A DNA stretch of 60,898 nt from Desulfobacterales bacterium (GTDB lineage Bacteria; Desulfobacterota; UBA8473): NCBI GenBank assembly GCA_016209225.1, contig JACQWO010000010.1:1-60898 (forward strand), written 5' to 3'. The translations under genes and the position numbers were made by a program. The notes beneath the pieces were generated by a model. It was not told where the DNA came from and ran no database searches. It saw nothing but the letters and a program-made list of their open reading frames with translations. Positions 1 through 60,898 of the stretch are shown here, one piece after another. Each line of letters starts with the position of its first letter. Positions within the stretch are counted from its first letter, which is position 1.

Positions 1-270
1 ATGGCCATTCCCAAGAAAGAGAAAACGCCGCACCCGAGAAGCAAGGAATCCTGGTTTAAGAAAGCCTTGAAGCAACGGGTCAAGATCGAGCCGATTATCG
101 GTCATCTCAAGTGCGATCACCGGCTGAATCGGTGCCGATACAAGGGGGCTGTTGGGGATACCGTCAACGTTGTCTGGGCCACCTTGGCCTGGAACACGAA
201 AAAGATCGTCCATCTCCACACGCAAAAGGAAGAAAAGCAAGCCTTAAGGGAGATAAAACGGGCGGCATAG
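1..270 (+). mobile_element. IS5-family transposase, C-terminal part (5' end outside window)
   Basis: This 89-residue frame is the end of a DDE transposase. The segment around KIEPIIGHLKCDHRLNRC carries the catalytic glutamate and the following IGHLK..HR signature of IS5-type enzymes, and the VVWATLAWNTKKI segment matches their usual C-terminal helix. The frame is open from the first base of the window, so the ATG at position 1 is probably internal and the rest of the gene lies to the left. The right end of the element should fall in the AT-rich 100-150 bp after the stop, but I could not fix its terminal repeat. Seen: motif and reading frame. Inferred: family assignment. Confidence 0.75.
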
Positions 271-447
271 GGGAAATCGCCCCGGAAATCCTTTCTCATC
301 CACAATTATCTTCAGTTGTCAAAGAACAGAACAACAAAATACTTTTAAAAACCCTATTTTTCAGGACGAACTCATTACAATAAATACGCCCCCCAAAGGT
401 TCCTCGATCACGAATTTTTTATCAACACTGAAAAAAAGGAGAACATC

Positions 448-951
448 ATGGAGTGTGTGAACGTCTTTCTTGACGTTGAGGCTGATGGCGAATCATTAGG
501 GCGAGTAGTGATTGAATTACGCACAGATATTGTCCCTAAAACAAGCGAGAACTTTCGTGCCTTGTGTACAGGTGAAAAGGGTTTTGGGTTCAAGGGCAGT
601 AAGTTTCACAGGATCATCCCGGACTTTATGCTTCAGGGTGGTGATTTTACTAATCATAATGGGACAGGTGGTAAGTCAATCTACGGCAACAAATTTAACG
701 ATGAGAATTTCAAGCTCAGTCACACAAAACCTGGGATTGTGTCAATGGCAAATGCGGGTCCTAACACGAATGGCTCGCAATTCTTTATTACCACTACCGA
801 AACTGCCTGGCTTGACGGCAAGCACGTAGTCTTTGGAATGGTGACCGACGGCATGGATGTGGTCAAACGCATAGAGGCATTGGGATCACCAAGTGGACAA
901 CCCTCGAAACACGTTCGCATCCTAGATTGTGGTGAACTGTCAACGGAATAA
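448..951 (+). CDS. Cyclophilin-type peptidyl-prolyl isomerase, cyclophilin A-like
   Basis: Cyclophilins catalyse cis-trans isomerisation of X-Pro bonds during protein folding. The 167-residue protein covers the whole domain and lacks a signal peptide, so it is cytoplasmic. Active-site residues are all present at the human cyclophilin A positions: H54-R55, F60, Q63-G-G, and W and H in the [10 protein letters not shown] segment. It has the [12 protein letters not shown] and [11 protein letters not shown] blocks of eukaryotic cyclophilin A, which ordinary bacterial PpiA/PpiB lack. A strong AAAGGAGAAC ribosome site precedes the ATG. It lies between a transposase fragment and a glycosyltransferase, a setting compatible with horizontal acquisition from a eukaryote, which is inference. 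Confidence 0.95.
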
Positions 952-952
952 C

Positions 953-1150
953 ATGATGGCAAAGACAAATCGTCATTTGATGAAAGTACCTAAAGAGAAA
1001 TGGGATGCGCTCTTACGGTACGGAGCAAGTAGTTTGCCAGGGTATTTATCAGTGGGGAAAAGAGCCGATTTTGTAAACTATGCGACTGTGCTGGATTATG
1101 TTGAGGGAAAAATTCGACAAATTAAGCAACCAACTAGTAAAATTATCTAG
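953..1150 (+). CDS. Small hypothetical protein
   Basis: A 65-codon frame begins at tandem ATGs just after the cyclophilin stop and ends 29 bases before the glycosyltransferase. The product is lysine-rich and soluble, with no signal or membrane segment. It contains a short hydrophobic-aromatic stretch (LRYGASSLPGYLSVGKRADF). I do not recognise a family. Its tight position between two plus-strand genes suggests co-transcription, but there is no clear ribosome site of its own, so translation would depend on coupling with the cyclophilin gene. Confidence 0.45.
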   Translation: MMAKTNRHLMKVPKEKWDALLRYGASSLPGYLSVGKRADFVNYATVLDYVEGKIRQIKQPTSKII

Positions 1151-1179
1151 ATGAAAGATTTAACCCCTGGGAGGTAAAA

Positions 1180-2460
1180 ATGGATATTATAGTTGAAAAC
1201 CCGGATCATGTTGAGAGCGTGGACATTATTGTAGGTATACCTTCTTACAATGAGGCTGATTCTATTGCATATCCCACTGATGTGGCCAGTCGGGGGCTGA
1301 TAGAGTATTTTCCCGATAAAAAGTCGGTGATTATCAATGTGGACAATAATTCACCAGATGGGACGATGGATGCCTTTATGAATACCCCGACAAAGGTTCC
1401 TAAAATATATATCTCTACTCCAACAGGGGTAAAGGGGAAAGGGAATAATTTCAAGAATATATTTGAGGCAGCTGTTGAACTCCAGGCCAAGGCGGTAGTG
1501 GTAGTGGATGCCGATTTAAAAAGCATTACCCCCCAGTGGATCCAATACCTTGGAGAACCCCTTTTTGCAGGCTTTAATTACGTTACCCCGATTTACGTTC
1601 GCCATAAATATGATGGTTCTATTACCAATCATATTGCCTATCCAATGCTAAGAACCCTTTTCGGGTTGAGGGTCAGGCAGCCTATTGGGGGAGATTTTGG
1701 ATTTTGTGGAAGAATGGCCAGGGCATTTTTGTCAGAGAAACTCTGGAATGAAAAGGTTGCCAATTTTGGGATCGACATCTGGATGACTACCATTGCTATT
1801 GCCCGTCGCTTTAAGGTATGCCAGACCTTTTTAGGTTCTCCTAAGAGTCATAGGGCCAAGGATCCTGCTAAGGATCTGGGGCCCATGTTTAAACAGGTGG
1901 TTATGACCTTTTTCGATTTGATGATCGATTTTGAGTATCTCTGGAAAGATACTTCAGCGAGTTTGCCAAGCAGTATCTTCGGATTTGGTCTTGGAGTTGA
2001 TGAGAAACCTCCTGTGGTAAACGTCAACAAAGATGCTCTATATAATAGTTTTATCTCCGGTTTTGAAAAATATGGAAAGGCTTGGAAAAAGATTGTTCCC
2101 CAACCAGAGTTGATTGAAGTTAGTAAGACTAAGAAGATGTCCCAAGAGGGATTTTATTATCCCAGTGATCTCTGGGCCAGGATCCTGTTTAATTTTGCTA
2201 TTGCTTATCGAAATAATGAGATCCCTCACGAGCAGGTTATTGAAGCAATGGTTCCTTTTTATCATTCCCGGATTTTATCGTTTGTTAACAAAACAGGGCA
2301 TATGGGCATAAAGGGGTGTGAAGAGTATTTTGAGAGTATCGTTCGTGTATTTGAGGGTGAAAAGTACTATTTGATAAAGCGATGGGATCAAGATAGAATG
2401 AAGCTGGGTAATAAACTTTTCAGTTGTACTCCTTCTCCTTCCCCTCTTTTACAAAGATGA
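1180..2460 (+). CDS. Family 2/81-like glycosyltransferase (possible glucosylglycerate-type synthase)
   Basis: The 426-residue protein has a GT-A nucleotide-sugar transferase fold. The N-terminal nucleotide-binding segment is VGIPSYNEAD (residues 18-27). A GVKGKGNN motif at 83-90 resembles the GKG loop of GT81 phosphoglycerate glucosyl/mannosyl transferases, and the metal-binding DxD is D110-A-D112. The QPIGGDFGF segment follows at roughly 170. The C-terminal ~150 residues are helical and lack membrane spans, so it is probably cytoplasmic. A GGGAGG ribosome site sits before the ATG. Related proteins make glucosyl- or mannosyl-glycerate compatible solutes, which would fit a stress role. The acceptor cannot be read from sequence, and no phosphatase partner is adjacent. 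Confidence 0.75.
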   Translation: MDIIVENPDHVESVDIIVGIPSYNEADSIAYPTDVASRGLIEYFPDKKSVIINVDNNSPDGTMDAFMNTPTKVPKIYISTPTGVKGKGNNFKNIFEAAVELQAKAVVVVDADLKSITPQWIQYLGEPLFAGFNYVTPIYVRHKYDGSITNHIAYPMLRTLFGLRVRQPIGGDFGFCGRMARAFLSEKLWNEKVANFGIDIWMTTIAIARRFKVCQTFLGSPKSHRAKDPAKDLGPMFKQVVMTFFDLMIDFEYLWKDTSASLPSSIFGFGLGVDEKPPVVNVNKDALYNSFISGFEKYGKAWKKIVPQPELIEVSKTKKMSQEGFYYPSDLWARILFNFAIAYRNNEIPHEQVIEAMVPFYHSRILSFVNKTGHMGIKGCEEYFESIVRVFEGEKYYLIKRWDQDRMKLGNKLFSCTPSPSPLLQR

Positions 2461-2502
2461 TAAGTACCACACTTTAAACATCTGATGCTGACAGTTCAAT
2501 CC

Positions 2503-2790
2503 ACGGTACGGGCAATAGCGCCAAAGGTTTTGATAAAGATCGTGCTTTTTGGTTATTCTCGAGGGATGATTTCATCTCGGTCCTTGGAGCGGGCATACTT
2601 TGAAAATATAACATTCATGGCACTGGCGTGTTGGCAAAAGCCGGATCAACAGACTGAAACAGAAAGTGGATCGCATTGAGAAATTTCTTTCAGAGAACGA
2701 TCCGAAGATAGGATCCAGTGGCAAAGAGATCCAGAGTAACGTCACGGACAATGAATCAGCCAAGCTGACCAGTTCACATGGTATATTGAG
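2503..2790 (+). pseudogene. Decayed IS1182-type transposase
   Basis: Two pieces of one transposase survive in different frames. The first encodes APKVLIKIVLFGYSRG...SSRSLERAYFENITFMALACWQKPDQ, the N-terminal domain of IS1182-type enzymes. The second, from about 2642, encodes RINRLKQKVDRIEKFLSEN followed by GKEIQSNVTDNESAK..SHG, the middle of the same protein. A deletion or frameshift joins them near 2640 and homology stops at about 2790. The remaining C-terminal catalytic part is missing. A second scrap of the same family lies at 56349-56475 and shares about 23 identical bases with this copy. Confidence 0.75.
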
Positions 2791-2934
2791 GATAGCTTCA
2801 ATATCTGTTTTCTGTCGAAATCCTGTATTTTTTGACAGAGTTAACTTTGCCGGCAAGAGAACCATCTCGCAAAGTGGTTTTTCGACAGTCTCGTTCTGTG
2901 TGGGAAGACAAACGAGATTCAGGAGGAATAACAA

Positions 2935-3042
2935 ATGGCAAAAGTCTACACGGGAAAAGTTATGATCCCGGGAGACAAGATTGAGGAATATTTCAAGATC
3001 ATGGCCGAAGCGGTAAGCCGCGCGCCTGACTCCCAACGTTAG
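2935..3042 (+). CDS. Short ORF with strong ribosome site, probably a truncated gene start
   Basis: A 35-codon frame starts with MAKVYTGKVMIPGDKIEEYF and is preceded by AGGAGGAATAACAA, an excellent ribosome-binding site. The first 25 codons look like the start of a normal protein, but the frame ends soon after in an unrelated tail. I read it as the intact translation start of a gene whose body was deleted, next to the decayed transposase. A genuine small protein is the alternative. No family is recognised with confidence. Confidence 0.4.
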   Translation: MAKVYTGKVMIPGDKIEEYFKIMAEAVSRAPDSQR

Positions 3043-3083
3043 CTCTCCGCATAAAAAATCCCAAAAAAAATATTGAATAGCGT

Positions 3084-3112
3084 TTGACACAATGGCTTAT
3101 GTGGGGTATTAT
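3084..3112 (+). promoter_or_regulatory. Sigma-70-type promoter of the MazEF-like operon
   Basis: TTGACA at 3084-3089 and TATTAT at 3107-3112 are separated by exactly 17 bases and lie 36 bases upstream of the antitoxin ATG. The near-consensus match and position make this the likely promoter of the toxin-antitoxin operon. Confidence 0.75.
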
Positions 3113-3147
3113 AGTCATCTTGATCCACATCAAATGGAGGTGTGTCT

Positions 3148-3381
3148 ATGCGAACTATACAAATGACTTTGGATGACGAGTTGGTTCAATCGGTCGACAA
3201 GGTGGTCAAAGAACTCAAAACGACCAGATCTGCTTTCACTCGTGATGCTTTGCGAGATGCGATCAATTCTCTCAACATTCGTCTCCTCGAAGAGAAACAC
3301 CGTAAGGGCTATAAGTTACACCCTGTGAATAGCTCGGAATTCAGTGTTTGGGAAGAGGGGCAGAATTGGGGGGATGAATGA
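3148..3381 (+). CDS. Ribbon-helix-helix antitoxin of a MazEF/PemIK-like pair
   Basis: The 77-residue protein begins MRTIQMTLDDELVQSVDKVVKELKTTRSAFTRDALRDAI, a CopG/ribbon-helix-helix DNA-binding domain in which the first strand contacts operator DNA. The C-terminal tail after residue ~50 is charged and rich in aromatic residues, as expected for the toxin-neutralising arm. GGAGG is 7 bases before the ATG at 3148, which is why I prefer it to the GTG at 3142. The stop overlaps the toxin start as ATGA. Antitoxins of this type repress their own promoter together with the toxin. Confidence 0.85.
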   Translation: MRTIQMTLDDELVQSVDKVVKELKTTRSAFTRDALRDAINSLNIRLLEEKHRKGYKLHPVNSSEFSVWEEGQNWGDE

Positions 3382-3689
3382 AGAGGGGGGAAATCAGGTG
3401 GTATAAATTCAAAGCTCCTGACAAGAAACGTCCTGTGTTAATTCTAACCCGCAACTCCGTTTTGGAATACCTTGGAGAAGTCACTGTTGCACCGATCACA
3501 TCAACAATCAGAGACGTACCAAGTGAAGTATTCTTATCGAAACTTGATGGTATGCCGAGAAATTGCGCCATCAATTTTGATCATATCCAGACAGTCTCAA
3601 AAGGGAAAGTAGGCTCACTCATTACAACACTTTCCCCGCAAAAAAAAGAACAAGTACGCCGAGCAGTACTATTTGCATTAGATTTATAG
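3378..3689 (+). CDS. mazF: MazF/PemK-family endoribonuclease toxin
   Basis: This 103-residue protein has the CcdB/PemK fold. The N-terminal RGEIRWYKFK strand, KRPVLILTRN, VAPITSTIRDVPSEVFL, and GMPRNCAINFDHIQTVSK blocks are the usual landmarks; the arginine and serine/threonine of the second and third blocks form the RNA-cleaving site in characterised MazF enzymes. Length is normal for the family. It is translationally coupled to the antitoxin by a 4-base overlap. The likely role is mRNA cleavage when the antitoxin is lost, giving growth arrest, plasmid or island maintenance, or phage defence; which applies here is unknown. Confidence 0.92.
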   Translation: MKRGEIRWYKFKAPDKKRPVLILTRNSVLEYLGEVTVAPITSTIRDVPSEVFLSKLDGMPRNCAINFDHIQTVSKGKVGSLITTLSPQKKEQVRRAVLFALDL

Positions 3690-3794
3690 GTACGAACCAA
3701 GATAGTGAAGCAGATAACAACGGCATAAACTCGGTGGGGAAACTGAGGAAAGTTTACGCCTCCATTTACCCATTCCTATAAAAGGAGACAACCC

Positions 3795-4007
3795 ATGGAA
3801 TTTGTAACGGTAAAATATCCCGAATCAAAAAAAGTTTTCATTGACGGTGAGGAGGCGGGCTTCACGAACACAACGCTGAGAGTGGGTGGAGGAACTCACA
3901 CTTTCAGCCTTGGGGAGCCGAAGAACTACAAACCGGACTCGATTACGCTTCAAGTTACAGGAACCACATCTGTAAAGCCGATGGAGGTAACCTTTGAAAA
4001 GATATAA
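3795..4007 (+). CDS. Small PEGA-domain-like protein
   Basis: The 70-residue product (MEFVTVKYPESKKVFIDGEEAGFTNTTLRVGGGTHTFSLG) resembles a single PEGA domain, a beta-sandwich module often found next to envelope or secreted proteins. It has no signal peptide. AAAGGAGACAACCC precedes its ATG. Its last 14 bases overlap the start of the patatin-like gene, so the two are translationally coupled and probably act together. Function is not known beyond the domain resemblance. Confidence 0.65.
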   Translation: MEFVTVKYPESKKVFIDGEEAGFTNTTLRVGGGTHTFSLGEPKNYKPDSITLQVTGTTSVKPMEVTFEKI

Positions 4008-5397
4008 AAGCCTGGTTTTTTTGGTCTTGCTAGTATTTTGCTTCGGATGTGCCCGTTACCCTGTCAATGCAAGACTGGATAACTACGACAAGGACAAGGG
4101 ATACCGCTTTAATAATCTCTCGTCACCGGGCAATTCGGATAGCCTCTTTGTCATCCTGGCGTTTTCCGGAGGTGGGACCCGGGCAGCTGCCCTCTCATAC
4201 GGGGTTCTGGAACAACTCAAGAATTCCGAGATCAGATGGGAGGGAAAGAGCTTACGTCTGCTCGATGAAGTTGATGTCATATCCTCGGTTTCGGGAGGCA
4301 GCTTTACCTCAGCCTACTACGGGCTTTACGGCGACAGGGTATTCACCGAATTCGAAACGCGGTTTCTTAAAAAAGATATTCAGGGGGAACTTACGAAACA
4401 ATTGTTTTATCCGATCAACTGGTTTCGTCTTGCCTCACCCACCTTCGACCGGATAGACATGGCTGCGAAGTACTACGACGACCATGTTTTCGACCATCAT
4501 ACCTTCAAAGAACTGCTCAAGAACGGCAGACGACCTTTCATCATTATCAACGCAACCGACATGTCACTGGGGGCACGTTTCGAATTCTCCCAGGACCAGT
4601 TCGACCTTCTCTGCTCCAACCTGACTGACTTCCCTGTTTCTCGCGCGGTGGCAGCTTCGTCCGCATTCCCCGTTCTGTTGAGCCCGATCACACTGAAAAA
4701 CTACGCTGGAGGGTGCAGCTTCAAGGAACCCGAGTGGGTATCCAACGCGCTTAATGACCGGGCCATTGCAACGAGGCGCTATGCTAGGGCAACCCAGGCA
4801 CGCTCGTATCATGATTCAACGGCAAGACCATTTATCCATCTTCTCGACGGCGGCATTGCCGACAATATCGGCCTGCGCGGCCCCTATTATGCAGCTACTT
4901 CAACCGATGGTGGCTGGAGCCTTCTCCGCATGATCAACATGGACAAAATCCGCAAGGTTGTAGTCATCGTCGTCAACGCCGGAACTGACCCTGATACTAA
5001 ATATGATAAGCAAGAAAGTGCGCCAGGAGTGAAAGACGTTCTTTCAACCGTCCTCAACGTGCCAATGGATAATTACTCCTTTGAAACCATTGAGCTTCTC
5101 AAGGAAAGCTTTGATCAGTGGTTAAAGGATGCACAGGCGAGAAAGGACTGTGAGGATATTCTGAAAGCGAATTGTCCGCAGGCAAAGCTCCCTGGAGGAC
5201 CGCTGGCCAAAGTTGATTTTTATCCGGTCTTGATTGCCTTCGACTCGTTGGAGGATCCACAGGAGCGCGCTTTTTTCAAAAATCTGCCGACCACCTTCAC
5301 TCTGCCATCCAAGACCGTCGACCGGCTGCGCACTGTTGGAGCTAAGCTTCTTAATGGTTCTAAGGAGTTCAAGAAGCTATTGGAGGATTTACGGTGA
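3994..5397 (+). CDS. Patatin-like phospholipase, predicted lipoprotein
   Basis: Patatins hydrolyse acyl esters of phospholipids with a Ser-Asp dyad. The 467-residue protein shows the oxyanion-hole loop FSGGGTRA (residues 58-64), the nucleophile elbow S98-V-S100-G-G102 with S100 as nucleophile, and the partner D285 in LLDGGIADN. The N-terminus (MKRYKSLVFLVLLVFCFGCA) is a signal sequence ending at C19, a probable lipidation site although the residue three before it is atypical. The start is TTG at 3994, supported by GGAGG six bases upstream inside the preceding gene. It probably acts at the outer membrane or in the periplasm; targets are unknown. Confidence 0.85.
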   Translation: MKRYKSLVFLVLLVFCFGCARYPVNARLDNYDKDKGYRFNNLSSPGNSDSLFVILAFSGGGTRAAALSYGVLEQLKNSEIRWEGKSLRLLDEVDVISSVSGGSFTSAYYGLYGDRVFTEFETRFLKKDIQGELTKQLFYPINWFRLASPTFDRIDMAAKYYDDHVFDHHTFKELLKNGRRPFIIINATDMSLGARFEFSQDQFDLLCSNLTDFPVSRAVAASSAFPVLLSPITLKNYAGGCSFKEPEWVSNALNDRAIATRRYARATQARSYHDSTARPFIHLLDGGIADNIGLRGPYYAATSTDGGWSLLRMINMDKIRKVVVIVVNAGTDPDTKYDKQESAPGVKDVLSTVLNVPMDNYSFETIELLKESFDQWLKDAQARKDCEDILKANCPQAKLPGGPLAKVDFYPVLIAFDSLEDPQERAFFKNLPTTFTLPSKTVDRLRTVGAKLLNGSKEFKKLLEDLR

Positions 5398-5458
5398 ATG
5401 TGCATATATCTTCTCAAAAGCTGAGTTGACGAATTAATTTCCTGACAAGAGGTAAAAA

Positions 5459-6496
5459 ATGGGTGATTCAAAAAATCCAAAAGCGGGTGGGTTGTTGACG
5501 GAGCAGTCAAATAGTGATGGTCAGGCTTCGAAAGAATTCCTTGGACTAAAGGAATTTTTTTCAGTACTTGTCAAGATCATCAGCGCCCTTATCGGGTTTG
5601 CCTCGCTGTTTGTTCTCCTTGGTTACACGATAATTCTCAGCTTCATAAATAATATAAAACTTTACGGGCTGACCAGCTTTCCGCAGGAATTTTATAAGGA
5701 AGCCACCTTTAAGTTCATGGGGGACATGTTCGGGACCTACGGAAGTCACCCCTTTTGCCTTGCCGTCATGATCGGTGTCATCACCATAACAGGGGTAACA
5801 ATACATCTTCTGCACAGATACACACGTTTTTTTTCCATCCCGGCGCTTGTCAAAATAGAGAAAATCTCCATCATAATATTTATTCTGATGGTAATACTGA
5901 TAACCCTGAGACTCGACAAGATACCTGACAGTTTTTATTCTATAAAAGAGACTAAAAAAGTCATCATTTTTATACTTTCGATACCTATATTAACAGCAAT
6001 ATTTGTCTACCTTGCTGTCAAATTTAAAGACTGTGTAAAAAAGTCATACGGCTCCTACTATTTAATGCTGCTATTCTTCATAAGCCTTTTTATCTCTATA
6101 CCTGTAGGTTATGGGAACCATATATTCGACATTGATATATTCCCGGTGGTAAGCTTCGACTGTTCAGATTCTACAAAGATAGAATCACTCCTCAAATTAA
6201 AAAGAGATATTGATACGCAAGGCGAAGGTGCTTTCTTCTTTCTCATGGGGCATACAACAGACAGAGAGATTTTTTTTGACAATCAATCCCTGTCACCTCC
6301 AGTGAAAATAATCCTTATCGAAAGGGATCTCATCAAGTTTCTGAAGATTTCAAGAGGCAATAAAATCTCTCTGCGCAACATACTCGGCAACTCACAGGAA
6401 ACAGACCCGTTTCGTTTCCGGAAAGCAGAAACGAAGATCAGCAATTTGCCGGACGATATCAAAAAGATTATCAGCAATACTTTAAGAAAGGAGTAA
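5459..6496 (+). CDS. Uncharacterised polytopic membrane protein
   Basis: A 345-residue protein with a polar, Ser/Asn-rich N-terminus (about 30 residues), then roughly five hydrophobic segments (near residues 35-65, 98-118, 133-153, 165-187 and 199-220), and a soluble C-terminal region of about 120 residues rich in Lys, Asp and Phe. No catalytic motif or known family is recognised. AAGAGGT precedes the ATG. It follows the patatin-like gene by 61 bases and precedes a secreted protein by 5 bases, so the three probably form one envelope-associated operon. Confidence 0.7.
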   Translation: MGDSKNPKAGGLLTEQSNSDGQASKEFLGLKEFFSVLVKIISALIGFASLFVLLGYTIILSFINNIKLYGLTSFPQEFYKEATFKFMGDMFGTYGSHPFCLAVMIGVITITGVTIHLLHRYTRFFSIPALVKIEKISIIIFILMVILITLRLDKIPDSFYSIKETKKVIIFILSIPILTAIFVYLAVKFKDCVKKSYGSYYLMLLFFISLFISIPVGYGNHIFDIDIFPVVSFDCSDSTKIESLLKLKRDIDTQGEGAFFFLMGHTTDREIFFDNQSLSPPVKIILIERDLIKFLKISRGNKISLRNILGNSQETDPFRFRKAETKISNLPDDIKKIISNTLRKE

Positions 6497-6501
6497 CAGA
6501 G

Positions 6502-7002
6502 ATGAGACTATTGGGAATAATCTCGGTTGCGGTAATACTCTCATTTTTTGCGATTACATGGTGCCATGGAGCGGAACCTTTGGAGAACAAGTCGATCGCC
6601 GTTATCAAACCTGGGGTCGGGCTCGGGAACATAAAGTTAGGGGATACCCTAACGGATGTTATAAAAAAGATGGGGCGAAAGCCATCTGATGGAAAGACCG
6701 TTCAAACTGGAAGCCAAACAGAATACTGGTTGAATTATGCCGATCTGGGGGTTACTTTTATATTCAACGAGAAACAGGTATTGAGCAGGATTGTGGTAAC
6801 AAATCCCGGCATTACTGTGCAGCAAAAAGGCATCAGGATAAACAGTTCAACAGAAGATATCAATAAAATCTACGGACAGGGTACCTTTAAGAGTTTGAGT
6901 AACAAGTATGAACAGAGAATATACGAAAAGGAAGGATTAAATTTCACTATAAACAAAGACCTAAATAAAATTGAAACAATCACTATAGAGCAGAAAAGGT
7001 AA
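6502..7002 (+). CDS. Secreted hypothetical protein
   Basis: The 166-residue product starts with a classical signal peptide (MRLLGIISVAVILSFFAITWCHGA, cleavage likely after HGA). The mature part (GVGLGNIKLGDTLTDVIKKMGRKP.., then RINSSTEDINKIYGQG) contains two similar units each with a short amphipathic helix followed by strands, which recalls the SmpA/OmlA-type fold in which periplasmic small proteins bind partners. That comparison is inference only. AAGGAG lies eight bases before ATG. It is probably co-transcribed with the membrane protein upstream. Confidence 0.6.
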   Translation: MRLLGIISVAVILSFFAITWCHGAEPLENKSIAVIKPGVGLGNIKLGDTLTDVIKKMGRKPSDGKTVQTGSQTEYWLNYADLGVTFIFNEKQVLSRIVVTNPGITVQQKGIRINSSTEDINKIYGQGTFKSLSNKYEQRIYEKEGLNFTINKDLNKIETITIEQKR

Positions 7003-7014
7003 GGGTGGTAGGTG

Positions 7015-7572
7015 ATGATTGATAGAGAAGGCGCCCTTTCCCTTATGGGCACATACCTGAAGAAGGACAACCTACAAAAACACTCATTGGCCACAGAAGC
7101 TATTATGAGGGCATTAGCGGAAAAACTAGGTTATAATGCGGATGCTTGGGGTATTGCAGGGCTCTTGCATGATTTAGACTACGAAGAGACCAAAGACACA
7201 CCTTCCAGGCATGCATTGGAAACAGCCAGGATACTTGAGGAAAAAGGTATTGCCCACGAAATAATCCGGGCTATCAAGGCCCACAATGGGGATGCATTGG
7301 GGATACAACGAGAGACCGACTTTGATTTCGCCCTAACCTGTGCCGAGTGCATAACCGGTTTGATCGTTGCTACAACCCTGGTTTATCCTGATAAGAAGAT
7401 CACCAGCGTTAAAACCAAATCCATACTCAAAAGGATGAAGCAAAAGGAATTTGCCAGGGGTGTTGATAGGGAGCTTATCAGAGAGTGTGAGAAGCTCAAT
7501 ATCCCATTGGAGGAGTTTGCAGAGCTGAGCCTCAAAGCCATGCAGGGGATTGATAAGGAGTTAGGACTGTAA
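7015..7572 (+). CDS. HD-domain phosphohydrolase-like protein
   Basis: The protein (185 residues from the ATG at 7015, or 186 from a GTG at 7012) has the metal-binding residues of the HD superfamily: a leading His in LQKHSLATE, the HD pair in GLLHDLDY, a His in SRHALETA and a His in IKAHNGDAL. Such HDIG-type proteins hydrolyse phosphate esters of nucleotides or second messengers; the substrate here is unknown. The C-terminal helical region from about residue 128 is duplicated as a fragment at 9767-9940, on the other side of the ATPase gene. Length is typical for small stand-alone HD proteins. Confidence 0.85.
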   Translation: MIDREGALSLMGTYLKKDNLQKHSLATEAIMRALAEKLGYNADAWGIAGLLHDLDYEETKDTPSRHALETARILEEKGIAHEIIRAIKAHNGDALGIQRETDFDFALTCAECITGLIVATTLVYPDKKITSVKTKSILKRMKQKEFARGVDRELIRECEKLNIPLEEFAELSLKAMQGIDKELGL

Positions 7573-7620
7573 ATTCCATCAATCCTGAAGATGGGTTATA
7601 AGCATTCTATGGATTAAGAC

Positions 7621-9747
7621 ATGATAGAAGAGAAAGAACTAAGAATAAAAGGCCTGCATTGTGCTGATTGTGTAAAAAAGATTGAAAGAACAATGTCATC
7701 ACTCCATGGCATACACGGGATAAAACTGGGTTTTAGCACAGGCAAAATGGGGGTCAGATACGACTCAGACAAGATATCATCAGAAGAGATCCAATCAAAG
7801 ATAAAAAGCCTGGGATATGATATCCTTGAGAAGGAGTTCAAAGAGGAGAATATATTTTCATTGAAAAATCATGAATTTCTCTTTGCGCTTGTGTCAGGGA
7901 TTGCCTTATTTTCCGGCCTTTTTGTCTCTTTCTTAACTCCAGATCCTGTCGTTTTTACTATCTACCACCATATACTCCTCTCAGGGCCTTTCTATGCTGT
8001 AGCCATAATTTTCGGAGGTTACTATGTAGCCCAAAGAGCAATAAAGGCGCTCTATAGCAGAACCTTTGTAATAGATTCCCTTATGATTATTGGCGCACTG
8101 GGGGCCATATTCATTGACGCTTTTGCCGAAGGTGCCGCAGTTTTATTCTTATTTTCGATAGCAGAGTTATTAGAAGACTATTCAGTGGAGCGATCCCGCC
8201 GGTCATTGAGGGAGCTTGTCAACCTCACACCCAAAGTCGCCTCAGTCAAAAAGGGAGATAGATTTACTGAAACCCCCATAGAGGAAATAAGAGCTGGAGA
8301 TATTATCCTTGTAAAATCAGGAGAAAGGATAGGTGTCGATGGAGTAATTGTTAAAGGGGAGTCCTCGGTAAATCAGGCATCCATAACCGGAGAATCTATG
8401 CCTCTCAACAAAGGCATAGGAGATATTGTATTTGCAGGCACAATAAACCAGGAAGGACGCATAGAAGTAAAGGCAGCAAAGGAGGCAAAGGACAGCACCC
8501 TGGCAAAGATCATTGAACTGGTGGAATCGGCAGAAGAACAAAAATCCCCTACAGAACGGTTTGTAGACCGATTTGCTAAATACTACACACCTTTTGTTGT
8601 TGGAATGGCGGTATGCATTGCTGCTATCCCGATACTGATTTTTCACAAGTCTTTTGATGTCTGGTTTTACAAAGCGATCCTCTTGCTCCTTATCTCCTGT
8701 CCATGTGCCCTCGCTCTGTCTACCCCCATCTCCATAGCCTCCGGCATAACAAGTGGCGCAAAAAATGGGGTCTTATTCAAGGGGGGTGTCTTCATTGAAA
8801 AATTGGCAAAGGTCGACACCTTTGCATTTGACAAGACCGGCACCCTCACCGAAGGCAAACCACTGGTAACGGATATTATCCCGTTTAATAGCTATTCCCG
8901 AGAAGAGATCCTCTCTATCGCATCATCCCTCGAATGCCTCTCAGCCCATCCACTTGGCAAAGCAATAGTCGAACGGGCAGAACAAGAGGGGGTTTCTGTG
9001 GAATGCGTTGATGACTTTATCGTAACATCCGGTAAGGGAATCCAGGGAAGGATAAATAATGAAATCTATATGGTGGGGAGCAAAGAGCTGTTCGATACAA
9101 AAGCATTATCAGGTTTGGATGAAACCCTTTCAAAACTCGAAGATGAGGCAAAAACCATAGTTGTCGTTGGGAGAGAAAACAAGGTAGCTGGGGTTATTGG
9201 GATAACGGATAAAATTCGGGATAACAGCAGGTACATGATTGAATGCCTTCGCCAGATGGGCGTTAGACGAATAGTCATGATAACCGGGGACAATGAAAGG
9301 GTAGCTAAAGCCGTTGCGGCAAAAATCGGTATAGATGAATACTATGCAGAACTTCTTCCAGATAAAAAGGTTTCCATAATCAAAGAAATCGGTGGGAAAG
9401 ATGGAAGGGTCGCAATGGTAGGCGATGGTGTGAATGATGCCCCTGCATTAGCTACAGCGCATGTAGGTATTGCAATGGGAGCTGCCGGTTCTGATATTGC
9501 CCTAGAAGTTGCAAACATTGCATTGATGAACGACGACCTCTCAAAAATTCCTTATCTCTTGTCTTTAGGTAAAAAAACAATGGGCATAGTTAAACAAAAT
9601 ATAGTTCTCTCTATCGGAATCAAGCTCTTATTTGCCATTCTTGTATTCCCCGGTTTTGTAACACTCTGGATGGCCGTTGCCATCGGGGATATGGGCGTAA
9701 GTCTATTAGTAATCCTTAATGCCTTAAGGTTATCAAATGTCAGATAG
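7621..9747 (+). CDS. P1B-type heavy-metal transporting ATPase (Zn/Cd type)
   Basis: The 708-residue enzyme exports soft or transition metal ions from the cytoplasm using ATP. An N-terminal heavy-metal-associated domain carries GLHCADC (residues 11-17). The membrane CPC metal site is at 360-362 in LISCPCALALS, the phosphorylated Asp is D404 in DKTGTLTEG, AHPLGKAI is the nucleotide-binding HP motif, and GDGVNDAP starts at 601. The last helix contains GDMGVSLLVILNALRL, matching the Asp-containing helix of ZntA/CadA exporters rather than the copper type, so zinc, cadmium or lead is the likely cargo. No metalloregulator is adjacent. The gene is flanked by two copies of the HD-gene 3' end. Confidence 0.93.
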   Translation: MIEEKELRIKGLHCADCVKKIERTMSSLHGIHGIKLGFSTGKMGVRYDSDKISSEEIQSKIKSLGYDILEKEFKEENIFSLKNHEFLFALVSGIALFSGLFVSFLTPDPVVFTIYHHILLSGPFYAVAIIFGGYYVAQRAIKALYSRTFVIDSLMIIGALGAIFIDAFAEGAAVLFLFSIAELLEDYSVERSRRSLRELVNLTPKVASVKKGDRFTETPIEEIRAGDIILVKSGERIGVDGVIVKGESSVNQASITGESMPLNKGIGDIVFAGTINQEGRIEVKAAKEAKDSTLAKIIELVESAEEQKSPTERFVDRFAKYYTPFVVGMAVCIAAIPILIFHKSFDVWFYKAILLLLISCPCALALSTPISIASGITSGAKNGVLFKGGVFIEKLAKVDTFAFDKTGTLTEGKPLVTDIIPFNSYSREEILSIASSLECLSAHPLGKAIVERAEQEGVSVECVDDFIVTSGKGIQGRINNEIYMVGSKELFDTKALSGLDETLSKLEDEAKTIVVVGRENKVAGVIGITDKIRDNSRYMIECLRQMGVRRIVMITGDNERVAKAVAAKIGIDEYYAELLPDKKVSIIKEIGGKDGRVAMVGDGVNDAPALATAHVGIAMGAAGSDIALEVANIALMNDDLSKIPYLLSLGKKTMGIVKQNIVLSIGIKLLFAILVFPGFVTLWMAVAIGDMGVSLLVILNALRLSNVR

Positions 9748-9766
9748 CATCGAATGCTAATTTCAG

Positions 9767-9940
9767 ATAACCGGCGTTAAAATCAAATCCATACTCAAAA
9801 GGATGAAGCAAAAAGAATTTGCCATGAGTGTTGACAGGGAGCTTATCAGAGAGTGTGAGAAGCTCAATATCCCATTGGAGGAGTTTGCAGATATGAGTTT
9901 AAAGGCCATGCAGGAGATTGATAAAGAGTTAGGATTGTAA
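9767..9940 (+). pseudogene. Duplicated 3' fragment of the HD-domain gene
   Basis: This stretch encodes ITGVKIKSILKRMKQKEF...ELGL and aligns without gaps to the last 170 bases of the HD gene (7403-7572 against 9771-9940), with about 15 mismatches (near 91 percent identity). No start or HD motif is present, so it is a non-functional remnant. The two copies form a direct repeat around the ATPase gene. Confidence 0.85.
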
Positions 9941-10299
9941 ATAAGGAACATAAAATCCGCGGTGCCGTGTAAGTCAAAATATTAAGAGGCTCTCTTTTCA
10001 TTACCTGCAATTAGTTTACGGGTTTGAGATAATTATTTGTTAGCCCTAATGAAGTTTTAACTTATCACCAACACCGCAGATTTATAATACGAGACTTTTA
10101 AAACTATGTTTCTTTTGAAAAAGTATCCCTTTCTCAAAGCATTCAATATACCTATCGACAAGGATAACTAGAAACTTTAACTCAAACTCAAATATTATTT
10201 CAACCCACTCAGCCATCTTTGAAAATAAAAGCCACCGAAGCCAGGATATTCCATGATAGTGCCAACAGGGAAAAGAGGTAAAATCAACACCAATGGAAG
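9941..10299. other. Intergenic region without recognisable gene
   Basis: About 360 AT-rich bases between the HD remnant and the diguanylate cyclase. I see no convincing reading frame, hairpin or repeat. The last 30 bases contain AAGAGGT and GGAAGA, possible ribosome sites for the next gene. Confidence 0.5.
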
Positions 10300-11154
10300 A
10301 TGCTGATGATAAAACCAATTAACTACTTTCGCAAGTATCGTAAATCATTGCTGCTCACATTTGGGTTTGCTCTTTCTATACTAATTGGAGCTATACGCTA
10401 TCTAACCGGCCCGGAATTGGCATTATCACTAGTTTATTTAATCCCCATTTTTATAGTTACTCTGTATGTTGGAAGATGGGCCGGAATAATTATATCTATT
10501 ACCAGCGCTTCATCATGGCTCACTGCAGATTTGATGATGCTGCATACTTTTTCAAACCCACTAATCCCCTATCTTAATGAGATATTCAGGTTGATTGTCT
10601 TTTTGGTTATTACTTTTATCCTGTCAGAATTAAGTAATGCAATTGAGAGACAAAAAGAGCTGGCTATGATTGACCCCCTGACTCAGATAGCCAACAGGCG
10701 AGCTTTTATAAAATTATCCCGTATTGAAATAAAAAGGGCCCGCAGATTTAAACACCCCCTGTCAATTGCATATGTAGATATTGATAATTTTAAATATATA
10801 AATGATCATTTTGGTCACAGCGTAGGAGATACTCTGTTACGTTTTGTAGCTGAAACTATTAAGGATACCACCCGTGAAACAGATCTAACCGCCAGATTAG
10901 GAGGAGATGAATTTGTTATCCTGATGTCAGATACAGAAGCCGAATCGGCATATTTAGTTACGAATAAAATACAAAAAAAAATTTTGCATCTTATGCAGGA
11001 GAATGAATGGCCTGTGACATGCAGTATCGGTCTCGTTACATTCAATTGTTCACCCGATAGCATCGATGATTTAATCAAAGAGGCGGATAATACAATGTAT
11101 TCTGCCAAGCAAAACGGAAAGAACATGATCAAGCATAAGATAGTAAAAGGGTAG
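10300..11154 (+). CDS. Membrane-bound diguanylate cyclase (GGDEF)
   Basis: Diguanylate cyclases make cyclic di-GMP from two GTP. The N-terminal ~110 residues contain about four hydrophobic segments that anchor and may sense. The GGDEF domain follows a DPLTQIANRR signature near residue 127. The catalytic loop RLGGDEF has G201-G202-D203-E204-F205, so the active site is intact. The upstream RxxD inhibitory site is not obvious (about RETD, five residues before the GGDEF strand), so product inhibition may be possible. The start could instead be the second ATG at 10306, which has GGAAGA eight bases upstream. It is isolated from other signalling genes. Confidence 0.92.
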   Translation: MLMIKPINYFRKYRKSLLLTFGFALSILIGAIRYLTGPELALSLVYLIPIFIVTLYVGRWAGIIISITSASSWLTADLMMLHTFSNPLIPYLNEIFRLIVFLVITFILSELSNAIERQKELAMIDPLTQIANRRAFIKLSRIEIKRARRFKHPLSIAYVDIDNFKYINDHFGHSVGDTLLRFVAETIKDTTRETDLTARLGGDEFVILMSDTEAESAYLVTNKIQKKILHLMQENEWPVTCSIGLVTFNCSPDSIDDLIKEADNTMYSAKQNGKNMIKHKIVKG

Positions 11155-11188
11155 TATCCCGAAAAACTCCTCTCCAGAAAGGAATCTG

Positions 11189-12139
11189 ATGAATTTGATC
11201 CATGATAAAAAATTTGCCTCTATCGAAAATGTTCAACTAGGCCTTAAAAATGCAGAGTACATTTGCAGCAAAAAGATTGCCACCACCGTATATCTTGCGT
11301 ACCACTTAGAGAAACCTATCCTTGTGGAGGGGCCGGCCGGCGTCGGCAAAACCGAACTGGCTAAAACTGCGGCAGCCTTTCTCGGCGTATCTTTAATCCG
11401 TATGCAATGCTATGAAGGGCTTGACGAATCGAAGGCGCTCTACGAATGGAAATATGGAAAGCAGTTACTTTACACCCAGATGCTGAAGGATAAACTGAAT
11501 GATGTCTTAAAGGGGGCAAAGGGGCTTTCAGCATCCATTGACAAGCTCCATCAATACAATGACATCTTCTTTTCCCTTTCCTTCCTGGAGCCAAGACCGC
11601 TATTAAAGGCACTCCAACAAAAAGACGGGGCAGTGCTGTTGATAGATGAAATTGATAAATCAGACCACGAGTTCGAGGCCTTTTTGCTGGAAATTCTTTC
11701 AGACTTTCAGGTGTCTATTCCGGAGATTGACACCATTCACGCAGAAACCAAACCGTTCGTGTTCCTGACAAGCAATAATACCAGAGAATTGAGCGAGGCT
11801 CTGAAACGGCGCTGTCTACACCTCTATATCCCCCTCCCTGACCCTAAGCTTGAAAGGGAGATCATCCGTATTCGGGTCCCCGGCATTTCAGAAAAGCTCA
11901 GAATCCAGTTAGTTTCCTTTATCCAACAGCTTAGGGAACTGGATATAAAGAAAATTCCTTCTATAAGCGAGACTATTGACTGGGCCAGAGTACTGCTCCT
12001 TCTGCATGCAGATAAACTGAGTGCGGATTTGATTAGCGAAACCCTCCATATCATCCTGAAATTTGAAGGGGATATTAAGATAGCCGAAGAACATCTCTAT
12101 GAGATGACCAGAAAGGCTATAAAAGAGGCTGCAATCTAA
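11189..12139 (+). CDS. MoxR-type AAA+ ATPase
   Basis: The 316-residue protein has a Walker A loop GPAGVGKTE near residue 48-56, a Walker B LLIDEIDKSD near residue 150, and a sensor segment VFLTSNNTRELSEALKRRC, the order typical of MoxR ATPases. These act as chaperones that insert cofactors into, or remodel, partner proteins, working with a VWA-domain protein. The VWA partner is the next gene, 4 bases downstream. AAAGGA five bases before the ATG supports the start. The pair resembles CoxD/CoxE of carbon monoxide dehydrogenase maturation, but no such enzyme is encoded nearby. Confidence 0.9.
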   Translation: MNLIHDKKFASIENVQLGLKNAEYICSKKIATTVYLAYHLEKPILVEGPAGVGKTELAKTAAAFLGVSLIRMQCYEGLDESKALYEWKYGKQLLYTQMLKDKLNDVLKGAKGLSASIDKLHQYNDIFFSLSFLEPRPLLKALQQKDGAVLLIDEIDKSDHEFEAFLLEILSDFQVSIPEIDTIHAETKPFVFLTSNNTRELSEALKRRCLHLYIPLPDPKLEREIIRIRVPGISEKLRIQLVSFIQQLRELDIKKIPSISETIDWARVLLLLHADKLSADLISETLHIILKFEGDIKIAEEHLYEMTRKAIKEAAI

Positions 12140-12143
12140 GAAA

Positions 12144-13490
12144 ATGGAACAAATTCTAAAAGATTTTATCTCGGCACTTCGCAGTTCCGGGGCCAGAATA
12201 TCCATACCAGAGACTATTGATGCCATGAATACCGTGAAGCTGACAGGTTATCATGACAGGGAAGTTTTTAAAGATTCTCTATCTGCTGTCCTGGCAAAAT
12301 CCTTTCACGAAAAGGAAATCTTTGAGGAGTGCTTTTATAGATTTTTTTCCTTTGACACCTTCTCGGAAAACATAGGTGATTCCCCAGAGAGCCTTGCCCC
12401 AGAGGTCATGGAAGAGATTTCTCCCCTTTCTCAGATGATCCTCTCCGGCAATCTTGGAGGGCTTGCTGCTTCAATAAGAGAGGCGGCACGAGAAGTCCGT
12501 ATCACAGGGATACAGTTTTTTACACAGAAAGGGCTCTACATCCATAGAATTCTACGTCATATAGGATTGAATGGACTGAATCAAGACATCAAACGTCTTT
12601 TTCAGAAGGATACTCTTTCTTCCAAACAAATGGCTGAGAAACTGGAGAAGGGCAAAGACTACCTCTTTGAAAACGTAAAAGACTTTGTAGAGCAGCAATT
12701 TGCCTTGTTCTCCCCTTCAGTGACAGAGAACTTACTTGAAGATTACCTGAAAAGTATCAAGCTATCCAATTTAGAGCAGCGAGATTTTCACCGTATGCAT
12801 TCCATTATCCAGAAGATGGTGAAACGTCTTAACGATCTGCATTCAAGAAGAAGGAAAACCTCGAAAAGAGGCCAGCTTGATTTCAGGAAAACCCTAAGGA
12901 ACAACATCAGTTATCAAGGCCTTCTTTTTGATATCCAGTGGAAAAAGAAGAAGGTTGACCGCCCGGATATTGTAGCCTTATGTGATGTCAGCCGTTCGGT
13001 TGAAACCGTGGCAAGGTTTCTATTATTGTTTCTATACAGCCTGAATAAATCACTCGCCAGGATACGGACATTTATTTTCTGCTCTAATCTTATAGAGGTA
13101 AGTCATATTTTTGATGAATACCCTGTCGAAGATGCCTTAGTAAAGTTACAAAGCGGCATAGGACTGGGTATCGTGCTGGGTAGAACAGATTATGGGCAGG
13201 CATTTCGTGATTTCGAGGAAAGCTGGTCTCACCTCATAACCAAGAAGACAACGGTACTGATCCTAGGGGATGCACGGAATAATTACGGCGACCCTCAAAC
13301 CGGTATCCTGAAATCGATGCAGGAAAGGGGCAAGAGGCTTATCTGGCTAAACTCCGAGCCGCGATCGTTCTGGGGCATAGGCGATTCAGAGATGAAGAAA
13401 TACCTCCCCTACTGCCATCTTGCCAGAGAATGCAATACAGTACATCACCTGGAAAGGGTGGTGGATTCCCTTTTGTCACTGGCATTGTAA
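12144..13490 (+). CDS. VWA-domain protein, CoxE-like
   Basis: The 448-residue protein has a helical N-terminal half and a C-terminal von Willebrand A domain. The metal-ion-dependent adhesion site is visible as C-D281-V-S283-R-S285 in ALCDVSRSVET, with GRTDYGQAF and a later LGDARNN segment providing the second and third metal-ligand loops. A basic stretch (HSRRRKTSKRGQ) precedes the VWA domain, a pattern of CoxE/MoxR-partner proteins. It begins 4 bases after the ATPase stop and is certainly co-transcribed with it. The client protein is unknown. Confidence 0.88.
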   Translation: MEQILKDFISALRSSGARISIPETIDAMNTVKLTGYHDREVFKDSLSAVLAKSFHEKEIFEECFYRFFSFDTFSENIGDSPESLAPEVMEEISPLSQMILSGNLGGLAASIREAAREVRITGIQFFTQKGLYIHRILRHIGLNGLNQDIKRLFQKDTLSSKQMAEKLEKGKDYLFENVKDFVEQQFALFSPSVTENLLEDYLKSIKLSNLEQRDFHRMHSIIQKMVKRLNDLHSRRRKTSKRGQLDFRKTLRNNISYQGLLFDIQWKKKKVDRPDIVALCDVSRSVETVARFLLLFLYSLNKSLARIRTFIFCSNLIEVSHIFDEYPVEDALVKLQSGIGLGIVLGRTDYGQAFRDFEESWSHLITKKTTVLILGDARNNYGDPQTGILKSMQERGKRLIWLNSEPRSFWGIGDSEMKKYLPYCHLARECNTVHHLERVVDSLLSLAL

Positions 13491-13540
13491 ACGCAGATTG
13501 AAAGGGAGAAGATGAAATCGTAAAAGAAAGGGGTTATTAG

Positions 13541-14425
13541 ATGACCAAAGAGGTAACAGTTGAAACGGACTTGAAAGGTCTCAAACTTTTGGGAAGGGGG
13601 AAGGTCAGAGACATATATGATCTGGGGGAGCATCTATTGATAGTGGCAACGGACAGGATTTCTGCCTTTGATGTAATTATGCAGAACGGCATACCCGATA
13701 AAGGGAGAACACTAACCCAGATTTCGGAATACTGGTTCGAAGTTATGAAGGATATAGTGCCTAACCATTTGGTATCTGTCAATGTTAGAGATTTCCCTCA
13801 AGAATGTGGACAATATAAAGATATTTTAGTAGGCAGAAGTATGCTCGTGAAAAAGGCTAAGCCTTTGCCTGTGGAGTGCGTGGTACGTGGGTATCTGGCA
13901 GGTTCTGCATGGGAGGAGTATAAGCAGGGAGGTACTGTATGTGGTATGCAGCTTCCTCACGGTCTTCTGGAATCCTCCAAACTGGACGAACCCATATTTA
14001 CCCCATCCACCAAGGCAGAGAAGGGACACCATGACGAGAATATAACCATTCAAGAGATGAAGGAAATTATAGGGGATAAGCTTGCAGATGAGGTAACGGG
14101 GATAAGCCTGGAGATATATAAAAAAGGTTGTATGGTAGCGGAAGAGAAAGGAATAATCATTGCAGACACCAAGTTTGAATTTGGAATCTACAATGACGGA
14201 TTGATGTTAATAGACGAACTCCTCACCCCGGATTCTTCCCGTTTCTGGCCTAAGGACGAGTATGAACCAGGCAGGGCTCAGAAGAGTTTTGATAAACAGT
14301 TCCTGAGAGACTACCTGCTGTCTCTAAATTGGGATAAGACCCCCCCTCCCCCTGAATTGCCGGAAGATATAATAGAAAAGACCAGGGAGAAGTACCTGGA
14401 AGCGTTAAAAAGACTGGTTGTATAA
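13541..14425 (+). CDS. purC: Phosphoribosylaminoimidazole-succinocarboxamide synthase
   Basis: PurC joins aspartate to CAIR to give SAICAR, an ATP-dependent step of purine synthesis. The 294-residue protein has the conserved [13 protein letters not shown]-terminal ATP-binding loop, [17 protein letters not shown], the [12 protein letters not shown] block and the DTKFEFG and [12 protein letters not shown] signatures near the C-terminus. Length matches the longer bacterial/yeast-like PurC forms. AAAGGGGT precedes the ATG. No other purine gene is in the window. A 25-bp hairpin lies 50 bases after the stop. Confidence 0.97.
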
Positions 14426-14475
14426 CTTGTAATCCTTCTGTGTATCACTACGGATTTGGGGATATACAGAACTAT

Positions 14476-14528
14476 ATAATGCGGCAGTTGAGCAGTGCCC
14501 TTCGGGCACTGCTCAACTGCCGCATTAT
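14476..14528. repeat. Perfect 25-bp inverted repeat (hairpin, 3-base loop)
   Basis: Left arm 14476-14500 and right arm 14504-14528 are exact reverse complements with loop TTC. It lies between purC and the VapBC promoter. There is no T-run on either side, so it is not a standard intrinsic terminator, though a stem this long could still stop transcription or act as a small mobile palindrome. Confidence 0.85.
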
Positions 14529-14540
14529 CTGAATAAATTC

Positions 14541-14579
14541 TTGACAAAGAGCATATAATATGTGCATACTAATACATAT
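14541..14579 (+). promoter_or_regulatory. VapBC promoter with inverted-repeat operator
   Basis: TTGACA at 14541-14546 is followed 18 bases later by CATACT (14565-14570). An inverted repeat ATATGT (14558-14563) and ACATAT (14574-14579) straddles the -10 element, the expected place for VapB/VapBC autorepression. The operator assignment is inference. Confidence 0.6.
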
Positions 14580-14598
14580 CAATTTGAGGTGATTTTTT

Positions 14599-14796
14599 AT
14601 GCGGACAACATTAAATATTGAAGCCACGTTAATCGACACAGCGTCAAAGCTAACAGGGATTAAAGAAAAAACAACTTTGGTTAAACTTGGCCTGGAGGCA
14701 TTAATCGCGAGAGAGAGTAGCAAGAGGCTTGCGCAACTTGGTGGTACTGAAAAGGAATTGACGATGATACCTCGCAGAAGGATGGCGGAGAAATAG
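14599..14796 (+). CDS. vapB: VapB-type antitoxin
   Basis: The 65-residue protein begins MRTTLNIEATLIDTASKLTGIKEKTTLVKLGLEALI, the ribbon-helix-helix pattern of DUF2191-type VapB antitoxins; the remainder is a basic tail that would wrap the toxin. GAGGTG eight bases before the ATG supports the start. It is followed two bases later by the PIN toxin. Confidence 0.88.
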   Translation: MRTTLNIEATLIDTASKLTGIKEKTTLVKLGLEALIARESSKRLAQLGGTEKELTMIPRRRMAEK

Positions 14797-14798
14797 AA

Positions 14799-15158
14799 GT
14801 GGTTCTTGTAGATACTTCCGTGTGGGTTTCCCATCTTCGGGAAGGAAGCAAAGAGCTTGAACGATTATTGAATGATGGTGACGTGATGCTCCATCCATTC
14901 ATTATCGGTGAACTTGCCTGTGGCAATATTAAGAACAGGCATAAAGTTCTTGCGCTTCTTCAATTGCTTCCTATGGTAATTCAAGCAGAGCATGAAGAAG
15001 TCCTTCAATTTATAGAGAAGAATAATCTCATGGGGAAGGGACTTGGTTTTATAGATGCCCATTTGTCAGCATCAGCCATCTTGACAAAAGTTCCGATGTG
15101 GACGTTGGATAAAAAGCTTGATGAGATAAATAAGAAATTAAACATTAAATATTTATGA
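14799..15158 (+). CDS. vapC: VapC PIN-domain ribonuclease toxin
   Basis: The 119-residue PIN-domain protein has the four acidic residues of the active site: D5 in VDTSVW, E38 in IIGELACG, D86 in GFIDAHL and D104 in WTLDKKL. VapC toxins cleave specific RNAs, often tRNA or rRNA. The start is GTG with GGCGGAG eight bases upstream. It is paired with the VapB gene immediately before it and followed by a 12-bp hairpin. Confidence 0.93.
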   Translation: MVLVDTSVWVSHLREGSKELERLLNDGDVMLHPFIIGELACGNIKNRHKVLALLQLLPMVIQAEHEEVLQFIEKNNLMGKGLGFIDAHLSASAILTKVPMWTLDKKLDEINKKLNIKYL

Positions 15159-15178
15159 TCATCATCAGGTAACAAACC

Positions 15179-15212
15179 AAATCAGCCGACAGCTTACAGC
15201 GTCGGCTGATTT
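15179..15212 (+). terminator. Hairpin after vapC
   Basis: AAATCAGCCGAC (15179-15190) and GTCGGCTGATTT (15201-15212) form a 12-bp perfect stem with a 10-base loop, 20 bases after the vapC stop. The stem ends in A/T pairs, as in bidirectional terminators, and it lies between convergent genes. The T-run is short, so terminator strength is uncertain. Confidence 0.55.
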
Positions 15213-15295
15213 GCAGCGTTCGGCTAACTGAGGAAGAAATGGGGATATTTGATAAGTTGTTTGGGGAGATAAATAGGTGGTAATTGGGGGGATAT

Positions 15296-16978
15296 CTATG
15301 CCATCGCCTTCTGATACTCAGCAAATAGGTGTTCTTTTTTCATCCCATGGTCTATAAAATCCCATGGAAAGATTTCCTCAAAATATCTCTGCCTATACAC
15401 ATAAAAGTCGGGGTTTATGTCTGTCTCTCGAAACGCCTTTTTCCAATCTCCGCCGAACCTATATGCAGCAAGGATGATTCTTCCTACCCTTCTATCCCCT
15501 CTGCTCAGCAAAGACTGGACATAACCCCATTTTGGCAGGTCAGAAATAACATTAATATTGCTTTCTTTCTTTAACGCGTTCCTTATAACCTTCAGCTTGT
15601 TATTCAGGAATTTTATATCATCGAAAGGATGCCACTGAAAAGGCGTGGCCGGTTTTGGAACAAAAGAGTTGATGCTGAGTGTTACCCTTCCCAGTCGTTT
15701 CTTACCCTTGCTTGCCTCTAATATACGATGTTTTACCTTTTTTACGAGATGAACAATCTCTTCAATATCTTCTAAGGTTTCTGCAGGCAATCCTATCAGG
15801 AAATAGAGCTTAAGATTCAATATATCATTACTTATTATCATCTCAGCTCCACCCAGGATGTCTTCTTCAGTAATCTTCTTGCCTATAACCCCACATAACC
15901 TTTCCGAACCAACTTCCGGTGCAAGGGAGATGGTTTTATGACCACTTGCCTTTAAACATTTGACAACTCTATCGTCAAGGGAGTCCGCTCTTAAGGAAGC
16001 CAATGAGACTTTTCCACCCCTTGCCAGAATCAACTCACACAGCTCAGGGAGCATAGGATAATCTGAAACAGCTGCTCCTACAAGTCCAATTTTATCCTTA
16101 TCCTTTAAACCCTTGGTAACTGTCTCCCTAAGGTTTTCCAGCCCCCTCTTCCTGTAAGGACGATATATGAAACCGGCAGCGCAAAACCGGCAGCCCCACT
16201 TGCATCCACGGCTTATCTCTATCAAAAACATATTACTAAATTCCGTGTTCGGGGTCAGAACAATAGAATGGGTTTTAAACTTATCAACATCTTTGACCCA
16301 TCTTCTCTTGACCTTTCGGGAAACCCTGCCCTTTGGTTCAAAGTCCCTGACCGTACCGTCGCTCTTGTAATCCACCGTGTAATATCCAGGCACATAAACC
16401 CCCACTATATCAGCCACGTTCCCTAAGATTTCATCCTTCTTATACCCGTTTTCCATCCCTTTTTTGTATGAGACAAAGAGTTCCGGAATGACCTCTTCAC
16501 CTTCACCAATCACAAATAGATCTATGAAGTCCGAAACAGGTTCCGGATTCATGCTGGATGCAACACCACCTGCAATAATTAATGGATGACTATTGTTCCT
16601 CTCTCCTCTTTTCAGAGGTATCTTAGCCATATCCAGTATTTTTAGGATATTTATATAATCATTCTCAAAGGAAACGGAAAAAGCAATGATGTCAAACTCG
16701 TAGAGAGGCTTTTGTGATTCCAGTGTAAAGAGAGCGGTATTCGTACTGGTATATGCCTGACATTCATCTTTGTTAGGAAGGAATACCCTTTCACAGAGTA
16801 CGTCTGGTAAACTGTTCAGGAGATAATAGATGGTATGAAAACCCAGATTTGACATCCCTATATAGTAGAGGTTGGGATAGGCTATTGCAACTCTTATCCT
16901 ACCTCCCCGGGCTTTCTTAATAGTTCCCCTTTCCTGAATAAGAGTCTTTTTGGCATTATTAATCAAGCTCCACGACAT
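15296..16978 (-). CDS. B12-binding-like radical SAM protein (TIGR03960-type)
   Basis: The protein (560 residues from the preferred ATG at 16978) has an N-terminal cobalamin-binding-like Rossmann region (RVAIAYPNLYYIGMSNLG..), then a radical SAM core with the 4Fe-4S motif CKWGCRFC in ISRGCKWGCRFCAAGF. It resembles the N-terminal half of the TIGR03960/TIGR03936 fusion proteins; the second half (DUF2344) is not fused here. The reaction is unknown. The ATG at 16978 has AGG seven bases upstream, whereas the ATG at 16984 is too close. It starts only 21 bases after ftsZ, so it is probably the last gene of the dcw transcript. Confidence 0.85.
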   Translation of the reverse strand: MSWSLINNAKKTLIQERGTIKKARGGRIRVAIAYPNLYYIGMSNLGFHTIYYLLNSLPDVLCERVFLPNKDECQAYTSTNTALFTLESQKPLYEFDIIAFSVSFENDYINILKILDMAKIPLKRGERNNSHPLIIAGGVASSMNPEPVSDFIDLFVIGEGEEVIPELFVSYKKGMENGYKKDEILGNVADIVGVYVPGYYTVDYKSDGTVRDFEPKGRVSRKVKRRWVKDVDKFKTHSIVLTPNTEFSNMFLIEISRGCKWGCRFCAAGFIYRPYRKRGLENLRETVTKGLKDKDKIGLVGAAVSDYPMLPELCELILARGGKVSLASLRADSLDDRVVKCLKASGHKTISLAPEVGSERLCGVIGKKITEEDILGGAEMIISNDILNLKLYFLIGLPAETLEDIEEIVHLVKKVKHRILEASKGKKRLGRVTLSINSFVPKPATPFQWHPFDDIKFLNNKLKVIRNALKKESNINVISDLPKWGYVQSLLSRGDRRVGRIILAAYRFGGDWKKAFRETDINPDFYVYRQRYFEEIFPWDFIDHGMKKEHLFAEYQKAMA

Positions 16979-16999
16979 AACCATACCTATTTTTTGGAC

Positions 17000-18151
17000 C
17001 TATCTTCTCAAGAAGGCCGGAACATCGTATCCGTCGTCATCCTCTGGAAGTATTTTATCCAATCGTATCACTTCCCCATCTGCACAATCTTTCCTTATAT
17101 AGGCAGGCATATCATAGTCTTCTTTTCTTATCTTTTTTAAAGGTGTTGTCAGAGATGAAACATCCATTGGGCCATATTTAACATCTTCTGCGCCATTGTT
17201 AAATCCAGTAGCAATAACAGTAACACGAAGCTCACCGTTCATAGCATCATTTATTACTGCTCCAAAGATTATATCCGCATCTTCATGAGACTGTTCCTGG
17301 ACTAATGTGGCTGCTTCATTGACCTCGTACAGGGTTAAGTTGGATCCTCCAGTGATATTAATCAATAACCCCTTAGCCCCTTTTATACTTACATCCTGCA
17401 AAAGCGGACTGGATATGGCATGCTGGGCAGCCTCTACGGCTCTATTTTCGCTATTAGAGGTTCCTGTTCCCATAAGCGCCATACCCTTCTCAGACATTAT
17501 TGTTCTTACATCAGCAAAGTCCAGATTGATTAAACCATTGACCATAATTAAATCAGAGATCCCTCTAACCGCGTGGAGCAAAACCTCGTCAGCCATCTTG
17601 AATGTCTCAAGCAGAGGGGTATTTTTGCCGGTAACTGACAAGAGTCTTTGGTTAGGGATAATTATTAAGGTATCCACTGCCTTTTTCAATTCCATTATTC
17701 CTTCTTCCGCTGCCTTCTGTCGCTTTCTGCCTTCAAAAAGAAAGGGCCTGGTGACTATAGCTACTGTAAGCGCTCCCAATTCTTTGGAAATTTCAGCCAC
17801 CACAGGAGCTCCACCGGTTCCAGTGCCACCTCCCATGCCGGCAGTAATAAAGACCATATCCGAGTTTGTCAGTGCCTCCCTTATCCGATTTCTATCTTCC
17901 TCAGCCGCATTCTTACCAATCCCAGGATCTGCTCCAGCCCCTAAACCTTTGGTTAACTTCTGCCCCAATTGTAATTTCAATGGGGCTTTGGAAGCCCTTA
18001 AAGCCTGGGCATCCGTATTGGCACTAATAAAATCTACTCCATCCAGTTCTGAAAGGATCATAGTGTTTACGGCATTACATCCGCCGCCTCCAATCCCAAA
18101 AACTTTAATATTAGCCGGCTGTTTACTGTTTTCACTAATTTCAAACACCAT
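17000..18151 (-). CDS. ftsZ: Cell division protein FtsZ
   Basis: FtsZ is the tubulin-like GTPase that forms the division ring. The 383-residue protein has [12 protein letters not shown] (residues 18-29), the GTP-binding GGGTGTG at 107-113, and the usual T7 region. AAGGAGG seven bases upstream fixes the start at 18151, thirteen codons inside a longer open frame. The C-terminus is notable: two copies of the partner-binding tail motif, [10 protein letters not shown] at 345-354 and [10 protein letters not shown] at 374-383, separated by about 20 acidic residues. That tail binds FtsA and other partners in known systems. Upstream lies ftsA, downstream the radical SAM gene. Confidence 0.98.
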
Positions 18152-18177
18152 GGTTAATACCTCCTTATCTAGTAAGC

Positions 18178-18244
18178 GTTCACGGTTCACGGTTCACGGT
18201 TTGTATTCTACTAACTGTTAACTGCAAACCGTAAACTGTGAACA
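18178..18244. repeat. Heptamer repeat element between ftsA and ftsZ
   Basis: Three GTTCACG heptamers are followed by a spacer and then AACTGTTAACTGC..CCGTAAACTGTGAAC, so the arms form an imperfect inverted repeat. The last 31 bases recur exactly at about 28998-29028 in the mraY-murF gap. Confidence 0.8.
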
Positions 18245-18257
18245 GATACACAAATAT

Positions 18258-19487
18258 CTAAAATGCCTCTTCAAACCATTTTTTCATCCGGTTGGTTAGT
18301 CTGCTGAACATATTCCCATTTTTATCCTGAGATTCTCCTCTGTAATGGTTTTTGCTGCCATATAGAACCAACCCGACACCGGTACTGTAAATCGGGTTAT
18401 TGACCACGTCACTTAACCCGCCTATCCCCGTTGGGTAACCTACCCTGACTGCAAGGTTAAACACCTTTTCTGCAAGCTCCGGCAGACCTTCCAGCAGTGC
18501 GGTACCGCCAGTAATGACTATACCTGAAGCCACTGATTCCTCACAATTAGATTTAACCAGCTCTCTTTTAACCAATGACAAAATCTCTTCTGCCCGAGGT
18601 TCAATAATCTCACATAACTGTCTCCGTGGAAGGACTCTCGGTTCCCTCCCTCCCACACTGGGAACTTCAATAGCCTCACTCCGATCAACTATTGAGGGGA
18701 ACGCACATCCATATCTCTTTTTTATCTTTTCTGCCTCAATTATAGGAGTCCTTAACCCTACTGCTATATCGCCGGTAATATGATTCCCCCCCAATGGCAA
18801 CACTGATGTATGCTTAATGCTGCCTTTGGAGAAAATTGCAATATTCGTAGTACCTCCGCCAATATCCATCAATAAAACACCTAATTCTTTTTCGTCAGGA
18901 CTTAAGAGCGCCTCGCTTGATGCCAATTGCTCCAAGATGATATTAGAGACACTTAACCCTGTCCTGTTGGCACATTTTATAATATTCTGCGCATAAGTTG
19001 CAGCCACGCTTACAATATGAACCTTGGTTTCCAATCTTACACCAATCATACCAATAGGTTCCTGTATCCCATCCTGATCATCGACAATAAACTCCTGGGG
19101 CAAAACATGAATGACTTCCCTGTCTGAAGGAATAGCCACAGCTTTAGCTGCATCTATAACCCTTCTTACATCGCCTTCACTAACCTCTCGATCTTTAATT
19201 GGGATGATCCCCTGGCTATTAAATCCCTTTACATGAGCGCCTGAAATCCCTGTGTAGACAGAACTAATCTCAAAACCTGCCGTTAACTCCGCCTCTTCCA
19301 CTGCCTTCTTTAAGGAGTTCACCGTACTTTCAATATTTACAACCACCCCTTTTCGAAGCCCTTCTGAGGGACAAGAACCAATCCCAACAATGTCAACGCT
19401 TCCGTCGTTTACTTCCCCCACAATAGCACAAATCTTTGTAGTACCTATATCCAAACCAACTATTATGTTATTACGTTTCTTAACCAC
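18258..19487 (-). CDS. ftsA: Cell division protein FtsA
   Basis: FtsA is the actin-like membrane tether of FtsZ. The protein has the phosphate-1 motif VGLDIGTTKICAIVGE near the N-terminus, the adenosine-binding DIGGGTTNIAIF block, and a C-terminal amphipathic helix (SRLTNRMKKWFEEAF) that anchors it in the membrane. The start is uncertain: a GTG at 19496 overlaps the AAGGAGG ribosome site, so I prefer the GTG at 19487, eight bases downstream of it. The gene begins 5 bases after the ftsQ stop and is coupled to it. Confidence 0.96.
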   Translation of the reverse strand: MVKKRNNIIVGLDIGTTKICAIVGEVNDGSVDIVGIGSCPSEGLRKGVVVNIESTVNSLKKAVEEAELTAGFEISSVYTGISGAHVKGFNSQGIIPIKDREVSEGDVRRVIDAAKAVAIPSDREVIHVLPQEFIVDDQDGIQEPIGMIGVRLETKVHIVSVAATYAQNIIKCANRTGLSVSNIILEQLASSEALLSPDEKELGVLLMDIGGGTTNIAIFSKGSIKHTSVLPLGGNHITGDIAVGLRTPIIEAEKIKKRYGCAFPSIVDRSEAIEVPSVGGREPRVLPRRQLCEIIEPRAEEILSLVKRELVKSNCEESVASGIVITGGTALLEGLPELAEKVFNLAVRVGYPTGIGGLSDVVNNPIYSTGVGLVLYGSKNHYRGESQDKNGNMFSRLTNRMKKWFEEAF

Positions 19488-19492
19488 ATTTT

Positions 19493-20362
19493 TCACCTCC
19501 TTGCCGTATCGTGTAAAGCCACTAAGGTTTTTGGCAAATCTGTTTTATCCAGCTTTACATAAACCTTTTCACCATAGTTTAGGTTAATATATTCTGCCTT
19601 TTCAGATCTCTCCTGTAGATCAGACACAACCTTCTTAAGATGATTTAGCTTTTGTTCATAACCACCAAACCCTAATTTTACCTGAGTCCCATCTTCCAAT
19701 GTGAATATGGTTAACCCGGCATATGGGTCCATATTGATCTCTGATATTTGATCCACACCCAAAGTCCCTTTTTTGTTCAATTCATCTATGATAGTCAGGG
19801 CCTTCTCTATGAGATTCCTTGAAATACTCTTATTGGAGGCTAAATATTCCGACTCTAACCCTGTTAAAACAGGAACATCGAAAGTATCTTCAGGACCTAC
19901 TTCCTTAAAGATAACACCCTTTTTATCCACCAGGTATAATCGGTCCAGGTTAATCATGGCAACAGGGACCCTTTCCATGACATCAATTATTATCCTTTGA
20001 GGCAATTCCCGCTTTACAAAAGCCTTTTGTATCCACGGGTGTTGTTCTATTCTATCGCTCACTCTCTTAAGATCTATCTCAAGTATATTACTCCCCTTGT
20101 CGATTCTTGCCAGGTTCAAAACCTCTATTTCAGAAAGTCTATTCTCTCCACTTACAACAATTCGTTCAACTCGAAAATAAGGGGATGTATAGAGATAACC
20201 AAAGAAAACGTACACCAGCACCCCTAATACACCTATTGACAACAGAAAACTGCCCCCTTTAAACAAATTGAAAAGCACCCTGGTGTAATTAAGCTTAATC
20301 TTCCTTTTTCCTCGGACACTACGTTTACCATTTTTGAGCTTTCCGGTTTTGTAATCTTTCAT
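19493..20362 (-). CDS. ftsQ: Cell division protein FtsQ
   Basis: FtsQ links cytoplasmic and periplasmic parts of the divisome. The 289-residue protein has a short basic cytoplasmic tail, one transmembrane helix (about residues 35-57), a POTRA domain (YFRVERIVVSGENRLSEIEVL) and a C-terminal FtsQ domain with VPVAMINLDRLYLVDKKGVIF. GGGGAGG five bases before the ATG supports the start. Position between ddl and ftsA is the classical order. Confidence 0.95.
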   Translation of the reverse strand: MKDYKTGKLKNGKRSVRGKRKIKLNYTRVLFNLFKGGSFLLSIGVLGVLVYVFFGYLYTSPYFRVERIVVSGENRLSEIEVLNLARIDKGSNILEIDLKRVSDRIEQHPWIQKAFVKRELPQRIIIDVMERVPVAMINLDRLYLVDKKGVIFKEVGPEDTFDVPVLTGLESEYLASNKSISRNLIEKALTIIDELNKKGTLGVDQISEINMDPYAGLTIFTLEDGTQVKLGFGGYEQKLNHLKKVVSDLQERSEKAEYINLNYGEKVYVKLDKTDLPKTLVALHDTARR

Positions 20363-20380
20363 CTTATCCTCCCCATTTTT

Positions 20381-20450
20381 CGTGAATCGTGATTCGTGAA
20401 TGGTTTACGACTTACGACTTGCGATTTACGATTTACGACTCATGACTCAC
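20381..20450. repeat. Heptamer repeat element between ddl and ftsQ
   Basis: CGTGAAT/CGTGATT heptamers, then GGTTTACGACTTACGACTTG, then CGATTTA repeats. The same arrangement, with more heptamer copies, occurs at 32051-32124. Confidence 0.85.
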
Positions 20451-21370
20451 AAATGCAGTTTGGCACTTTTTAGTATCTCTTCCACCAGAATATTAAAGCT
20501 TAACCCGGCATAATCGGCAGCCTTCGGCAGCAAGCTGGTATGGGTCATGCCAGGGATGGTATTAATTTCAAGGATGTAGGGATTCCCCTTTAAATCGAGG
20601 ACCATATCTACCCTGGCAACTCCATGACAGCCTATAGCCTGATAAGCCTTCAATGCAATATCCTGCACTTTAAATAACTGCTCTCCGGTCAACCTGGCAG
20701 GTAAGATATAGTCCGTCATCCCTTTCGTGTACTTTGATTTGTAATCATATAATCCACCTTTGGGAACAATCTCAATAACTGGAAGGGGGCATCCATTTAA
20801 AATCCCTACCGTAATCTCTGAACCATGGATAAACTCTTCGATCATTATCTGGTCTGTACATTTGCCGGCTTCCTCGATGGCATCTGCCAATCCTTCTTCA
20901 TTTTCAACAATACTTACCCCAACACTCGAACCCTCTGATACAGGTTTAACAACCAATGAGAACTTTAACTCTATTCTTTTCTTCAATTTGCCTTCTGTCA
21001 TATCCCCTTTATTTAAAACCTGAAACTCGGGAGTCGGCAGTTTATGGAAATTCAGAACTTTTTTGGTCATAGGTTTACTCATAGCCAAAGCACTGGCCAG
21101 CACAGGAGACCCAGTGTAAGGAATTCCCATAATCTCCAGCATTCCCTGGATAGTTCCATCCTCTCCCCATCGACCATGGAGTGCGATAAAGGCTACATCA
21201 ATCCCCTGTTCAATTATCCTTTGAGGAACATCCCTGTCCACATATATAGAACATGCATTATAGCCTTTTTCTCTTAAGGCAGAAAGTATAGCATTACCAC
21301 TCAAAAGCGAGATATCCCGTTCTGCTGATAATCCACCCATCAAGACACCGATCTTTTTTTCATTCTTCAT
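20447..21370 (-). CDS. ddl: D-alanine--D-alanine ligase
   Basis: Ddl makes the D-Ala-D-Ala end of the peptidoglycan stem. The 307-residue ATP-grasp enzyme shows GGLSAERDISLLSG at the N-terminus, GRWGEDGTIQGMLE, the serine loop SEGSSVGVSIV, and the metal-binding LEINTIPGMT near the C-terminus. These fit the DdlB form found in dcw clusters. It starts 3 bases after the murB stop; its last codons run into the heptamer repeat region. Confidence 0.97.
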   Translation of the reverse strand: MKNEKKIGVLMGGLSAERDISLLSGNAILSALREKGYNACSIYVDRDVPQRIIEQGIDVAFIALHGRWGEDGTIQGMLEIMGIPYTGSPVLASALAMSKPMTKKVLNFHKLPTPEFQVLNKGDMTEGKLKKRIELKFSLVVKPVSEGSSVGVSIVENEEGLADAIEEAGKCTDQIMIEEFIHGSEITVGILNGCPLPVIEIVPKGGLYDYKSKYTKGMTDYILPARLTGEQLFKVQDIALKAYQAIGCHGVARVDMVLDLKGNPYILEINTIPGMTHTSLLPKAADYAGLSFNILVEEILKSAKLHL

Positions 21371-21373
21371 AGA

Positions 21374-22291
21374 CTAGTTCTCGCCAACAATTCTAATCTC
21401 CGGTTCTAACATGAACCCTGTTTTTTGATATACCTTTTGTTGGATTTTTTCTATTAAACTCAGTATGTCCTGAGCAGCAGCATTTCCCGGGTTCAAGATG
21501 AAATTTGCATTGAGTTCCGAAACCCTGTCACCTCCTATTCGGATTCCTTTAAGTCCGGCCTCATCAATCAGCTTGCCGGCTGAGACACCCTCAGGATTTT
21601 TGAATATCGAGCCTGCATTCGGCAAGTCCATGGGTTGTGTTTCTTTCCTTTTAACCAATATCTTTTGTACCCTTTCTCTAATGTGTAACTGATTATCGAT
21701 TTTTAATCTAAAGACCGCACTTAGGATGATACTATTCCTGGGAAGTTGTAAGTTTCTGTATGAAAATCTCAAATCCTCCTGTTTTTTTGTAGTGATCTCT
21801 CCTCTGGGGTTCAATATGGTGACAGATTGGGTTATGTCCTTTAACTCTCCCAGACTGCCCCCTGCGTTCATAACAAGACCACCGCCTACTGTTCCGGGTA
21901 TCCCAGCCGCAAATTCGAGGCCGGAAAGGCTATGGTCTATAGCAAACTTGATCAAACTGACCAATGGCACTCCGGCTTCAGCAAAGATTAAGGAGGAATT
22001 GTCTTCTTTTAGTAATTCAACCCTTTTAAAGCCATGGGATAGATCTATTACTACACCCCTGATCCCTCCATCCCTAACTAAGAGGTTTGTTCCATTGCCC
22101 AGGATAAAATACGGTATACGCTCTCTGCTCAGGTATTTAATCGTACCTATTAGATATTCTATATACTCAGGAAAGACAATCACATCCGCCAATCCACCCA
22201 CTCTAAAAGATGTGTATTCCTTCATCGGCTGATTTATAAGTAAGTCTCCCTTTACTATATTCCTTAGCTCCTCTTCTACTCTTCTACTCAT
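21374..22291 (-). CDS. murB: UDP-N-acetylenolpyruvoylglucosamine reductase
   Basis: MurB reduces UDP-GlcNAc-enolpyruvate to UDP-MurNAc with FAD and NADPH. The protein shows SFRVGGLADVIVFPE and GNGTNLLVRDGG (FAD binding), AGIPGTVGGGLVMNAGG, the catalytic serine in AGSIFKNPEG, and the C-terminal EPEIRIVG glutamate. The shorter length (305 residues) and sequence suggest type II MurB, the form common outside enterobacteria. The frame is open up to a GTG at 22324, but that GTG lies in the repeat, so I take the ATG at 22291. Confidence 0.96.
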   Translation of the reverse strand: MSRRVEEELRNIVKGDLLINQPMKEYTSFRVGGLADVIVFPEYIEYLIGTIKYLSRERIPYFILGNGTNLLVRDGGIRGVVIDLSHGFKRVELLKEDNSSLIFAEAGVPLVSLIKFAIDHSLSGLEFAAGIPGTVGGGLVMNAGGSLGELKDITQSVTILNPRGEITTKKQEDLRFSYRNLQLPRNSIILSAVFRLKIDNQLHIRERVQKILVKRKETQPMDLPNAGSIFKNPEGVSAGKLIDEAGLKGIRIGGDRVSELNANFILNPGNAAAQDILSLIEKIQQKVYQKTGFMLEPEIRIVGEN

Positions 22292-22308
22292 CCAATATGT
22301 CAATGTCT

Positions 22309-22345
22309 TACGTTCACCGTTCACTGTTCACCGTTATCCGTTAAC
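22309..22345. repeat. Heptamer repeat between murC and murB
   Basis: Units of GTTCACC/GTTCACT/GTTCACC/GTTATCC in a row with a 7-base period; the block overlaps the last codons of murC. It is a shorter member of the heptamer family seen in other gaps of this cluster. Confidence 0.75.
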
Positions 22346-23713
22346 CGACAACAGCTTCTCTGTCAATTCATGTCCAACTCTATATACATCCCCTGCCCCA
22401 AGAGTGATCAGGATGTCGCCCTCTTTCAGTACATCCATCAGGTGAGCAGCAATCCTGTTCTTATCGGCAATGAACGATACATTCTTGTGCCCATGCTCCC
22501 TAATTCCCTCGAATAGAGCCTTTGCATCAACCCCGGGTATGGGGTCTTCACCGGCAGGATATATATCAGTAATTATCAATACATCCGCCTGATAAAAGGC
22601 GACTAGAAAATCTTTATAGAGGTCCTGGGTCCGAGTGAATCTATGGGGCTGGAAGACAGCAACTATCCGCCTCCCCCATCCGGTCTTTGCTGCACTCAGG
22701 GCAGCCTTAATCTCCACAGGATGGTGGGCATAGTCGTCTACAATCAGGATACCGTTCTGCTCTCCCTTTATCTGGAATCTCCGCTGTATACCGGTAAATT
22801 CATTAATGCCTTCCTGTATACTCTTAAAATCAAGGTCTAATTCAAGGGCAGCAGCAATAGTAGCCAGGCAATTATAGACATTGTGAACACCCGGCATTTG
22901 AAGTGTAATCTTGCCTAGTTTATCTCTGCCTTGTAAAACCTCAAAGGTTGTCTTGGTTCCCGTAAATACCAAGTCTACTGCCTGAATATCTGCCTGGCTC
23001 GAAAGACCATAGGTTACATATCTCTTTTTTATCTTCGGGATTAAACTCTGAATATTTTCATGATCAAGGCATACAATGGCCAAACCATAAAAAGGTATCT
23101 TATTTATAAAGTCCAGGTAGGCATTCTTTACCTCTTCCATATCCGTGTAATGATCCATGTGCTCCCGGTCAATGTTTGTAACTACTGCAATAGTCGGAGA
23201 AAGTTTTAGAAAGGAACCATCACTCTCATCTGCCTCAGCCACAAGAAACTCCCCTTGCCCAAGTTTCGCATTGGTACCTATGCTATTTAGCCTGCCTCCA
23301 ATTATCACTGTAGGATCCATACCTCCATGGGCCAGGACCGTTGCTATCATTGAGGTAGTAGTGGTTTTCCCATGAGTGCCCGATACAGCTATGCCATATT
23401 TCATTCTCATTAGTTCTGCAAGCATCTCTGCCCTGGGTATAACAGGAATGAGGCGCTCATTGGCCTCGATTACTTCAGGGTTATCGGGTCTTATAGCTGA
23501 AGATATTACTACTACATCCACATCCTTTAAGTTGTCTTTGCTGTGTCCACAACTAATATTACCACCCAGACGAGTCAGTCGTCTGGTAATCTCGGTCTCC
23601 TGAGCATCTGATCCACTGACCTTATACCCCAAATTCAATAAGACCTCGGCAATACCGCTCATTCCGATACCACCGATTCCAACAAAGTGAATGTGTTTTA
23701 TCTTTTTGTACAT
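22334..23713 (-). CDS. murC: UDP-N-acetylmuramate--L-alanine ligase
   Basis: MurC adds L-Ala to UDP-MurNAc. The 459-residue protein (from the ATG at 23713) begins [20 protein letters not shown], the UDP-binding loop, and has the ATP loop [11 protein letters not shown], then [13 protein letters not shown] and HRFTRT. An upstream in-frame start at 23758 would add residues encoded by a palindrome, so it is rejected. Gene order murG-murC-murB is conserved. Confidence 0.96.
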
Positions 23714-23748
23714 GTAAGTCCCTGAATTTCTAGTGGAATGTCCCTTTA

Positions 23749-23772
23749 AACAGCGCACTTAAGTGCGCTGTT
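23749..23772. repeat. Small palindrome, AACAGC..CTTAAG..GCTGTT family
   Basis: A perfect 24-base palindrome between murG and murC with AACAGC ends and a central CTTAAG. Two close relatives lie at 24932-24960 and 28938-28973. Confidence 0.85.
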
Positions 23773-23776
23773 GTCG

Positions 23777-24856
23777 CTATGAACCCAAAAGCTCATAACA
23801 ACTGTCAACTATATCCTCGGCAGCACCGGGTTTACCCAGTTTGCGGGCATTCTCTCCCATCATGGAAACAGCTATAGGATCAGCAGTCAAATCAATTATC
23901 ATCTCCGCCAGATTTTCCCCGGTCAAATCTCCGTTTAAGACCATTTTAGCAGCCCCCTTATCCAGTAATACCCTTGCATTTATCTCTTGATGATTGTCGG
24001 CTGCAAAAGGATAAGGGATTAATACCGATGATTTACCATAGAGTGTCAACTCCGAAATAGTAGTAGCTCCCGCCCTGCATATAACAAGGTCGGCATCTCT
24101 ATATACTGCTGCCATATCATCGATGAATCCCATTACCTCTGAAGTAAACCCTTTTTCTTTATATACCTGACAAACCCATTGATAGTCTACTTCTCCCGTC
24201 TGGTGTATAATATTTAAAGATTCCCTCACAGGTATAAGATAGTCCAGAGCATCCAGTATCTTTTCATTCAGCGAATGTGCTCCCTGGCTTCCACCCAAAA
24301 TAAGCAGGGTAAACTTTCCTTTATGTTCTTTACCCTTTAAGGAACCATCTATTAATTTCTTCCTTATGGGGTTACCGGTGAATCGGGCTTTCTTCATCGA
24401 TGAAAAATACCTGGTCTCTGAAAATGAAATGAATATACTGTTTACAAACCTGGCCAAAATCCTATTGGTAATTCCAGGGATGGTGTTCTGTTCACAGATT
24501 ACTCTTTTAATTCCTCTTAATAAGGCTGCAAAGACCACTGGAGCCGAGGCATATCCCCCCATACCAATAACCAATTCCGGATTATACTCTTTTATCAGAG
24601 CTATAGATTGATATATACTTTGGGGGATAAGAAACAGATTGCACACCTTTTCTTTGAAGGACTTTCCCTTTAGCCCTTTAATATCTATACTCCTGAGTCC
24701 AAAACCCTCCCTTGGGATAATCTTTGATTCTATGCCCCCTCTTGCCCCAACAAAGACGCAGATACTTTCGGGGTCTCTTCTCTTAAATTCCTCTGCTAAG
24801 GCTATACCAGGGAAAAGATGACCGCCCGTACCTCCTCCAGCAACTAAAACCCTCAT
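23777..24856 (-). CDS. murG: UDP-GlcNAc transferase MurG
   Basis: MurG transfers GlcNAc to lipid I, giving lipid II, on the inner face of the membrane. The 359-residue GT-B enzyme begins with the conserved loop VLVAGGGTGGHLFPGIALAEE; ILGGSQGAHSLN and VICRAGATTISELTLYG supply the nucleotide-sugar site. An open frame extends to 24877, but AAGGA seven bases before the ATG at 24856 favours the shorter form. The gap upstream is filled by a nested MITE-like element ending 13 bases before the start codon. Confidence 0.96.
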   Translation of the reverse strand: MRVLVAGGGTGGHLFPGIALAEEFKRRDPESICVFVGARGGIESKIIPREGFGLRSIDIKGLKGKSFKEKVCNLFLIPQSIYQSIALIKEYNPELVIGMGGYASAPVVFAALLRGIKRVICEQNTIPGITNRILARFVNSIFISFSETRYFSSMKKARFTGNPIRKKLIDGSLKGKEHKGKFTLLILGGSQGAHSLNEKILDALDYLIPVRESLNIIHQTGEVDYQWVCQVYKEKGFTSEVMGFIDDMAAVYRDADLVICRAGATTISELTLYGKSSVLIPYPFAADNHQEINARVLLDKGAAKMVLNGDLTGENLAEMIIDLTADPIAVSMMGENARKLGKPGAAEDIVDSCYELLGS

Positions 24857-24869
24857 CGAATTATCCTTT

Positions 24870-25046
24870 GTAACCACTCAGCCACCGATCTACGCTGATC
24901 ATCACTGATATTTTTTCTTTTATTATCATATAACAGCGGGCTTAAGCCTGCTGTTGTAATTCTATCTGCGTTTACCTTGTTGAATAGGGTTCCCTACGGG
25001 AAATTCAACAGGGTGAATCTGTGTGAATCTGTGGCTGAATAGTTAC
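24870..25046. mobile_element. MITE-like element with two nested palindromic insertions
   Basis: The element is bounded by 16-bp inverted ends (GTAACCACTCAGCCAC and its near reverse complement GTGGCTGAATAGTTAC). It is the reverse complement of the 100-bp element at 51343-51442, interrupted twice: a 44-base hairpin insert (about 24974-25017, with GTTGAAT/ATTCAAC arms) and a palindrome of about 32 bases (about 24931-24962). It fills the whole ftsW-murG gap. Confidence 0.85.
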
Positions 25047-26146
25047 TATCCTTTTTTAATCTGTGAGGATATGTTTAATAAGATTCCCAAACCTATCAGA
25101 TTAAGTACCAAGGACGATCCACCATAGCTAATGAAGGGAAGAGGAATTCCCTTTGTTGGCAGAAGTCCTACAGTAACCCCCATGTGTATGGTTGCCTGTA
25201 ACCCTATTAATACAGTTATGCCAAGAGCCAGATAAGTGCTGAACATATCTGAAGAGCGAATGGCTGTACTGATACCTCGATAGACAAATATGAAAAAAGC
25301 AGCCAGGATCAGAAGTATCCCTACTAATCCCAACTCTTCACCAATGACGGAGAAGATAAAATCTGTATGAGGCTCCGGAAGGTAGAATAGCTTCTGTTTT
25401 CCCTCCCCCAAACCCCGTCCAAATACCCCCCCTGAACCAAAGGCATAAAAAGACTGGATAATCTGGAACCCTGAATCAGAGGGATCCCCCCATGGATTTA
25501 GAAATGACAGGATTCTTTCACGACGATACGCTATATTTGCTATTAGAAAGTAAACGATAGGGGCAGCCGACAATAATATCAGGGAAAGATGAGACAATCG
25601 TACACCTGCGGCAAACAACAATGTAAACATAATAGCAGCGATACATATTGATGTCCCCATGTCGGGCTGTTTAATGATTAAACAGAGCATAATACCGGTA
25701 ACAATAAGGTGGGGAAGAATCCCTACGGAAAATTTTTTGATATTCTTCTCCTTATTTGCCAGAGAGGATGCCAGGTAGATTATCAGGGCAAGTTTGGCAA
25801 ATTCAGAGGGCTGGATAGAAAAAGGGCCCATCTTCAACCACCTTGTTGATCCCCCAACTTTAACTCCGATTCCTGGTATTAATACCGCAATCAAAGAGAG
25901 TAAACTCATCCCCAGAATTAGATATGCTATCTTCCTGTAAAGTTGATGATCTATTCTTGCCACACCAATCATCATTAAAATACCAACTACTGCAAATAGA
26001 ATCTGTTTTTTTAAAAAAAAGTATCCGTCATTAAACTTTCCTGATGCCATTATGGCACTAGAGCTATACACCATAACAATACCAGTCCCGACCAGCAATA
26101 AAGTGAAAAGGAGCAATATGTAGTCAAACCCTGACTTTCCTCTCAT
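25046..26146 (-). CDS. ftsW: Lipid II polymerase FtsW (SEDS family)
   Basis: FtsW is the septal peptidoglycan glycosyltransferase of the SEDS family, working with FtsI. The 366-residue protein has about ten membrane segments, KMGPFSIQPSEFAKLALI in the second third, and the C-terminal signature KGIPLPFISYGGSSLVLNLIGLG. The stop codon directly abuts the MITE-like element downstream. Confidence 0.96.
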   Translation of the reverse strand: MRGKSGFDYILLLFTLLLVGTGIVMVYSSSAIMASGKFNDGYFFLKKQILFAVVGILMMIGVARIDHQLYRKIAYLILGMSLLSLIAVLIPGIGVKVGGSTRWLKMGPFSIQPSEFAKLALIIYLASSLANKEKNIKKFSVGILPHLIVTGIMLCLIIKQPDMGTSICIAAIMFTLLFAAGVRLSHLSLILLSAAPIVYFLIANIAYRRERILSFLNPWGDPSDSGFQIIQSFYAFGSGGVFGRGLGEGKQKLFYLPEPHTDFIFSVIGEELGLVGILLILAAFFIFVYRGISTAIRSSDMFSTYLALGITVLIGLQATIHMGVTVGLLPTKGIPLPFISYGGSSLVLNLIGLGILLNISSQIKKG

Positions 26147-26161
26147 CTATTTCCTACCCCA

Positions 26162-26290
26162 TTTTACGGCTTCGCAAAAAGTCTTAATTCCGTCACTCCG
26201 GCGAAAGCCGGAGTCTAGAAGTGCTTGAAATTACTGGATTCCGGCTTCAGCCGGAATGACAAGAAAGAGGGTTTTTGACTTTTTACGGCT
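26162..26290. mobile_element. MITE-like element with CGxAAAAAGTC..GACTTTTTACG ends
   Basis: Left end has CGCAAAAAGTC (26173-26183), right end GACTTTTTACG (about 26277-26287), and the interior contains two strong hairpins, CTCCGGCGAAAGCCGGAG and TTCCGGCTTCAGCCGGAA. It fills most of the murD-ftsW gap. The ends match those of the element at 41243-41429. Confidence 0.7.
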
Positions 26291-27664
26291 TCATCCCATT
26301 TGATCTGTCTTAGATTTTAGCTTCCTGACAATTGCTTTAAACGATTCCCCTCTTTCTTCATAGTTATTAAACATGTCATAGCTTGAACAGGCAGGAGACA
26401 ATAAGACAACATCTCCATGGGAAGACTGCGACCATGCCAATTCCACAGCTTCTTCCAGTGTGTCTGCTTTAAGGGATTGGGTCAGAGAGCCTAAGGATTT
26501 CAGGATTATCTCCTTTGCTTCGCCTATCAGTATTAGTTTCTTAACCCTTTCCTTGACCAACTCATTCAAGCTTTCATATCCTGTCCCTTTGTCTCTTCCC
26601 CCTGCGATAAGAATTATGGGTTGCTCAAAACTCTCTAAAGATTTCTCCACTGCACCAATATTGGTTGCCTTGGAATCATTATAGTATTTCACTCCGGAGA
26701 TCTCTTCTACAAATTCCAGGCGGTGTTCAAGCCCCTTAAAACTATTTACAGCATCCTGGATATCCCCAGGGTTGCATCCACATATTTCTGCAGCAGCTAT
26801 GGATGCCATAATGTTGTCAATATTATGCACCCCTCTTATCTTGAAGAACTCTGTACTGTAACAATGTTTTTGCCCGCCGATTTCTGAGACAATGGAATTT
26901 CCATCCAGGTAGATTCCCTTATTGATCTTCTTTTTTTGGCTAAAATATACCTTTCTTACATCTTTGAATGAATTCGTCATCTCTGAAACCAAAGAATCAT
27001 CGGCATTTAAAACAGCGAAATCCCCTTCCCTTTGGTTGAGGAATATCCTTGCCTTAGCTGCAATGTAATCCTGATATGAAAGGTACCGATCTAAATGGTC
27101 AGGAGAAATATTCAGCATTATAACAACCCTTGGTCTGAAACTCCTGATACCTTCCAGCTGAAAACTGCTAATCTCCGCAATTACGTACTCTGCTTCCCTC
27201 CCAAGTTCTATGTACTCTATTAGTGGATTGCCGATGTTGCCTCCAACAAAGACCTCTTTGTGTGCCCTTTTAAGTATCTGACCTACCAGGGTTGTAGTAG
27301 TGGTCTTCCCATTGCTTCCAGTAATCGCGACAATTGGAGTTTTAATAAAATTATATGCCAGCTCTATTTCAGATATAACCTCTATCCCTCTTTTTTTTGC
27401 CTCCTTGATCGGCTCGATAGACATCGGAACTCCGGGGCTTAAAACGATGAGGTCACAGTCTAAAAAGGTCTCTATATTGTGTCCTCCTGCCTCTATCTTA
27501 ATACCTAAATCCTTGAGTTTTTGAACATCTTCACCTAAATCATCGATTGACTTCCCGTCCGTAGCTGTTACCACCCCTCCCCTATCCTTCAAAAAACGGG
27601 CGCAGGCTACACCACTCTTCCCTAAACCAACTACCAGAAATTTCTTCTCTTTTATTGTAATCAC
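26291..27664 (-). CDS. murD: UDP-MurNAc-L-alanine--D-glutamate ligase
   Basis: MurD adds D-Glu to UDP-MurNAc-L-Ala. The 457-residue protein has an N-terminal Rossmann UDP-binding region (VVGLGKSGVACARFL), the ATP loop AITGSNGKTTTTTLVG, INISPDHLDRY-like ligase landmarks (MLNISPDHLDRYLSY) and YYNDSKATNIGAVEKSL. The start is GTG with AGGAAAAAG upstream. The last codons overlap the edge of the MITE-like element. Confidence 0.96.
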   Translation of the reverse strand: MITIKEKKFLVVGLGKSGVACARFLKDRGGVVTATDGKSIDDLGEDVQKLKDLGIKIEAGGHNIETFLDCDLIVLSPGVPMSIEPIKEAKKRGIEVISEIELAYNFIKTPIVAITGSNGKTTTTTLVGQILKRAHKEVFVGGNIGNPLIEYIELGREAEYVIAEISSFQLEGIRSFRPRVVIMLNISPDHLDRYLSYQDYIAAKARIFLNQREGDFAVLNADDSLVSEMTNSFKDVRKVYFSQKKKINKGIYLDGNSIVSEIGGQKHCYSTEFFKIRGVHNIDNIMASIAAAEICGCNPGDIQDAVNSFKGLEHRLEFVEEISGVKYYNDSKATNIGAVEKSLESFEQPIILIAGGRDKGTGYESLNELVKERVKKLILIGEAKEIILKSLGSLTQSLKADTLEEAVELAWSQSSHGDVVLLSPACSSYDMFNNYEERGESFKAIVRKLKSKTDQMG

Positions 27665-27706
27665 CTTTTTCCTCTTAAACCTTTGTCGTAAGTGTTCAGC
27701 TATCAG

Positions 27707-27803
27707 CCGTTCAGGGTTCAGGGTTCACGGGGTTCAGGGTTGCTTTTCTTCGGGCTGTTGCCCAAACCTTTGAACCCTGAACCTTTGAACCTGTGAACGG
27801 TTA
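27707..27803. repeat. Heptamer/inverted repeat element between mraY and murD
   Basis: GTTCAGG/GTTCACGG units at 27709-27740 face GAACCCTGAACCTTTGAACC at 27770-27792, so the block can fold into a long imperfect hairpin with a GCTGTTGCC-containing loop. It belongs to the period-7 repeat family of this cluster. Confidence 0.75.
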
Positions 27804-27806
27804 CGA

Positions 27807-28883
27807 TTATCTTAACTTCAACGTACTTATTGCAACAAGGGCAAGTATGATTGCTATAATCCAAAACCTTACGATAACCTTTGGTTCTGCCCAACCTTTC
27901 AGCTCAAAATGATGATGGAGAGGGGCCATGCGAAATATACGTTTCCCTCTCAACTTGTACGATCCAACCTGAAATATTACAGAAAGGGCCTCGATTACAA
28001 ATAGCCCACCCACAATAATCAGAAGCATCTCCTGCTTAGTAATTACTGCCACTGTCCCCAATGCCCCACCTAACGAAAGAGAGCCAACGTCTCCCATAAA
28101 TATCTGCGCCGGATAGGTGTTATACCAGAGGAACCCCATGCCGGCACCTAGTATTGCGCCACAAAAGACTGACAACTCCCCGGTGCCGGCTATATAGGGT
28201 ATCTGTAAATAATTGGCGATCTTAATGTGACCTGCAAAGTAAGAAAAGAAAAGGTAAGTAGCACTTGCAATCATCACAGGGCCTATGGCTAAGCCATCCA
28301 ATCCATCTGTCAGGTTAACTGCATTCGAAGTGCCAACCACAACAAAAATTACGAAGGGAATATAAAACATACCTAAATCGGGATGTATACCTTTGAAAAA
28401 AGGAACACTAATAGAGGTATTGAAGTTAGGATACAAGTAAAGGGACAACCCTATAAGCAAACCAATGAATATCTGTCCTCCCATCTTATACTTGGCCATC
28501 AGCCCGGTGGAGTTCCTCTTTGCCAGTTTCTTATAATCATCGATTACCCCAACAATCCCAAATCCCAGAGTGCTCAGTATGGCTATCCAGAGATAGGAAT
28601 TTGTCAGGTTCCCCCATAGTAAAATAGATACGGTCAGGGAAAAAAGGATCAGCGCCCCCCCCATAGTGGGAGTACCATGTTTCTGAATATGGGAGGCAGG
28701 GCCATCCTCACGAATCTGCTGGCCAATATTAAGTGATCTGACTTTCTTAATAAACCAGGGCCCCAAAAAGAAACTGATTATCAGGGCTGTCAAAGCTGCA
28801 TAGATAGTTCTGAAGGTAATGTATTTGAAGACATTCAGGAAGGCATACGTAGTATGAAGTGGATACAGAAAGTGAAAAAGCAT
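27807..28883 (-). CDS. mraY: Phospho-MurNAc-pentapeptide transferase
   Basis: MraY transfers phospho-MurNAc-pentapeptide to undecaprenyl phosphate, making lipid I. The 358-residue integral membrane protein has around ten helices; the cytoplasmic catalytic loops are visible as the Asp-rich [30 protein letters not shown], and the histidine loop [16 protein letters not shown]. It sits between murF and murD as is normal. No strong ribosome site is seen upstream. Confidence 0.97.
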
Positions 28884-28899
28884 GGTCTATGGCCCTTTA

Positions 28900-29032
28900 A
28901 ACCGTAACCGTTCACGGTTCTCAGTTTACCGTTCACGGTAATTACAACAGCAGGCTTAAGCCCGCTGTTATTATATAAAGCTTGAAGCATTTTTGCCAAC
29001 TGTTAACTGCAAACCGTAAACTGTGAACGGAT
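28900..29032. repeat. Repeat block between murF and mraY with inserted palindrome
   Basis: Outer arms (CCGTAACCGTTCACGG.. and ..AAACCGTAAACTGTGAACGG) match the arms of the ftsA-ftsZ element, including 31 identical bases at about 28998-29028. Between them sits an unrelated palindrome (28938-28973) plus about 25 more bases. Confidence 0.8.
28938..28973. repeat. Small palindrome, AACAGC..CTTAAG..GCTGTT family
   Basis: ACAACAGCAGGCTTAAGCCC followed by GCTGTTAT. It is the exact reverse complement of the copy nested in the MITE-like element at 24870-25046, including the flanking GTAAT. Confidence 0.85.
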
Positions 29033-29054
29033 ACCCTTTATCTCTGTGTAGTCT

Positions 29055-30503
29055 CTAGCCACTTTCTCCCCTCCGGTCTGAAGTCTGATGTCTGATGTCT
29101 GATGTCTGATTGGTAAGCTCTTTTATAATCAATTCCATCTTCATACTTCTAGAACCTTTCACTAAAATGCAATCTCCTTTAGTGATGATGGCTCTTAGCT
29201 TTGCGGTAACATCTTGATGCTCCTTTTCCATATAAATGTTTTCTTCATTCATCCCCCCCTCAGAGGCAGCCAGGGCAATATTTACGGAATCCTTTCCCAA
29301 TGTAAACAGATAATCGATCCCCAACCCCGAAACCATGCTGCCGATTTGAATATGAGCGGATTTACTAAATTCGCCTAACTCTAACATGTCTCCTAAAACT
29401 GCTATTGTTCTTCCCGTCCCTTTGAACCCTGTCAGGGTTTTGAGGGCTTGCCCCATAGAGTTTGGGTTTACATTGTAAGTATCGTTTATTATCGTATAAC
29501 CATCTAATTCCATAATCTCCATCCGACCAGGCAGAGGTTTAAATCTTTCCAATCCTTCTTTAATAATCTCCAATCCCACACCCAGAGATTGGGCAACCCC
29601 GGCTGCTGCCAATGCATTATAGACATTGAAAACCCCATAGAGCGGCAGATTGATAATAGCATCTTTATCCTCAGCAGCGAGACTAAAGCTAACTTTACCC
29701 GAATCGGATATTGACACATCCTTTGCCATAAGCTCGGCCTCTTCGCGCATACTGAAACCAATCTTTCTACACCTACATTCAGCAGCCAGTTTAAGAACCA
29801 TGGGATCATCCTGATTGATTATGGCAAAGCTGTCCTCTCTCAAAATTTTAAAGAGCTCTCCTTTTTCTTCTCTTACCTCTTCCACACTCAAAAGCCCCTG
29901 AAGATGCGCCTGCCCGATATTGGTTATAACAGCTACATCCGGCACAGAAATCTCAGACAACCTCTTTATCTCTCCCCTGGCGTTTGTACCCATCTCCAGA
30001 ACCGCTATCTCATCTTTCTTACTGAGTCTCAACAGGGTCAGGGGAAGACCTATTAGATTGTTGAAGTTCCCCTCTGTTTTCAATATGTTGAAGGTGATTT
30101 CCAGTATACTGCCGATCATCTCTTTGGTGGTAGTCTTTCCGTTGCTGCCGGTAATACCCACAATCGGAATAGGGTGTTTCATCCTCCAAAAATGGGCAAT
30201 ATCACCCAGGGCTCTTAATGTGTCGTCAACTTCTATAACAGCCCATTCACCGTCCCATCCCTTCTCTTCTAAAGAGTTTCTCTTTACTATTACACCATTG
30301 GCACCCTTCTTATAGACCTGGGGGATAAAACTGTGTCCATCAAAGTGCTCACCCTTTAGGGGTATAAAGAGATCTTCCGGTTTGATGGTTCGAGAATCGG
30401 TAGAGATATTTTTGAAGGGGACAAAAAGAGAACCGTGAAGAAGTCTCCCCCCAGTGATTTTCAAAACATCGGAAGCTGAGAATTTATAATTAAGTTCAGA
30501 CAT
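29055..30503 (-). CDS. murF: UDP-MurNAc-tripeptide--D-Ala-D-Ala ligase
   Basis: MurF adds D-Ala-D-Ala to complete the pentapeptide. The 482-residue protein has VGITGSNGKTTTKEM (ATP loop), NNLIGLPLTLL, EMGTNARGEIKRLSE and INDTYNVNPNSM, all standard. The normal end is about KMELIIKEL; the following residues, TSDIRHQTSDRR and a few more, are encoded by tandem heptamers, so the repeat has supplied a new C-terminal tail. It overlaps murE by 8 bases. Confidence 0.96.
   Translation of the reverse strand: MSELNYKFSASDVLKITGGRLLHGSLFVPFKNISTDSRTIKPEDLFIPLKGEHFDGHSFIPQVYKKGANGVIVKRNSLEEKGWDGEWAVIEVDDTLRALGDIAHFWRMKHPIPIVGITGSNGKTTTKEMIGSILEITFNILKTEGNFNNLIGLPLTLLRLSKKDEIAVLEMGTNARGEIKRLSEISVPDVAVITNIGQAHLQGLLSVEEVREEKGELFKILREDSFAIINQDDPMVLKLAAECRCRKIGFSMREEAELMAKDVSISDSGKVSFSLAAEDKDAIINLPLYGVFNVYNALAAAGVAQSLGVGLEIIKEGLERFKPLPGRMEIMELDGYTIINDTYNVNPNSMGQALKTLTGFKGTGRTIAVLGDMLELGEFSKSAHIQIGSMVSGLGIDYLFTLGKDSVNIALAASEGGMNEENIYMEKEHQDVTAKLRAIITKGDCILVKGSRSMKMELIIKELTNQTSDIRHQTSDRRGESG
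29076..29110. repeat. GTCTGAT heptamer repeats inside the 3' end of murF
   Basis: Five tandem 7-base units (GTCTGAA then four GTCTGAT) lie in the last codons of murF. On the coding strand they read as ATCAGAC repeats and encode TSDIRHQTSD. Confidence 0.9.
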
Positions 30504-32040
30504 TTAGAAGGCCTCTCCTCTTTTCCCTCTCAGCTATTGCCTTTCTTGCTTCCTGCCGATCATCAAAAGGTATCTTCTCGTTTCCCACAATCTGATAATC
30601 TTCATGCCCTTTACCTGCAATTAAAACCGTATCTTGATTTTTTGCCATATCAATAGCGAGCCTTATTGCCCGAAGACGGTCAACAACGATCACATACCCT
30701 TTTTTACAGGAATTTACGGTCAAATCATCCACATAATACTTTCTTATGCCCAATCTTTTGATTCCTTCTTCGATTCCCTCGATTATAGTATTGGGATCTT
30801 CTGTTCTAGGGTTATCCGATGTTATTATGGACAAATCGCTGTATTTGCCGGACACTGCCCCCATAAGGGGCCTCTTTAGCCTATCACGATCTCCTCCGCA
30901 CCCAAACACCGTGATTATCTTTCCTTTGGAAAGGCTTTTTATAGTTGACAGAGTCCTTTCCAATGCGTCACTGGTGTGGGCATAATCAACTATGATGTTG
31001 ATACCTTCTCCGTTTTCTATGCGCTCGAATCTGCCCGGGACTCTATCCAGACTTTCTATGCCCTTCTCTATATTCGGGAATGAAATACCCTGGCTTATCG
31101 CCACACTTGCAGCAGCCAGGATGTTGTAGAGATTGAATTCTCCGATGAGGGGAGACTTGATATTTAAACTGCCCTTGGGGGTGTTTATCCTGGCAGTTGT
31201 CCCGTCTAAAGCAAGCTTAATATGCTCTGGGAAAACCTGAAATTTGTTTTTAACTCCGTATCTGATGATATTTGGTATGGTGTTTAAAGCAAGATTTTCA
31301 CCAAAGGGATCATCCGCATTTATTACAGCACAAGAACCCTTTTTTTTGCTGCTTTCAACCAGAAGATGGTTGAATAGCTTAGCCTTGCTGCTAAAGTAAT
31401 GCTCCATGGTTTGGTGATAATCCAAATGGTCTTGAGTAAAGTTGGTAAACACACCTGCATCAAACTGGATGGATTCTACCCGACCTAAATCCAATGCGTG
31501 GGAAGATACCTCCATAACAACATGGGTAACCCCATCTTCCACCATTTCAGCCAACATCCTTTGGAGATCAAGGGATTCTGGTGTAGTCATAGATGCTGGA
31601 ATTGACTTACCCCCGTAACAGTAATTTATTGTCCCCGTGATCCCTGTTTTAAAACCTGCCTCTTTGAATATGGATCCAACAAGATAGGAAGTAGTGGTCT
31701 TCCCGTTGGTGCCGGTAATGCCAATCAGGGTGAGTTTCGAAGATGGATATCCATAAAACCGAGCGGCAATCTGTGCCAGCGCCACTCGAGAATCAGGGAC
31801 CAAAATAATTGTGGCATCTTTTATATCCTCTTGTATCTGCTCAACCACAACCGCACTGGCACCTTTATCAATAGCCTCCTTAACAAAGTTATGACCGTCA
31901 AACTTGGCTCCCTTTATCGCTACAAATAAAAAATTTTTGTCTATCTTTTTAGAATTATAGGAGATACCAGCCACCTCCAATGATCTCTCTCCTATGACCT
32001 CTTTATCCTCTATAATCCCTATCAAATCATTCAGTCTCAT
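30496..32040 (-). CDS. murE: UDP-MurNAc-tripeptide synthetase, meso-DAP type
   Basis: MurE adds the third amino acid of the stem peptide. The 514-residue protein has VAIKGAKFDGHNFV, the ATP loop GITGTNGKTTTSYLVG, TTPESLDLQRML and, decisively, SDNPRTEDP: the DNPR motif marks enzymes that add meso-diaminopimelate rather than lysine. The murF start overlaps its end. It follows ftsI after a heptamer repeat block. Confidence 0.97.
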   Translation of the reverse strand: MRLNDLIGIIEDKEVIGERSLEVAGISYNSKKIDKNFLFVAIKGAKFDGHNFVKEAIDKGASAVVVEQIQEDIKDATIILVPDSRVALAQIAARFYGYPSSKLTLIGITGTNGKTTTSYLVGSIFKEAGFKTGITGTINYCYGGKSIPASMTTPESLDLQRMLAEMVEDGVTHVVMEVSSHALDLGRVESIQFDAGVFTNFTQDHLDYHQTMEHYFSSKAKLFNHLLVESSKKKGSCAVINADDPFGENLALNTIPNIIRYGVKNKFQVFPEHIKLALDGTTARINTPKGSLNIKSPLIGEFNLYNILAAASVAISQGISFPNIEKGIESLDRVPGRFERIENGEGINIIVDYAHTSDALERTLSTIKSLSKGKIITVFGCGGDRDRLKRPLMGAVSGKYSDLSIITSDNPRTEDPNTIIEGIEEGIKRLGIRKYYVDDLTVNSCKKGYVIVVDRLRAIRLAIDMAKNQDTVLIAGKGHEDYQIVGNEKIPFDDRQEARKAIAEREKRRGLLNV

Positions 32041-32050
32041 CTGTCTGCCT

Positions 32051-32124
32051 CGTGAATCGTGAATCGTGAATGGTTTACGACTTGCGATTTACGATTTACG
32101 ATTTACGATTTACGATTTACGATA
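32051..32124. repeat. Heptamer repeat element between ftsI and murE
   Basis: Three CGTGAAT units, then GGTTTACGACTTG, then five CGATTTA units, ending at the ftsI stop. It is a longer version of the element at 20381-20450. Confidence 0.9.
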
Positions 32125-34107
32125 CTATGATGGCTGCTGGAATTTAACCCAACACTTTTCCCCATCATTTACTATGCTTCCTGGCCTTAAACTCTGTTCG
32201 ACTGCCCTGCCGCTTCCTATGATCCTGATATCTATTTTAGAATCGTGTATCATTCTAAGTATCTGCCTAATACTCATCCCGGTAAAATCAGGCATAACAA
32301 ACTTTTCAGATTTAACCGTTCCTTCCTCTTTAATGTCTGCATCCTTTCTTAACCCATCAGATCCCTTGGGTTTACTCAATGCTTTAGGAGGAGTAGGACT
32401 ATCCTGGGCAACAATCTTGGTAGGAAGTATCCCCATGTAATGCAGAGTTTCTTCCGCAACTTTCTTAAACACCGGCGCAGCAACATCACCTCCATAAAAA
32501 AGCCCTTTGGGCTCATCAATTAACACTACTATTGCCACATTAGGATCATCAGCAGGGGTGAACCCCATAAACAATGCTATATACTTATCTTTAAAATAAC
32601 CACCTGAAGATGGATTGGGCTTCTGTGCTGTGCCAGTCTTGCCGGCGACCTCATACCCATCTGTAGAGGCCTTGGTGCCTGTTCCACCCTGGAGTACTGT
32701 AGTTTTCATGATAGATGTAACATCTCTGGCTGTTTTTTCGGAAATGACCCTCCTTACTACCTGAGGGCTAAACTCTTTAATAATTTTACCTTCGGGAGAA
32801 ACAATCTGTTTTACTATGTATGGTTTCATTAAATCCCCCTTATTAGCAATCGCAGACAACCCACTAATTAATTGAATGGCAGAAACTGAAACGCCATGCC
32901 CGAAAGAAATTGTATTAACGGCAATCTGTGACCACTCATTGGGCGGACGAACTTGTCCCGGAGTTTCCCCTGGTAAGTCGATACCTGTTCTTTCTCCAAA
33001 ACCAAATTTCCTTACGTATTCATATAATCTTTCCTTACCAAGTTTTTCCCCTATCTTGCCTGCACCTATGTTACTGGAAAATTTTATTATGTCCTGCAAA
33101 CTCAACCAACCATAGGAATGAGTATCATGAATAGTTCTTTTAGCCACATTATATGAACCGTTTTCACAAAAGAAGGTGTCTTTTTGGGACACAATGCCTT
33201 TTTCTAATGCTGCTGCTGCTAAAAAAACCTTAAAGGTTGATCCAGGTTCAAAGCAGTCAGTAACCGCTCTATTTCTCCAAGAAGAAGAGGGATACTTCCA
33301 GAAGATGTTTGGATTAAACTGAGGTTCAGTGGCAATAGCCAGTATCTCGCCAGTTTTAGGGTTCATAGCGACAATAACACCGCTTTTAGCCTTGGCTTTG
33401 TCAACTGCCTCTTTTAGTTCTTTTTCGGCTATATACTGAATAGTTTTGTCTATAGTAAGCACTAAATCATTGCCCGTTTGTTCCTCCCTTTGCCTTAGAC
33501 CATGACTCATTATCCTTCCCAAGGCATCCCTTTCTACAATTGAGTACGTGGTCTCTCCTTTAAGATAATCGTTATACTGAAGTTCCAGACCTTCCAATCC
33601 CTTGGAATCCAATCCGGCAAATCCGATAATATTTCCGGCTGTTTCACGATTCGGATAAAATCTTCTGCCTTCTTTAATGAAATCGACACCACTAAGCTTC
33701 AGGTTCCTCACCTTTATTGATTGGTCTGGAGACACTCTTCTACTGACCCAGGTAAAGGGTCTTTTAACAGCCAACTTCTCTGCCAGCTCTTTTTCGCTCA
33801 TTTTGAGAATTGGTGACAATTCTTTTGCAGTTTTATATGCATCGCTTATCTTTATAGGTTCAGCGTATATAGAATCTACGTCGATACTTATTGCCATTTC
33901 TTCTCTATTGCGATCATATATGACCCCTCTTTTGGGGACTACAGATATAACTCTCCGATACTGTCTTTCAGCCAGCTGACTAAGCCTTTGATTTTTCAGT
34001 ATCTGGAGTTGATAAGCCCTGGCTGAGATTGCAACAGTCATCATAATAAAAACTACGAAAACAATAAATATCCTAAATTTCAACCATTTCCTTGACTTAT
34101 CAATCAT
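32125..34107 (-). CDS. ftsI: Septal penicillin-binding protein (FtsI/PBP3) with C-terminal PASTA domain
   Basis: This class B transpeptidase cross-links septal peptidoglycan with FtsW. The 660-residue protein has a short cytoplasmic tail, one transmembrane helix (about 11-30), a dimerisation domain (VPKRGVIYDRNREEMA), and the transpeptidase motifs: STFK in FEPGSTFKVF near residue 295, SSN in KFSSNIGAGKIG, and KTGT in VAGKTGTAQKP. After residue ~600 a PASTA-like module (VMPDFTGMSIRQILRMI..) follows. PASTA on FtsI is usual in Gram-positive SpoVD/PBP2x and less so in Gram-negative bacteria. Confidence 0.95.
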   Translation of the reverse strand: MIDKSRKWLKFRIFIVFVVFIMMTVAISARAYQLQILKNQRLSQLAERQYRRVISVVPKRGVIYDRNREEMAISIDVDSIYAEPIKISDAYKTAKELSPILKMSEKELAEKLAVKRPFTWVSRRVSPDQSIKVRNLKLSGVDFIKEGRRFYPNRETAGNIIGFAGLDSKGLEGLELQYNDYLKGETTYSIVERDALGRIMSHGLRQREEQTGNDLVLTIDKTIQYIAEKELKEAVDKAKAKSGVIVAMNPKTGEILAIATEPQFNPNIFWKYPSSSWRNRAVTDCFEPGSTFKVFLAAAALEKGIVSQKDTFFCENGSYNVAKRTIHDTHSYGWLSLQDIIKFSSNIGAGKIGEKLGKERLYEYVRKFGFGERTGIDLPGETPGQVRPPNEWSQIAVNTISFGHGVSVSAIQLISGLSAIANKGDLMKPYIVKQIVSPEGKIIKEFSPQVVRRVISEKTARDVTSIMKTTVLQGGTGTKASTDGYEVAGKTGTAQKPNPSSGGYFKDKYIALFMGFTPADDPNVAIVVLIDEPKGLFYGGDVAAPVFKKVAEETLHYMGILPTKIVAQDSPTPPKALSKPKGSDGLRKDADIKEEGTVKSEKFVMPDFTGMSIRQILRMIHDSKIDIRIIGSGRAVEQSLRPGSIVNDGEKCWVKFQQPS

Positions 34108-34348
34108 TTTAGGTTCTTCTCCGAATTAGTTGGGAGAAAGTGGTACAGGATTTGAGGATTCAAGTGGTCAAGTGAATATTATTAACCATTAAATACTCGA
34201 GTCCTTGACTCCTTGACTCCTTGAACCCTTATCCTTAAGACTTTTGCCAAACCTTTAATTCTTTGTAGTTTTTAAGCATTTCGCTCGAATCCTCGAACCC
34301 TTGACCCCTTGAATCCTTCTCATCGACCAACTCTTTGGGAGATGAACC
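34108..34348. repeat. ftsL-ftsI gap with CTTGACTC-type repeats
   Basis: About 240 bases without a gene. CTTGACTC octamers at about 34203-34226, and a related run TCGAACCCTTGACCCCTTGA near 34295-34315, resemble the other repeat blocks, here with an 8-base period. No reading frame is convincing. Confidence 0.6.
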
Positions 34349-34708
34349 TCATTTTAATACAACCAATTGGTTTATTTTAGGAGATGTCAGTCTTAGCTCT
34401 CTCTTTGCTATATCTTCAACATGGTATGGCGAGGTGAGAGTAGCTATCTCTAATTTCAATTTCTTATTCAATTGGAGCAGTTCGTTTTTCTCTATGTTTG
34501 CTTGACTGATTTCATAGCCCAGGTTGACAATCTGGACATGGGGCCATACATAAAATAGAGAAGAAAAAATTAATACTACTGCGACAACAAGAGATATTCC
34601 AATCATACTTGAATCTTTTGTATTTATGCGCCCATCTGGAGACAACCTCTTTGAAATACTCTTGTCGAATTTATTGAAGATAAGTCTCTCTGCAATTGTG
34701 CCCTGCAT
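34349..34708 (-). CDS. ftsL: Cell division protein FtsL
   Basis: FtsL is a small bitopic divisome protein that links FtsQ/FtsB to FtsWI. The 119-residue product has a basic cytoplasmic N-terminus, one transmembrane helix (about residues 33-53, GISLVVAVVLIFSSLFYVW) and a periplasmic heptad-like coiled coil (EISQANIEKNELLQLNKKLK). Recognition rests on size, topology and position between rsmH and ftsI, since FtsL sequences diverge. Confidence 0.85.
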   Translation of the reverse strand: MQGTIAERLIFNKFDKSISKRLSPDGRINTKDSSMIGISLVVAVVLIFSSLFYVWPHVQIVNLGYEISQANIEKNELLQLNKKLKLEIATLTSPYHVEDIAKRELRLTSPKINQLVVLK

Positions 34709-34730
34709 AAAACCTCCTTAAAATAAAAAG

Positions 34731-35678
34731 TTATATCCTTTCAGCAACCCTTAACTTTGCGCTTCTCGACCTGGGGTTTTCCCTTACCTCATCCTCCGAT
34801 GGAAGGGTTGGCTTCTTTGTCAACACCTTGATCTTACTCTCCTTTTGACAATTACATTCCGGCATATCAGGGGGGCAGATGCATCTTCTCTCGAGTGATC
34901 TAAAGGAGTGTTTAACAATCCTATCTTCAAGGGAGTGAAAGGATATGACACAAAACCTACCCCCTTTTTTTAGAAGATCAATGCCTACCTGAATAGCAGT
35001 TTCAAGGTTTCTAAATTCATCATTGACAGCAATCCTAATAGCCTGGAAGGTCTTAGTTGCCGGATGAATTCTTTTAGGACGAAATCTGGATGGAATTGCA
35101 GCGCTAACAATATCTGCCAATTCTACGGTTGTAGATATCGGCTTGCGTTTTCTGTAATCTGCAATAGATATTACAATCCTTTTTGTAAAACGTTCTTCAC
35201 CATAGTTCCACAATATCTGTTCAAGTTCAGGTATGGAAAGGGAATTGACCAAATCAAATGCCTTAATTATGGAGCTTTTGTCCATGCGCATATCGATTGG
35301 CCCTTCAAGTTTAAAGCTAAAACCCCTATCTTCATTCTCTAGTTGAATTGAAGATATCCCTAGATCAAGTAATATTCCATCAACCTCATGTACTTTCAGC
35401 TTTCTTACAATGTTTCCAAGGTTTTTAAAATTATCATAGATTATCGTTACCCGATCTTGAAAATGATTTAATCTATTTTTGGCAACTGTAATTGCATCTT
35501 CATCCCAATCTATTCCAATCAATCTACCATTTGGTGAACTACACTTTAATATCTCTAATGAATGTCCTCCACTGCCCAATGTCCCATCTATATAAATCCC
35601 GTCCTGATGGCAGTTCAGGTATTCCACTGCTTCTTTTACCATCACTGGAAGATGTTCAATATTACTCCTCTTTACCAA
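34731..35678 (-). CDS. rsmH: 16S rRNA m4C1402 methyltransferase RsmH
   Basis: RsmH (MraW) methylates N4 of C1402 in 16S rRNA. The 315-residue enzyme has the SAM site IDGTLGSGGHSLEIL and LIGIDWDEDAI, plus the family signatures GILLDLGISSIQLE, FRPKRIHPATKTFQAIRI, and VISFHSLEDRIVK. A CxC..C zinc-like cluster (CICPPDMPECNC) is near the C-terminus. Its start overlaps the STAS gene by 17 bases, so the two are translationally coupled. Confidence 0.97.
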   Translation of the reverse strand: MVKRSNIEHLPVMVKEAVEYLNCHQDGIYIDGTLGSGGHSLEILKCSSPNGRLIGIDWDEDAITVAKNRLNHFQDRVTIIYDNFKNLGNIVRKLKVHEVDGILLDLGISSIQLENEDRGFSFKLEGPIDMRMDKSSIIKAFDLVNSLSIPELEQILWNYGEERFTKRIVISIADYRKRKPISTTVELADIVSAAIPSRFRPKRIHPATKTFQAIRIAVNDEFRNLETAIQVGIDLLKKGGRFCVISFHSLEDRIVKHSFRSLERRCICPPDMPECNCQKESKIKVLTKKPTLPSEDEVRENPRSRSAKLRVAERI

Positions 35679-36003
35679 AGCTCTTTACCGCATTCTCTAC
35701 GGAATCATAACTATTAAATTCGTTATCAGCACCTGCCACCTTGAAAATATTCCTCAAATAATCACTTACTCCAACTAATTTTAAATCACCGTGATACTGT
35801 CTTAATCTTTGCAGTCTTTCCACAAGGATGTCAATAGTCAAATAATTGATATGTTTAGTATTTTTTAAATCAAGTACTACCTTGTGCCTATCCTTATCCA
35901 TAAGGGATGAAATAATATTCTTTATTTCTTCCATCTTTTCAATGTCAACATCTCCATTAACATCGATGATTAAAATGTCATTGATATATCTTTGGGTTAA
36001 CAC
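35662..36003 (-). CDS. STAS-domain (anti-anti-sigma-like) protein inside the dcw cluster
   Basis: The 113-residue protein is a single STAS domain: ILIIDVNGDVDIEKMEEIKN, KVVLDLKNTKHINYLTIDILVERLQ and LKLVGVSDYLRNIFKVAG match the SpoIIAA/RsbV fold. The phosphoacceptor region, normally DSSG, reads N-Y-L-T, so the usual serine is absent and regulation by an anti-sigma kinase is doubtful. It lies between mraZ (22 bases away) and rsmH (17-base overlap), where most dcw clusters have nothing. A role in linking division to a signalling partner is possible but unproven. Confidence 0.85.
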   Translation of the reverse strand: MLTQRYINDILIIDVNGDVDIEKMEEIKNIISSLMDKDRHKVVLDLKNTKHINYLTIDILVERLQRLRQYHGDLKLVGVSDYLRNIFKVAGADNEFNSYDSVENAVKSFGKEE

Positions 36004-36025
36004 AAGTCATTCTCCTGCCGGCAGA

Positions 36026-36466
36026 CTATAAACCCAATTCCCCCAAGGCATCACTGATCTCGTCAAAGTTTTCTTTAGCCTTAGCAATCTCCTGTTCCCA
36101 TTTTTCCTTACTCCAGATCTCGATCTTCTTTGTCATCCCTGCAAAAACAATATCTTTCTCCAATTTGGCATACACCCTCAAAGTGGGGGGCAGGAGTATC
36201 CTCCCCTGTTTATCTATGGTACATTCTGTTGCTCCAGAGATAAAGAAGCGTTGAAAGGACTTAACATCCTTTTTTACTATTGACATAGAACTAACCTTCT
36301 CTTCTAAGAGTCGCCATTCATCGAAGGGATAGGCTACCAGACAGCCGTCGAAGTTCGTAATCACCAACCTATCATCGTATCTCTCGTTTAGGACTTCCCT
36401 AAATTTTACCGGAAGGCTCACCCTGCCTTTTGAATCTATAGTATGTTCGTATCTACCACGAAACAT
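36026..36466 (-). CDS. mraZ: Transcriptional regulator MraZ
   Basis: MraZ is a ring-forming SpoVT/AbrB-type DNA-binding protein that controls its own operon. The 146-residue protein has two AbrB-like halves: MFRGRYEHTIDSKGRVSLPVKFRE at the start and ECTIDKQGRILLPPTLRVYAKLEKDIVFAG in the middle, the DxKGR/DxQGR motifs being the DNA-contact loops. It is the first gene of the cell-wall cluster. Four 10-bp operator-like repeats lie just upstream. Confidence 0.97.
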   Translation of the reverse strand: MFRGRYEHTIDSKGRVSLPVKFREVLNERYDDRLVITNFDGCLVAYPFDEWRLLEEKVSSMSIVKKDVKSFQRFFISGATECTIDKQGRILLPPTLRVYAKLEKDIVFAGMTKKIEIWSKEKWEQEIAKAKENFDEISDALGELGL

Positions 36467-36483
36467 GACGATCCATCCCCCCT

Positions 36484-36523
36484 GTGCCCATACTTACCAT
36501 ACAATACCACTTTATACCACTTT
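36484..36523 (-). promoter_or_regulatory. MraZ operator: four tandem 10-bp boxes
   Basis: Reading the minus strand, AAAGTGGTAT occurs twice in tandem (36523-36504), followed by TGTATGGTAA and GTATGGGCAC (36503-36484), one box per helical turn. The AAAGTG(G/T)NNN pattern is the binding site described for MraZ in mycoplasmas and resembles the TGGGN5 repeats of E. coli. They lie downstream of the -10 element, so binding should repress. Confidence 0.8.
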
Positions 36524-36531
36524 GTGGGATG

Positions 36532-36560
36532 AATATATATCCTTGCATTCTTAATGTCAA
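36532..36560 (-). promoter_or_regulatory. dcw cluster promoter
   Basis: On the minus strand TTGACA (36560-36555) and TATATT (36537-36532) are separated by exactly 17 bases. This near-consensus sigma-70 promoter is about 65 bases before the mraZ ATG and immediately upstream of the MraZ boxes. Confidence 0.85.
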
Positions 36561-36795
36561 GAAAAAATTAAAATATTTTTTTATTTTTTATCAGGATAAC
36601 AATCATTATTGGCTTAACTCAATATCTTGTATTAAATTGGAATTTATGTCTAGATGTGGTACTTAAAATGTACAAAAACCTTGAAAAATATAAGCGTAAA
36701 AAAGATTCCCCTCACTTTACTGCTTTAGTCTGTCCTAAAAAATGAAAAACTCCCTCTATTCTCCTTAGTTCATCGTGGGGCAGAGAGGGATATAT

Positions 36796-37017
36796 ATGAG
36801 AAAATCCTTGACACCACTAGGGTTTTCATCAATAATCAAGCCATACAAACCTCATCTAATTTACATCTTATCCTCCTCGAGTAGAGAGGTTCACCCTGTA
36901 AAACTGAGAAACATATTCCACAGGATAAAGGGAAAGGCGGATGGTTATAGGGTAGTGACGGTCGGTAGGGATGTTTCAGGTATGATAACAGTTTCTTTCA
37001 AATTTATACTCATGTAA
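36796..37017 (+). CDS. Possible small hypothetical protein
   Basis: A 73-codon frame begins MRKSLTPLGFSSIIKPYKPH and has AGAGAGGGA five bases upstream, a good ribosome site. The product is basic, with no signal peptide or recognised domain; the C-terminal portion (GYRVVTVGRDVSGMITVSF) looks beta-rich. It is divergent from mraZ. Sequence composition is similar to surrounding non-coding DNA, so it may be a chance or decayed frame. Confidence 0.3.
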   Translation: MRKSLTPLGFSSIIKPYKPHLIYILSSSSREVHPVKLRNIFHRIKGKADGYRVVTVGRDVSGMITVSFKFILM

Positions 37018-37397
37018 ACACGAAAAGTTTATGGAAGATAGTTAGCCCGATTGAAACATTAAATCTGAATAAACGGGGTGAGAGATGATATTTTTTGTCT
37101 GGTTAAGGACTCTTCTAGCGATTCTGCCAGAATGAAAATATCCGCACCAGGTGCTGATACAACCCCAAATTTAGGAGGATATCCGCACTTAGAGTGCTGA
37201 TACAAACAAGATACCCAAAATGTCGCTCCGCTTGAACGCCTACAGGTATTGAAAGAGGCAATAGATAAAGGGATTGGATACATTAATAAGCCTTAGGAAT
37301 GTGTAAATAGGAAGACGGCGTTCACATTTTGGGTATCGGGCTGCAATGGGCATAAAAACTCAGCAGCTATTAGCCGCTTCTCAAGGAGGAAACAACT
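37018..37397. other. Intergenic region with a direct repeat and a gene-tail remnant
   Basis: Two copies of ATATCCGCAC..GTGCTGATACAA lie about 42 bases apart (near 37137 and 37179). A short plus-strand stretch ending at about 37295 reads NVAPLERLQVLKEAIDKGIG then YINKP and stop, which looks like the C-terminus of a lost gene; I do not recognise the family. Nothing else is supported. Confidence 0.45.
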
Positions 37398-38222
37398 ATG
37401 ACACCTGAAACGGTTGAGTTAGTAGCTGCACTCTTGGGAGTAGCGGCAGTTCTTGCAGCAACAGGAAAGTGGGCTCATAACAGATGGTCAGCGAGACTCC
37501 ACCACAGAAGGATTACAGACCCTTACGACCGTGATCTTGAAGACGCATTCAAGTTGTATGAGCGGCGCATTGATGATGAAAACGTGCGTGATTCCCGCGA
37601 TGACATAAGGAGGTGGCTCCGGGAAGTTCAAGATGAAAAACAGGAAGGGAGCGCACAACTCTCAATCTATCTTTACATAGCAAAATATCAGGGTAAAGTG
37701 TGTGCGTTCTTCTGTAGTGACTACTATCCGTCTGCATCCCTCCTGCTCATTTCCTATATGGTGGCAGAGGAATCTAGTGCTGGAAGCAAAGGCGTAAGAA
37801 AGATCGTACAAGCCCTTAATCGTGAGTTGCTTCGCCGTGGATGCACGGGGCTCGTATTTGAAATGGAACAACCCATGAATGGAAAGAGAGATAGAAGGCT
37901 AGGAAAGTGGTGCGACTTTCAAAGAATAGTAAAAGAGTATAAGATCAACATTGTTAGACTCAACATACCTTGTGTCCAGCCGCGAATTTCGCTGTGGGAT
38001 GAAGGCTCTCGCGAACAACCACAGTTCATTTTCTATGCGAGAATCTTTCCTCCACTAGTTGTGGAAAAGTTGTCTAAAGATACTGTCAAAGGTATTCTCG
38101 ATATTCTCTACAATGAGTGGTATGCCTGGACGATCCTGAACATGATGCGCAATATCGATGCTATGTACGCGAAGTTTATGACCGAATTGTCTCGAATCTT
38201 TCTGACCCAATCCATGTCGTGA
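37398..38222 (+). CDS. Membrane-anchored protein with acetyltransferase-like (GNAT-type) domain
   Basis: The 274-residue protein has an N-terminal hydrophobic helix (about residues 5-22, VELVAALLGVAAVLAATG) followed by a basic stretch, so it is probably anchored with the bulk in the cytoplasm. Residues ~45-200 show a GNAT-like order: DLEDAFKLYERRI, SIYLYIAKYQGKVCAFFCSDYYPSAS (central strands), and GSKGVRKIVQALNRELLRRGCTGLVFEME in the position of the acetyl-CoA loop, although a strict Q/RxxGxG/A is not present. Substrate is unknown. An AAGGAGG ribosome site lies nine bases before the ATG. It is followed by a small TA-like pair. Confidence 0.6.
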   Translation: MTPETVELVAALLGVAAVLAATGKWAHNRWSARLHHRRITDPYDRDLEDAFKLYERRIDDENVRDSRDDIRRWLREVQDEKQEGSAQLSIYLYIAKYQGKVCAFFCSDYYPSASLLLISYMVAEESSAGSKGVRKIVQALNRELLRRGCTGLVFEMEQPMNGKRDRRLGKWCDFQRIVKEYKINIVRLNIPCVQPRISLWDEGSREQPQFIFYARIFPPLVVEKLSKDTVKGILDILYNEWYAWTILNMMRNIDAMYAKFMTELSRIFLTQSMS

Positions 38223-38293
38223 CATATTCTTACGCTAAAAAGAATGCCCACAGCAGCTATAATGTGATTGAAAAGTATAATGGGAGAACATAA

Positions 38294-38578
38294 GTGCCTC
38301 GGCGGGTAATCGATAAGATACGGGATGCAATCAGAACCGGCAACTATGACATTACGTATCATGCTGTTGAAGAAATGGCAGAGGATGAACTTGGAATTTT
38401 TGACATAGAAAGTGCTCTTCTAAACGGCAGGATTACAAGAAGACAAAAAGATGATCTTCGTGGCATCAAGTATGTTATAGAAGGAGTGGGCAGAAATAAC
38501 TCTGCTCCCATAGGGGTAGTAGGTCGATTTAAGGAAATGGGGATTTTTTTGATCATAACGGTTTACACTATCACGTAG
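38294..38578 (+). CDS. DUF4258-family protein, putative toxin
   Basis: The 94-residue protein starts at GTG and has the DUF4258 pattern: a helix ending in TYHAVEEMAEDELGIFDIESALLNGRI, then a strand KYVIEGVGRNNSAPIGVVGRF. The family is related to RelE/BrnT-like ribonuclease folds and is commonly paired with a YgiT-type zinc-finger protein, as here, forming a probable toxin-antitoxin module. GGGAGA precedes the GTG. The pair is followed directly by an attC-like hairpin, suggesting a gene cassette. Confidence 0.8.
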   Translation: MPRRVIDKIRDAIRTGNYDITYHAVEEMAEDELGIFDIESALLNGRITRRQKDDLRGIKYVIEGVGRNNSAPIGVVGRFKEMGIFLIITVYTIT

Positions 38579-38594
38579 CAGGAGGATAGAAGAA

Positions 38595-38831
38595 ATGTAT
38601 GGATATAGTTGCGAATATTGTGCGGGTACAGTTAAAGAGCGACTGGTAAAAAAAGAAGTCTTCAAACATAAAAACGGCTTCGTTATGCTTGAAAATGTGC
38701 CCATCGGCATATGCGATAGATGTGGTTACCGATATTATCATTCTACAATATTGAAAAGAGTTGACGAAATTGCCGAGGGGAAACGGGCTCCTGTGAGAAC
38801 AGAACCTATACCAGTAGCTCAGTTGGGATAA
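38595..38831 (+). CDS. YgiT-type zinc-finger protein, putative antitoxin
   Basis: The 78-residue protein has two CxxC pairs, CEYC at residues 6-9 and CDRC about 30 residues on in GICDRCGYRYY, the zinc ribbon of MqsA N-terminal domains. The usual C-terminal helix-turn-helix of MqsA is absent, as in short YgiT proteins that accompany DUF4258. It starts 16 bases after the putative toxin and would neutralise it. Confidence 0.85.
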   Translation: MYGYSCEYCAGTVKERLVKKEVFKHKNGFVMLENVPIGICDRCGYRYYHSTILKRVDEIAEGKRAPVRTEPIPVAQLG

Positions 38832-38851
38832 CTATAAGAAGCCCGACGTCG

Positions 38852-38910
38852 TATAACACGGTGCATGCGGACATGCTTCGCACGTCGCATTGCACCGAAA
38901 ACGTTATTTG
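38852..38910 (+). other. attC-like recombination hairpin
   Basis: GTATAAC (38852-38858) and GTTAT (38904-38908) are the outer inverted pair. Inside, CGGTGCATGCG pairs with CGCATTGCACCG (38887-38898) with one extra unpaired T, and GACATGC pairs with GCACGTC around a TTC loop. Short outer cores, an inner arm with extrahelical bases and placement 20 bases after a TA pair are features of integron attC sites. No integrase is in the window. Confidence 0.55.
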
Positions 38911-38990
38911 CTCACGTACTTCTTTTAGCCTGCAACCATTATCTGAAAGCCACCTTTTGATATTAACATTTTAAAAATCTGGTAAAAGCT

Positions 38991-39116
38991 ATGCATAAAA
39001 ACCTGGGGGAAAAGAAAATCTATGATATCCTATCAGAGATCAAGGTGTCTCACGGCAGACTGATGACAGCAGGCGATATCTGTTGTGAAATATTCTTTGA
39101 AGAAATGGATGGTTGA
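38991..39116 (+). CDS. Possible short hypothetical or truncated ORF
   Basis: A 41-codon frame (MHKNLGEKKIYDILSEIKVSHGRL..) ends just before the transporter gene. The product is a soluble helical fragment with no recognised domain, and no good ribosome site precedes the ATG. The preceding 80 bases hold only the attC-like site. It may be the end of a decayed gene. Confidence 0.25.
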   Translation: MHKNLGEKKIYDILSEIKVSHGRLMTAGDICCEIFFEEMDG

Positions 39117-39133
39117 AAGGGAGTATCTATGTT

Positions 39134-39814
39134 ATGGCGATAATATTTATGTGGATTATTCTGGTTAGCGCTTTAACCTTGATGGGTTCCTGGTATGCGA
39201 AAAGGTACAATCAGCCGGATTTCTTAATAGTGCTGTTTGCTGTTTTTACAATATTCAGCAATTTAGCTGCTTCAAAGATTGCGACATTTCATTTAGGCTC
39301 TACAGATTTCTTTGCGCCTGCAGTAGTGCTTATCTTTTCAGTAACCTTCCTTCTGACTGACATTGTTAACGAAAAATTTGGGAGAAGGGAGACGCATCGA
39401 ATGATATTTATCACGTTCTTTGCCCACGTTGCTGTCGCTATCTTTTCATGGTTAATACTTTCCCTGCCTGCAGCACCTTTCTGGACCGATCAAAAGGCAT
39501 TGTCTTCGGTCATTGGTGTGGTTCCAAGAATAATTTTAGCCTCCTGGATCGCCTTTTTGGTTAGTGAAAACCTTGATGCTTATATTTATGATTGGTTTAA
39601 GCGATTTACAAGGGGGAAACATCTGTGGATGAGAAATGCATTCAGTTCATTGCCATCAATGATCGTTGACTCTATACTGTTTGTGACCATTGCTTTCTGG
39701 GGGATTCAACCGGTCAAACCAATAATCATAGGGCTTATTGTAATAAAATGGCTTGTAGGGATTATTGATATTCCCTTCATGTATCTGAACAGGTTCATTC
39801 TATATAAAAAGTAA
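39134..39814 (+). CDS. VUT-family queuosine precursor transporter
   Basis: VUT (YhhQ) family proteins import queuosine precursors for tRNA modification. The protein (226 residues from the ATG at 39134) is a hydrophobic polytopic protein with about six membrane segments; SNLAASKIATFHLG, DIVNEKFGRRETHRMIF and the C-terminal KWLVGIIDIPFMYL are family landmarks. AAAGGGAG lies ten bases before ATG 39134; a TTG at 39113 is less likely. No preQ1 riboswitch was found upstream. No other queuosine gene is adjacent. Confidence 0.88.
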   Translation: MAIIFMWIILVSALTLMGSWYAKRYNQPDFLIVLFAVFTIFSNLAASKIATFHLGSTDFFAPAVVLIFSVTFLLTDIVNEKFGRRETHRMIFITFFAHVAVAIFSWLILSLPAAPFWTDQKALSSVIGVVPRIILASWIAFLVSENLDAYIYDWFKRFTRGKHLWMRNAFSSLPSMIVDSILFVTIAFWGIQPVKPIIIGLIVIKWLVGIIDIPFMYLNRFILYKK

Positions 39815-39889
39815 GCGGTCAGCATTCAGGGATCAACTCAAAAATTCAACTACTCCCTTTTCCTTATCCACTGATACAAGGAGAGATGT

Positions 39890-41242
39890 ATGCTTAACAT
39901 AAATCAAGGAATCTTCAAGGCCTACGACATTCGAGGAATCTATCCCGAAGAGATCAATGAGGAGACAGTCTACAGAATCGCTCAGGCATATGTAGAGTTC
40001 GTAAAACCAAAAGAGGTTGTACTGGGAAAGGATGTCCGGCTTTCATCTCCATCGCTATGGCGAGCTGCAGCCCAGGGAATAAACGATGCCACGGTTGACG
40101 TGATTGATATCGGCACCATCTCCACTGACATGCTTTACTTCTCTGTAGCAAAATATGGATTTGATGGTGGGATTACCATTTCGGCTTCTCATAACCCGGT
40201 GCAGTACAATGGAATGAAGGTGGTAAGAGAAAAGGCAATCCCTATCTCTTCTGATACAGGTCTTAAGGATATCCTGGAGATCGTCCTTAAATCTAAAAAG
40301 ACTATAGCGAAAAAAACCGGCAAGATAATCACAAAAGATATAATGGAAGACTATTCAAATCATGTCCTATCCTTTATTGATATTCGTAAGATCAAACCAT
40401 TAAAGATTGTAGCCAATGCCAACTTTGGTCTAGCTGGAGAGGTCGCTAAGAAATTAACCAGTGATATGCCACTGGATATAATCGGGATCAATTTTACTCC
40501 TGATGGAAGCTTCCCCAAAGGGCGTCCTGATCCTCTCATACCGGAGAATCGTCAAGAAACTATCAGCAGAATAAAAGAAACAGGCGCTGATTTTGGTGTT
40601 GCCTGGGATGCGGATGCTGACCGTTGTTTTTTCTTTGACGAGACAGGGGAGTTTATTCAGGGATATTTTATTACTGCCCTTTTGGCCAAAATCTTCTTAA
40701 AGAGATACCCGAGAGGCAAGATAATCTTCGATCCAAGGCTTACCTGGGCCAATATTGATACAGTCAGAGAAAATGGTGGCATCCCAATAATCAACAAGTG
40801 CGGTCATGCTTTTTTTAAGGACAGAATGAGACGTGAGGATGCAGTATTCGCTGGGGAGATGAGCGGCCATTATTACTTTCGGGACAACTTCTATGCCGAC
40901 AACGGGATGATACCTTTTATGGTCATGTTAGAAATTCTGTCTGCCTCTGCAAAGACACTATCAGAACTCCTAGCTCCTTTGAAAAACAAGTACTTTGTCT
41001 CCGGGGAGATAAATAGAGAGGCTAGAAATACACAAAGGATACTGGAAATTATGGAGGAAGAATATAGAGGAGCTACAATAGAGCATATAGATGGACTCTC
41101 CATTGAATATACTGATTGGAGGTTCAACTTGAGGTCTTCTAATACCGAACCTTTATTACGCCTCAACCTGGAAGCCAAATCTAAAGAGCTTATGGAAGAA
41201 AAACGAGATGAAGTAATCAAACTAATAGACCAAATAGGATGA
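39890..41242 (+). CDS. manB: Phosphomannomutase/phosphoglucomutase
   Basis: This alpha-D-phosphohexomutase interconverts mannose- or glucose-6-phosphate and the 1-phosphates for surface polysaccharide precursors. The 450-residue protein has the phosphoserine loop TISASHNPVQYNGMK (around residue 98), the metal-binding DADADRCFFFDE, the sugar loop GEMSGHYYF and the phosphate loop RSSNTEPLLRLNLEAKS. AAGGAGAG precedes the ATG. Family members differ in specificity, and sequence alone does not separate mannose from glucose forms. Confidence 0.9.
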   Translation: MLNINQGIFKAYDIRGIYPEEINEETVYRIAQAYVEFVKPKEVVLGKDVRLSSPSLWRAAAQGINDATVDVIDIGTISTDMLYFSVAKYGFDGGITISASHNPVQYNGMKVVREKAIPISSDTGLKDILEIVLKSKKTIAKKTGKIITKDIMEDYSNHVLSFIDIRKIKPLKIVANANFGLAGEVAKKLTSDMPLDIIGINFTPDGSFPKGRPDPLIPENRQETISRIKETGADFGVAWDADADRCFFFDETGEFIQGYFITALLAKIFLKRYPRGKIIFDPRLTWANIDTVRENGGIPIINKCGHAFFKDRMRREDAVFAGEMSGHYYFRDNFYADNGMIPFMVMLEILSASAKTLSELLAPLKNKYFVSGEINREARNTQRILEIMEEEYRGATIEHIDGLSIEYTDWRFNLRSSNTEPLLRLNLEAKSKELMEEKRDEVIKLIDQIG

Positions 41243-41429
41243 AGTCGTAAAAAGTCAACAATCAGACGGCACAGTAAAAAGCTCCAGATGCAAGGCTCGC
41301 AAATCCGAAGGAATGAGGCGTACTTACCTGTACGCCGCAATGACTGAGGATGCAGCGGAACGCCGCAGATGGACTTTTGACTGAGGATGCAGCGGAACGC
41401 CGCAGATGGACTTTTTACGAAGCCGTCAA
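41243..41429. mobile_element. MITE-like element with internal 37-bp tandem duplication
   Basis: The left end has CGTAAAAAGTC (about 41249-41259) and the right end GACTTTTTACGAAGCCGTC (41409-41427), forming the inverted termini. Inside, a 37-base unit beginning TGACTGAGGATGCAGCGG occurs twice in tandem (41341-41377 and 41378-41414). It starts at the stop codon of the mutase gene. The ends match the element at 26162-26290. Confidence 0.8.
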
Positions 41430-41465
41430 ATAGAAAACGATTTTAATTGAAAAGGAAGGTAGAAG

Positions 41466-42251
41466 ATGGGAACAAATTTAAAGAGTAAGGTAGCTTTGAT
41501 TACAGGTTCTAGTAAAGGGATAGGGAAAGCCATCGCTTTAAAATTTGCAGAGAATGGTTCCGATGTTGTCATTAATGGCAGGTCCCCAGATGCTGGCATG
41601 GAGACAGTAAATAAGATAAAGGATATGGGAAGGCATGCAATCTTTGAAAAAGCCGATATAACTGTCTATAATGAAGTTAAAGAGATGGTAGATCGTGTCT
41701 TGAAAAAGATGCAAAAGATAGATATACTGGTCGTTAGCGGGGGGGTTATCAGCCATGGAAATGTCATCACAGCCCCTAATTTCTTCAGGGAGGTTGACCC
41801 TGACACCTATATAGACTTTATTAACAGTCAATATTTCAGCAGGTTGTACTGTGTCAGAGCTGTCCTGGATCACATGATTGAAAGGAAATCAGGGAAAATC
41901 GTACTTATAGGAACCGATGCAGGACGTTGGCCTACCCCAGGAGAATCTCTGCCTGGTGGAGCAGGAGCTGCCCTGGTTTTGACTACAAAAGTTCTGGCAA
42001 GTGAGTTTGCCAGGTGGGGAATAAGGATTAATACCATTTCAACTACAGTAACAAAGGACACACCAGGCATAGAACTTGTGCTTTCCTGTGGACCTGCAGC
42101 AAAGATATTTCAAAGGGCTATGGAAAGACAGCCATTCCCCATAAATGCAAATGATATTGCAGAAGCTGCTCTATTTTTGGCATCAGAGGCTTCTGACCAG
42201 ATTACCGGCCAGACTCTTAGTGTTAATGGGGGGTTATGCTTTCCTGGTTAA
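41466..42251 (+). CDS. Short-chain dehydrogenase/reductase family protein lacking the YxxxK site
   Basis: The 261-residue protein has a Rossmann domain with the NAD(P) loop ITGSSKGIGKAIALKFA and a later structural motif VSGGVISHG in the NNAG position. The active-site region, normally Ser..YxxxK, reads TDAGRWPTPG then SLPGGAGAAL, so the catalytic tyrosine and lysine are replaced by Pro and Gly. The C-terminal ASDQITGQTLSVNGGL is standard. It is probably not a classical dehydrogenase; it could bind cofactor or have another activity. It converges on the acyl-CoA operon. Confidence 0.8.
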   Translation: MGTNLKSKVALITGSSKGIGKAIALKFAENGSDVVINGRSPDAGMETVNKIKDMGRHAIFEKADITVYNEVKEMVDRVLKKMQKIDILVVSGGVISHGNVITAPNFFREVDPDTYIDFINSQYFSRLYCVRAVLDHMIERKSGKIVLIGTDAGRWPTPGESLPGGAGAALVLTTKVLASEFARWGIRINTISTTVTKDTPGIELVLSCGPAAKIFQRAMERQPFPINANDIAEAALFLASEASDQITGQTLSVNGGLCFPG

Positions 42252-42354
42252 CCAGGACCAGTTCTTGCTATTCCATGCTTTATCCAAAATACCTCACCCC
42301 CATGCACTCGTAAATCGGAAATGGGAATCGAAAATCGGGAAAGGGGCAGTTTGT

Positions 42355-43488
42355 TCACCCCAGCAACATCTTTGCCACCACAAGCCTCTGTATCTGGTTG
42401 GTACCCTCATATATCTGGAGCAGTTTTGCCTCTCTCATCTTACGTTCCAGAGGGTAGTCTTTCATATACCCATATCCACCCAGAATCTGCACAGCATCCG
42501 TGGTAACCTTCATCCCCACATCTGTAGCAAAGTACTTTGCCATAGAGGCAAATTTAGTCCTTTCTTTATCCCTTTCCTCTATCATAATAGCGGCTTTATA
42601 GACCAGTTGTCTGGCCGCCTCAATCTCTGTGGCCATATCCGCCAGCATAAACTGGATTGCCTGAAATTCAGCGATGGGTCTCCCAAATTGAATTCTTTGC
42701 TTTGCATAATCCAACGCGAAATCCAGAGCCCCCTGAGCGATACCTACGCCCTGTGACCCTACCAGAGGCCTGGCCCTGTCCAAGCACTCCACGGCAATAA
42801 GAAAACCATCCCCTTCTTTTCCAAGAAGGTTTTCTTTAGGGATACTACATCCATCAATAAGTAATTCTCCCACATTTATCGCATTATTACCCATCTTTCT
42901 TTCGAACTTTCCTAAAGAAAATCCCTTTGTATCTTTCTCTATGATAAAAAAACTGAGCCCCTTATTTCCCACCTCAGGATCGGTCATTGCGCATACCAAA
43001 AACAAACCGGCTATATCAATAAGGGATATCAGGGACTTTGAACCGTTTATTATGTATGTATCCCCTTTTAACTCCGCTTTTGTCCTGATAGAACCCAAGT
43101 CTGACCCGGCGCCTGGTTCCGTCAACGCAAAGGCAGTAATCAGTTCTCCTTTAACTATTCTGGGGAGGTAATTCTTCTTCTGTTCCAGTGTCCCGGCAAT
43201 TATAAGGGGGTCTACATTCAAGTCATTGAAGAGGCACGATACAGTCAAATTGGTCTTTGCCAATTCCTCTGCCGCAAGACAGCATGTCAAAAGGTCTGCC
43301 CCTCCGCCTCCATACTCCTCTGGAACACCAAACCCCAACAGATGGTAGTCTCTCAGCACCCCGTAGATGTCCCAGGGAAATTCGCCTTGTTCCTCAAACT
43401 CCTCTACCCTGGGAGCTACTTTGTCCTTTGCTATTTTCCGTAAGGTTTCAAGCAGCATCTTCTGTTCATCCGTAATCTCAAATCGCAT
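42355..43488 (-). CDS. Acyl-CoA dehydrogenase, classical SCAD/MCAD type
   Basis: The 377-residue FAD enzyme introduces an alpha-beta double bond in acyl-Co[16 protein letters not shown] is the FAD/substrate signature, and the catalytic base is in place: E361 in [10 protein letters not shown]. The helix-G position that holds the base in isovaleryl-type enzymes is arginine (LDRARP), consistent with the classical type. It is the last gene of the operon, 31 bases after an enoyl-CoA hydratase. Electrons would pass to an electron-transferring flavoprotein not encoded here. Confidence 0.94.
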
Positions 43489-43519
43489 CGTTTCGCTCCT
43501 CTAGATTTAAGTGAACTGG

Positions 43520-44314
43520 TTACAACCCTTTGAACATCGGTTCTCTCTTTTCCAAAAAGGCTCTTACTCCTTCTCTATGATCCTCTGTTTTGAGACAGAT
43601 ACTCTGGGCATTTGCCTCTAAATCTAACTCGCTCACCAGATCCATGTTGAGCCCTTTGTAGAGTATCTCCTTTATCATGCCCAGGGCTATGGGGGCTTTT
43701 TTCGCTATCTTCCCTGCCAGGTCATAGGTGGCCTTTTCCAGTTCTTCAGGGGATACAGTCTTATTCACTATCCCTATCCTTTCCGCCTCTTTCGCGTCAA
43801 TCAGATCTCCGGTAAAATAGAGTTCCAGTGCCTTTGCTGCACCTACCAGTTTCGGAAGGAAATACAGGCCACCGTAGTCAGAAACCAATCCCATATTAAT
43901 AAAACCTACTCCCATCTTAGCCTTCTCAGATGCAATCCTCATATCACAAGCAAGGGCGATATTGCACCCTGCCCCAATAGCGTGACCATTTATAGAAGCA
44001 ATAACAGGCTTTTCCAGATTTCTAATCTCGGTTATTATCCTGTGGGAGACGCCACGAACAAATGCCCTTCTCTCTACGAGAGGTATCTCCACACTCATCT
44101 TCTCCATCTCTTTAATATTTCCGCCGGCACAAAATGCCCTTCCTGCACCGGTTATAACCAACACCCCTATGTTCTTATCGCCTTTTACGTCTTGAATGGC
44201 ATCGATTATATCCTCTCGCATACTTCCACCCAGGGCATTGAGACTGTCGGGTCTGTTGAGCACTATGGTAGCCACTCTGTTCTCTTTCCTGAATATTATA
44301 TCTTCGTACCCCAT
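43520..44314 (-). CDS. Enoyl-CoA hydratase/isomerase family protein, PaaG-like
   Basis: The 264-residue crotonase-fold protein has oxyanion-hole segments GAGRAFCAGGNIKEM and INGHAIGAGCNIALACDMRIA. The hydratase glutamate equivalent to rat E144 is phenylalanine in GVGFINMG, while the second glutamate (KALELYFTG) is kept and an Asp is present in GLVSDYGGLYFLP, the pattern of PaaG-type isomerases. It may therefore isomerise rather than hydrate. ATG 44314 is preferred because AAGGAGA is seven bases upstream. It lies 6 bases downstream of a second crotonase gene. Confidence 0.88.
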   Translation of the reverse strand: MGYEDIIFRKENRVATIVLNRPDSLNALGGSMREDIIDAIQDVKGDKNIGVLVITGAGRAFCAGGNIKEMEKMSVEIPLVERRAFVRGVSHRIITEIRNLEKPVIASINGHAIGAGCNIALACDMRIASEKAKMGVGFINMGLVSDYGGLYFLPKLVGAAKALELYFTGDLIDAKEAERIGIVNKTVSPEELEKATYDLAGKIAKKAPIALGMIKEILYKGLNMDLVSELDLEANAQSICLKTEDHREGVRAFLEKREPMFKGL

Positions 44315-44329
44315 AGCCATTCTCCTTTC

Positions 44330-45121
44330 TTACCTTCCTTTGAATTCCGGCTTTATCTTTTCCAGAGCTGCTTTAAAGCCTTCCCTAGCATCATCTGTTT
44401 TGATACAGACACTCTGGGCAAAAGATGCGAATTCGAGTTCAGAGGAAAGGTTAGACCCAATGCCCCTTCTGATCCCCATCTTTATCATGCCTATGGCCTT
44501 AGTTGCCCCCCTGGCCAGCTTGTTAGCAAATTCTCCAGTCGCCTTTTCCAACTGATCCGACGGGACTACCTTGTTTACCAAACCTATGCGTTCTGCTTCT
44601 ACACCGTCTATTATATCGCCGGTAAAGGCCAGCTCATTGGCTTTCCCTATGCCTACCAGTTGAGGAAGAAAAAACATCCCTCCCATCCCCGGCAATGTCC
44701 CTATCCTGACGAAAAACTCACTGAACTTTGCGTCTTCCGCCGCTATCCTGATATCACATGCCAGACACAGATCAAACCCTGCCCCTATGGCCGGTCCATT
44801 CACCGATGCTATAACTGGCTTCGGCAATTCAACGATCGCTCTGATCACTCCCTGAAAAACCGCATATATCTCTTCTCTAATCTCTACAGGGGTCAGATCC
44901 ACTATCTTTTCTCCCTGGGGAAGGTCTATGCCGGAACAGAATGCAGAGCCAGCACCGGTGATAACAACCGCCCTTACTTCATTGTCTTGAGAGGCTTTTT
45001 CAAGGGCGCTCTTTATCTCCTTACCCATATCTATGCTCAATGCGTTTCTTCGGTCGGGTCTGTTCATTGTTATCCTAACCACACTGTCTTCCTTCTTATA
45101 GACAATATCCTGAAATTGCAT
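44330..45121 (-). CDS. Enoyl-CoA hydratase/isomerase family protein
   Basis: A second crotonase-fold protein (263 residues from the ATG at 45121, which has GGAGG five bases upstream; a GTG at 45127 overlaps that site). GAGSAFCSGIDLPQG and VNGPAIGAGFDLCLACDIRIA form the CoA oxyanion hole. The E144 equivalent is lost (FSEFFVRIG) and the Asp of isomerase types is a glycine (TLPGMGGMFFLP), but the second Glu (KANELAFTG) is kept. The reaction is thus uncertain. It begins 9 bases after an acyl-CoA dehydrogenase stop. Confidence 0.88.
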   Translation of the reverse strand: MQFQDIVYKKEDSVVRITMNRPDRRNALSIDMGKEIKSALEKASQDNEVRAVVITGAGSAFCSGIDLPQGEKIVDLTPVEIREEIYAVFQGVIRAIVELPKPVIASVNGPAIGAGFDLCLACDIRIAAEDAKFSEFFVRIGTLPGMGGMFFLPQLVGIGKANELAFTGDIIDGVEAERIGLVNKVVPSDQLEKATGEFANKLARGATKAIGMIKMGIRRGIGSNLSSELEFASFAQSVCIKTDDAREGFKAALEKIKPEFKGR

Positions 45122-45130
45122 CTTCACCTC

Positions 45131-46255
45131 CTATTGCAACAGCTCATTGGCTATTATGACACTCTGTATGTCAGCATTTCCTCCTGCAACTTCGTTGAGT
45201 TTAGCGTCCCTGTACAGGCGTTCTATCTTAAATTCCTTTGTATATCCGTAACACCCATGAACCTGCAAAGAGATACTGGTTACCTCTCTGGCTGTGGTGG
45301 AGCAGAAGAGCTTTGCTATGGCCGAGTCCTTCCTTATGCTTTTACCCTGGTCTCTCTGGTATGCACACCTGTAAACCAGATACCTGGCCGCCTCTACCTT
45401 CATTGCCATCTCTGCCAGCTGCCATTTTATGGAGAGAAAATCAGAGATAGGATGACCTCTTTGGTATCTCTGTTTTGAATAGGCAACCGCCTCATCCAGG
45501 GCTGCTTGAGCCATCCCTACACTCAATGCCGCACTTCTGATCCTGCTCTCAGCCTCTATCTCCAAGAGAACCTTAAATCCCTCGTCATCCTTCCCTAAAA
45601 CATTTTTCTTGGGCACACGGAAATTTTCCAATATGAGGTCACCTGTTGCCAACCCCCTCATTCCCATAAGCCTGACCCTCTTACCAGGGATAAACCCTTC
45701 CCCGCCGGCTTCAGCTATGAAGGCGCCTATCTTGTCTCCTTTGGTTTTTGCAAAGATAGTCGCAAAATCGGCTGTAAAAACCCCTGACGCAAACCTTTTA
45801 GTCCCGTTTAATACGTATTCATCCCCATCCAATACCGCCCTGGTTTCAAAAGCTCTGGGGTCAGACCCTGTAGCTGGTTCTGTAAATGCCCAGCATGCCT
45901 TCTTTTCTCCCTTTACCAAAGGTATCATATACTTCTTTTTCTGCTCCTCTGTCCCGAAACGCCGCAAGGCAAGAGAGGTCATAACACCCTCCATTGGAAG
46001 ATTAGCTATAGAAGGACATACCTGGCCCAGTTCTTCCACTGCCACGATAAAGCTGGTAAAGGTAGAGCCAACCCCCCCATACTTTTCCTCAAAGGGCAAA
46101 CCGGTTATCCGAAGCTCTTTCAGCTTCTCAGAAACGATGGGCGGTATTTCGTCCTCTTCTTCTATTTGGGCCACGAAAGGGGCAAGCTCCTTTCTGGCAA
46201 ATTCTCTAACAGTCTTTTGGATTGCCTTTTCTTCTTCCGAAAGTTCAAACGGCAT
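45131..46255 (-). CDS. Acyl-CoA dehydrogenase-family protein with altered active site
   Basis: The 374-residue protein has the family N-terminal helical domain and ACWAFTEPATGSDPRAF flavin signature. At the usual base position it has VAGGNADIQ instead of YEGTxxIQ, so the Glu is Gly358, and at the alternative helix-G position it has serine (EAESRIRSAAL) with glutamate one residue earlier. It may be a non-classical dehydrogenase or have a different reaction. AAGGAGGAG precedes the ATG. The next gene starts 3 bases after its stop. Confidence 0.88.
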   Translation of the reverse strand: MPFELSEEEKAIQKTVREFARKELAPFVAQIEEEDEIPPIVSEKLKELRITGLPFEEKYGGVGSTFTSFIVAVEELGQVCPSIANLPMEGVMTSLALRRFGTEEQKKKYMIPLVKGEKKACWAFTEPATGSDPRAFETRAVLDGDEYVLNGTKRFASGVFTADFATIFAKTKGDKIGAFIAEAGGEGFIPGKRVRLMGMRGLATGDLILENFRVPKKNVLGKDDEGFKVLLEIEAESRIRSAALSVGMAQAALDEAVAYSKQRYQRGHPISDFLSIKWQLAEMAMKVEAARYLVYRCAYQRDQGKSIRKDSAIAKLFCSTTAREVTSISLQVHGCYGYTKEFKIERLYRDAKLNEVAGGNADIQSVIIANELLQ

Positions 46256-46318
46256 TCTTCTCTCCTCCTTTCAAATAGGTTATCGCCTCAACTCTTTAGG
46301 GTTTAGGGCGGCAATTAG

Positions 46319-46633
46319 TTAAACCTCCACTTCCATCCACAAAAGCGCCTGTCCCATAGACTTCCCTGTCTGATCCAGGCGAAGGGTCCGGGTTGCACCT
46401 CCACCCAGGGCGTTGTAAAGAACTATCTCCAGGGAATCGAGGTTGGGCATCTCATAAATCTTCACATCACCCTTCACCATCCCCTTAAAGTGTTCTTTTA
46501 CTTTTTCAGGTGTTACCTCTCGTTTAATTATTTCATAATTCTCCTTATTGAATGCCATCAACCCGATGTTACTTACATCACCCTTGTCGCCGGATCTGGC
46601 GTAGGCTAAATCCTTTAATCTGACCTTTTTCAT
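46319..46633 (-). CDS. AtuA C-terminal domain protein
   Basis: The 104-residue protein corresponds to the C-terminal ferredoxin-like domain of AtuA (acyclic terpene utilisation), with the start LKDLAYARSGDKGDVSNIGLMAF and NALGGGATRTLRLDQTGK as family signatures. Here it is a separate gene immediately after the N-terminal part, with AAAGGAGGTCAGG before the ATG. The split arrangement is common outside pseudomonads. Its biochemical role is not known. Confidence 0.88.
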   Translation of the reverse strand: MKKVRLKDLAYARSGDKGDVSNIGLMAFNKENYEIIKREVTPEKVKEHFKGMVKGDVKIYEMPNLDSLEIVLYNALGGGATRTLRLDQTGKSMGQALLWMEVEV

Positions 46634-46635
46634 TC

Positions 46636-48000
46636 TTACCTGACCTCCTTTATAATAGCCCTGGTGGGAACCTCTTCTCTTGGTACCAGGGTAGGCCAGA
46701 GGGAAACCACCGGCCTAATAGGGAGGGGAACCCCAAAGCTTGACCCTACTGAACCTATTGTCCAGAGATGTGTTACCTCCCTTCTTACTTTTTCTGCTTC
46801 CTCCTTCGTCTTCGTCTTGGCAACGACCCTCAACCCCACCTCGTTTAGTTCCGATGTAGGTTCCGGGGCTACCTCTCCGTGGAGCGTATTGACGCCGATA
46901 TAGTCTATTCGAAGTTCCTCGGCATCAAGGTTCACCTTTTTGAGCCTTTCCCTCACTGTCTCGGCGCCCTTCTTTGCCTTTTCATAGGCATCAGGCCACG
47001 GGAAAAACACCTGCCCTTCCCCGATAAAACCATCTCTGTAACCAATGCACACCTTAAGTTCGGAAGGTCTCTGTTTGCCCTTCATGTTAGTTACTCTGAC
47101 CTGATCTTTCCCTATCTCTTCCAGCTTTAATGCAGTAAAATCGGCTATCCCATCGGGCATAAGATAATTGGACGGGTCGTGTACCTCGTAGATCAGGTGC
47201 TCCTTAATGGTCCATTGATTGACCAATCCACCGGAGTCCGGGGTCTTGGTTATAATCGCATCACCGTTTTCGTATACCTCTGCTATAGGAAAGCCAATAT
47301 CCCAAAGCCTCGGGGCAACCTTCCACATATTGGACATACCACCTGTACAGCACTCTGCGCACTCAATTATATGGCCTACAGTTATCGCAGCCCCGATCAA
47401 ATCCCAATCCGGATTATTAAAACTCCAGCCAAACTCATACATCAACGGACCTACATAGAGGGCATTGTCAGAGACCCGACCGGCGACTATGACTTTAGCC
47501 CCTTCCTGAAGAGCCTCTATGATGGAATCAGCGCCAATATAAGCGTTAGCAGCCACGATTTTGTCCCGAATCCTGTTAATGTCCTCTTCCCCTGTATCCA
47601 TGTTCTTAAACTTTATACCTTTGGCCCTCATCTCATCCAGTTTGCCGAATATATCATCCCCAACTACTACCCCTACCTTTAACCCTGTTAAATTCAACTC
47701 TTTTGCAAGCTTTACAACCTCATCTCCTCCCGCTTCGGGGTTGGCGCCACCACCGTTGGAAATCACCGTTATACCCTTCTCGGCACAGGTAGGCAGTATC
47801 GCCTTCATCCATGGGATTATATCGGGAATATATCCTGTTGCAGGATCCTTGGTCTTTGCCCTCTGCAATAAAGCCATTGTCAGTTCTGCAAGGTGATCAA
47901 ATCCAATGTAGCCTATATCCCCATTTTTTACCAACTCAACAGCAGGGTCCAGCATGTCACCCCAATACGCCGAACCGGACCCGATCCTCACCTTTTTCAT
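46636..48000 (-). CDS. AtuA N-terminal (DUF1446) protein
   Basis: The 454-residue protein is the DUF1446 part of AtuA: VRIGSGSAYWGDMLDPAVELV at the start, GFDHLAELTMALLQR, ISNGGGANPEAGG, VAGRVSDNALYVGPLMYEFGW and ECAECCTGG. AtuA is needed for citronellol/geraniol-type growth in Pseudomonas but its reaction is unresolved. It is followed 2 bases later by the C-terminal domain gene. Presence with three acyl-CoA dehydrogenases suggests a branched-chain or isoprenoid acyl-CoA route, but the geranyl-CoA carboxylase of the Pseudomonas pathway is absent. Confidence 0.9.
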   Translation of the reverse strand: MKKVRIGSGSAYWGDMLDPAVELVKNGDIGYIGFDHLAELTMALLQRAKTKDPATGYIPDIIPWMKAILPTCAEKGITVISNGGGANPEAGGDEVVKLAKELNLTGLKVGVVVGDDIFGKLDEMRAKGIKFKNMDTGEEDINRIRDKIVAANAYIGADSIIEALQEGAKVIVAGRVSDNALYVGPLMYEFGWSFNNPDWDLIGAAITVGHIIECAECCTGGMSNMWKVAPRLWDIGFPIAEVYENGDAIITKTPDSGGLVNQWTIKEHLIYEVHDPSNYLMPDGIADFTALKLEEIGKDQVRVTNMKGKQRPSELKVCIGYRDGFIGEGQVFFPWPDAYEKAKKGAETVRERLKKVNLDAEELRIDYIGVNTLHGEVAPEPTSELNEVGLRVVAKTKTKEEAEKVRREVTHLWTIGSVGSSFGVPLPIRPVVSLWPTLVPREEVPTRAIIKEVR

Positions 48001-48066
48001 TTTACATCCCCCCTTATATATAGACTGCTAGAAAACTAAAGAAGTATCTGCCTATCTCTCCCCCTT

Positions 48067-48504
48067 TTACTTTTTTCTCTTAACCAACAACTTCCAAAAC
48101 ATAATTGCTACCGTCTCATCCCTTTGATTGTGGATGGTCTGTTTTATTGTTACAACCCCACGGTCCTCCCCTTTCACCTCTTTATCAACTACCTCTGCCT
48201 CTGCACGCAGGGTATCCCCAATCCTTACAGGTGCTGGAAACCTCATCTTATCAAGACCGTAAAACGCCATAACCACATCATGTCTAACCATCTGCAATCC
48301 GGCAGCAATAGCAAAGGTCAGAGAACCCTGCACCAGTCTCTCTCCAAATTGAGTCTTTTTGGCATATTCCACATTGGAGTGGAGTTCATACCAGTTCCCT
48401 GTGAAGTAGCAAAAAAATACCACATCTGTTTCCGTAACAGTCCTGGCCCTCTCTGATACCGTCTTCTCCCCTATTTCCAACTCATCGAAGTACTTATAGA
48501 TCAT
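48067..48504 (-). CDS. MaoC-like hydratase
   Basis: The 145-residue hot-dog-fold protein begins YKYFDELEIGEKTVSERARTVTETDV and has the active-site region FTGNWYELHSNVEYAKKTQFGERLVQGSL, where MaoC (R)-hydratases have an Asp/His pair: the His of LHSN is present and the Asp position is Glu (YELH). It could hydrate a 2-enoyl-CoA or bind CoA esters. GAAAGGAGAAAG precedes the ATG. It sits between an acyl-CoA dehydrogenase and AtuA. Confidence 0.88.
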   Translation of the reverse strand: MIYKYFDELEIGEKTVSERARTVTETDVVFFCYFTGNWYELHSNVEYAKKTQFGERLVQGSLTFAIAAGLQMVRHDVVMAFYGLDKMRFPAPVRIGDTLRAEAEVVDKEVKGEDRGVVTIKQTIHNQRDETVAIMFWKLLVKRKK

Positions 48505-48559
48505 GCTTTCTCCTTTCTTTAAAAAACATACATATCTTCAGGCAGGATAAACTTTTTCA

Positions 48560-49702
48560 CTACAACCCCAATTCTCTAGCGATAATACCTCTCTGTATCT
48601 CTGATGTTCCGCCACCGATGGTTGCCTGTTTACCTTCCCTAAAGTACCTCTCCATATCGTATTCCGGCATGGTACCATAGCCTCCCATAATCTGCATACC
48701 CTGGGTTGCTACCTTGAAAAGGGTCTCCGATGCAAAAAGCTTTGCCATAGACACCTCTTTCCTGCAAGGGATTCCCATGTCCGTCATCGCCGCAGCCCGG
48801 TATGTCAAAAGCCTTGCCGCATCCACCTCTAACTGCATCTGGGCAAGCATGTGCTTTATGACCTGAAATTGACCTATCGGTCTACCAAATTGCTCCCTCT
48901 CTTTCGCATACCGTATGGCATCGTCAACCGCTGTCTGCGCATTCCCAACGTTCATCCCTGCAACAGCCGCCCTCTCTATCTCCAAATGGCCGGTAAGTAT
49001 CTTCCACCCACCGTTGAGCTCACCGAGCAAATTCTCTTTCGGGACCATTACGTTATCGAGAAAGACCTCATTGGTTCCGGTCGCCCGCCTGGCAAGTGTG
49101 TCAAGACGCCTCATCTCAAGACCCGGAAGGTCATTCGGCACCAGTAAAACGGATATCCCTTTGTGTTTCGGCAGGGATGTGTCTGTCCTTACCCCCATGC
49201 ACATAATGTTGTTTTTGGCATGGGCAGCGGAAGCAAAGACCTTCTGACCGTTGACAATGAAATGATCTCCATCAAGCCTTGCCGATGTGGCAAGAGATGC
49301 TGCATCAGAACCGGCATTCGGTTCGGTGATCGAGATTGAGAACCTTATTTCACCCTTTACTACCCGGGAGAGATATCGATCCTTCTGCTCTTCTGTGCCA
49401 TGATGGACAATGTTCATCGCTGAAAAAGCACTTACACTTACAGAGGTGGCGATATCTACCCCAAACTTGGCCAGGGCTTCATTCATTATGGTATACATGA
49501 CCACATCGGATTCCACTCCTCCATACTTTTCAGGGATCATCAACCCTAGCCAACCCTGTTTTACAACCTTATCATAGAATTCATACGGATACTGTCTCTC
49601 TTGATAAACCTTCCGACAGTATTCCCTGCCTACCTCCTTGTCCATAAAATCGTTAACTGTCTTCCTCCACATCTCCTGCTCTTCAGTAAACCCACAATAC
49701 AT
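48560..49702 (-). CDS. Acyl-CoA dehydrogenase, isovaleryl-CoA dehydrogenase-like
   Basis: The 380-residue enzyme is the first gene of the eight-gene operon. SISITEPNAGSDAASLAT is the flavin signature. At the classical base position it has GGGTSEIQR (Gly364 instead of Glu), but helix G has LEIERAAVAG, giving a Glu where isovaleryl- and long-chain acyl-CoA dehydrogenases carry their base. A branched or long substrate is therefore suggested. AAGGAGGT precedes the ATG. Confidence 0.92.
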   Translation of the reverse strand: MYCGFTEEQEMWRKTVNDFMDKEVGREYCRKVYQERQYPYEFYDKVVKQGWLGLMIPEKYGGVESDVVMYTIMNEALAKFGVDIATSVSVSAFSAMNIVHHGTEEQKDRYLSRVVKGEIRFSISITEPNAGSDAASLATSARLDGDHFIVNGQKVFASAAHAKNNIMCMGVRTDTSLPKHKGISVLLVPNDLPGLEMRRLDTLARRATGTNEVFLDNVMVPKENLLGELNGGWKILTGHLEIERAAVAGMNVGNAQTAVDDAIRYAKEREQFGRPIGQFQVIKHMLAQMQLEVDAARLLTYRAAAMTDMGIPCRKEVSMAKLFASETLFKVATQGMQIMGGYGTMPEYDMERYFREGKQATIGGGTSEIQRGIIARELGL

Positions 49703-49923
49703 ATCTATCTACCTCCTTCAATATAGTTTTAGGACTTTGAAAAAGTATACCTTTTCGCTTCAGCATCCATTTCCCGTTTTTCAACGGGATAAACTTTGAT
49801 CCATCTAAGCTCACTCCAATAAAAATTTCTGCTGTCTTACAATGCAACTTATTGTATCTGTTCTTATTTAATTCAATTTGTCAATAAAAAAATGATTAAA
49901 CTGATCGCTACCGTATATAAAAA
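49703..49923. other. Region upstream of the acyl-CoA operon
   Basis: AT-rich non-coding DNA that should contain the promoter of the acyl-CoA operon. A minus-strand TTGACA occurs near 49879-49884, but no well-spaced -10 element was convincing. A small CCCGTT..AACGGG hairpin lies near 49773. No operator was recognised. Confidence 0.4.
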
Positions 49924-50051
49924 GTAACTATTCAGGTAGGCACAAAGGCACAGAGCACCAAAGGCACAAAGTAGGAAAAAACAACGAAACGACCCTGCTT
50001 CGCTCTGCTTTGTGCCTATATGCCTTTGCCGCTTTGTGCCTGATTTGTTAC
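49924..50051. mobile_element. MITE-like element with GTAAC ends and GCACAAAG repeats
   Basis: Ends are GTAACTATTCAGG (49924) and CCTGATTTGTTAC (50051), imperfect inverted repeats. The interior holds AGGCACAAAGGCACAGAGC and an inverted GCTTTGTGCCTATATGCC arm, so most of the 128 bases can fold on itself. The termini resemble the elements at 50160, 51343 and 24870. Confidence 0.75.
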
Positions 50052-50159
50052 TACAAAAGAAGATATATAGACAATTCTACCCTCCCCTCCTATCGAAAGC
50101 AATGTGGGGTTTTAGGGTATTCAAAGTTCTTGACCCTAAACCATATATGGAATAGAATT

Positions 50160-50254
50160 GTAACTGCTCGGGTGGATAGGCTGTAGGCAGTTAACCTATA
50201 GGAGAAAATTATGCGCGACCAACAGCCTTTAGCCTAAACAACCTGAGTAGTTAC
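50160..50254. mobile_element. MITE-like element, 95 bp
   Basis: Inverted ends GTAACTGCTCGGGT and ACCTGAGTAGTTAC; the next inner arms TAGGCTGTAGGC and GCCTTTAGCCTA also pair. It lies 20 bases upstream of the ROK kinase start codon. Confidence 0.75.
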
Positions 50255-50273
50255 ATTAGATATAAGAGGTCTC

Positions 50274-51281
50274 ATGAACAAATCAAATATTAAAGCTGCC
50301 GCTATAGGCGTGGATCTGGGGGGCACTAATCTTAGGTTAGGGATAGTGGACCAAAAGGGTAGGATTCTTAAGAGTCTGAAGAGGCCAACCCTGGCTAAGG
50401 AGGGAAAAGATAGGGTAATTAATCGCATAATAGACCTATTAAGAGAGGCCATTGAAATATCAACTCAACTTTCCGTAGAGGTCAAAGGGATATGTATAGG
50501 AGCCCCAGGATTTCTCGATATTAAGAGGGGAATAATCATAGAATCTCCAAACTTGCCTGGTTGGAAAGATGTGGCATTGAAGAAGGAAATCGAGAAAAGA
50601 GCTCATTTCCCTTCAATCTTAATCCAAAATGATGCCAATGGTTTTACGTATGGTGAGTGGTGGAAAGGAGCCGGAAAGGGTTACAACAGTATGGTAGGTA
50701 TTACATTAGGTACTGGAGTAGGTGGAGGGCTGATATTGGATAAAAAGATATGGTTAGGAGAAGATGGTGCGGCAGGAGAGATAGGCCATATGATAGTGGA
50801 ACCCTCTGGACTTAAATGTCAATGTGGCAGATACGGTTGTTTAGAGAGCTATTCCTCTGGAACAGGGATAGTCAACAGGGCTATTATGGCATTAAAAAAG
50901 GGAATAAACTCCTCTTTAATAAACAGGGCAGAAGGAAATTTCAGCCTCATCACATCCAAGATGGTCTTTGAAGAAGCCGTAGCAGGAGATGGACTATCCC
51001 TTAACATAATGGAGGAGGCAGGGAGATATTTAGGTATAGCTGTTTCAAGTCTCATAAATATATTGAACGTTTATAGGTTCGTTATTGGAGGAAGAATTGC
51101 CGGTGCTGGAGATCTCATATTAAAACCTGCCAGGGAAGAGATTTTTAAAAGGGCGCTAAATCTTTCTGCAAAGGGGGAAGTTATTATTCAGGCCAGTCTT
51201 GAAGATGATGCAGGAATTATAGGGACAGCCGGAATGGTCTTTGAGAGTGTGAATCGAAAGACTCTCTCTTCCGCAACCTGA
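50274..51281 (+). CDS. ROK-family sugar kinase (glucokinase-like)
   Basis: ROK kinases phosphorylate glucose or N-acetylated hexoses. The 335-residue protein has the ATP-binding VDLGGTNLRLG near residue 14, the zinc/ROK signature CQCGRYGCLESYSSG, and the GEIGHMIV histidine motif. There is no N-terminal helix-turn-helix, so it is an enzyme rather than a NagC/XylR-type repressor. It stands alone between MITE-like elements; AGAGGT precedes the ATG. Glucokinase is the commonest role, but substrate is not set by sequence. Confidence 0.9.
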   Translation: MNKSNIKAAAIGVDLGGTNLRLGIVDQKGRILKSLKRPTLAKEGKDRVINRIIDLLREAIEISTQLSVEVKGICIGAPGFLDIKRGIIIESPNLPGWKDVALKKEIEKRAHFPSILIQNDANGFTYGEWWKGAGKGYNSMVGITLGTGVGGGLILDKKIWLGEDGAAGEIGHMIVEPSGLKCQCGRYGCLESYSSGTGIVNRAIMALKKGINSSLINRAEGNFSLITSKMVFEEAVAGDGLSLNIMEEAGRYLGIAVSSLINILNVYRFVIGGRIAGAGDLILKPAREEIFKRALNLSAKGEVIIQASLEDDAGIIGTAGMVFESVNRKTLSSAT

Positions 51282-51342
51282 TTCAGGATTTTTTCTTTAC
51301 ATGAGAATAACAACTGTGATATACAGTATAACTTCATTTTTT

Positions 51343-51442
51343 GTAACTATTTAGCCACAGATTCACACAGATGAACGCAGATATGATAATAAAAGAAAAA
51401 ATATCAGTGATGATCAGAGTAGATCGGTGGCTGAGTAGTTAC
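51343..51442. mobile_element. MITE-like element, 100 bp, uninterrupted copy
   Basis: Ends GTAACTATTTAGCCAC and GTGGCTGAGTAGTTAC are inverted with two mismatches. The sequence between them matches, in reverse, the element in the ftsW-murG gap minus the two insertions there, so this is the simpler form. Confidence 0.85.
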
Positions 51443-51533
51443 CATTTTTTTCGTCCAACAAGGTGGCTTAATGGGTCAACAAGAGCTAATCGTTTGATAT
51501 CCAGTCCTCTAATTTTAGGGCAAAGTACAAAAA

Positions 51534-51603
51534 GGTGGTGGGTCTTATGTTATGGATAATGTTGTGCCCCATTAAGGGGTCAGACAGGTATTATCCCCAC
51601 CAC
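51534..51603 (+). ncRNA. Candidate structured leader RNA upstream of the homocysteine gene
   Basis: Three nested stems fold within 70 bases: GTGGTGGG (51535-51542) with CCCACCAC (51596-51603), GGATAAT (51554-51560) with ATTATCC (51590-51596, sharing one base), and CCCC (51567-51570) with GGGG (51576-51579). It ends 38 bases before the ATG of the DUF39 gene. It does not match SAM-I, SAM-II or other riboswitch consensus I know. A regulatory role is inference. Confidence 0.4.
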
Positions 51604-51641
51604 AAACAAAAAGGGGGTTATCCTAAATTTGGAGGTAATTT

Positions 51642-52853
51642 ATGACAAGGACAATTTCTGAGATCAATGAAAAAATCAAGGAAGGTAAGGCGGTTGTTGT
51701 TACTGCTGAAGAGATAATCGATATCGTAAAAGAAAAAGGGACAAAAAAGGCTGCTTGCGAGATAGATGTAGTTACTACCGGCACCTTCGGTCCTATGTGC
51801 AGTTCCAGTGCATATTTTAATCTAGGACATTCTAAACCAAGGATAAAGATAGGTGGGGGCAAGGCCTATTTGAATAATGTGCCGGTTTATACCGGTATAG
51901 CAGCCGTAGATGTCTATCTTGGAGCTACAGCCATACCAGATGATGACCCAAGAAACACCGTGTTTCCTGGAGAGTTCAAATACGGTGGTGGACATGTAAT
52001 AGAGGAATTGGTGGCAGGTAAGGATATCAAACTTATAGCTACCGCTTACGGCACAGACTGTTATCCCAGAAAGAGTATCGAAACCACCATTAATATTAAG
52101 GAGATAAATGAAGCGGTTCTGTTCAACCCAAGAAATTCCTATCAGAACTACAACGTTGCCGTGAACCTTTCAGATAGGGTAATATATACCTATATGGGAA
52201 CGTTACAGCCAAAATTGGGAAATGCTAATTATTGCAGTGCAGGACAACTCAGTCCTCTTTTAAATGACCCTTACTATAAAACCATCGGCATTGGAACCAG
52301 GATATTCATGGGAGGAGGGATAGGCTACATAGTCTGGAATGGTACCCAGCACAATCCGTCTGTGGCAAGAAGTGAGAATGGAGTTCCAAGGGCCCCTGCA
52401 GGCACCATTGCTGTAATTGGCGACCTCAAACAAATGAGTCCTAATTGGCTTAGAGGAACTACTTTTACAGGCTATGGAGTCACCTTGACGGTAGGAATAG
52501 GTATACCAATTCCTATCCTCAACGAAGAGATACTCAAATACACTACTGTCAGAGATGAGGATATCTTTACGCAGATTATAGACTACAGTGATGCATACCC
52601 TCAGAGAAAGCCGGACACCCTTGGGGAGGTTAATTATGCCGAGCTAAAGAGTGGGAAGATAAATGTTAAGGGGAAAGAGGTAAAGACCGCTGGACTATCC
52701 AGTTATGCAAAGGCTAGAGAGATAGCTGAAACACTTAAGGGTTTAATAAAAAGGGGCGATTTTCTATTGACTGAGCCTGTTGCAGCCTTACCATCTGTTG
52801 AATCCGGGATAGCCTTCAAGCCCATGCCATCAAAACCGGTTAAAAAGAAGTAG
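51642..52853 (+). CDS. DUF39 protein, L-aspartate semialdehyde sulfurtransferase (homocysteine formation)
   Basis: The 403-residue protein matches the DUF39 family that, in methanogens and sulfate reducers, makes homocysteine from aspartate semialdehyde and sulfide. Family landmarks are CEIDVVTTGTFGPMCSSSAY, GGGKAYLNNVPVYTGIAAVD, ATAYGTDCYPRKS and IGIGTRIFMGGGIGYI; the cysteines of the first and third are the likely sulfur-handling residues. GGAGGTAATTT precedes the ATG. The next gene encodes its usual ferredoxin partner. Confidence 0.9.
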   Translation: MTRTISEINEKIKEGKAVVVTAEEIIDIVKEKGTKKAACEIDVVTTGTFGPMCSSSAYFNLGHSKPRIKIGGGKAYLNNVPVYTGIAAVDVYLGATAIPDDDPRNTVFPGEFKYGGGHVIEELVAGKDIKLIATAYGTDCYPRKSIETTINIKEINEAVLFNPRNSYQNYNVAVNLSDRVIYTYMGTLQPKLGNANYCSAGQLSPLLNDPYYKTIGIGTRIFMGGGIGYIVWNGTQHNPSVARSENGVPRAPAGTIAVIGDLKQMSPNWLRGTTFTGYGVTLTVGIGIPIPILNEEILKYTTVRDEDIFTQIIDYSDAYPQRKPDTLGEVNYAELKSGKINVKGKEVKTAGLSSYAKAREIAETLKGLIKRGDFLLTEPVAALPSVESGIAFKPMPSKPVKKK

Positions 52854-52900
52854 ATTCTTCAGAAAGGATTAGATAGTAAAGGGTAAATTGGAGGTGTGGT

Positions 52901-53308
52901 ATGTCAAAAAAGAGAATAGTTTTAACCTTTCCAGGCAGGTTAGTTGATCAACCAATTACATACCATCTGATTAAGGATCACAATTTAATGGTAAATATAT
53001 TGCGGGCAAACGTGACTCCAAAAGAAGAAGGCAGATTAGTAATAGAGATTGGTGGCAATAAAAAGGATATGGAATCAGGCATGAATTACTTAAAAGAAAT
53101 AGGGGTAGACACTCAGCCCTTAACTCAGGATATAAGGTGGCATAAAGACCGCTGTACGGAGTGCACTGCCTGCATATCTATATGTCCTTCAGAAGCATTC
53201 GTAGTGAACAGAAAGGATATGTCAGTATCTTTCAGAAAGGAAAAATGTATAGCCTGTGAGTTATGTATTCCTATCTGTCCCTATCGTGCTGTTGAAGTTA
53301 ATTTCTAA
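52901..53308 (+). CDS. NIL-domain 2[4Fe-4S] ferredoxin, partner of DUF39 protein
   Basis: The 135-residue protein has an N-terminal NIL domain (VLTFPGRLVDQPITYHLIKDHNLMVNILRA) and two 4Fe-4S motifs: C85-xx-C88-xx-C91-xxx-C95 and C116-xx-C119-xx-C122-xxx-C126. This fusion is the known electron-transfer partner of the DUF39 homocysteine enzyme. AGGTGTGGT precedes the ATG. It lies 47 bases after the DUF39 stop and should be co-transcribed. Confidence 0.92.
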   Translation: MSKKRIVLTFPGRLVDQPITYHLIKDHNLMVNILRANVTPKEEGRLVIEIGGNKKDMESGMNYLKEIGVDTQPLTQDIRWHKDRCTECTACISICPSEAFVVNRKDMSVSFRKEKCIACELCIPICPYRAVEVNF

Positions 53309-53369
53309 GTATGTATTCATAATTCGTTTACACTGAAGAAAGAATTTAGCGGAAGGTTTATCGAATATA

Positions 53370-54371
53370 ATGACTAAGGCAATCGCCCTTCTCTCCGGTG
53401 GGTTGGATAGCACACTGGCACTTAAACTTGTTTTGGATCTGGGTATAGAGGTCGAGGCGGTAAATTTTATATCCCCTTTCTGCACCTGTACATCATCCAA
53501 TAGCGGTTGTATGGAAGGGAAAAAGGCAGCAGTTAAGCTGGGGGTTAAACTCAAAGTCATTAATACCTCCAGGGAAATCTTAGAGTTGGTTAAACACCCC
53601 AAACACGGGTATGGCAGGAACATGAACCCATGTTTAGACTGTCGTATATTAACGTTTAAAAAGGCCGGGGAGTATATGAGAGAGCAAGGGGCGTCTTTTT
53701 TGATAACAGGTGAGGTATTGGGAGAAAGGCCAATGTCTCAGAGGAGAGATGCCATGAGGATCATCGAAAGGGATTCAGGACTGGATGGTTTGATTCTGAG
53801 ACCCCTTTCCGCTAAGTTGCTTCCACCAACCATACCCGAAAAGGAGGGGTTGGTAGACAGAGAGAAGCTGCTGGATATTCAAGGACGATCTAGAAAGCCG
53901 CAGATTGCCCTGGCTAAGGAATTGGGAATAAATGATTACCCGTGCCCTGCCGGTGGGTGCTTACTTACCGACCCCGGATTTGCCAGGAGAATGCGCGATC
54001 TAATGGATCATAACCCAAACTTTACCCTGAACGACGTCCATCTTTTGAAAGTAGGAAGACACTTCCGCCTATCTCCCAAAGTAAAGACCATAGTAGGGAG
54101 GACCGAAAAGGAGAACAAAAAGGTCTTGAGTTTTGCTAAGAAAGGTGATCTTATTTACAAGGTTCTGGATTTTCCAGGGCCAATAACCATCGTTAGGGGA
54201 GATTTAGAAGATGATTTGAGTGAGCTGCCCGCATGTATAACAGCAGGATACAGTAAGGCAAAGAACGAAAAAAATATAAATGTCAGTTGTAAAGAATACC
54301 CATCCGGCAGGACAGGGGTCTTACAAGTATCGCCTCTTGAAAGAGGACAATTGGAAGAGTTGATGATTTAA
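53370..54371 (+). CDS. PP-loop ATPase, MnmA/ThiI-like tRNA thiolation family
   Basis: The 333-residue protein has the adenylating PP-loop S9-G-G-L-D-S14. Cysteines cluster at C38, C40 and C47, then NPCLDCR (C88, C91) and [12 protein letters not shown] (C192, C197), suggesting an iron-sulfur or persulfide site used in sulfur transfer. It resembles stand-alone tRNA thiouridine synthases of anaerobes; the specific base is not known. It follows the ferredoxin gene by 61 bases, so the three genes probably form a sulfur-handling unit. Its last four bases overlap the convergent ABC ATPase gene. Confidence 0.8.
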
Positions 54372-55351
54372 ACTCTCAGGTGACAGGCAACAAAGTGCCC
54401 TGCGGTTACCTCTTTAAAAACAGGATATTCCTCTCTACAGACCTCTGTCTTATAACGACATCTGGTATGAAAATGACAGCCAGAGGGCGGAGTTATCGGG
54501 CTTGGGGGATCGCCTTCCAAAATAATCCTCTTCTTCTTAAGGGTAGGATCAGGGACTGGCACAGCGGATAACAACGCCTCTGTATAGGGGTGCTGTGGAT
54601 TTTTATAGAGTTCGCGGCTATCTGACAACTCCACTATCCTTCCCAAATACATAACTGCTACCCTATCGCTCACATATTCAACTACACTCAGGTCATGGGC
54701 AATAAACAGGTAAGTCAGATTAAAATCCTCTTGGAGCTTCTGCAATAGATTGATCACCTGCGCTTGAATAGAAACATCCAGAGCAGAGACCGGCTCATCG
54801 GCTATTATCAACTTTGGGTTTAAACTAAGGGCCCTGGCTATCCCAATGCGCTGTCTCTGCCCCCCGCTGAATTCATGGGGATACCTATCTGTATATTCCG
54901 GCCTCAGCCCTACCAATTCCAGCAGACACTTAACCCTTTCTTTTCTTTCCTTTCTATTTCCAATTTTGTGAATAATAAAGGGCTCCTCAATAATCTTACC
55001 CACTGTCTTACGAGGATTCAGAGAGGAGTAAGGGTCCTGAAAGATTATTTGCATCTCTCTTCGCAATTTCCTCATTCTCTCTCCATTACTGGCAGTGATA
55101 TCTTCACCATCAAAGTAAATCTCTCCTCCTGAAGGCTCTTCTAATTTGATCAGCAACCTCCCCGCAGTTGATTTTCCACATCCACTCTCTCCCACTAATC
55201 CCAGGATTTCACCTCTCTTGATCTTAAGGTTCACACCATCAACGGCCTTGACTACAGTTTCTTTCCCAGAAAAAAACCCCTCTTTAATAAAGAAGTATTT
55301 CTTCAAATTATTCAGAACTACAAGGTTATCGTGCATATGATAGTTTTCCAT
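54368..55351 (-). CDS. Peptide/nickel ABC transporter ATPase, OppF/DppF type
   Basis: The 327-residue protein has Walker [17 protein letters not shown], the Q-loop, signature [14 protein letters not shown], Walker [15 protein letters not shown], and the oligopeptide-transporter C-terminal domain ending in the [21 protein letters not shown] cysteine block. It energises import of peptides or similar small molecules. Permease, binding protein and OppD partner are not next to it, so it is an orphan here. An internal start at 55336 is possible. Confidence 0.92.
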
Positions 55352-55402
55352 CTCTGTAAGTATGTCTGCTTTCTTTCCTTGCGGGGGTTAGCTTTTTTAT
55401 TC

Positions 55403-55807
55403 CTACAGAACATATTCATCTACGAATTTCCTAGGACTTACAACCTCTATATTATGGTAACCAGATGCCCTCAACAAATGTTTATCTCCACTAATAATCA
55501 GTTTGGTTTTACCAGCAATGGCACAAGCCAGAAACCTGTCATCGTCAGAATCCTCACAAATTTGTTCAGGCAAGCTTGACGCCATAACCAATTCTGCCTT
55601 AACGATGAGCAAATCAATGATTGGGTCCAGATCAACACCTGGAAATTTCTCTGACAAAACTTTGCCGACCCGTTGGTATTCCTCAAGGATTTCTAGAGAA
55701 ACAACCAATTGAATCTTGTCATCACGCCAAGCCTTAAGAATCTGATACGGGGGTCCGCTGAAGAAAACTCCTGATATAAACACATTGGTGTCGAGTACGA
55801 TATTCAC
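55403..55807 (-). CDS. PIN-family toxin (VapC-like, PIN_3 type)
   Basis: The 134-residue PIN-domain protein has acidic residues in the usual order: D6 in LDTNVFISG, E43 in ILEEYQRV, D90 in DSDDDRFLACA and D108 in ISGDKHLL. It belongs to the group annotated as putative TA-system toxin with an AbrB-type antitoxin. Its ATG overlaps the antitoxin stop by 4 bases. Expected activity is RNA cleavage. Confidence 0.9.
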   Translation of the reverse strand: MNIVLDTNVFISGVFFSGPPYQILKAWRDDKIQLVVSLEILEEYQRVGKVLSEKFPGVDLDPIIDLLIVKAELVMASSLPEQICEDSDDDRFLACAIAGKTKLIISGDKHLLRASGYHNIEVVSPRKFVDEYVL

Positions 55808-56067
55808 TTATACCCTCGGACTCTGGCAATTGCCTCGGCAACGTCAGATCGTGTTATACCAATCTTTCTGGCTTGGCAGCGGGCTTGGGCAATTAGATCA
55901 TCGAATTCTTCCATCGAAGGTGGTAGAATAGCCTTGAAAATTACCGTATCCTTCTCACCCACCACAACGAATTGAGAGCCTGCCTTTAAACCAAGTCGAT
56001 TACGTATTTCCTCCGGTATAACTACCTGACCTTTGGAGGACATCTTCGTAGTTGCTGACACTGTCAT
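55804..56067 (-). CDS. AbrB/SpoVT-type antitoxin
   Basis: The 87-residue protein begins MTVSATTKMSSKGQVVIPEEIRNRLGLKAGSQF, the swapped-hairpin AbrB DNA-binding domain, followed by a helical tail that would bind the PIN toxin. The ATG at 56067 has AGGAG six bases upstream; a TTG at 56073 is less likely. It forms a bicistronic TA unit with the PIN gene. Confidence 0.88.
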   Translation of the reverse strand: MTVSATTKMSSKGQVVIPEEIRNRLGLKAGSQFVVVGEKDTVIFKAILPPSMEEFDDLIAQARCQARKIGITRSDVAEAIARVRGYK

Positions 56068-56196
56068 TTTCAACTCCTAGAATTTAATTGATCTTACCAG
56101 TAAGATTATGCGGTAAAGGAGGGCTTTTTGCAAGGAAAATTTGACGTGTTATATCAAAAAAGATGACGTCCTGCATGAGGGACTGACAGTGCGACC

Positions 56197-56268
56197 CTAA
56201 GCGTCCTTAAAATATGTCGGCTTGACCCCCCGCACCATGATGTGATGCAGAGCAGCGAGAATATCCAA
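56197..56268 (-). pseudogene. Fragment of a Y1 (REP-associated/IS200-like) transposase
   Basis: The minus strand encodes LDILAALHHIMVRGVKPTYFKDA then a stop. LHHIMVRG is the strand-turn of Y1/RAYT transposases carrying their HxH-type metal site. Only about 23 codons are left. Confidence 0.55.
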
Positions 56269-56348
56269 TCCGCGGTATGATACAATTCTACAGAAAAACC
56301 GCCTGCCTGCCAAGTAATTTATTAATTAGAAACAATGTCCCTAAGTAC

Positions 56349-56475
56349 TCTATCAAAACCTTTGGCGCTATTGTCTTGCGCCCCGTTTTGTCGTTGCAAT
56401 ACCGATCATCAAAAATGCTTAGGTCAAGGCGCTCTTCAATAACATGATGTATCGCGTATAGTTCGTAGCCATATC
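56349..56475 (-). pseudogene. Fragment of an IS1182-type transposase
   Basis: The minus strand reads YAIHHVIEERLDLSIFDDRY then CNDKTGRKTIAPKVLIEYLG, the N-terminal domain of IS1182-type transposases. It shares about 23 identical bases with the scrap at 2503-2790. The rest of the gene is lost. Confidence 0.7.
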
Positions 56476-56539
56476 TTTCACGAAATCCGCACCACCATAC
56501 ACTAAGAATTCGTGGCCGGTTTTGAGCCGGAAAATGTTT

Positions 56540-57355
56540 TCAAATCTGTATCTTGGCTCCTACCATCAGATCATCTTCCTTCATCTCATACAGAGCGTCC
56601 AAGAGCGAAACCTGAAACGTCCCGGGACCAAAGGCCCTTTCGGCAGCCTTTTCTCCGGCCAGTCCAAAATAGGACAGACCTGTGGCAGCCGCTTCCATGG
56701 AGTCGGGTTCGACAGCGAGGAAGGCACCTATAATCGCCGTGGCGGTACAGCCTGTCCCCGTGACATGACTCATCATCTCATGTCCGTTCATAACGCGACA
56801 GATACGCTTACCATCGGTTATCAAATCCACAGCCCCCGTAATAGCAAGGGTTGTTCTAAGTTCTACGGCTAGGGCTATAGCCGTCTCGGCTGCCTGATCC
56901 ACGGAGTGGACTGAATCAACACCCTTTATTCGAGCCTCCGATTTTTCTCCTCCCAGAGAGAGGATCTCCGAAGCGTTTCCCCGAATCACCTGGATCGAAA
57001 GCTCTTCAATCAGTCTTTTGGCAGAATCTGTGCGCAGGGATGTGGCCCCTGCGCCAACAGGATCAAGAATAACAGGGACATGCAGTGCGTTGGCCTTTTT
57101 CCCGGCCTTCAGCATTGCATGGACCCAGGGAGGGCTTAACGTACCGATATTGAGCACCAAAGCTCCTGCAAAGGAGACCATCTCCTCTACCTCTTCAGCC
57201 GCATGAGCCATCACCGGAGATGCACCACAGGCGAGCAGGGCATTTGCAGTATAGTTCATGACGACGTAGTTGGTGATGTTGTGAACGAGCGGTTTTCTTT
57301 CACGAATACTTCTAAGGTTTTCTGCAGCCTTCTTTGCCATGTTTCGGTTAAACAT
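56540..57355 (-). CDS. thiM: Hydroxyethylthiazole kinase
   Basis: ThiM phosphorylates the thiazole alcohol for thiamine salvage. The 271-residue ribokinase-fold protein has LVHNITNYVVMNYTANALLACGASPVMA at the N-terminus, DPVGAGATSLRTD, and the catalytic cysteine in SHVTGTGCTATAIIGA. GAGGAGG precedes the ATG. It is the last gene of thiE-thiL-thiM on this strand. Confidence 0.96.
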   Translation of the reverse strand: MFNRNMAKKAAENLRSIRERKPLVHNITNYVVMNYTANALLACGASPVMAHAAEEVEEMVSFAGALVLNIGTLSPPWVHAMLKAGKKANALHVPVILDPVGAGATSLRTDSAKRLIEELSIQVIRGNASEILSLGGEKSEARIKGVDSVHSVDQAAETAIALAVELRTTLAITGAVDLITDGKRICRVMNGHEMMSHVTGTGCTATAIIGAFLAVEPDSMEAAATGLSYFGLAGEKAAERAFGPGTFQVSLLDALYEMKEDDLMVGAKIQI

Positions 57356-57413
57356 CCTAACCTCCTCGTTTGTTTTTTTGGATCAATAGCTTTTGTGCTC
57401 TCCGCTCAAGTCC

Positions 57414-58457
57414 TTACTCTGCCGGGTCATTTGCAGAACGAAAATGATCCCAACTGAGAGATTTAACAGGACGCCTCTCACCATCAGGGAGGAGTAATGT
57501 AATCCCGGGAGCGGAACCCGTGATCATCCCCACTTCCGTCAAGGGGGCAGCACAGCATTTTTCCGCAATAGAGCAGAGGAGGGCTACATGCTGTGGATGA
57601 CAGGTAATGATCAACTCGTAATCATCGCTCTCCCCCAGAAAGAAGTCGTAGGGGTCACGGTGGAGTATGCGAGCAGCGTCATAGAGGCCCTCGCTGACGG
57701 GGATTTTGTCTTTGAATAATTCTGCTCCTACCCCGCTCTCTTCACAGATATGCCCCAAATCTCCCAGAAATCCATCGCTCGTATCTATCATGGCTATGGC
57801 AAAGCCGGTTTGTGCAATTGCCTTTCCCAAATGAGCCCTGTGAGATGGTCTGTTGTAGATAGTGACCAATGGATGCCTTGCCAACGAACCGTCATTCGGT
57901 GTTTGAAGTAGTAGCTGGAACCCGGCAGCGGCCTGGCCGGGGTAACCTGTAACCAGGATTGCGTCTCCCGGCTTTGCCCCGGAGCGGCGAACTGGTTTTC
58001 CCTGCTCTACTTCGCCTAATAGGGTAATATCGATGAACATCCCATTTCCCGACCTGGTAAGGTTTCCTCCGATAATGGAAGCGCCAAAGGGGTTTAACTC
58101 GGCAATAAACCCCCGGTACATCTCCTCCACGTCCAGGACAAACATCTCAGCCCGCAATCCAAGCGATATGAGAGCGTAAAGAGGAGTGCCACCCATGGCT
58201 CCGATATCGCTGATGTTTAAGGTCATGGCACGGCGACCTAAGTCCATGAAGCTGATATACTGCGGCAGATAATGACGGCCTTCTACCATACTATCACAGG
58301 TGACCAGGAGTTCATATCCCGGTCTGGGAAGGAAGGAAGCCGTATCATCTCCGATGCCAAGGCTTAGCCGCTCAGACCGGGGGCCATCCCGATTCACAAG
58401 ATCATTGATTCTCCGAATAAGGCCGAATTCTCCGATGTCACTTACCTTCTCAAGCAT
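57414..58457 (-). CDS. thiL: Thiamine-monophosphate kinase
   Basis: ThiL phosphorylates thiamine monophosphate to the diphosphate cofactor. The 347-residue protein has SLGIGDDTASFLPRPG, ISDIGAMGGTPLYALISLGL, GGNLTRSGNGMFIDITLLG and IDTSDGFLGDLGHICEES, the Mg-ATP loops of this PurM-like fold. It starts 1 base after the thiE stop. Length is normal. Confidence 0.96.
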   Translation of the reverse strand: MLEKVSDIGEFGLIRRINDLVNRDGPRSERLSLGIGDDTASFLPRPGYELLVTCDSMVEGRHYLPQYISFMDLGRRAMTLNISDIGAMGGTPLYALISLGLRAEMFVLDVEEMYRGFIAELNPFGASIIGGNLTRSGNGMFIDITLLGEVEQGKPVRRSGAKPGDAILVTGYPGQAAAGFQLLLQTPNDGSLARHPLVTIYNRPSHRAHLGKAIAQTGFAIAMIDTSDGFLGDLGHICEESGVGAELFKDKIPVSEGLYDAARILHRDPYDFFLGESDDYELIITCHPQHVALLCSIAEKCCAAPLTEVGMITGSAPGITLLLPDGERRPVKSLSWDHFRSANDPAE

Positions 58458-58458
58458 A

Positions 58459-59097
58459 TCAGTCAGACTCCATTAAACATTTGAGAGCTTTGGCTGCTGA
58501 CTTTGGGTCATTTTGGCAACTTACTTCAGAGATCACGGCAATACCGTGTACCCGTGCATGAAGCACCATAGATACATTGCCCCTGGTGATCCCGCCGATA
58601 GCGATGATGGGAAGAGGAATCGTCTCCACAATTTGGCTCAGGAGGGCAAGGCCGCTCGCAGGGCCTGCATCGTCCTTGGAGGCCGTCGGATAGACAGGGC
58701 CGAACCCGACATAGTCCGCACCTTCTATAAAACATGCCCGAGCCTCTTCCAGGTTCCCTGCCGATCCGCCAATGATAGCATCCTCCCCTAGGAGCTTTCT
58801 GGCAAGGGGGATAGGAAAGTCGCCCTGCCCGAGGTGAACGCCGTCTGCATGGCAAGCTATCGCCACATCCACTCGATCATTAACAATAAAGGTCGCGCCA
58901 GTCTGCTTGCACATGGCCTGTATCTGCTCAGCTACACGAATCATCTGCTTCGTGGTCCCACCCTTCTGCCGAAACTGGATTGTATCAGCTCCTCCGGCAA
59001 TGGCGAACTCGGCAAGCTCTACGTGCGAGTAACGGGTTTGGAGGGTGGTATCAGTAAGAACGTGAAATCTGCCAATTTTCTTCACTTTTTTCTCCAT
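58459..59097 (-). CDS. thiE: Thiamine-phosphate synthase
   Basis: ThiE couples the pyrimidine and thiazole phosphates into thiamine phosphate. The 212-residue TIM-barrel protein has DTIQFRQKGGTTKQM, FIVNDRVDVAIACHADGVHLGQ and VGFGPVYPTASKDDAG followed by PIIAIGGITRGN, the substrate and phosphate loops. First gene of the thi operon. No THI-box riboswitch was found upstream, and the pyrimidine/thiazole synthesis genes are not present. Confidence 0.95.
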   Translation of the reverse strand: MEKKVKKIGRFHVLTDTTLQTRYSHVELAEFAIAGGADTIQFRQKGGTTKQMIRVAEQIQAMCKQTGATFIVNDRVDVAIACHADGVHLGQGDFPIPLARKLLGEDAIIGGSAGNLEEARACFIEGADYVGFGPVYPTASKDDAGPASGLALLSQIVETIPLPIIAIGGITRGNVSMVLHARVHGIAVISEVSCQNDPKSAAKALKCLMESD

Positions 59098-59261
59098 CCC
59101 CTTTGTCGCCCCATCCGCTTTATCTTTTCAGAAATATTATAATTCGTTCCTGACGGTTGTTTCCTCGTGTCAGTACATGACAGACATGTTCCTTAGGAGC
59201 TACTCTTGCAGTTCTCGGCATATTTTAAGGTACCCTCAGTTACCGCCTTCGTCAACTAAAT

Positions 59262-59314
59262 AGAACCGTCCCCGTTATTCCGTTATTCGATCCCCGTTAT
59301 TCGTCCCCGTTATT
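59262..59314. repeat. Tandem (C)CCGTTATTC repeats (REP-like)
   Basis: Three to four units of CCCCGTTATTC with small spacers, running into the broken 3' end of istA. The unit resembles short repeats often seen near Y1 (RAYT) transposases, a scrap of which lies 3 kb away. Confidence 0.65.
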
Positions 59315-60050
59315 CACTCCAGAAACGTTCCCGAATGTAGTCCATCGGCCGCTCCACTTTCCCTTTAACCCATGGGCTATAGGGAGGAGCAGCCTTTGGT
59401 TGAAAGCCATAATGATGGGCAAAATGGAGAAACTCGATATTAAAAGAAGGTCTGCCGTTGTCCGCTCGGCCGATGACTACGTTTTTCATATTATCGTAGA
59501 GAATCTCAGCGGAGACGCCATGAAGATAACAAAATGCCCTGATGTGACAATCCATGAAGACATCCAGTGTGCAGCGCTCCACAAACTCGACGTACAGGGA
59601 TCGGGAATATCCAAGAACCAGGGCAAAGGCATAAACTGTGGTCGTTCTTCCGTCTGGTTCCTGAACCTGAAAATCACCCCAGTCAACCTGGGCTTGTAAT
59701 CCCGGCTCCGTCTCAAAACGGATATAAGCCAACCGGGTCTTATGCTCTTTGATATCGGCAACGTAATGCTTGAGAGTGTCGTAACTGCCGGTGTATCCGC
59801 TTCGCTTGAGGCGATCAAAAATCCATGTCCCCTGATAGTCATCCTCATCCAGATAGTCGTTGATGATCTGTTTGTAGGGATCGAGGATGCTTATGCCCCT
59901 CTTACGCTTGTGGTACTGAGGAAAAGCATCGGTCTCGATATGTTTCTTTACCGTTTTCCTGTGAATACCCAGAGCACGAGAAATGTTCCGTACGCTTAGA
60001 CCTGAACGGTGCATGGCTATAATGTCCATAAATCCCTCCTTGGTAATCAT
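59310..60050 (-). mobile_element. istA: IS21-family istA transposase, 3'-truncated
   Basis: The ATG at 60050 starts MITKEGFMDIIAMHRSGLS, the IstA helix-turn-helix, and the DDE catalytic core is visible in QVDWGDFQV, LYDNMKNVV and KGKVERPMDYIRE. The protein stops after about 246 residues at RFWSE, where full IstA proteins usually continue for another 100-250 residues, so it is truncated at the REP-like repeats. No istB is present. An in-frame extension to 60137 is not part of the gene. The left end of the element lies near 60080-60118. Confidence 0.88.
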
Positions 60051-60080
60051 CGGTAACACCCCCTTTCTGGCGGGGAAGTT

Positions 60081-60170
60081 ACCGACCAAGCTCACCTGTC
60101 GCCAACAGTATGGGCACAGAACTTTGAAAAACCACACACCGTTGGCGGTCAGGTGCAGCGCCTTGTTAGC
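60081..60170 (-). other. attC-like recombination site disrupted by IS21
   Basis: On the minus strand it begins GCTAACAAGGCGCTGCACC and continues TGACCGCCAAC; the other arm is GTTGGCGACAGGTGAGC then TTGG. These are the outer and inner arms of a cassette attC site (GCTAACAAGGCGCTGC.. with ..GTGAGCTTGG). The final GTTRRRY core is not clean because IS21 sequence starts there. The toxin stop codon lies inside the GCTAAC core. Confidence 0.65.
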
Positions 60171-60474
60171 TTCTTTCTTTTAATTTTCTCCTGATCCAGG
60201 CAGGGTCTCGCCGCATAGGTAATACTGCGATAACGTAAGCAATTTCATCTTTGATTTCGTAGTAGATGGCATAGGGAAATCGCTTGGCAAGCATTCGATA
60301 AAAACCATGCCTTTTATTATGAATACCACCATAGATTATTAGGGATTCGATGTCGGCAACTAAACTGTCCCAAAAGTAATCACCAACACCCGTTTCTTTT
60401 TGATCATAAAAAGCTTTTCCGTCGTTCAAGTCATCGGCAACTTCTTTTAAGGTAAGGACATCCCTCATCTTCAT
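60166..60474 (-). CDS. RelE/ParE-type toxin
   Basis: The 102-residue protein matches the ParE/RelE fold: a helical N-terminus (LKEVADDLNDGKAFYDQKETGVGDYFWDSLVADIESL) followed by strands RFPYAIYYEIKDEIAYVIAVLPMRRDPAWI. It overlaps the antitoxin by an ATGA junction. The stop codon falls in the attC-like core, the compact arrangement of gene cassettes. The target (gyrase or ribosome) is not predictable from sequence alone. Confidence 0.85.
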   Translation of the reverse strand: MKMRDVLTLKEVADDLNDGKAFYDQKETGVGDYFWDSLVADIESLIIYGGIHNKRHGFYRMLAKRFPYAIYYEIKDEIAYVIAVLPMRRDPAWIRRKLKERS

Positions 60475-60677
60475 GATTTGCGACTCGCCTTCAATTCTTC
60501 AAGAGAGATAAATTCAGCTTTACCGTTATCGATTTTTCTTTTTCTTTTTTCAAGGATGTCCTGATGCCATTCGGGAGACTCAATTTCGGGTTCTTCATCC
60601 ATAAGCGAATTCCAAAGGGACTCCATGGCTTGAAGACGTTCTATTGTACTCATTTTCTTTATTTCAATTGTATTCAT
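60471..60677 (-). CDS. Addiction-module antitoxin component
   Basis: The 68-residue protein starts MNTIEIKKMSTIERLQAMESLW and has the EEPEIESPEWHQDILEKRKRKIDNG block of addiction-module component antitoxins (CHP02574-type). AAAGGAGACAAA precedes the ATG at 60677. An open frame continues upstream to 60797 but runs through the attC-like arm and is not coding. It pairs with the RelE/ParE toxin. Confidence 0.85.
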   Translation of the reverse strand: MNTIEIKKMSTIERLQAMESLWNSLMDEEPEIESPEWHQDILEKRKRKIDNGKAEFISLEELKASRKS

Positions 60678-60696
60678 TTTGTCTCCTTTCTTTAAA

Positions 60697-60735
60697 GCTA
60701 ACGCGGCGCTGAGCGGTGTCCCGAAGGGACATCCG
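60697..60735 (-). other. attC-like right half site
   Basis: On the minus strand a TGTCCC..GGGACA hairpin arm is followed by CGCTCAGCGCCGCGTTAGC. This is the right arm and GTTAGC core of a cassette recombination site, 20 bases upstream of the antitoxin ATG. The matching left arm is missing, replaced by sequence after the group II intron. Confidence 0.6.
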
Positions 60736-60758
60736 TCTTCCTGTGCCTGGTTCTCCCG

Positions 60759-60832
60759 GTCGAGTAGCCCCAAGGAACCGCCCCTTAAGGCTCTCACAGA
60801 ACCGGACGTGAAACTCTCGCTTCATCCGGCTC
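60759..60832 (-). mobile_element. 3' end of a group II intron (domains V and VI)
   Basis: Domain V occupies 60832-60799: it starts GAGCCGGA with the AGC triad, ends TCCGGTTC, has a GAGA tetraloop and the two-base CG bulge, all 34 bases pairing as in the canonical structure. Domain VI follows, and the intron ends near CTACTCGAC (about 60759). The reverse transcriptase gene would lie upstream, beyond the right window edge. Confidence 0.85.
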
Positions 60833-60898
60833 TTATCATTCAGCCCGATACACATACCCGATTGTATGCCTCATAAATAAGGCGTTTTGGTATGTTGT

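Follow-up and report, generated by a model that had tools for sequence, protein, structure and literature searches.

This study indicates that the 177-bp sequence separating murG from ftsW within the mur operon is probably a non-autonomous IS66-type transposon, whose ancestor, a GxxExxY gene cassette, was shortened by deletion, gained two palindromic sequences, and moved as one compound unit. The window, by which we mean the whole stretch of 60,898 nucleotides analysed, is contig C48 (1-60898) of a 3.1-Mb draft genome of 95 contigs, and its nearest relatives by MurG are the environmental assemblies WOUX01 and PFIF01. L134 and L219 are one and the same locus, as are L148 and L374, and each was counted once. 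The element belongs to a MITE family whose parent is a nuclease-gene cassette rather than a transposase gene, and many unrelated interiors are carried by the same short terminal sequence. The palindromes nested in it do not appear to jump by themselves here, as their dispersal mostly looks like hitch-hiking together with local duplication of arms. Moreover, the abundant orphan family GxxExxY becomes linked to mobile cassettes bounded by inverted repeats, which offers a testable route to its function. The features of the operon junction and of the second copy used for comparison are listed below.

23777 to 24856, minus strand: murG, with its start ATG at 24856 and its ribosome-binding site AAAGGA kept via the duplication.
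24862 to 24869, unstranded: first copy of the 8-bp target-site duplication (TSD), TATCCTTT, which reads AAAGGATA on the minus strand and holds the murG ribosome-binding site.
24870 to 25046, minus strand: compound type-A MITE of 177 bp, with terminal inverted repeats (TIRs) GTAACTATTCAGCCAC.. and ..GTGGCTGAGTGGTTAC in the minus-strand reading.
24930 to 24963, minus strand: AACAGC..CTTAAG..GCTGTT palindrome insert, net 33 bp, with edges AATTAC/ATAT common to the R2 repeat at 28940-28978.
24972 to 25017, minus strand: hairpin insert, net 44 bp, CCCTGTTGAATTTCCCGTAGGGAACCCTATTCAACA with its edges, present only in this MITE lineage.
25046 to 26146, minus strand: ftsW, its protein length unaffected by the insertion and its stop codon now TAG.
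25047 to 25054, unstranded: second copy of the 8-bp TSD, TATCCTTT.
51343 to 51442, plus strand: type-A MITE of 100 bp, the internal-deletion form, with TSD CATTTTTT at 51335-51342 and 51443-51450.

A first-pass annotation of this DNA had described the element as MITE-like and as filling the ftsW-murG gap, and both descriptions hold, the former through the 8-bp TSD and the empty orthologous sites of the congeners. The ftsW-murG site is clean and empty in congeners G001 and G004, where the TATCCTTT target is single, and the site of the 100-bp copy at 51343 is empty in G001 and G003. Before the insertion, ftsW would have ended in ..AAA AAA GGA TAA, with the murG ATG a few bases on. Because AAAGGATA was duplicated with the ribosome-binding site kept, and because the TA of the second TSD copy together with the first G of the element makes a new TAG stop, the ftsW and MurG proteins are unchanged; both the last residue of ftsW and the murG ribosome-binding site are preserved despite an insertion of 177 bp. 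As a separate observation, the target AAAGGATA, which resembles a ribosome-binding site, is shared by another locus (L012, G000:C11:45871-46125), which carries a type-A element in this genome, its place being taken in congener G003 by one of type B (L367).

The same annotation had read the element as the reverse complement of 51343-51442 apart from two palindromic inserts, and the comparison bears this out, with net lengths of 44 and 33 nt. In reverse complement, positions 24870-24931 are 97% identical to 51381-51442, and positions 25017-25046 are 97% identical to 51343-51372. Read on the minus strand, the hairpin site of the 177-bp form is ACACAGAT, the insert TCACCC..AAGGTAA and then ACGCAGAT, whereas the 100-bp form has only GA between ACACAGAT and ACGCAGAT, so that 46 nt replace 2. 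At the palindrome site, the 177-bp form reads GCAGAT, the insert AGAATTACAACAGCAGGCTTAAGCCCGCTGTTAT and then ATGATAAT, against GCAGATATGATAAT in the 100-bp form. Both inserts are palindromic additions within the lineage of the element. The 177-bp form also retains an AGA which is absent from the 100-bp copy, and it is therefore improbable that the former descended from the latter. The 100-bp form is itself mobile and has moved at least twice, as it is found with two different TSDs, CATTTTTT and CCTCATTT.

Copies of the compound were detected at three unlinked sites, namely C48 and C41 of this genome and one site in congener G002, and they are 96-98% identical; the C41 copy (175 bp) agrees with that of the window at 171/178 positions and the G002 copy (177 bp) at 174/177. 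The presence of the compound with both palindromes at several sites indicates that it moved as one unit. The G002 copy adjoins a pyruvate-kinase-like gene (named by eye), and the corresponding site in our genome (L005 compared with L133) harbors a 131-bp palindrome-free MITE with a GxxExxY interior, a difference for which gene conversion between MITE copies suggests itself as the simplest reading.

It was also considered that the palindromes are ordinary local products, such as transcription attenuators or hairpins in the RNA that selection maintains in the ftsW-murG operon, and this we regard as extremely improbable. As RNA, the 177-bp element does fold far better than its shuffled versions (-64.6 against -33.0 kcal/mol, z -8.5), but the fold of the plain 100-bp copy is no less unusual (z -9.8), owing to its TIRs, and the same compound is present at unrelated loci. 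A terminator or attenuator role was rejected since the hairpins are not followed by a U-run (a T-run in the DNA) and the 100-bp copy folds as well. The Rfam search of the element gave no match at threshold, the best being STnc50 with 20.7 against 55 bits (E=0.58), and an Rfam RNA identity was rejected because this match is sub-threshold only.

The type-A MITE family accounts for 39 match pieces in our genome. Copies with both ends number about 20, measure 90-320 bp and vary in the amount of interior retained, the longest of them keeping pieces of a GxxExxY gene (TIGR04256; PD-(D/E)XK). One intact type-A parent was found, L105, a 458-bp cassette that has these ends and the 8-bp TSD AATTTTCT, located in G061, a genome of a different family of the phylum. 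Its ORF starts with an ATG 29 nt from one end, stops with a TAG inside the other end, and is a full-length member of the GxxExxY family (TIGR04256 / PF13366 PDDEXK_3), as it covers positions 1-117 of 117 of PF13366 (E=3.7e-39) and scores 130.9 bits with TIGR04256. The left part of L105 shows 94% DNA identity to the copy in our genome, and such identity across genomes of different families suggests that cassettes of the L105 type may have spread horizontally. At the first catalytic Asp, which is kept in 60/61 relatives, L105 has Ala while its ExK is kept; the conserved D..ExK set of an active nuclease is thus incomplete in L105, which may already be ageing instead of serving as the active source.

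With longer copies at hand, and a complete 458-bp cassette bearing the same ends, the 100-bp form is recognized as an internal-deletion derivative, and its role as ancestor was rejected because it is without the interior which the longer copies and the 177-bp form keep. The first-pass annotation had taken it as the clean original, and had named its being a deletion, or the lack of further copies, as outcomes telling against its account; the first of these applies in part, and further copies do exist (about 20 of the MITE and about 54 of the palindrome). In the reading that we prefer, the ancestor would have been a 458-bp single-gene cassette with GTAACTATTCAG ends around one GxxExxY ORF of the PD-(D/E)XK fold, and internal deletions of it would have given rise to the MITEs of 90-320 bp.

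These copies display the structure of MITEs, with lengths of 90-320 bp, TIRs of at least 12 bp, no transposase ORF, a fixed TSD of 8 bp (17 perfect cases) and empty orthologous sites in the congeners. MITEs usually originate from insertion sequences that lost the transposase, though the structural definition does not demand it, and the parent found in this study is a GxxExxY cassette and not an insertion sequence. To our knowledge, GxxExxY genes have not been known as the interior of cassettes parental to MITEs. The Chunjie MITE of Geobacter uraniireducens (Chen et al. 2008) is likened to our family by its description in a review, which mentions neither a nuclease-cassette parent nor nested palindromes for it (PMC10969869).

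The shared ends extend well beyond type A. The sequence GTAACTNNTCAG occurs 223 times in our genome, as compared to 3 times for the reversed control, and perfect 8-bp TSDs were noticed in 17 two-ended elements, with about half of the type-A copies having no clear TSD. The elements with common ends and 8-bp TSDs carry unrelated interiors, assigned to types A-E, and some are nested in one another (L010, L014, L122 and L132). The window itself harbors two more of them.

49924 to 50051, plus strand: element of type B, which shares the 12-bp TIR and has a different interior (GGCACAAAGGCACAGAGC..).
50160 to 50254, plus strand: element of type D, which also shares the TIR (GGTGGATAGGCTGTAGGC..).

Of the 148 genomes searched, most have these ends at a level near background; they abound in congeners G001-G003 and in several further families. 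Short elements bounded by the same ends with perfect 8-bp TSDs were found in G144 and G116, and the same TIR with 8-bp TSDs was observed in other families, e.g. TTTTAGTG, TAAAAATT, ACTGATTA and TATTATTT.

The GTAACTA ends, singled out by the earlier annotation as a guide to the transposase, did lead to a family, as they recur on IS66 elements of the phylum. The IS66 family, which includes single-ORF members of the ISBst12-like group, has GTAA-type ends and an 8-bp target duplication, and its representatives in this phylum end in GTAACTATTCAG. L256 is an element of 1730 bp with one transposase ORF and the ends GTAACTATTCAG/GTAACTATTCAC, for which no TSD match was seen; L258, from a genome that also holds type-A elements, has GTAACTATTCAG at its right end, its left end not being found; and L257 has the ends GTAACCCTTCAG and the 8-bp TSD GGTTGAGC. 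The ends and the 8-bp TSD length of the MITEs equal those of IS66 (L256, the right end of L258, and L257), IS66 being the one transposase family that was compared for the GTAACTAYTCAG ends. In contrast to IS66, the MITEs are without any transposase remnant, and what lies between their ends is a GxxExxY gene or some other, unrelated sequence. Given that IS66 transposases of the phylum share the ends of the MITEs, it is likely that IS66 mobilises these MITEs, which its transposase would move in trans with duplication of 8 bp of target. The one IS66 gene found in our genome has diverged ends (GTAACTTCTCACG) and IS66 was not seen in the four congener drafts, and for this reason the role of IS66 as mobiliser is one that we infer.

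Across the phylum, a flanking inverted repeat (local score of at least 14) was detected at 35 out of 69 GxxExxY loci (L086, L087, L105 and L282-L350), against 2 of 200 control segments (1%), a control weakened by being drawn from the window and fourteen MurG loci rather than from matched genes, and against 3% of cross-paired flanks. These inverted repeats are made of quasi-repeats of roughly 10 bp (for example CCACGGAACACACGGAA and CCACAGAGGCACAGAG), and GTAACT-type outer ends were displayed only by L105 and L332. One may speculate that GxxExxY genes are generally one-gene cassettes bounded by inverted repeats, some of which were captured by IS66-type ends and turned first into transposons and later into MITEs, the nuclease having some part in the spread of the cassettes, a generalization that we consider unlikely as it stands.

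Going further, the GxxExxY protein might help to move its own cassette, which would then be a self-contained nuclease-gene transposon and not a satellite of IS66. The gene takes up the whole cassette, starting and stopping at the TIRs, the inverted repeats exceed the control by far, and the PD-(D/E)XK fold class of L105 is found in TnsA too. Nevertheless, we judge this to be very improbable, because the cassette ends and the 8-bp TSD match IS66, elements that share these ends around unrelated interiors are just as mobile, no obvious target duplication was seen by eye at the other GxxExxY loci with flanking inverted repeats, and the intact copy L105 is without one catalytic Asp.

With regard to the two palindromes, the 44-bp hairpin was found in four copies in 3/39 genomes (C48 and C41 of our genome, G002 and G003), and every hairpin locus inspected lies inside this type-A MITE lineage. 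As it was never seen outside this lineage in the 39 genomes, a dispersed repeat was rejected, and independent movement of the hairpin is not supported. In congener G003, the copy L122 contains the hairpin but no AACAGC palindrome, and of the two it was therefore probably the hairpin that this MITE lineage gained first.

The AACAGC palindrome has a different distribution, and its other occurrences in the window are as follows.

23749 to 23772, plus strand: third AACAGC palindrome, of family R4 (TAGTGGAATGTCCCYTTA-palindrome-GTCGCTAT), in the murC-murG gap.
28908 to 29036, plus strand: R2 repeat element, GTAACCGTTCACGG..palindrome..GTGAACGGATAC, of 129-131 bp, in the mraY-murF gap.
28946 to 28969, plus strand: AACAGC palindrome inside the R2 element, at mid-element.

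The window has three occurrences of the palindrome AACAGCNNNCTTAAGNNNGCTGTT (consensus ACAACAGCNNGCTTAAGCNNGCTGTTGT), at 23749-23772, 24932-24955 and 28946-28969, where 0.01 is expected, and the 3.1-Mb genome has about 54 as compared to 0 for the reversed control pattern, which excludes chance. The copy formerly reported as standing alone at 28938-28973 in fact sits in the middle of the R2 element. By eye, 52 palindromes were grouped: about 25 lie in R2 elements (GTAACCGTTCAC..GTGAACGGATAC), of which the copies L035, L045 and L046 have perfect 8-bp TSDs, 4 in type-A MITEs, 3 in type-E elements, 5 in repeat R3 and 4 in R4, and the remainder are single. About 32/52 are within other TIR elements, and the single palindromes have no TSD and are for the most part retained at corresponding positions in the congeners. 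In the comparison with congeners outside these MITEs, the palindrome was kept at L076, L066, L029, L057, L065, L068 and L062 (with a rearranged edge in the last) and divergent at L052, and L053 was uninformative as its orthologue is without one flank; the palindrome at 23749 was kept in G003 and G004, and the locus is bare in G001. The variation among palindromes consists of exact duplication of one arm plus spacer (e.g. +16 nt, TGCGCTGTTGTCGCTA, in L076 versus L227), and the arms co-vary (AAG/CTT, GGG/CCC and GCA/TGC), a pattern that would fit the copying of one arm from the other during replication.

The view that the palindromes are tiny mobile units, as has been proposed for the small dispersed repeats of cyanobacteria, and transposed into a clean 100-bp MITE draws on the presence of about 54 copies in at least five sequence contexts of one genome, on their occurrence at two different positions in type-A MITEs (L007/L011 versus L009/L015) as well as within elements of type E (L064 and L069), and on the locus that is bare in G001. 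Against it, the palindrome has no target duplication or constant boundary, it is retained at orthologous sites in most congener comparisons, the flanks AATTAC/ATATAA came into the MITE together with it, the hairpin is confined to the type-A MITE, and the AGA makes descent from the 100-bp copy improbable. We find this view quite unlikely: the palindrome is indeed dispersed, but self-movement is not supported. The flank bases AATTAC/ATATAA, which the palindrome of the 177-bp element has in common with R2, point to copying from an R2-type repeat instead of insertion of a bare unit. Our preferred reading is that the palindrome and its flanking bases may have been copied from such a repeat, most simply by template switching in replication, and that the compound would then have travelled as a unit, with the ftsW-murG junction among its targets. 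Elhai et al. reportedly described in 2008 small dispersed repeats (SDRs) of cyanobacteria that lie inside other repeats and were exposed by comparison of copies. Our case shares with SDRs the tiny repeats within repeats revealed in this way; however, the palindrome sites are here mostly kept among congeners and the hairpin is limited to one MITE lineage.

Another reading takes the palindromes as REP-type sequences moved by the RAYT/Y1 transposases of the genome, which has 13 matches to Y1_Tnp (PF01797; RAYT/IS200-like). Similar to REPs and REPINs with RAYT (PMC3116915, PMC3733652), they are short extragenic palindromes found in clusters or arrays, and REP sequences are known to occur in clusters and to receive insertions (PMC3116915). 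However, most REPs are defined by a GTAG or CGTC tag (PMC3733652), whereas the palindrome here is a perfect 24-mer dyad with no loop and neither tag, and no doublet (REPIN) architecture was seen, which makes this reading more improbable still.

Some further observations concern the palindromes and their surroundings. Arrays of half-units (AACAGCNNNCNNAC) precede the final full palindrome at L052, L060, L062, L065, L037 and L058, and the half-unit boundaries vary by 2-3 bases, a variation that simple slippage leaves unexplained. The type-C interior (L199:601-788, R2 elements) carries MKIERFEDIEVLQLACELTRKVYRLTNK, which resembles the start of the 23S IVS (S23) protein. A kinship of R2/type-C with the 23S IVS/S23 four-helix-bundle gene, noticed by eye, is not claimed, as PF05635 matches weakly (E=0.2) and no NCBIfam match was obtained. 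The mraY-murF gap (window 28908-29036, L375) is a recurrent insertion region, occupied by the R2 element in our genome as well as in G002 and G003, and by an element of type B in G004. Finally, a perfect tandem duplication of 37 nt was noticed at 41341-41414 of the window.
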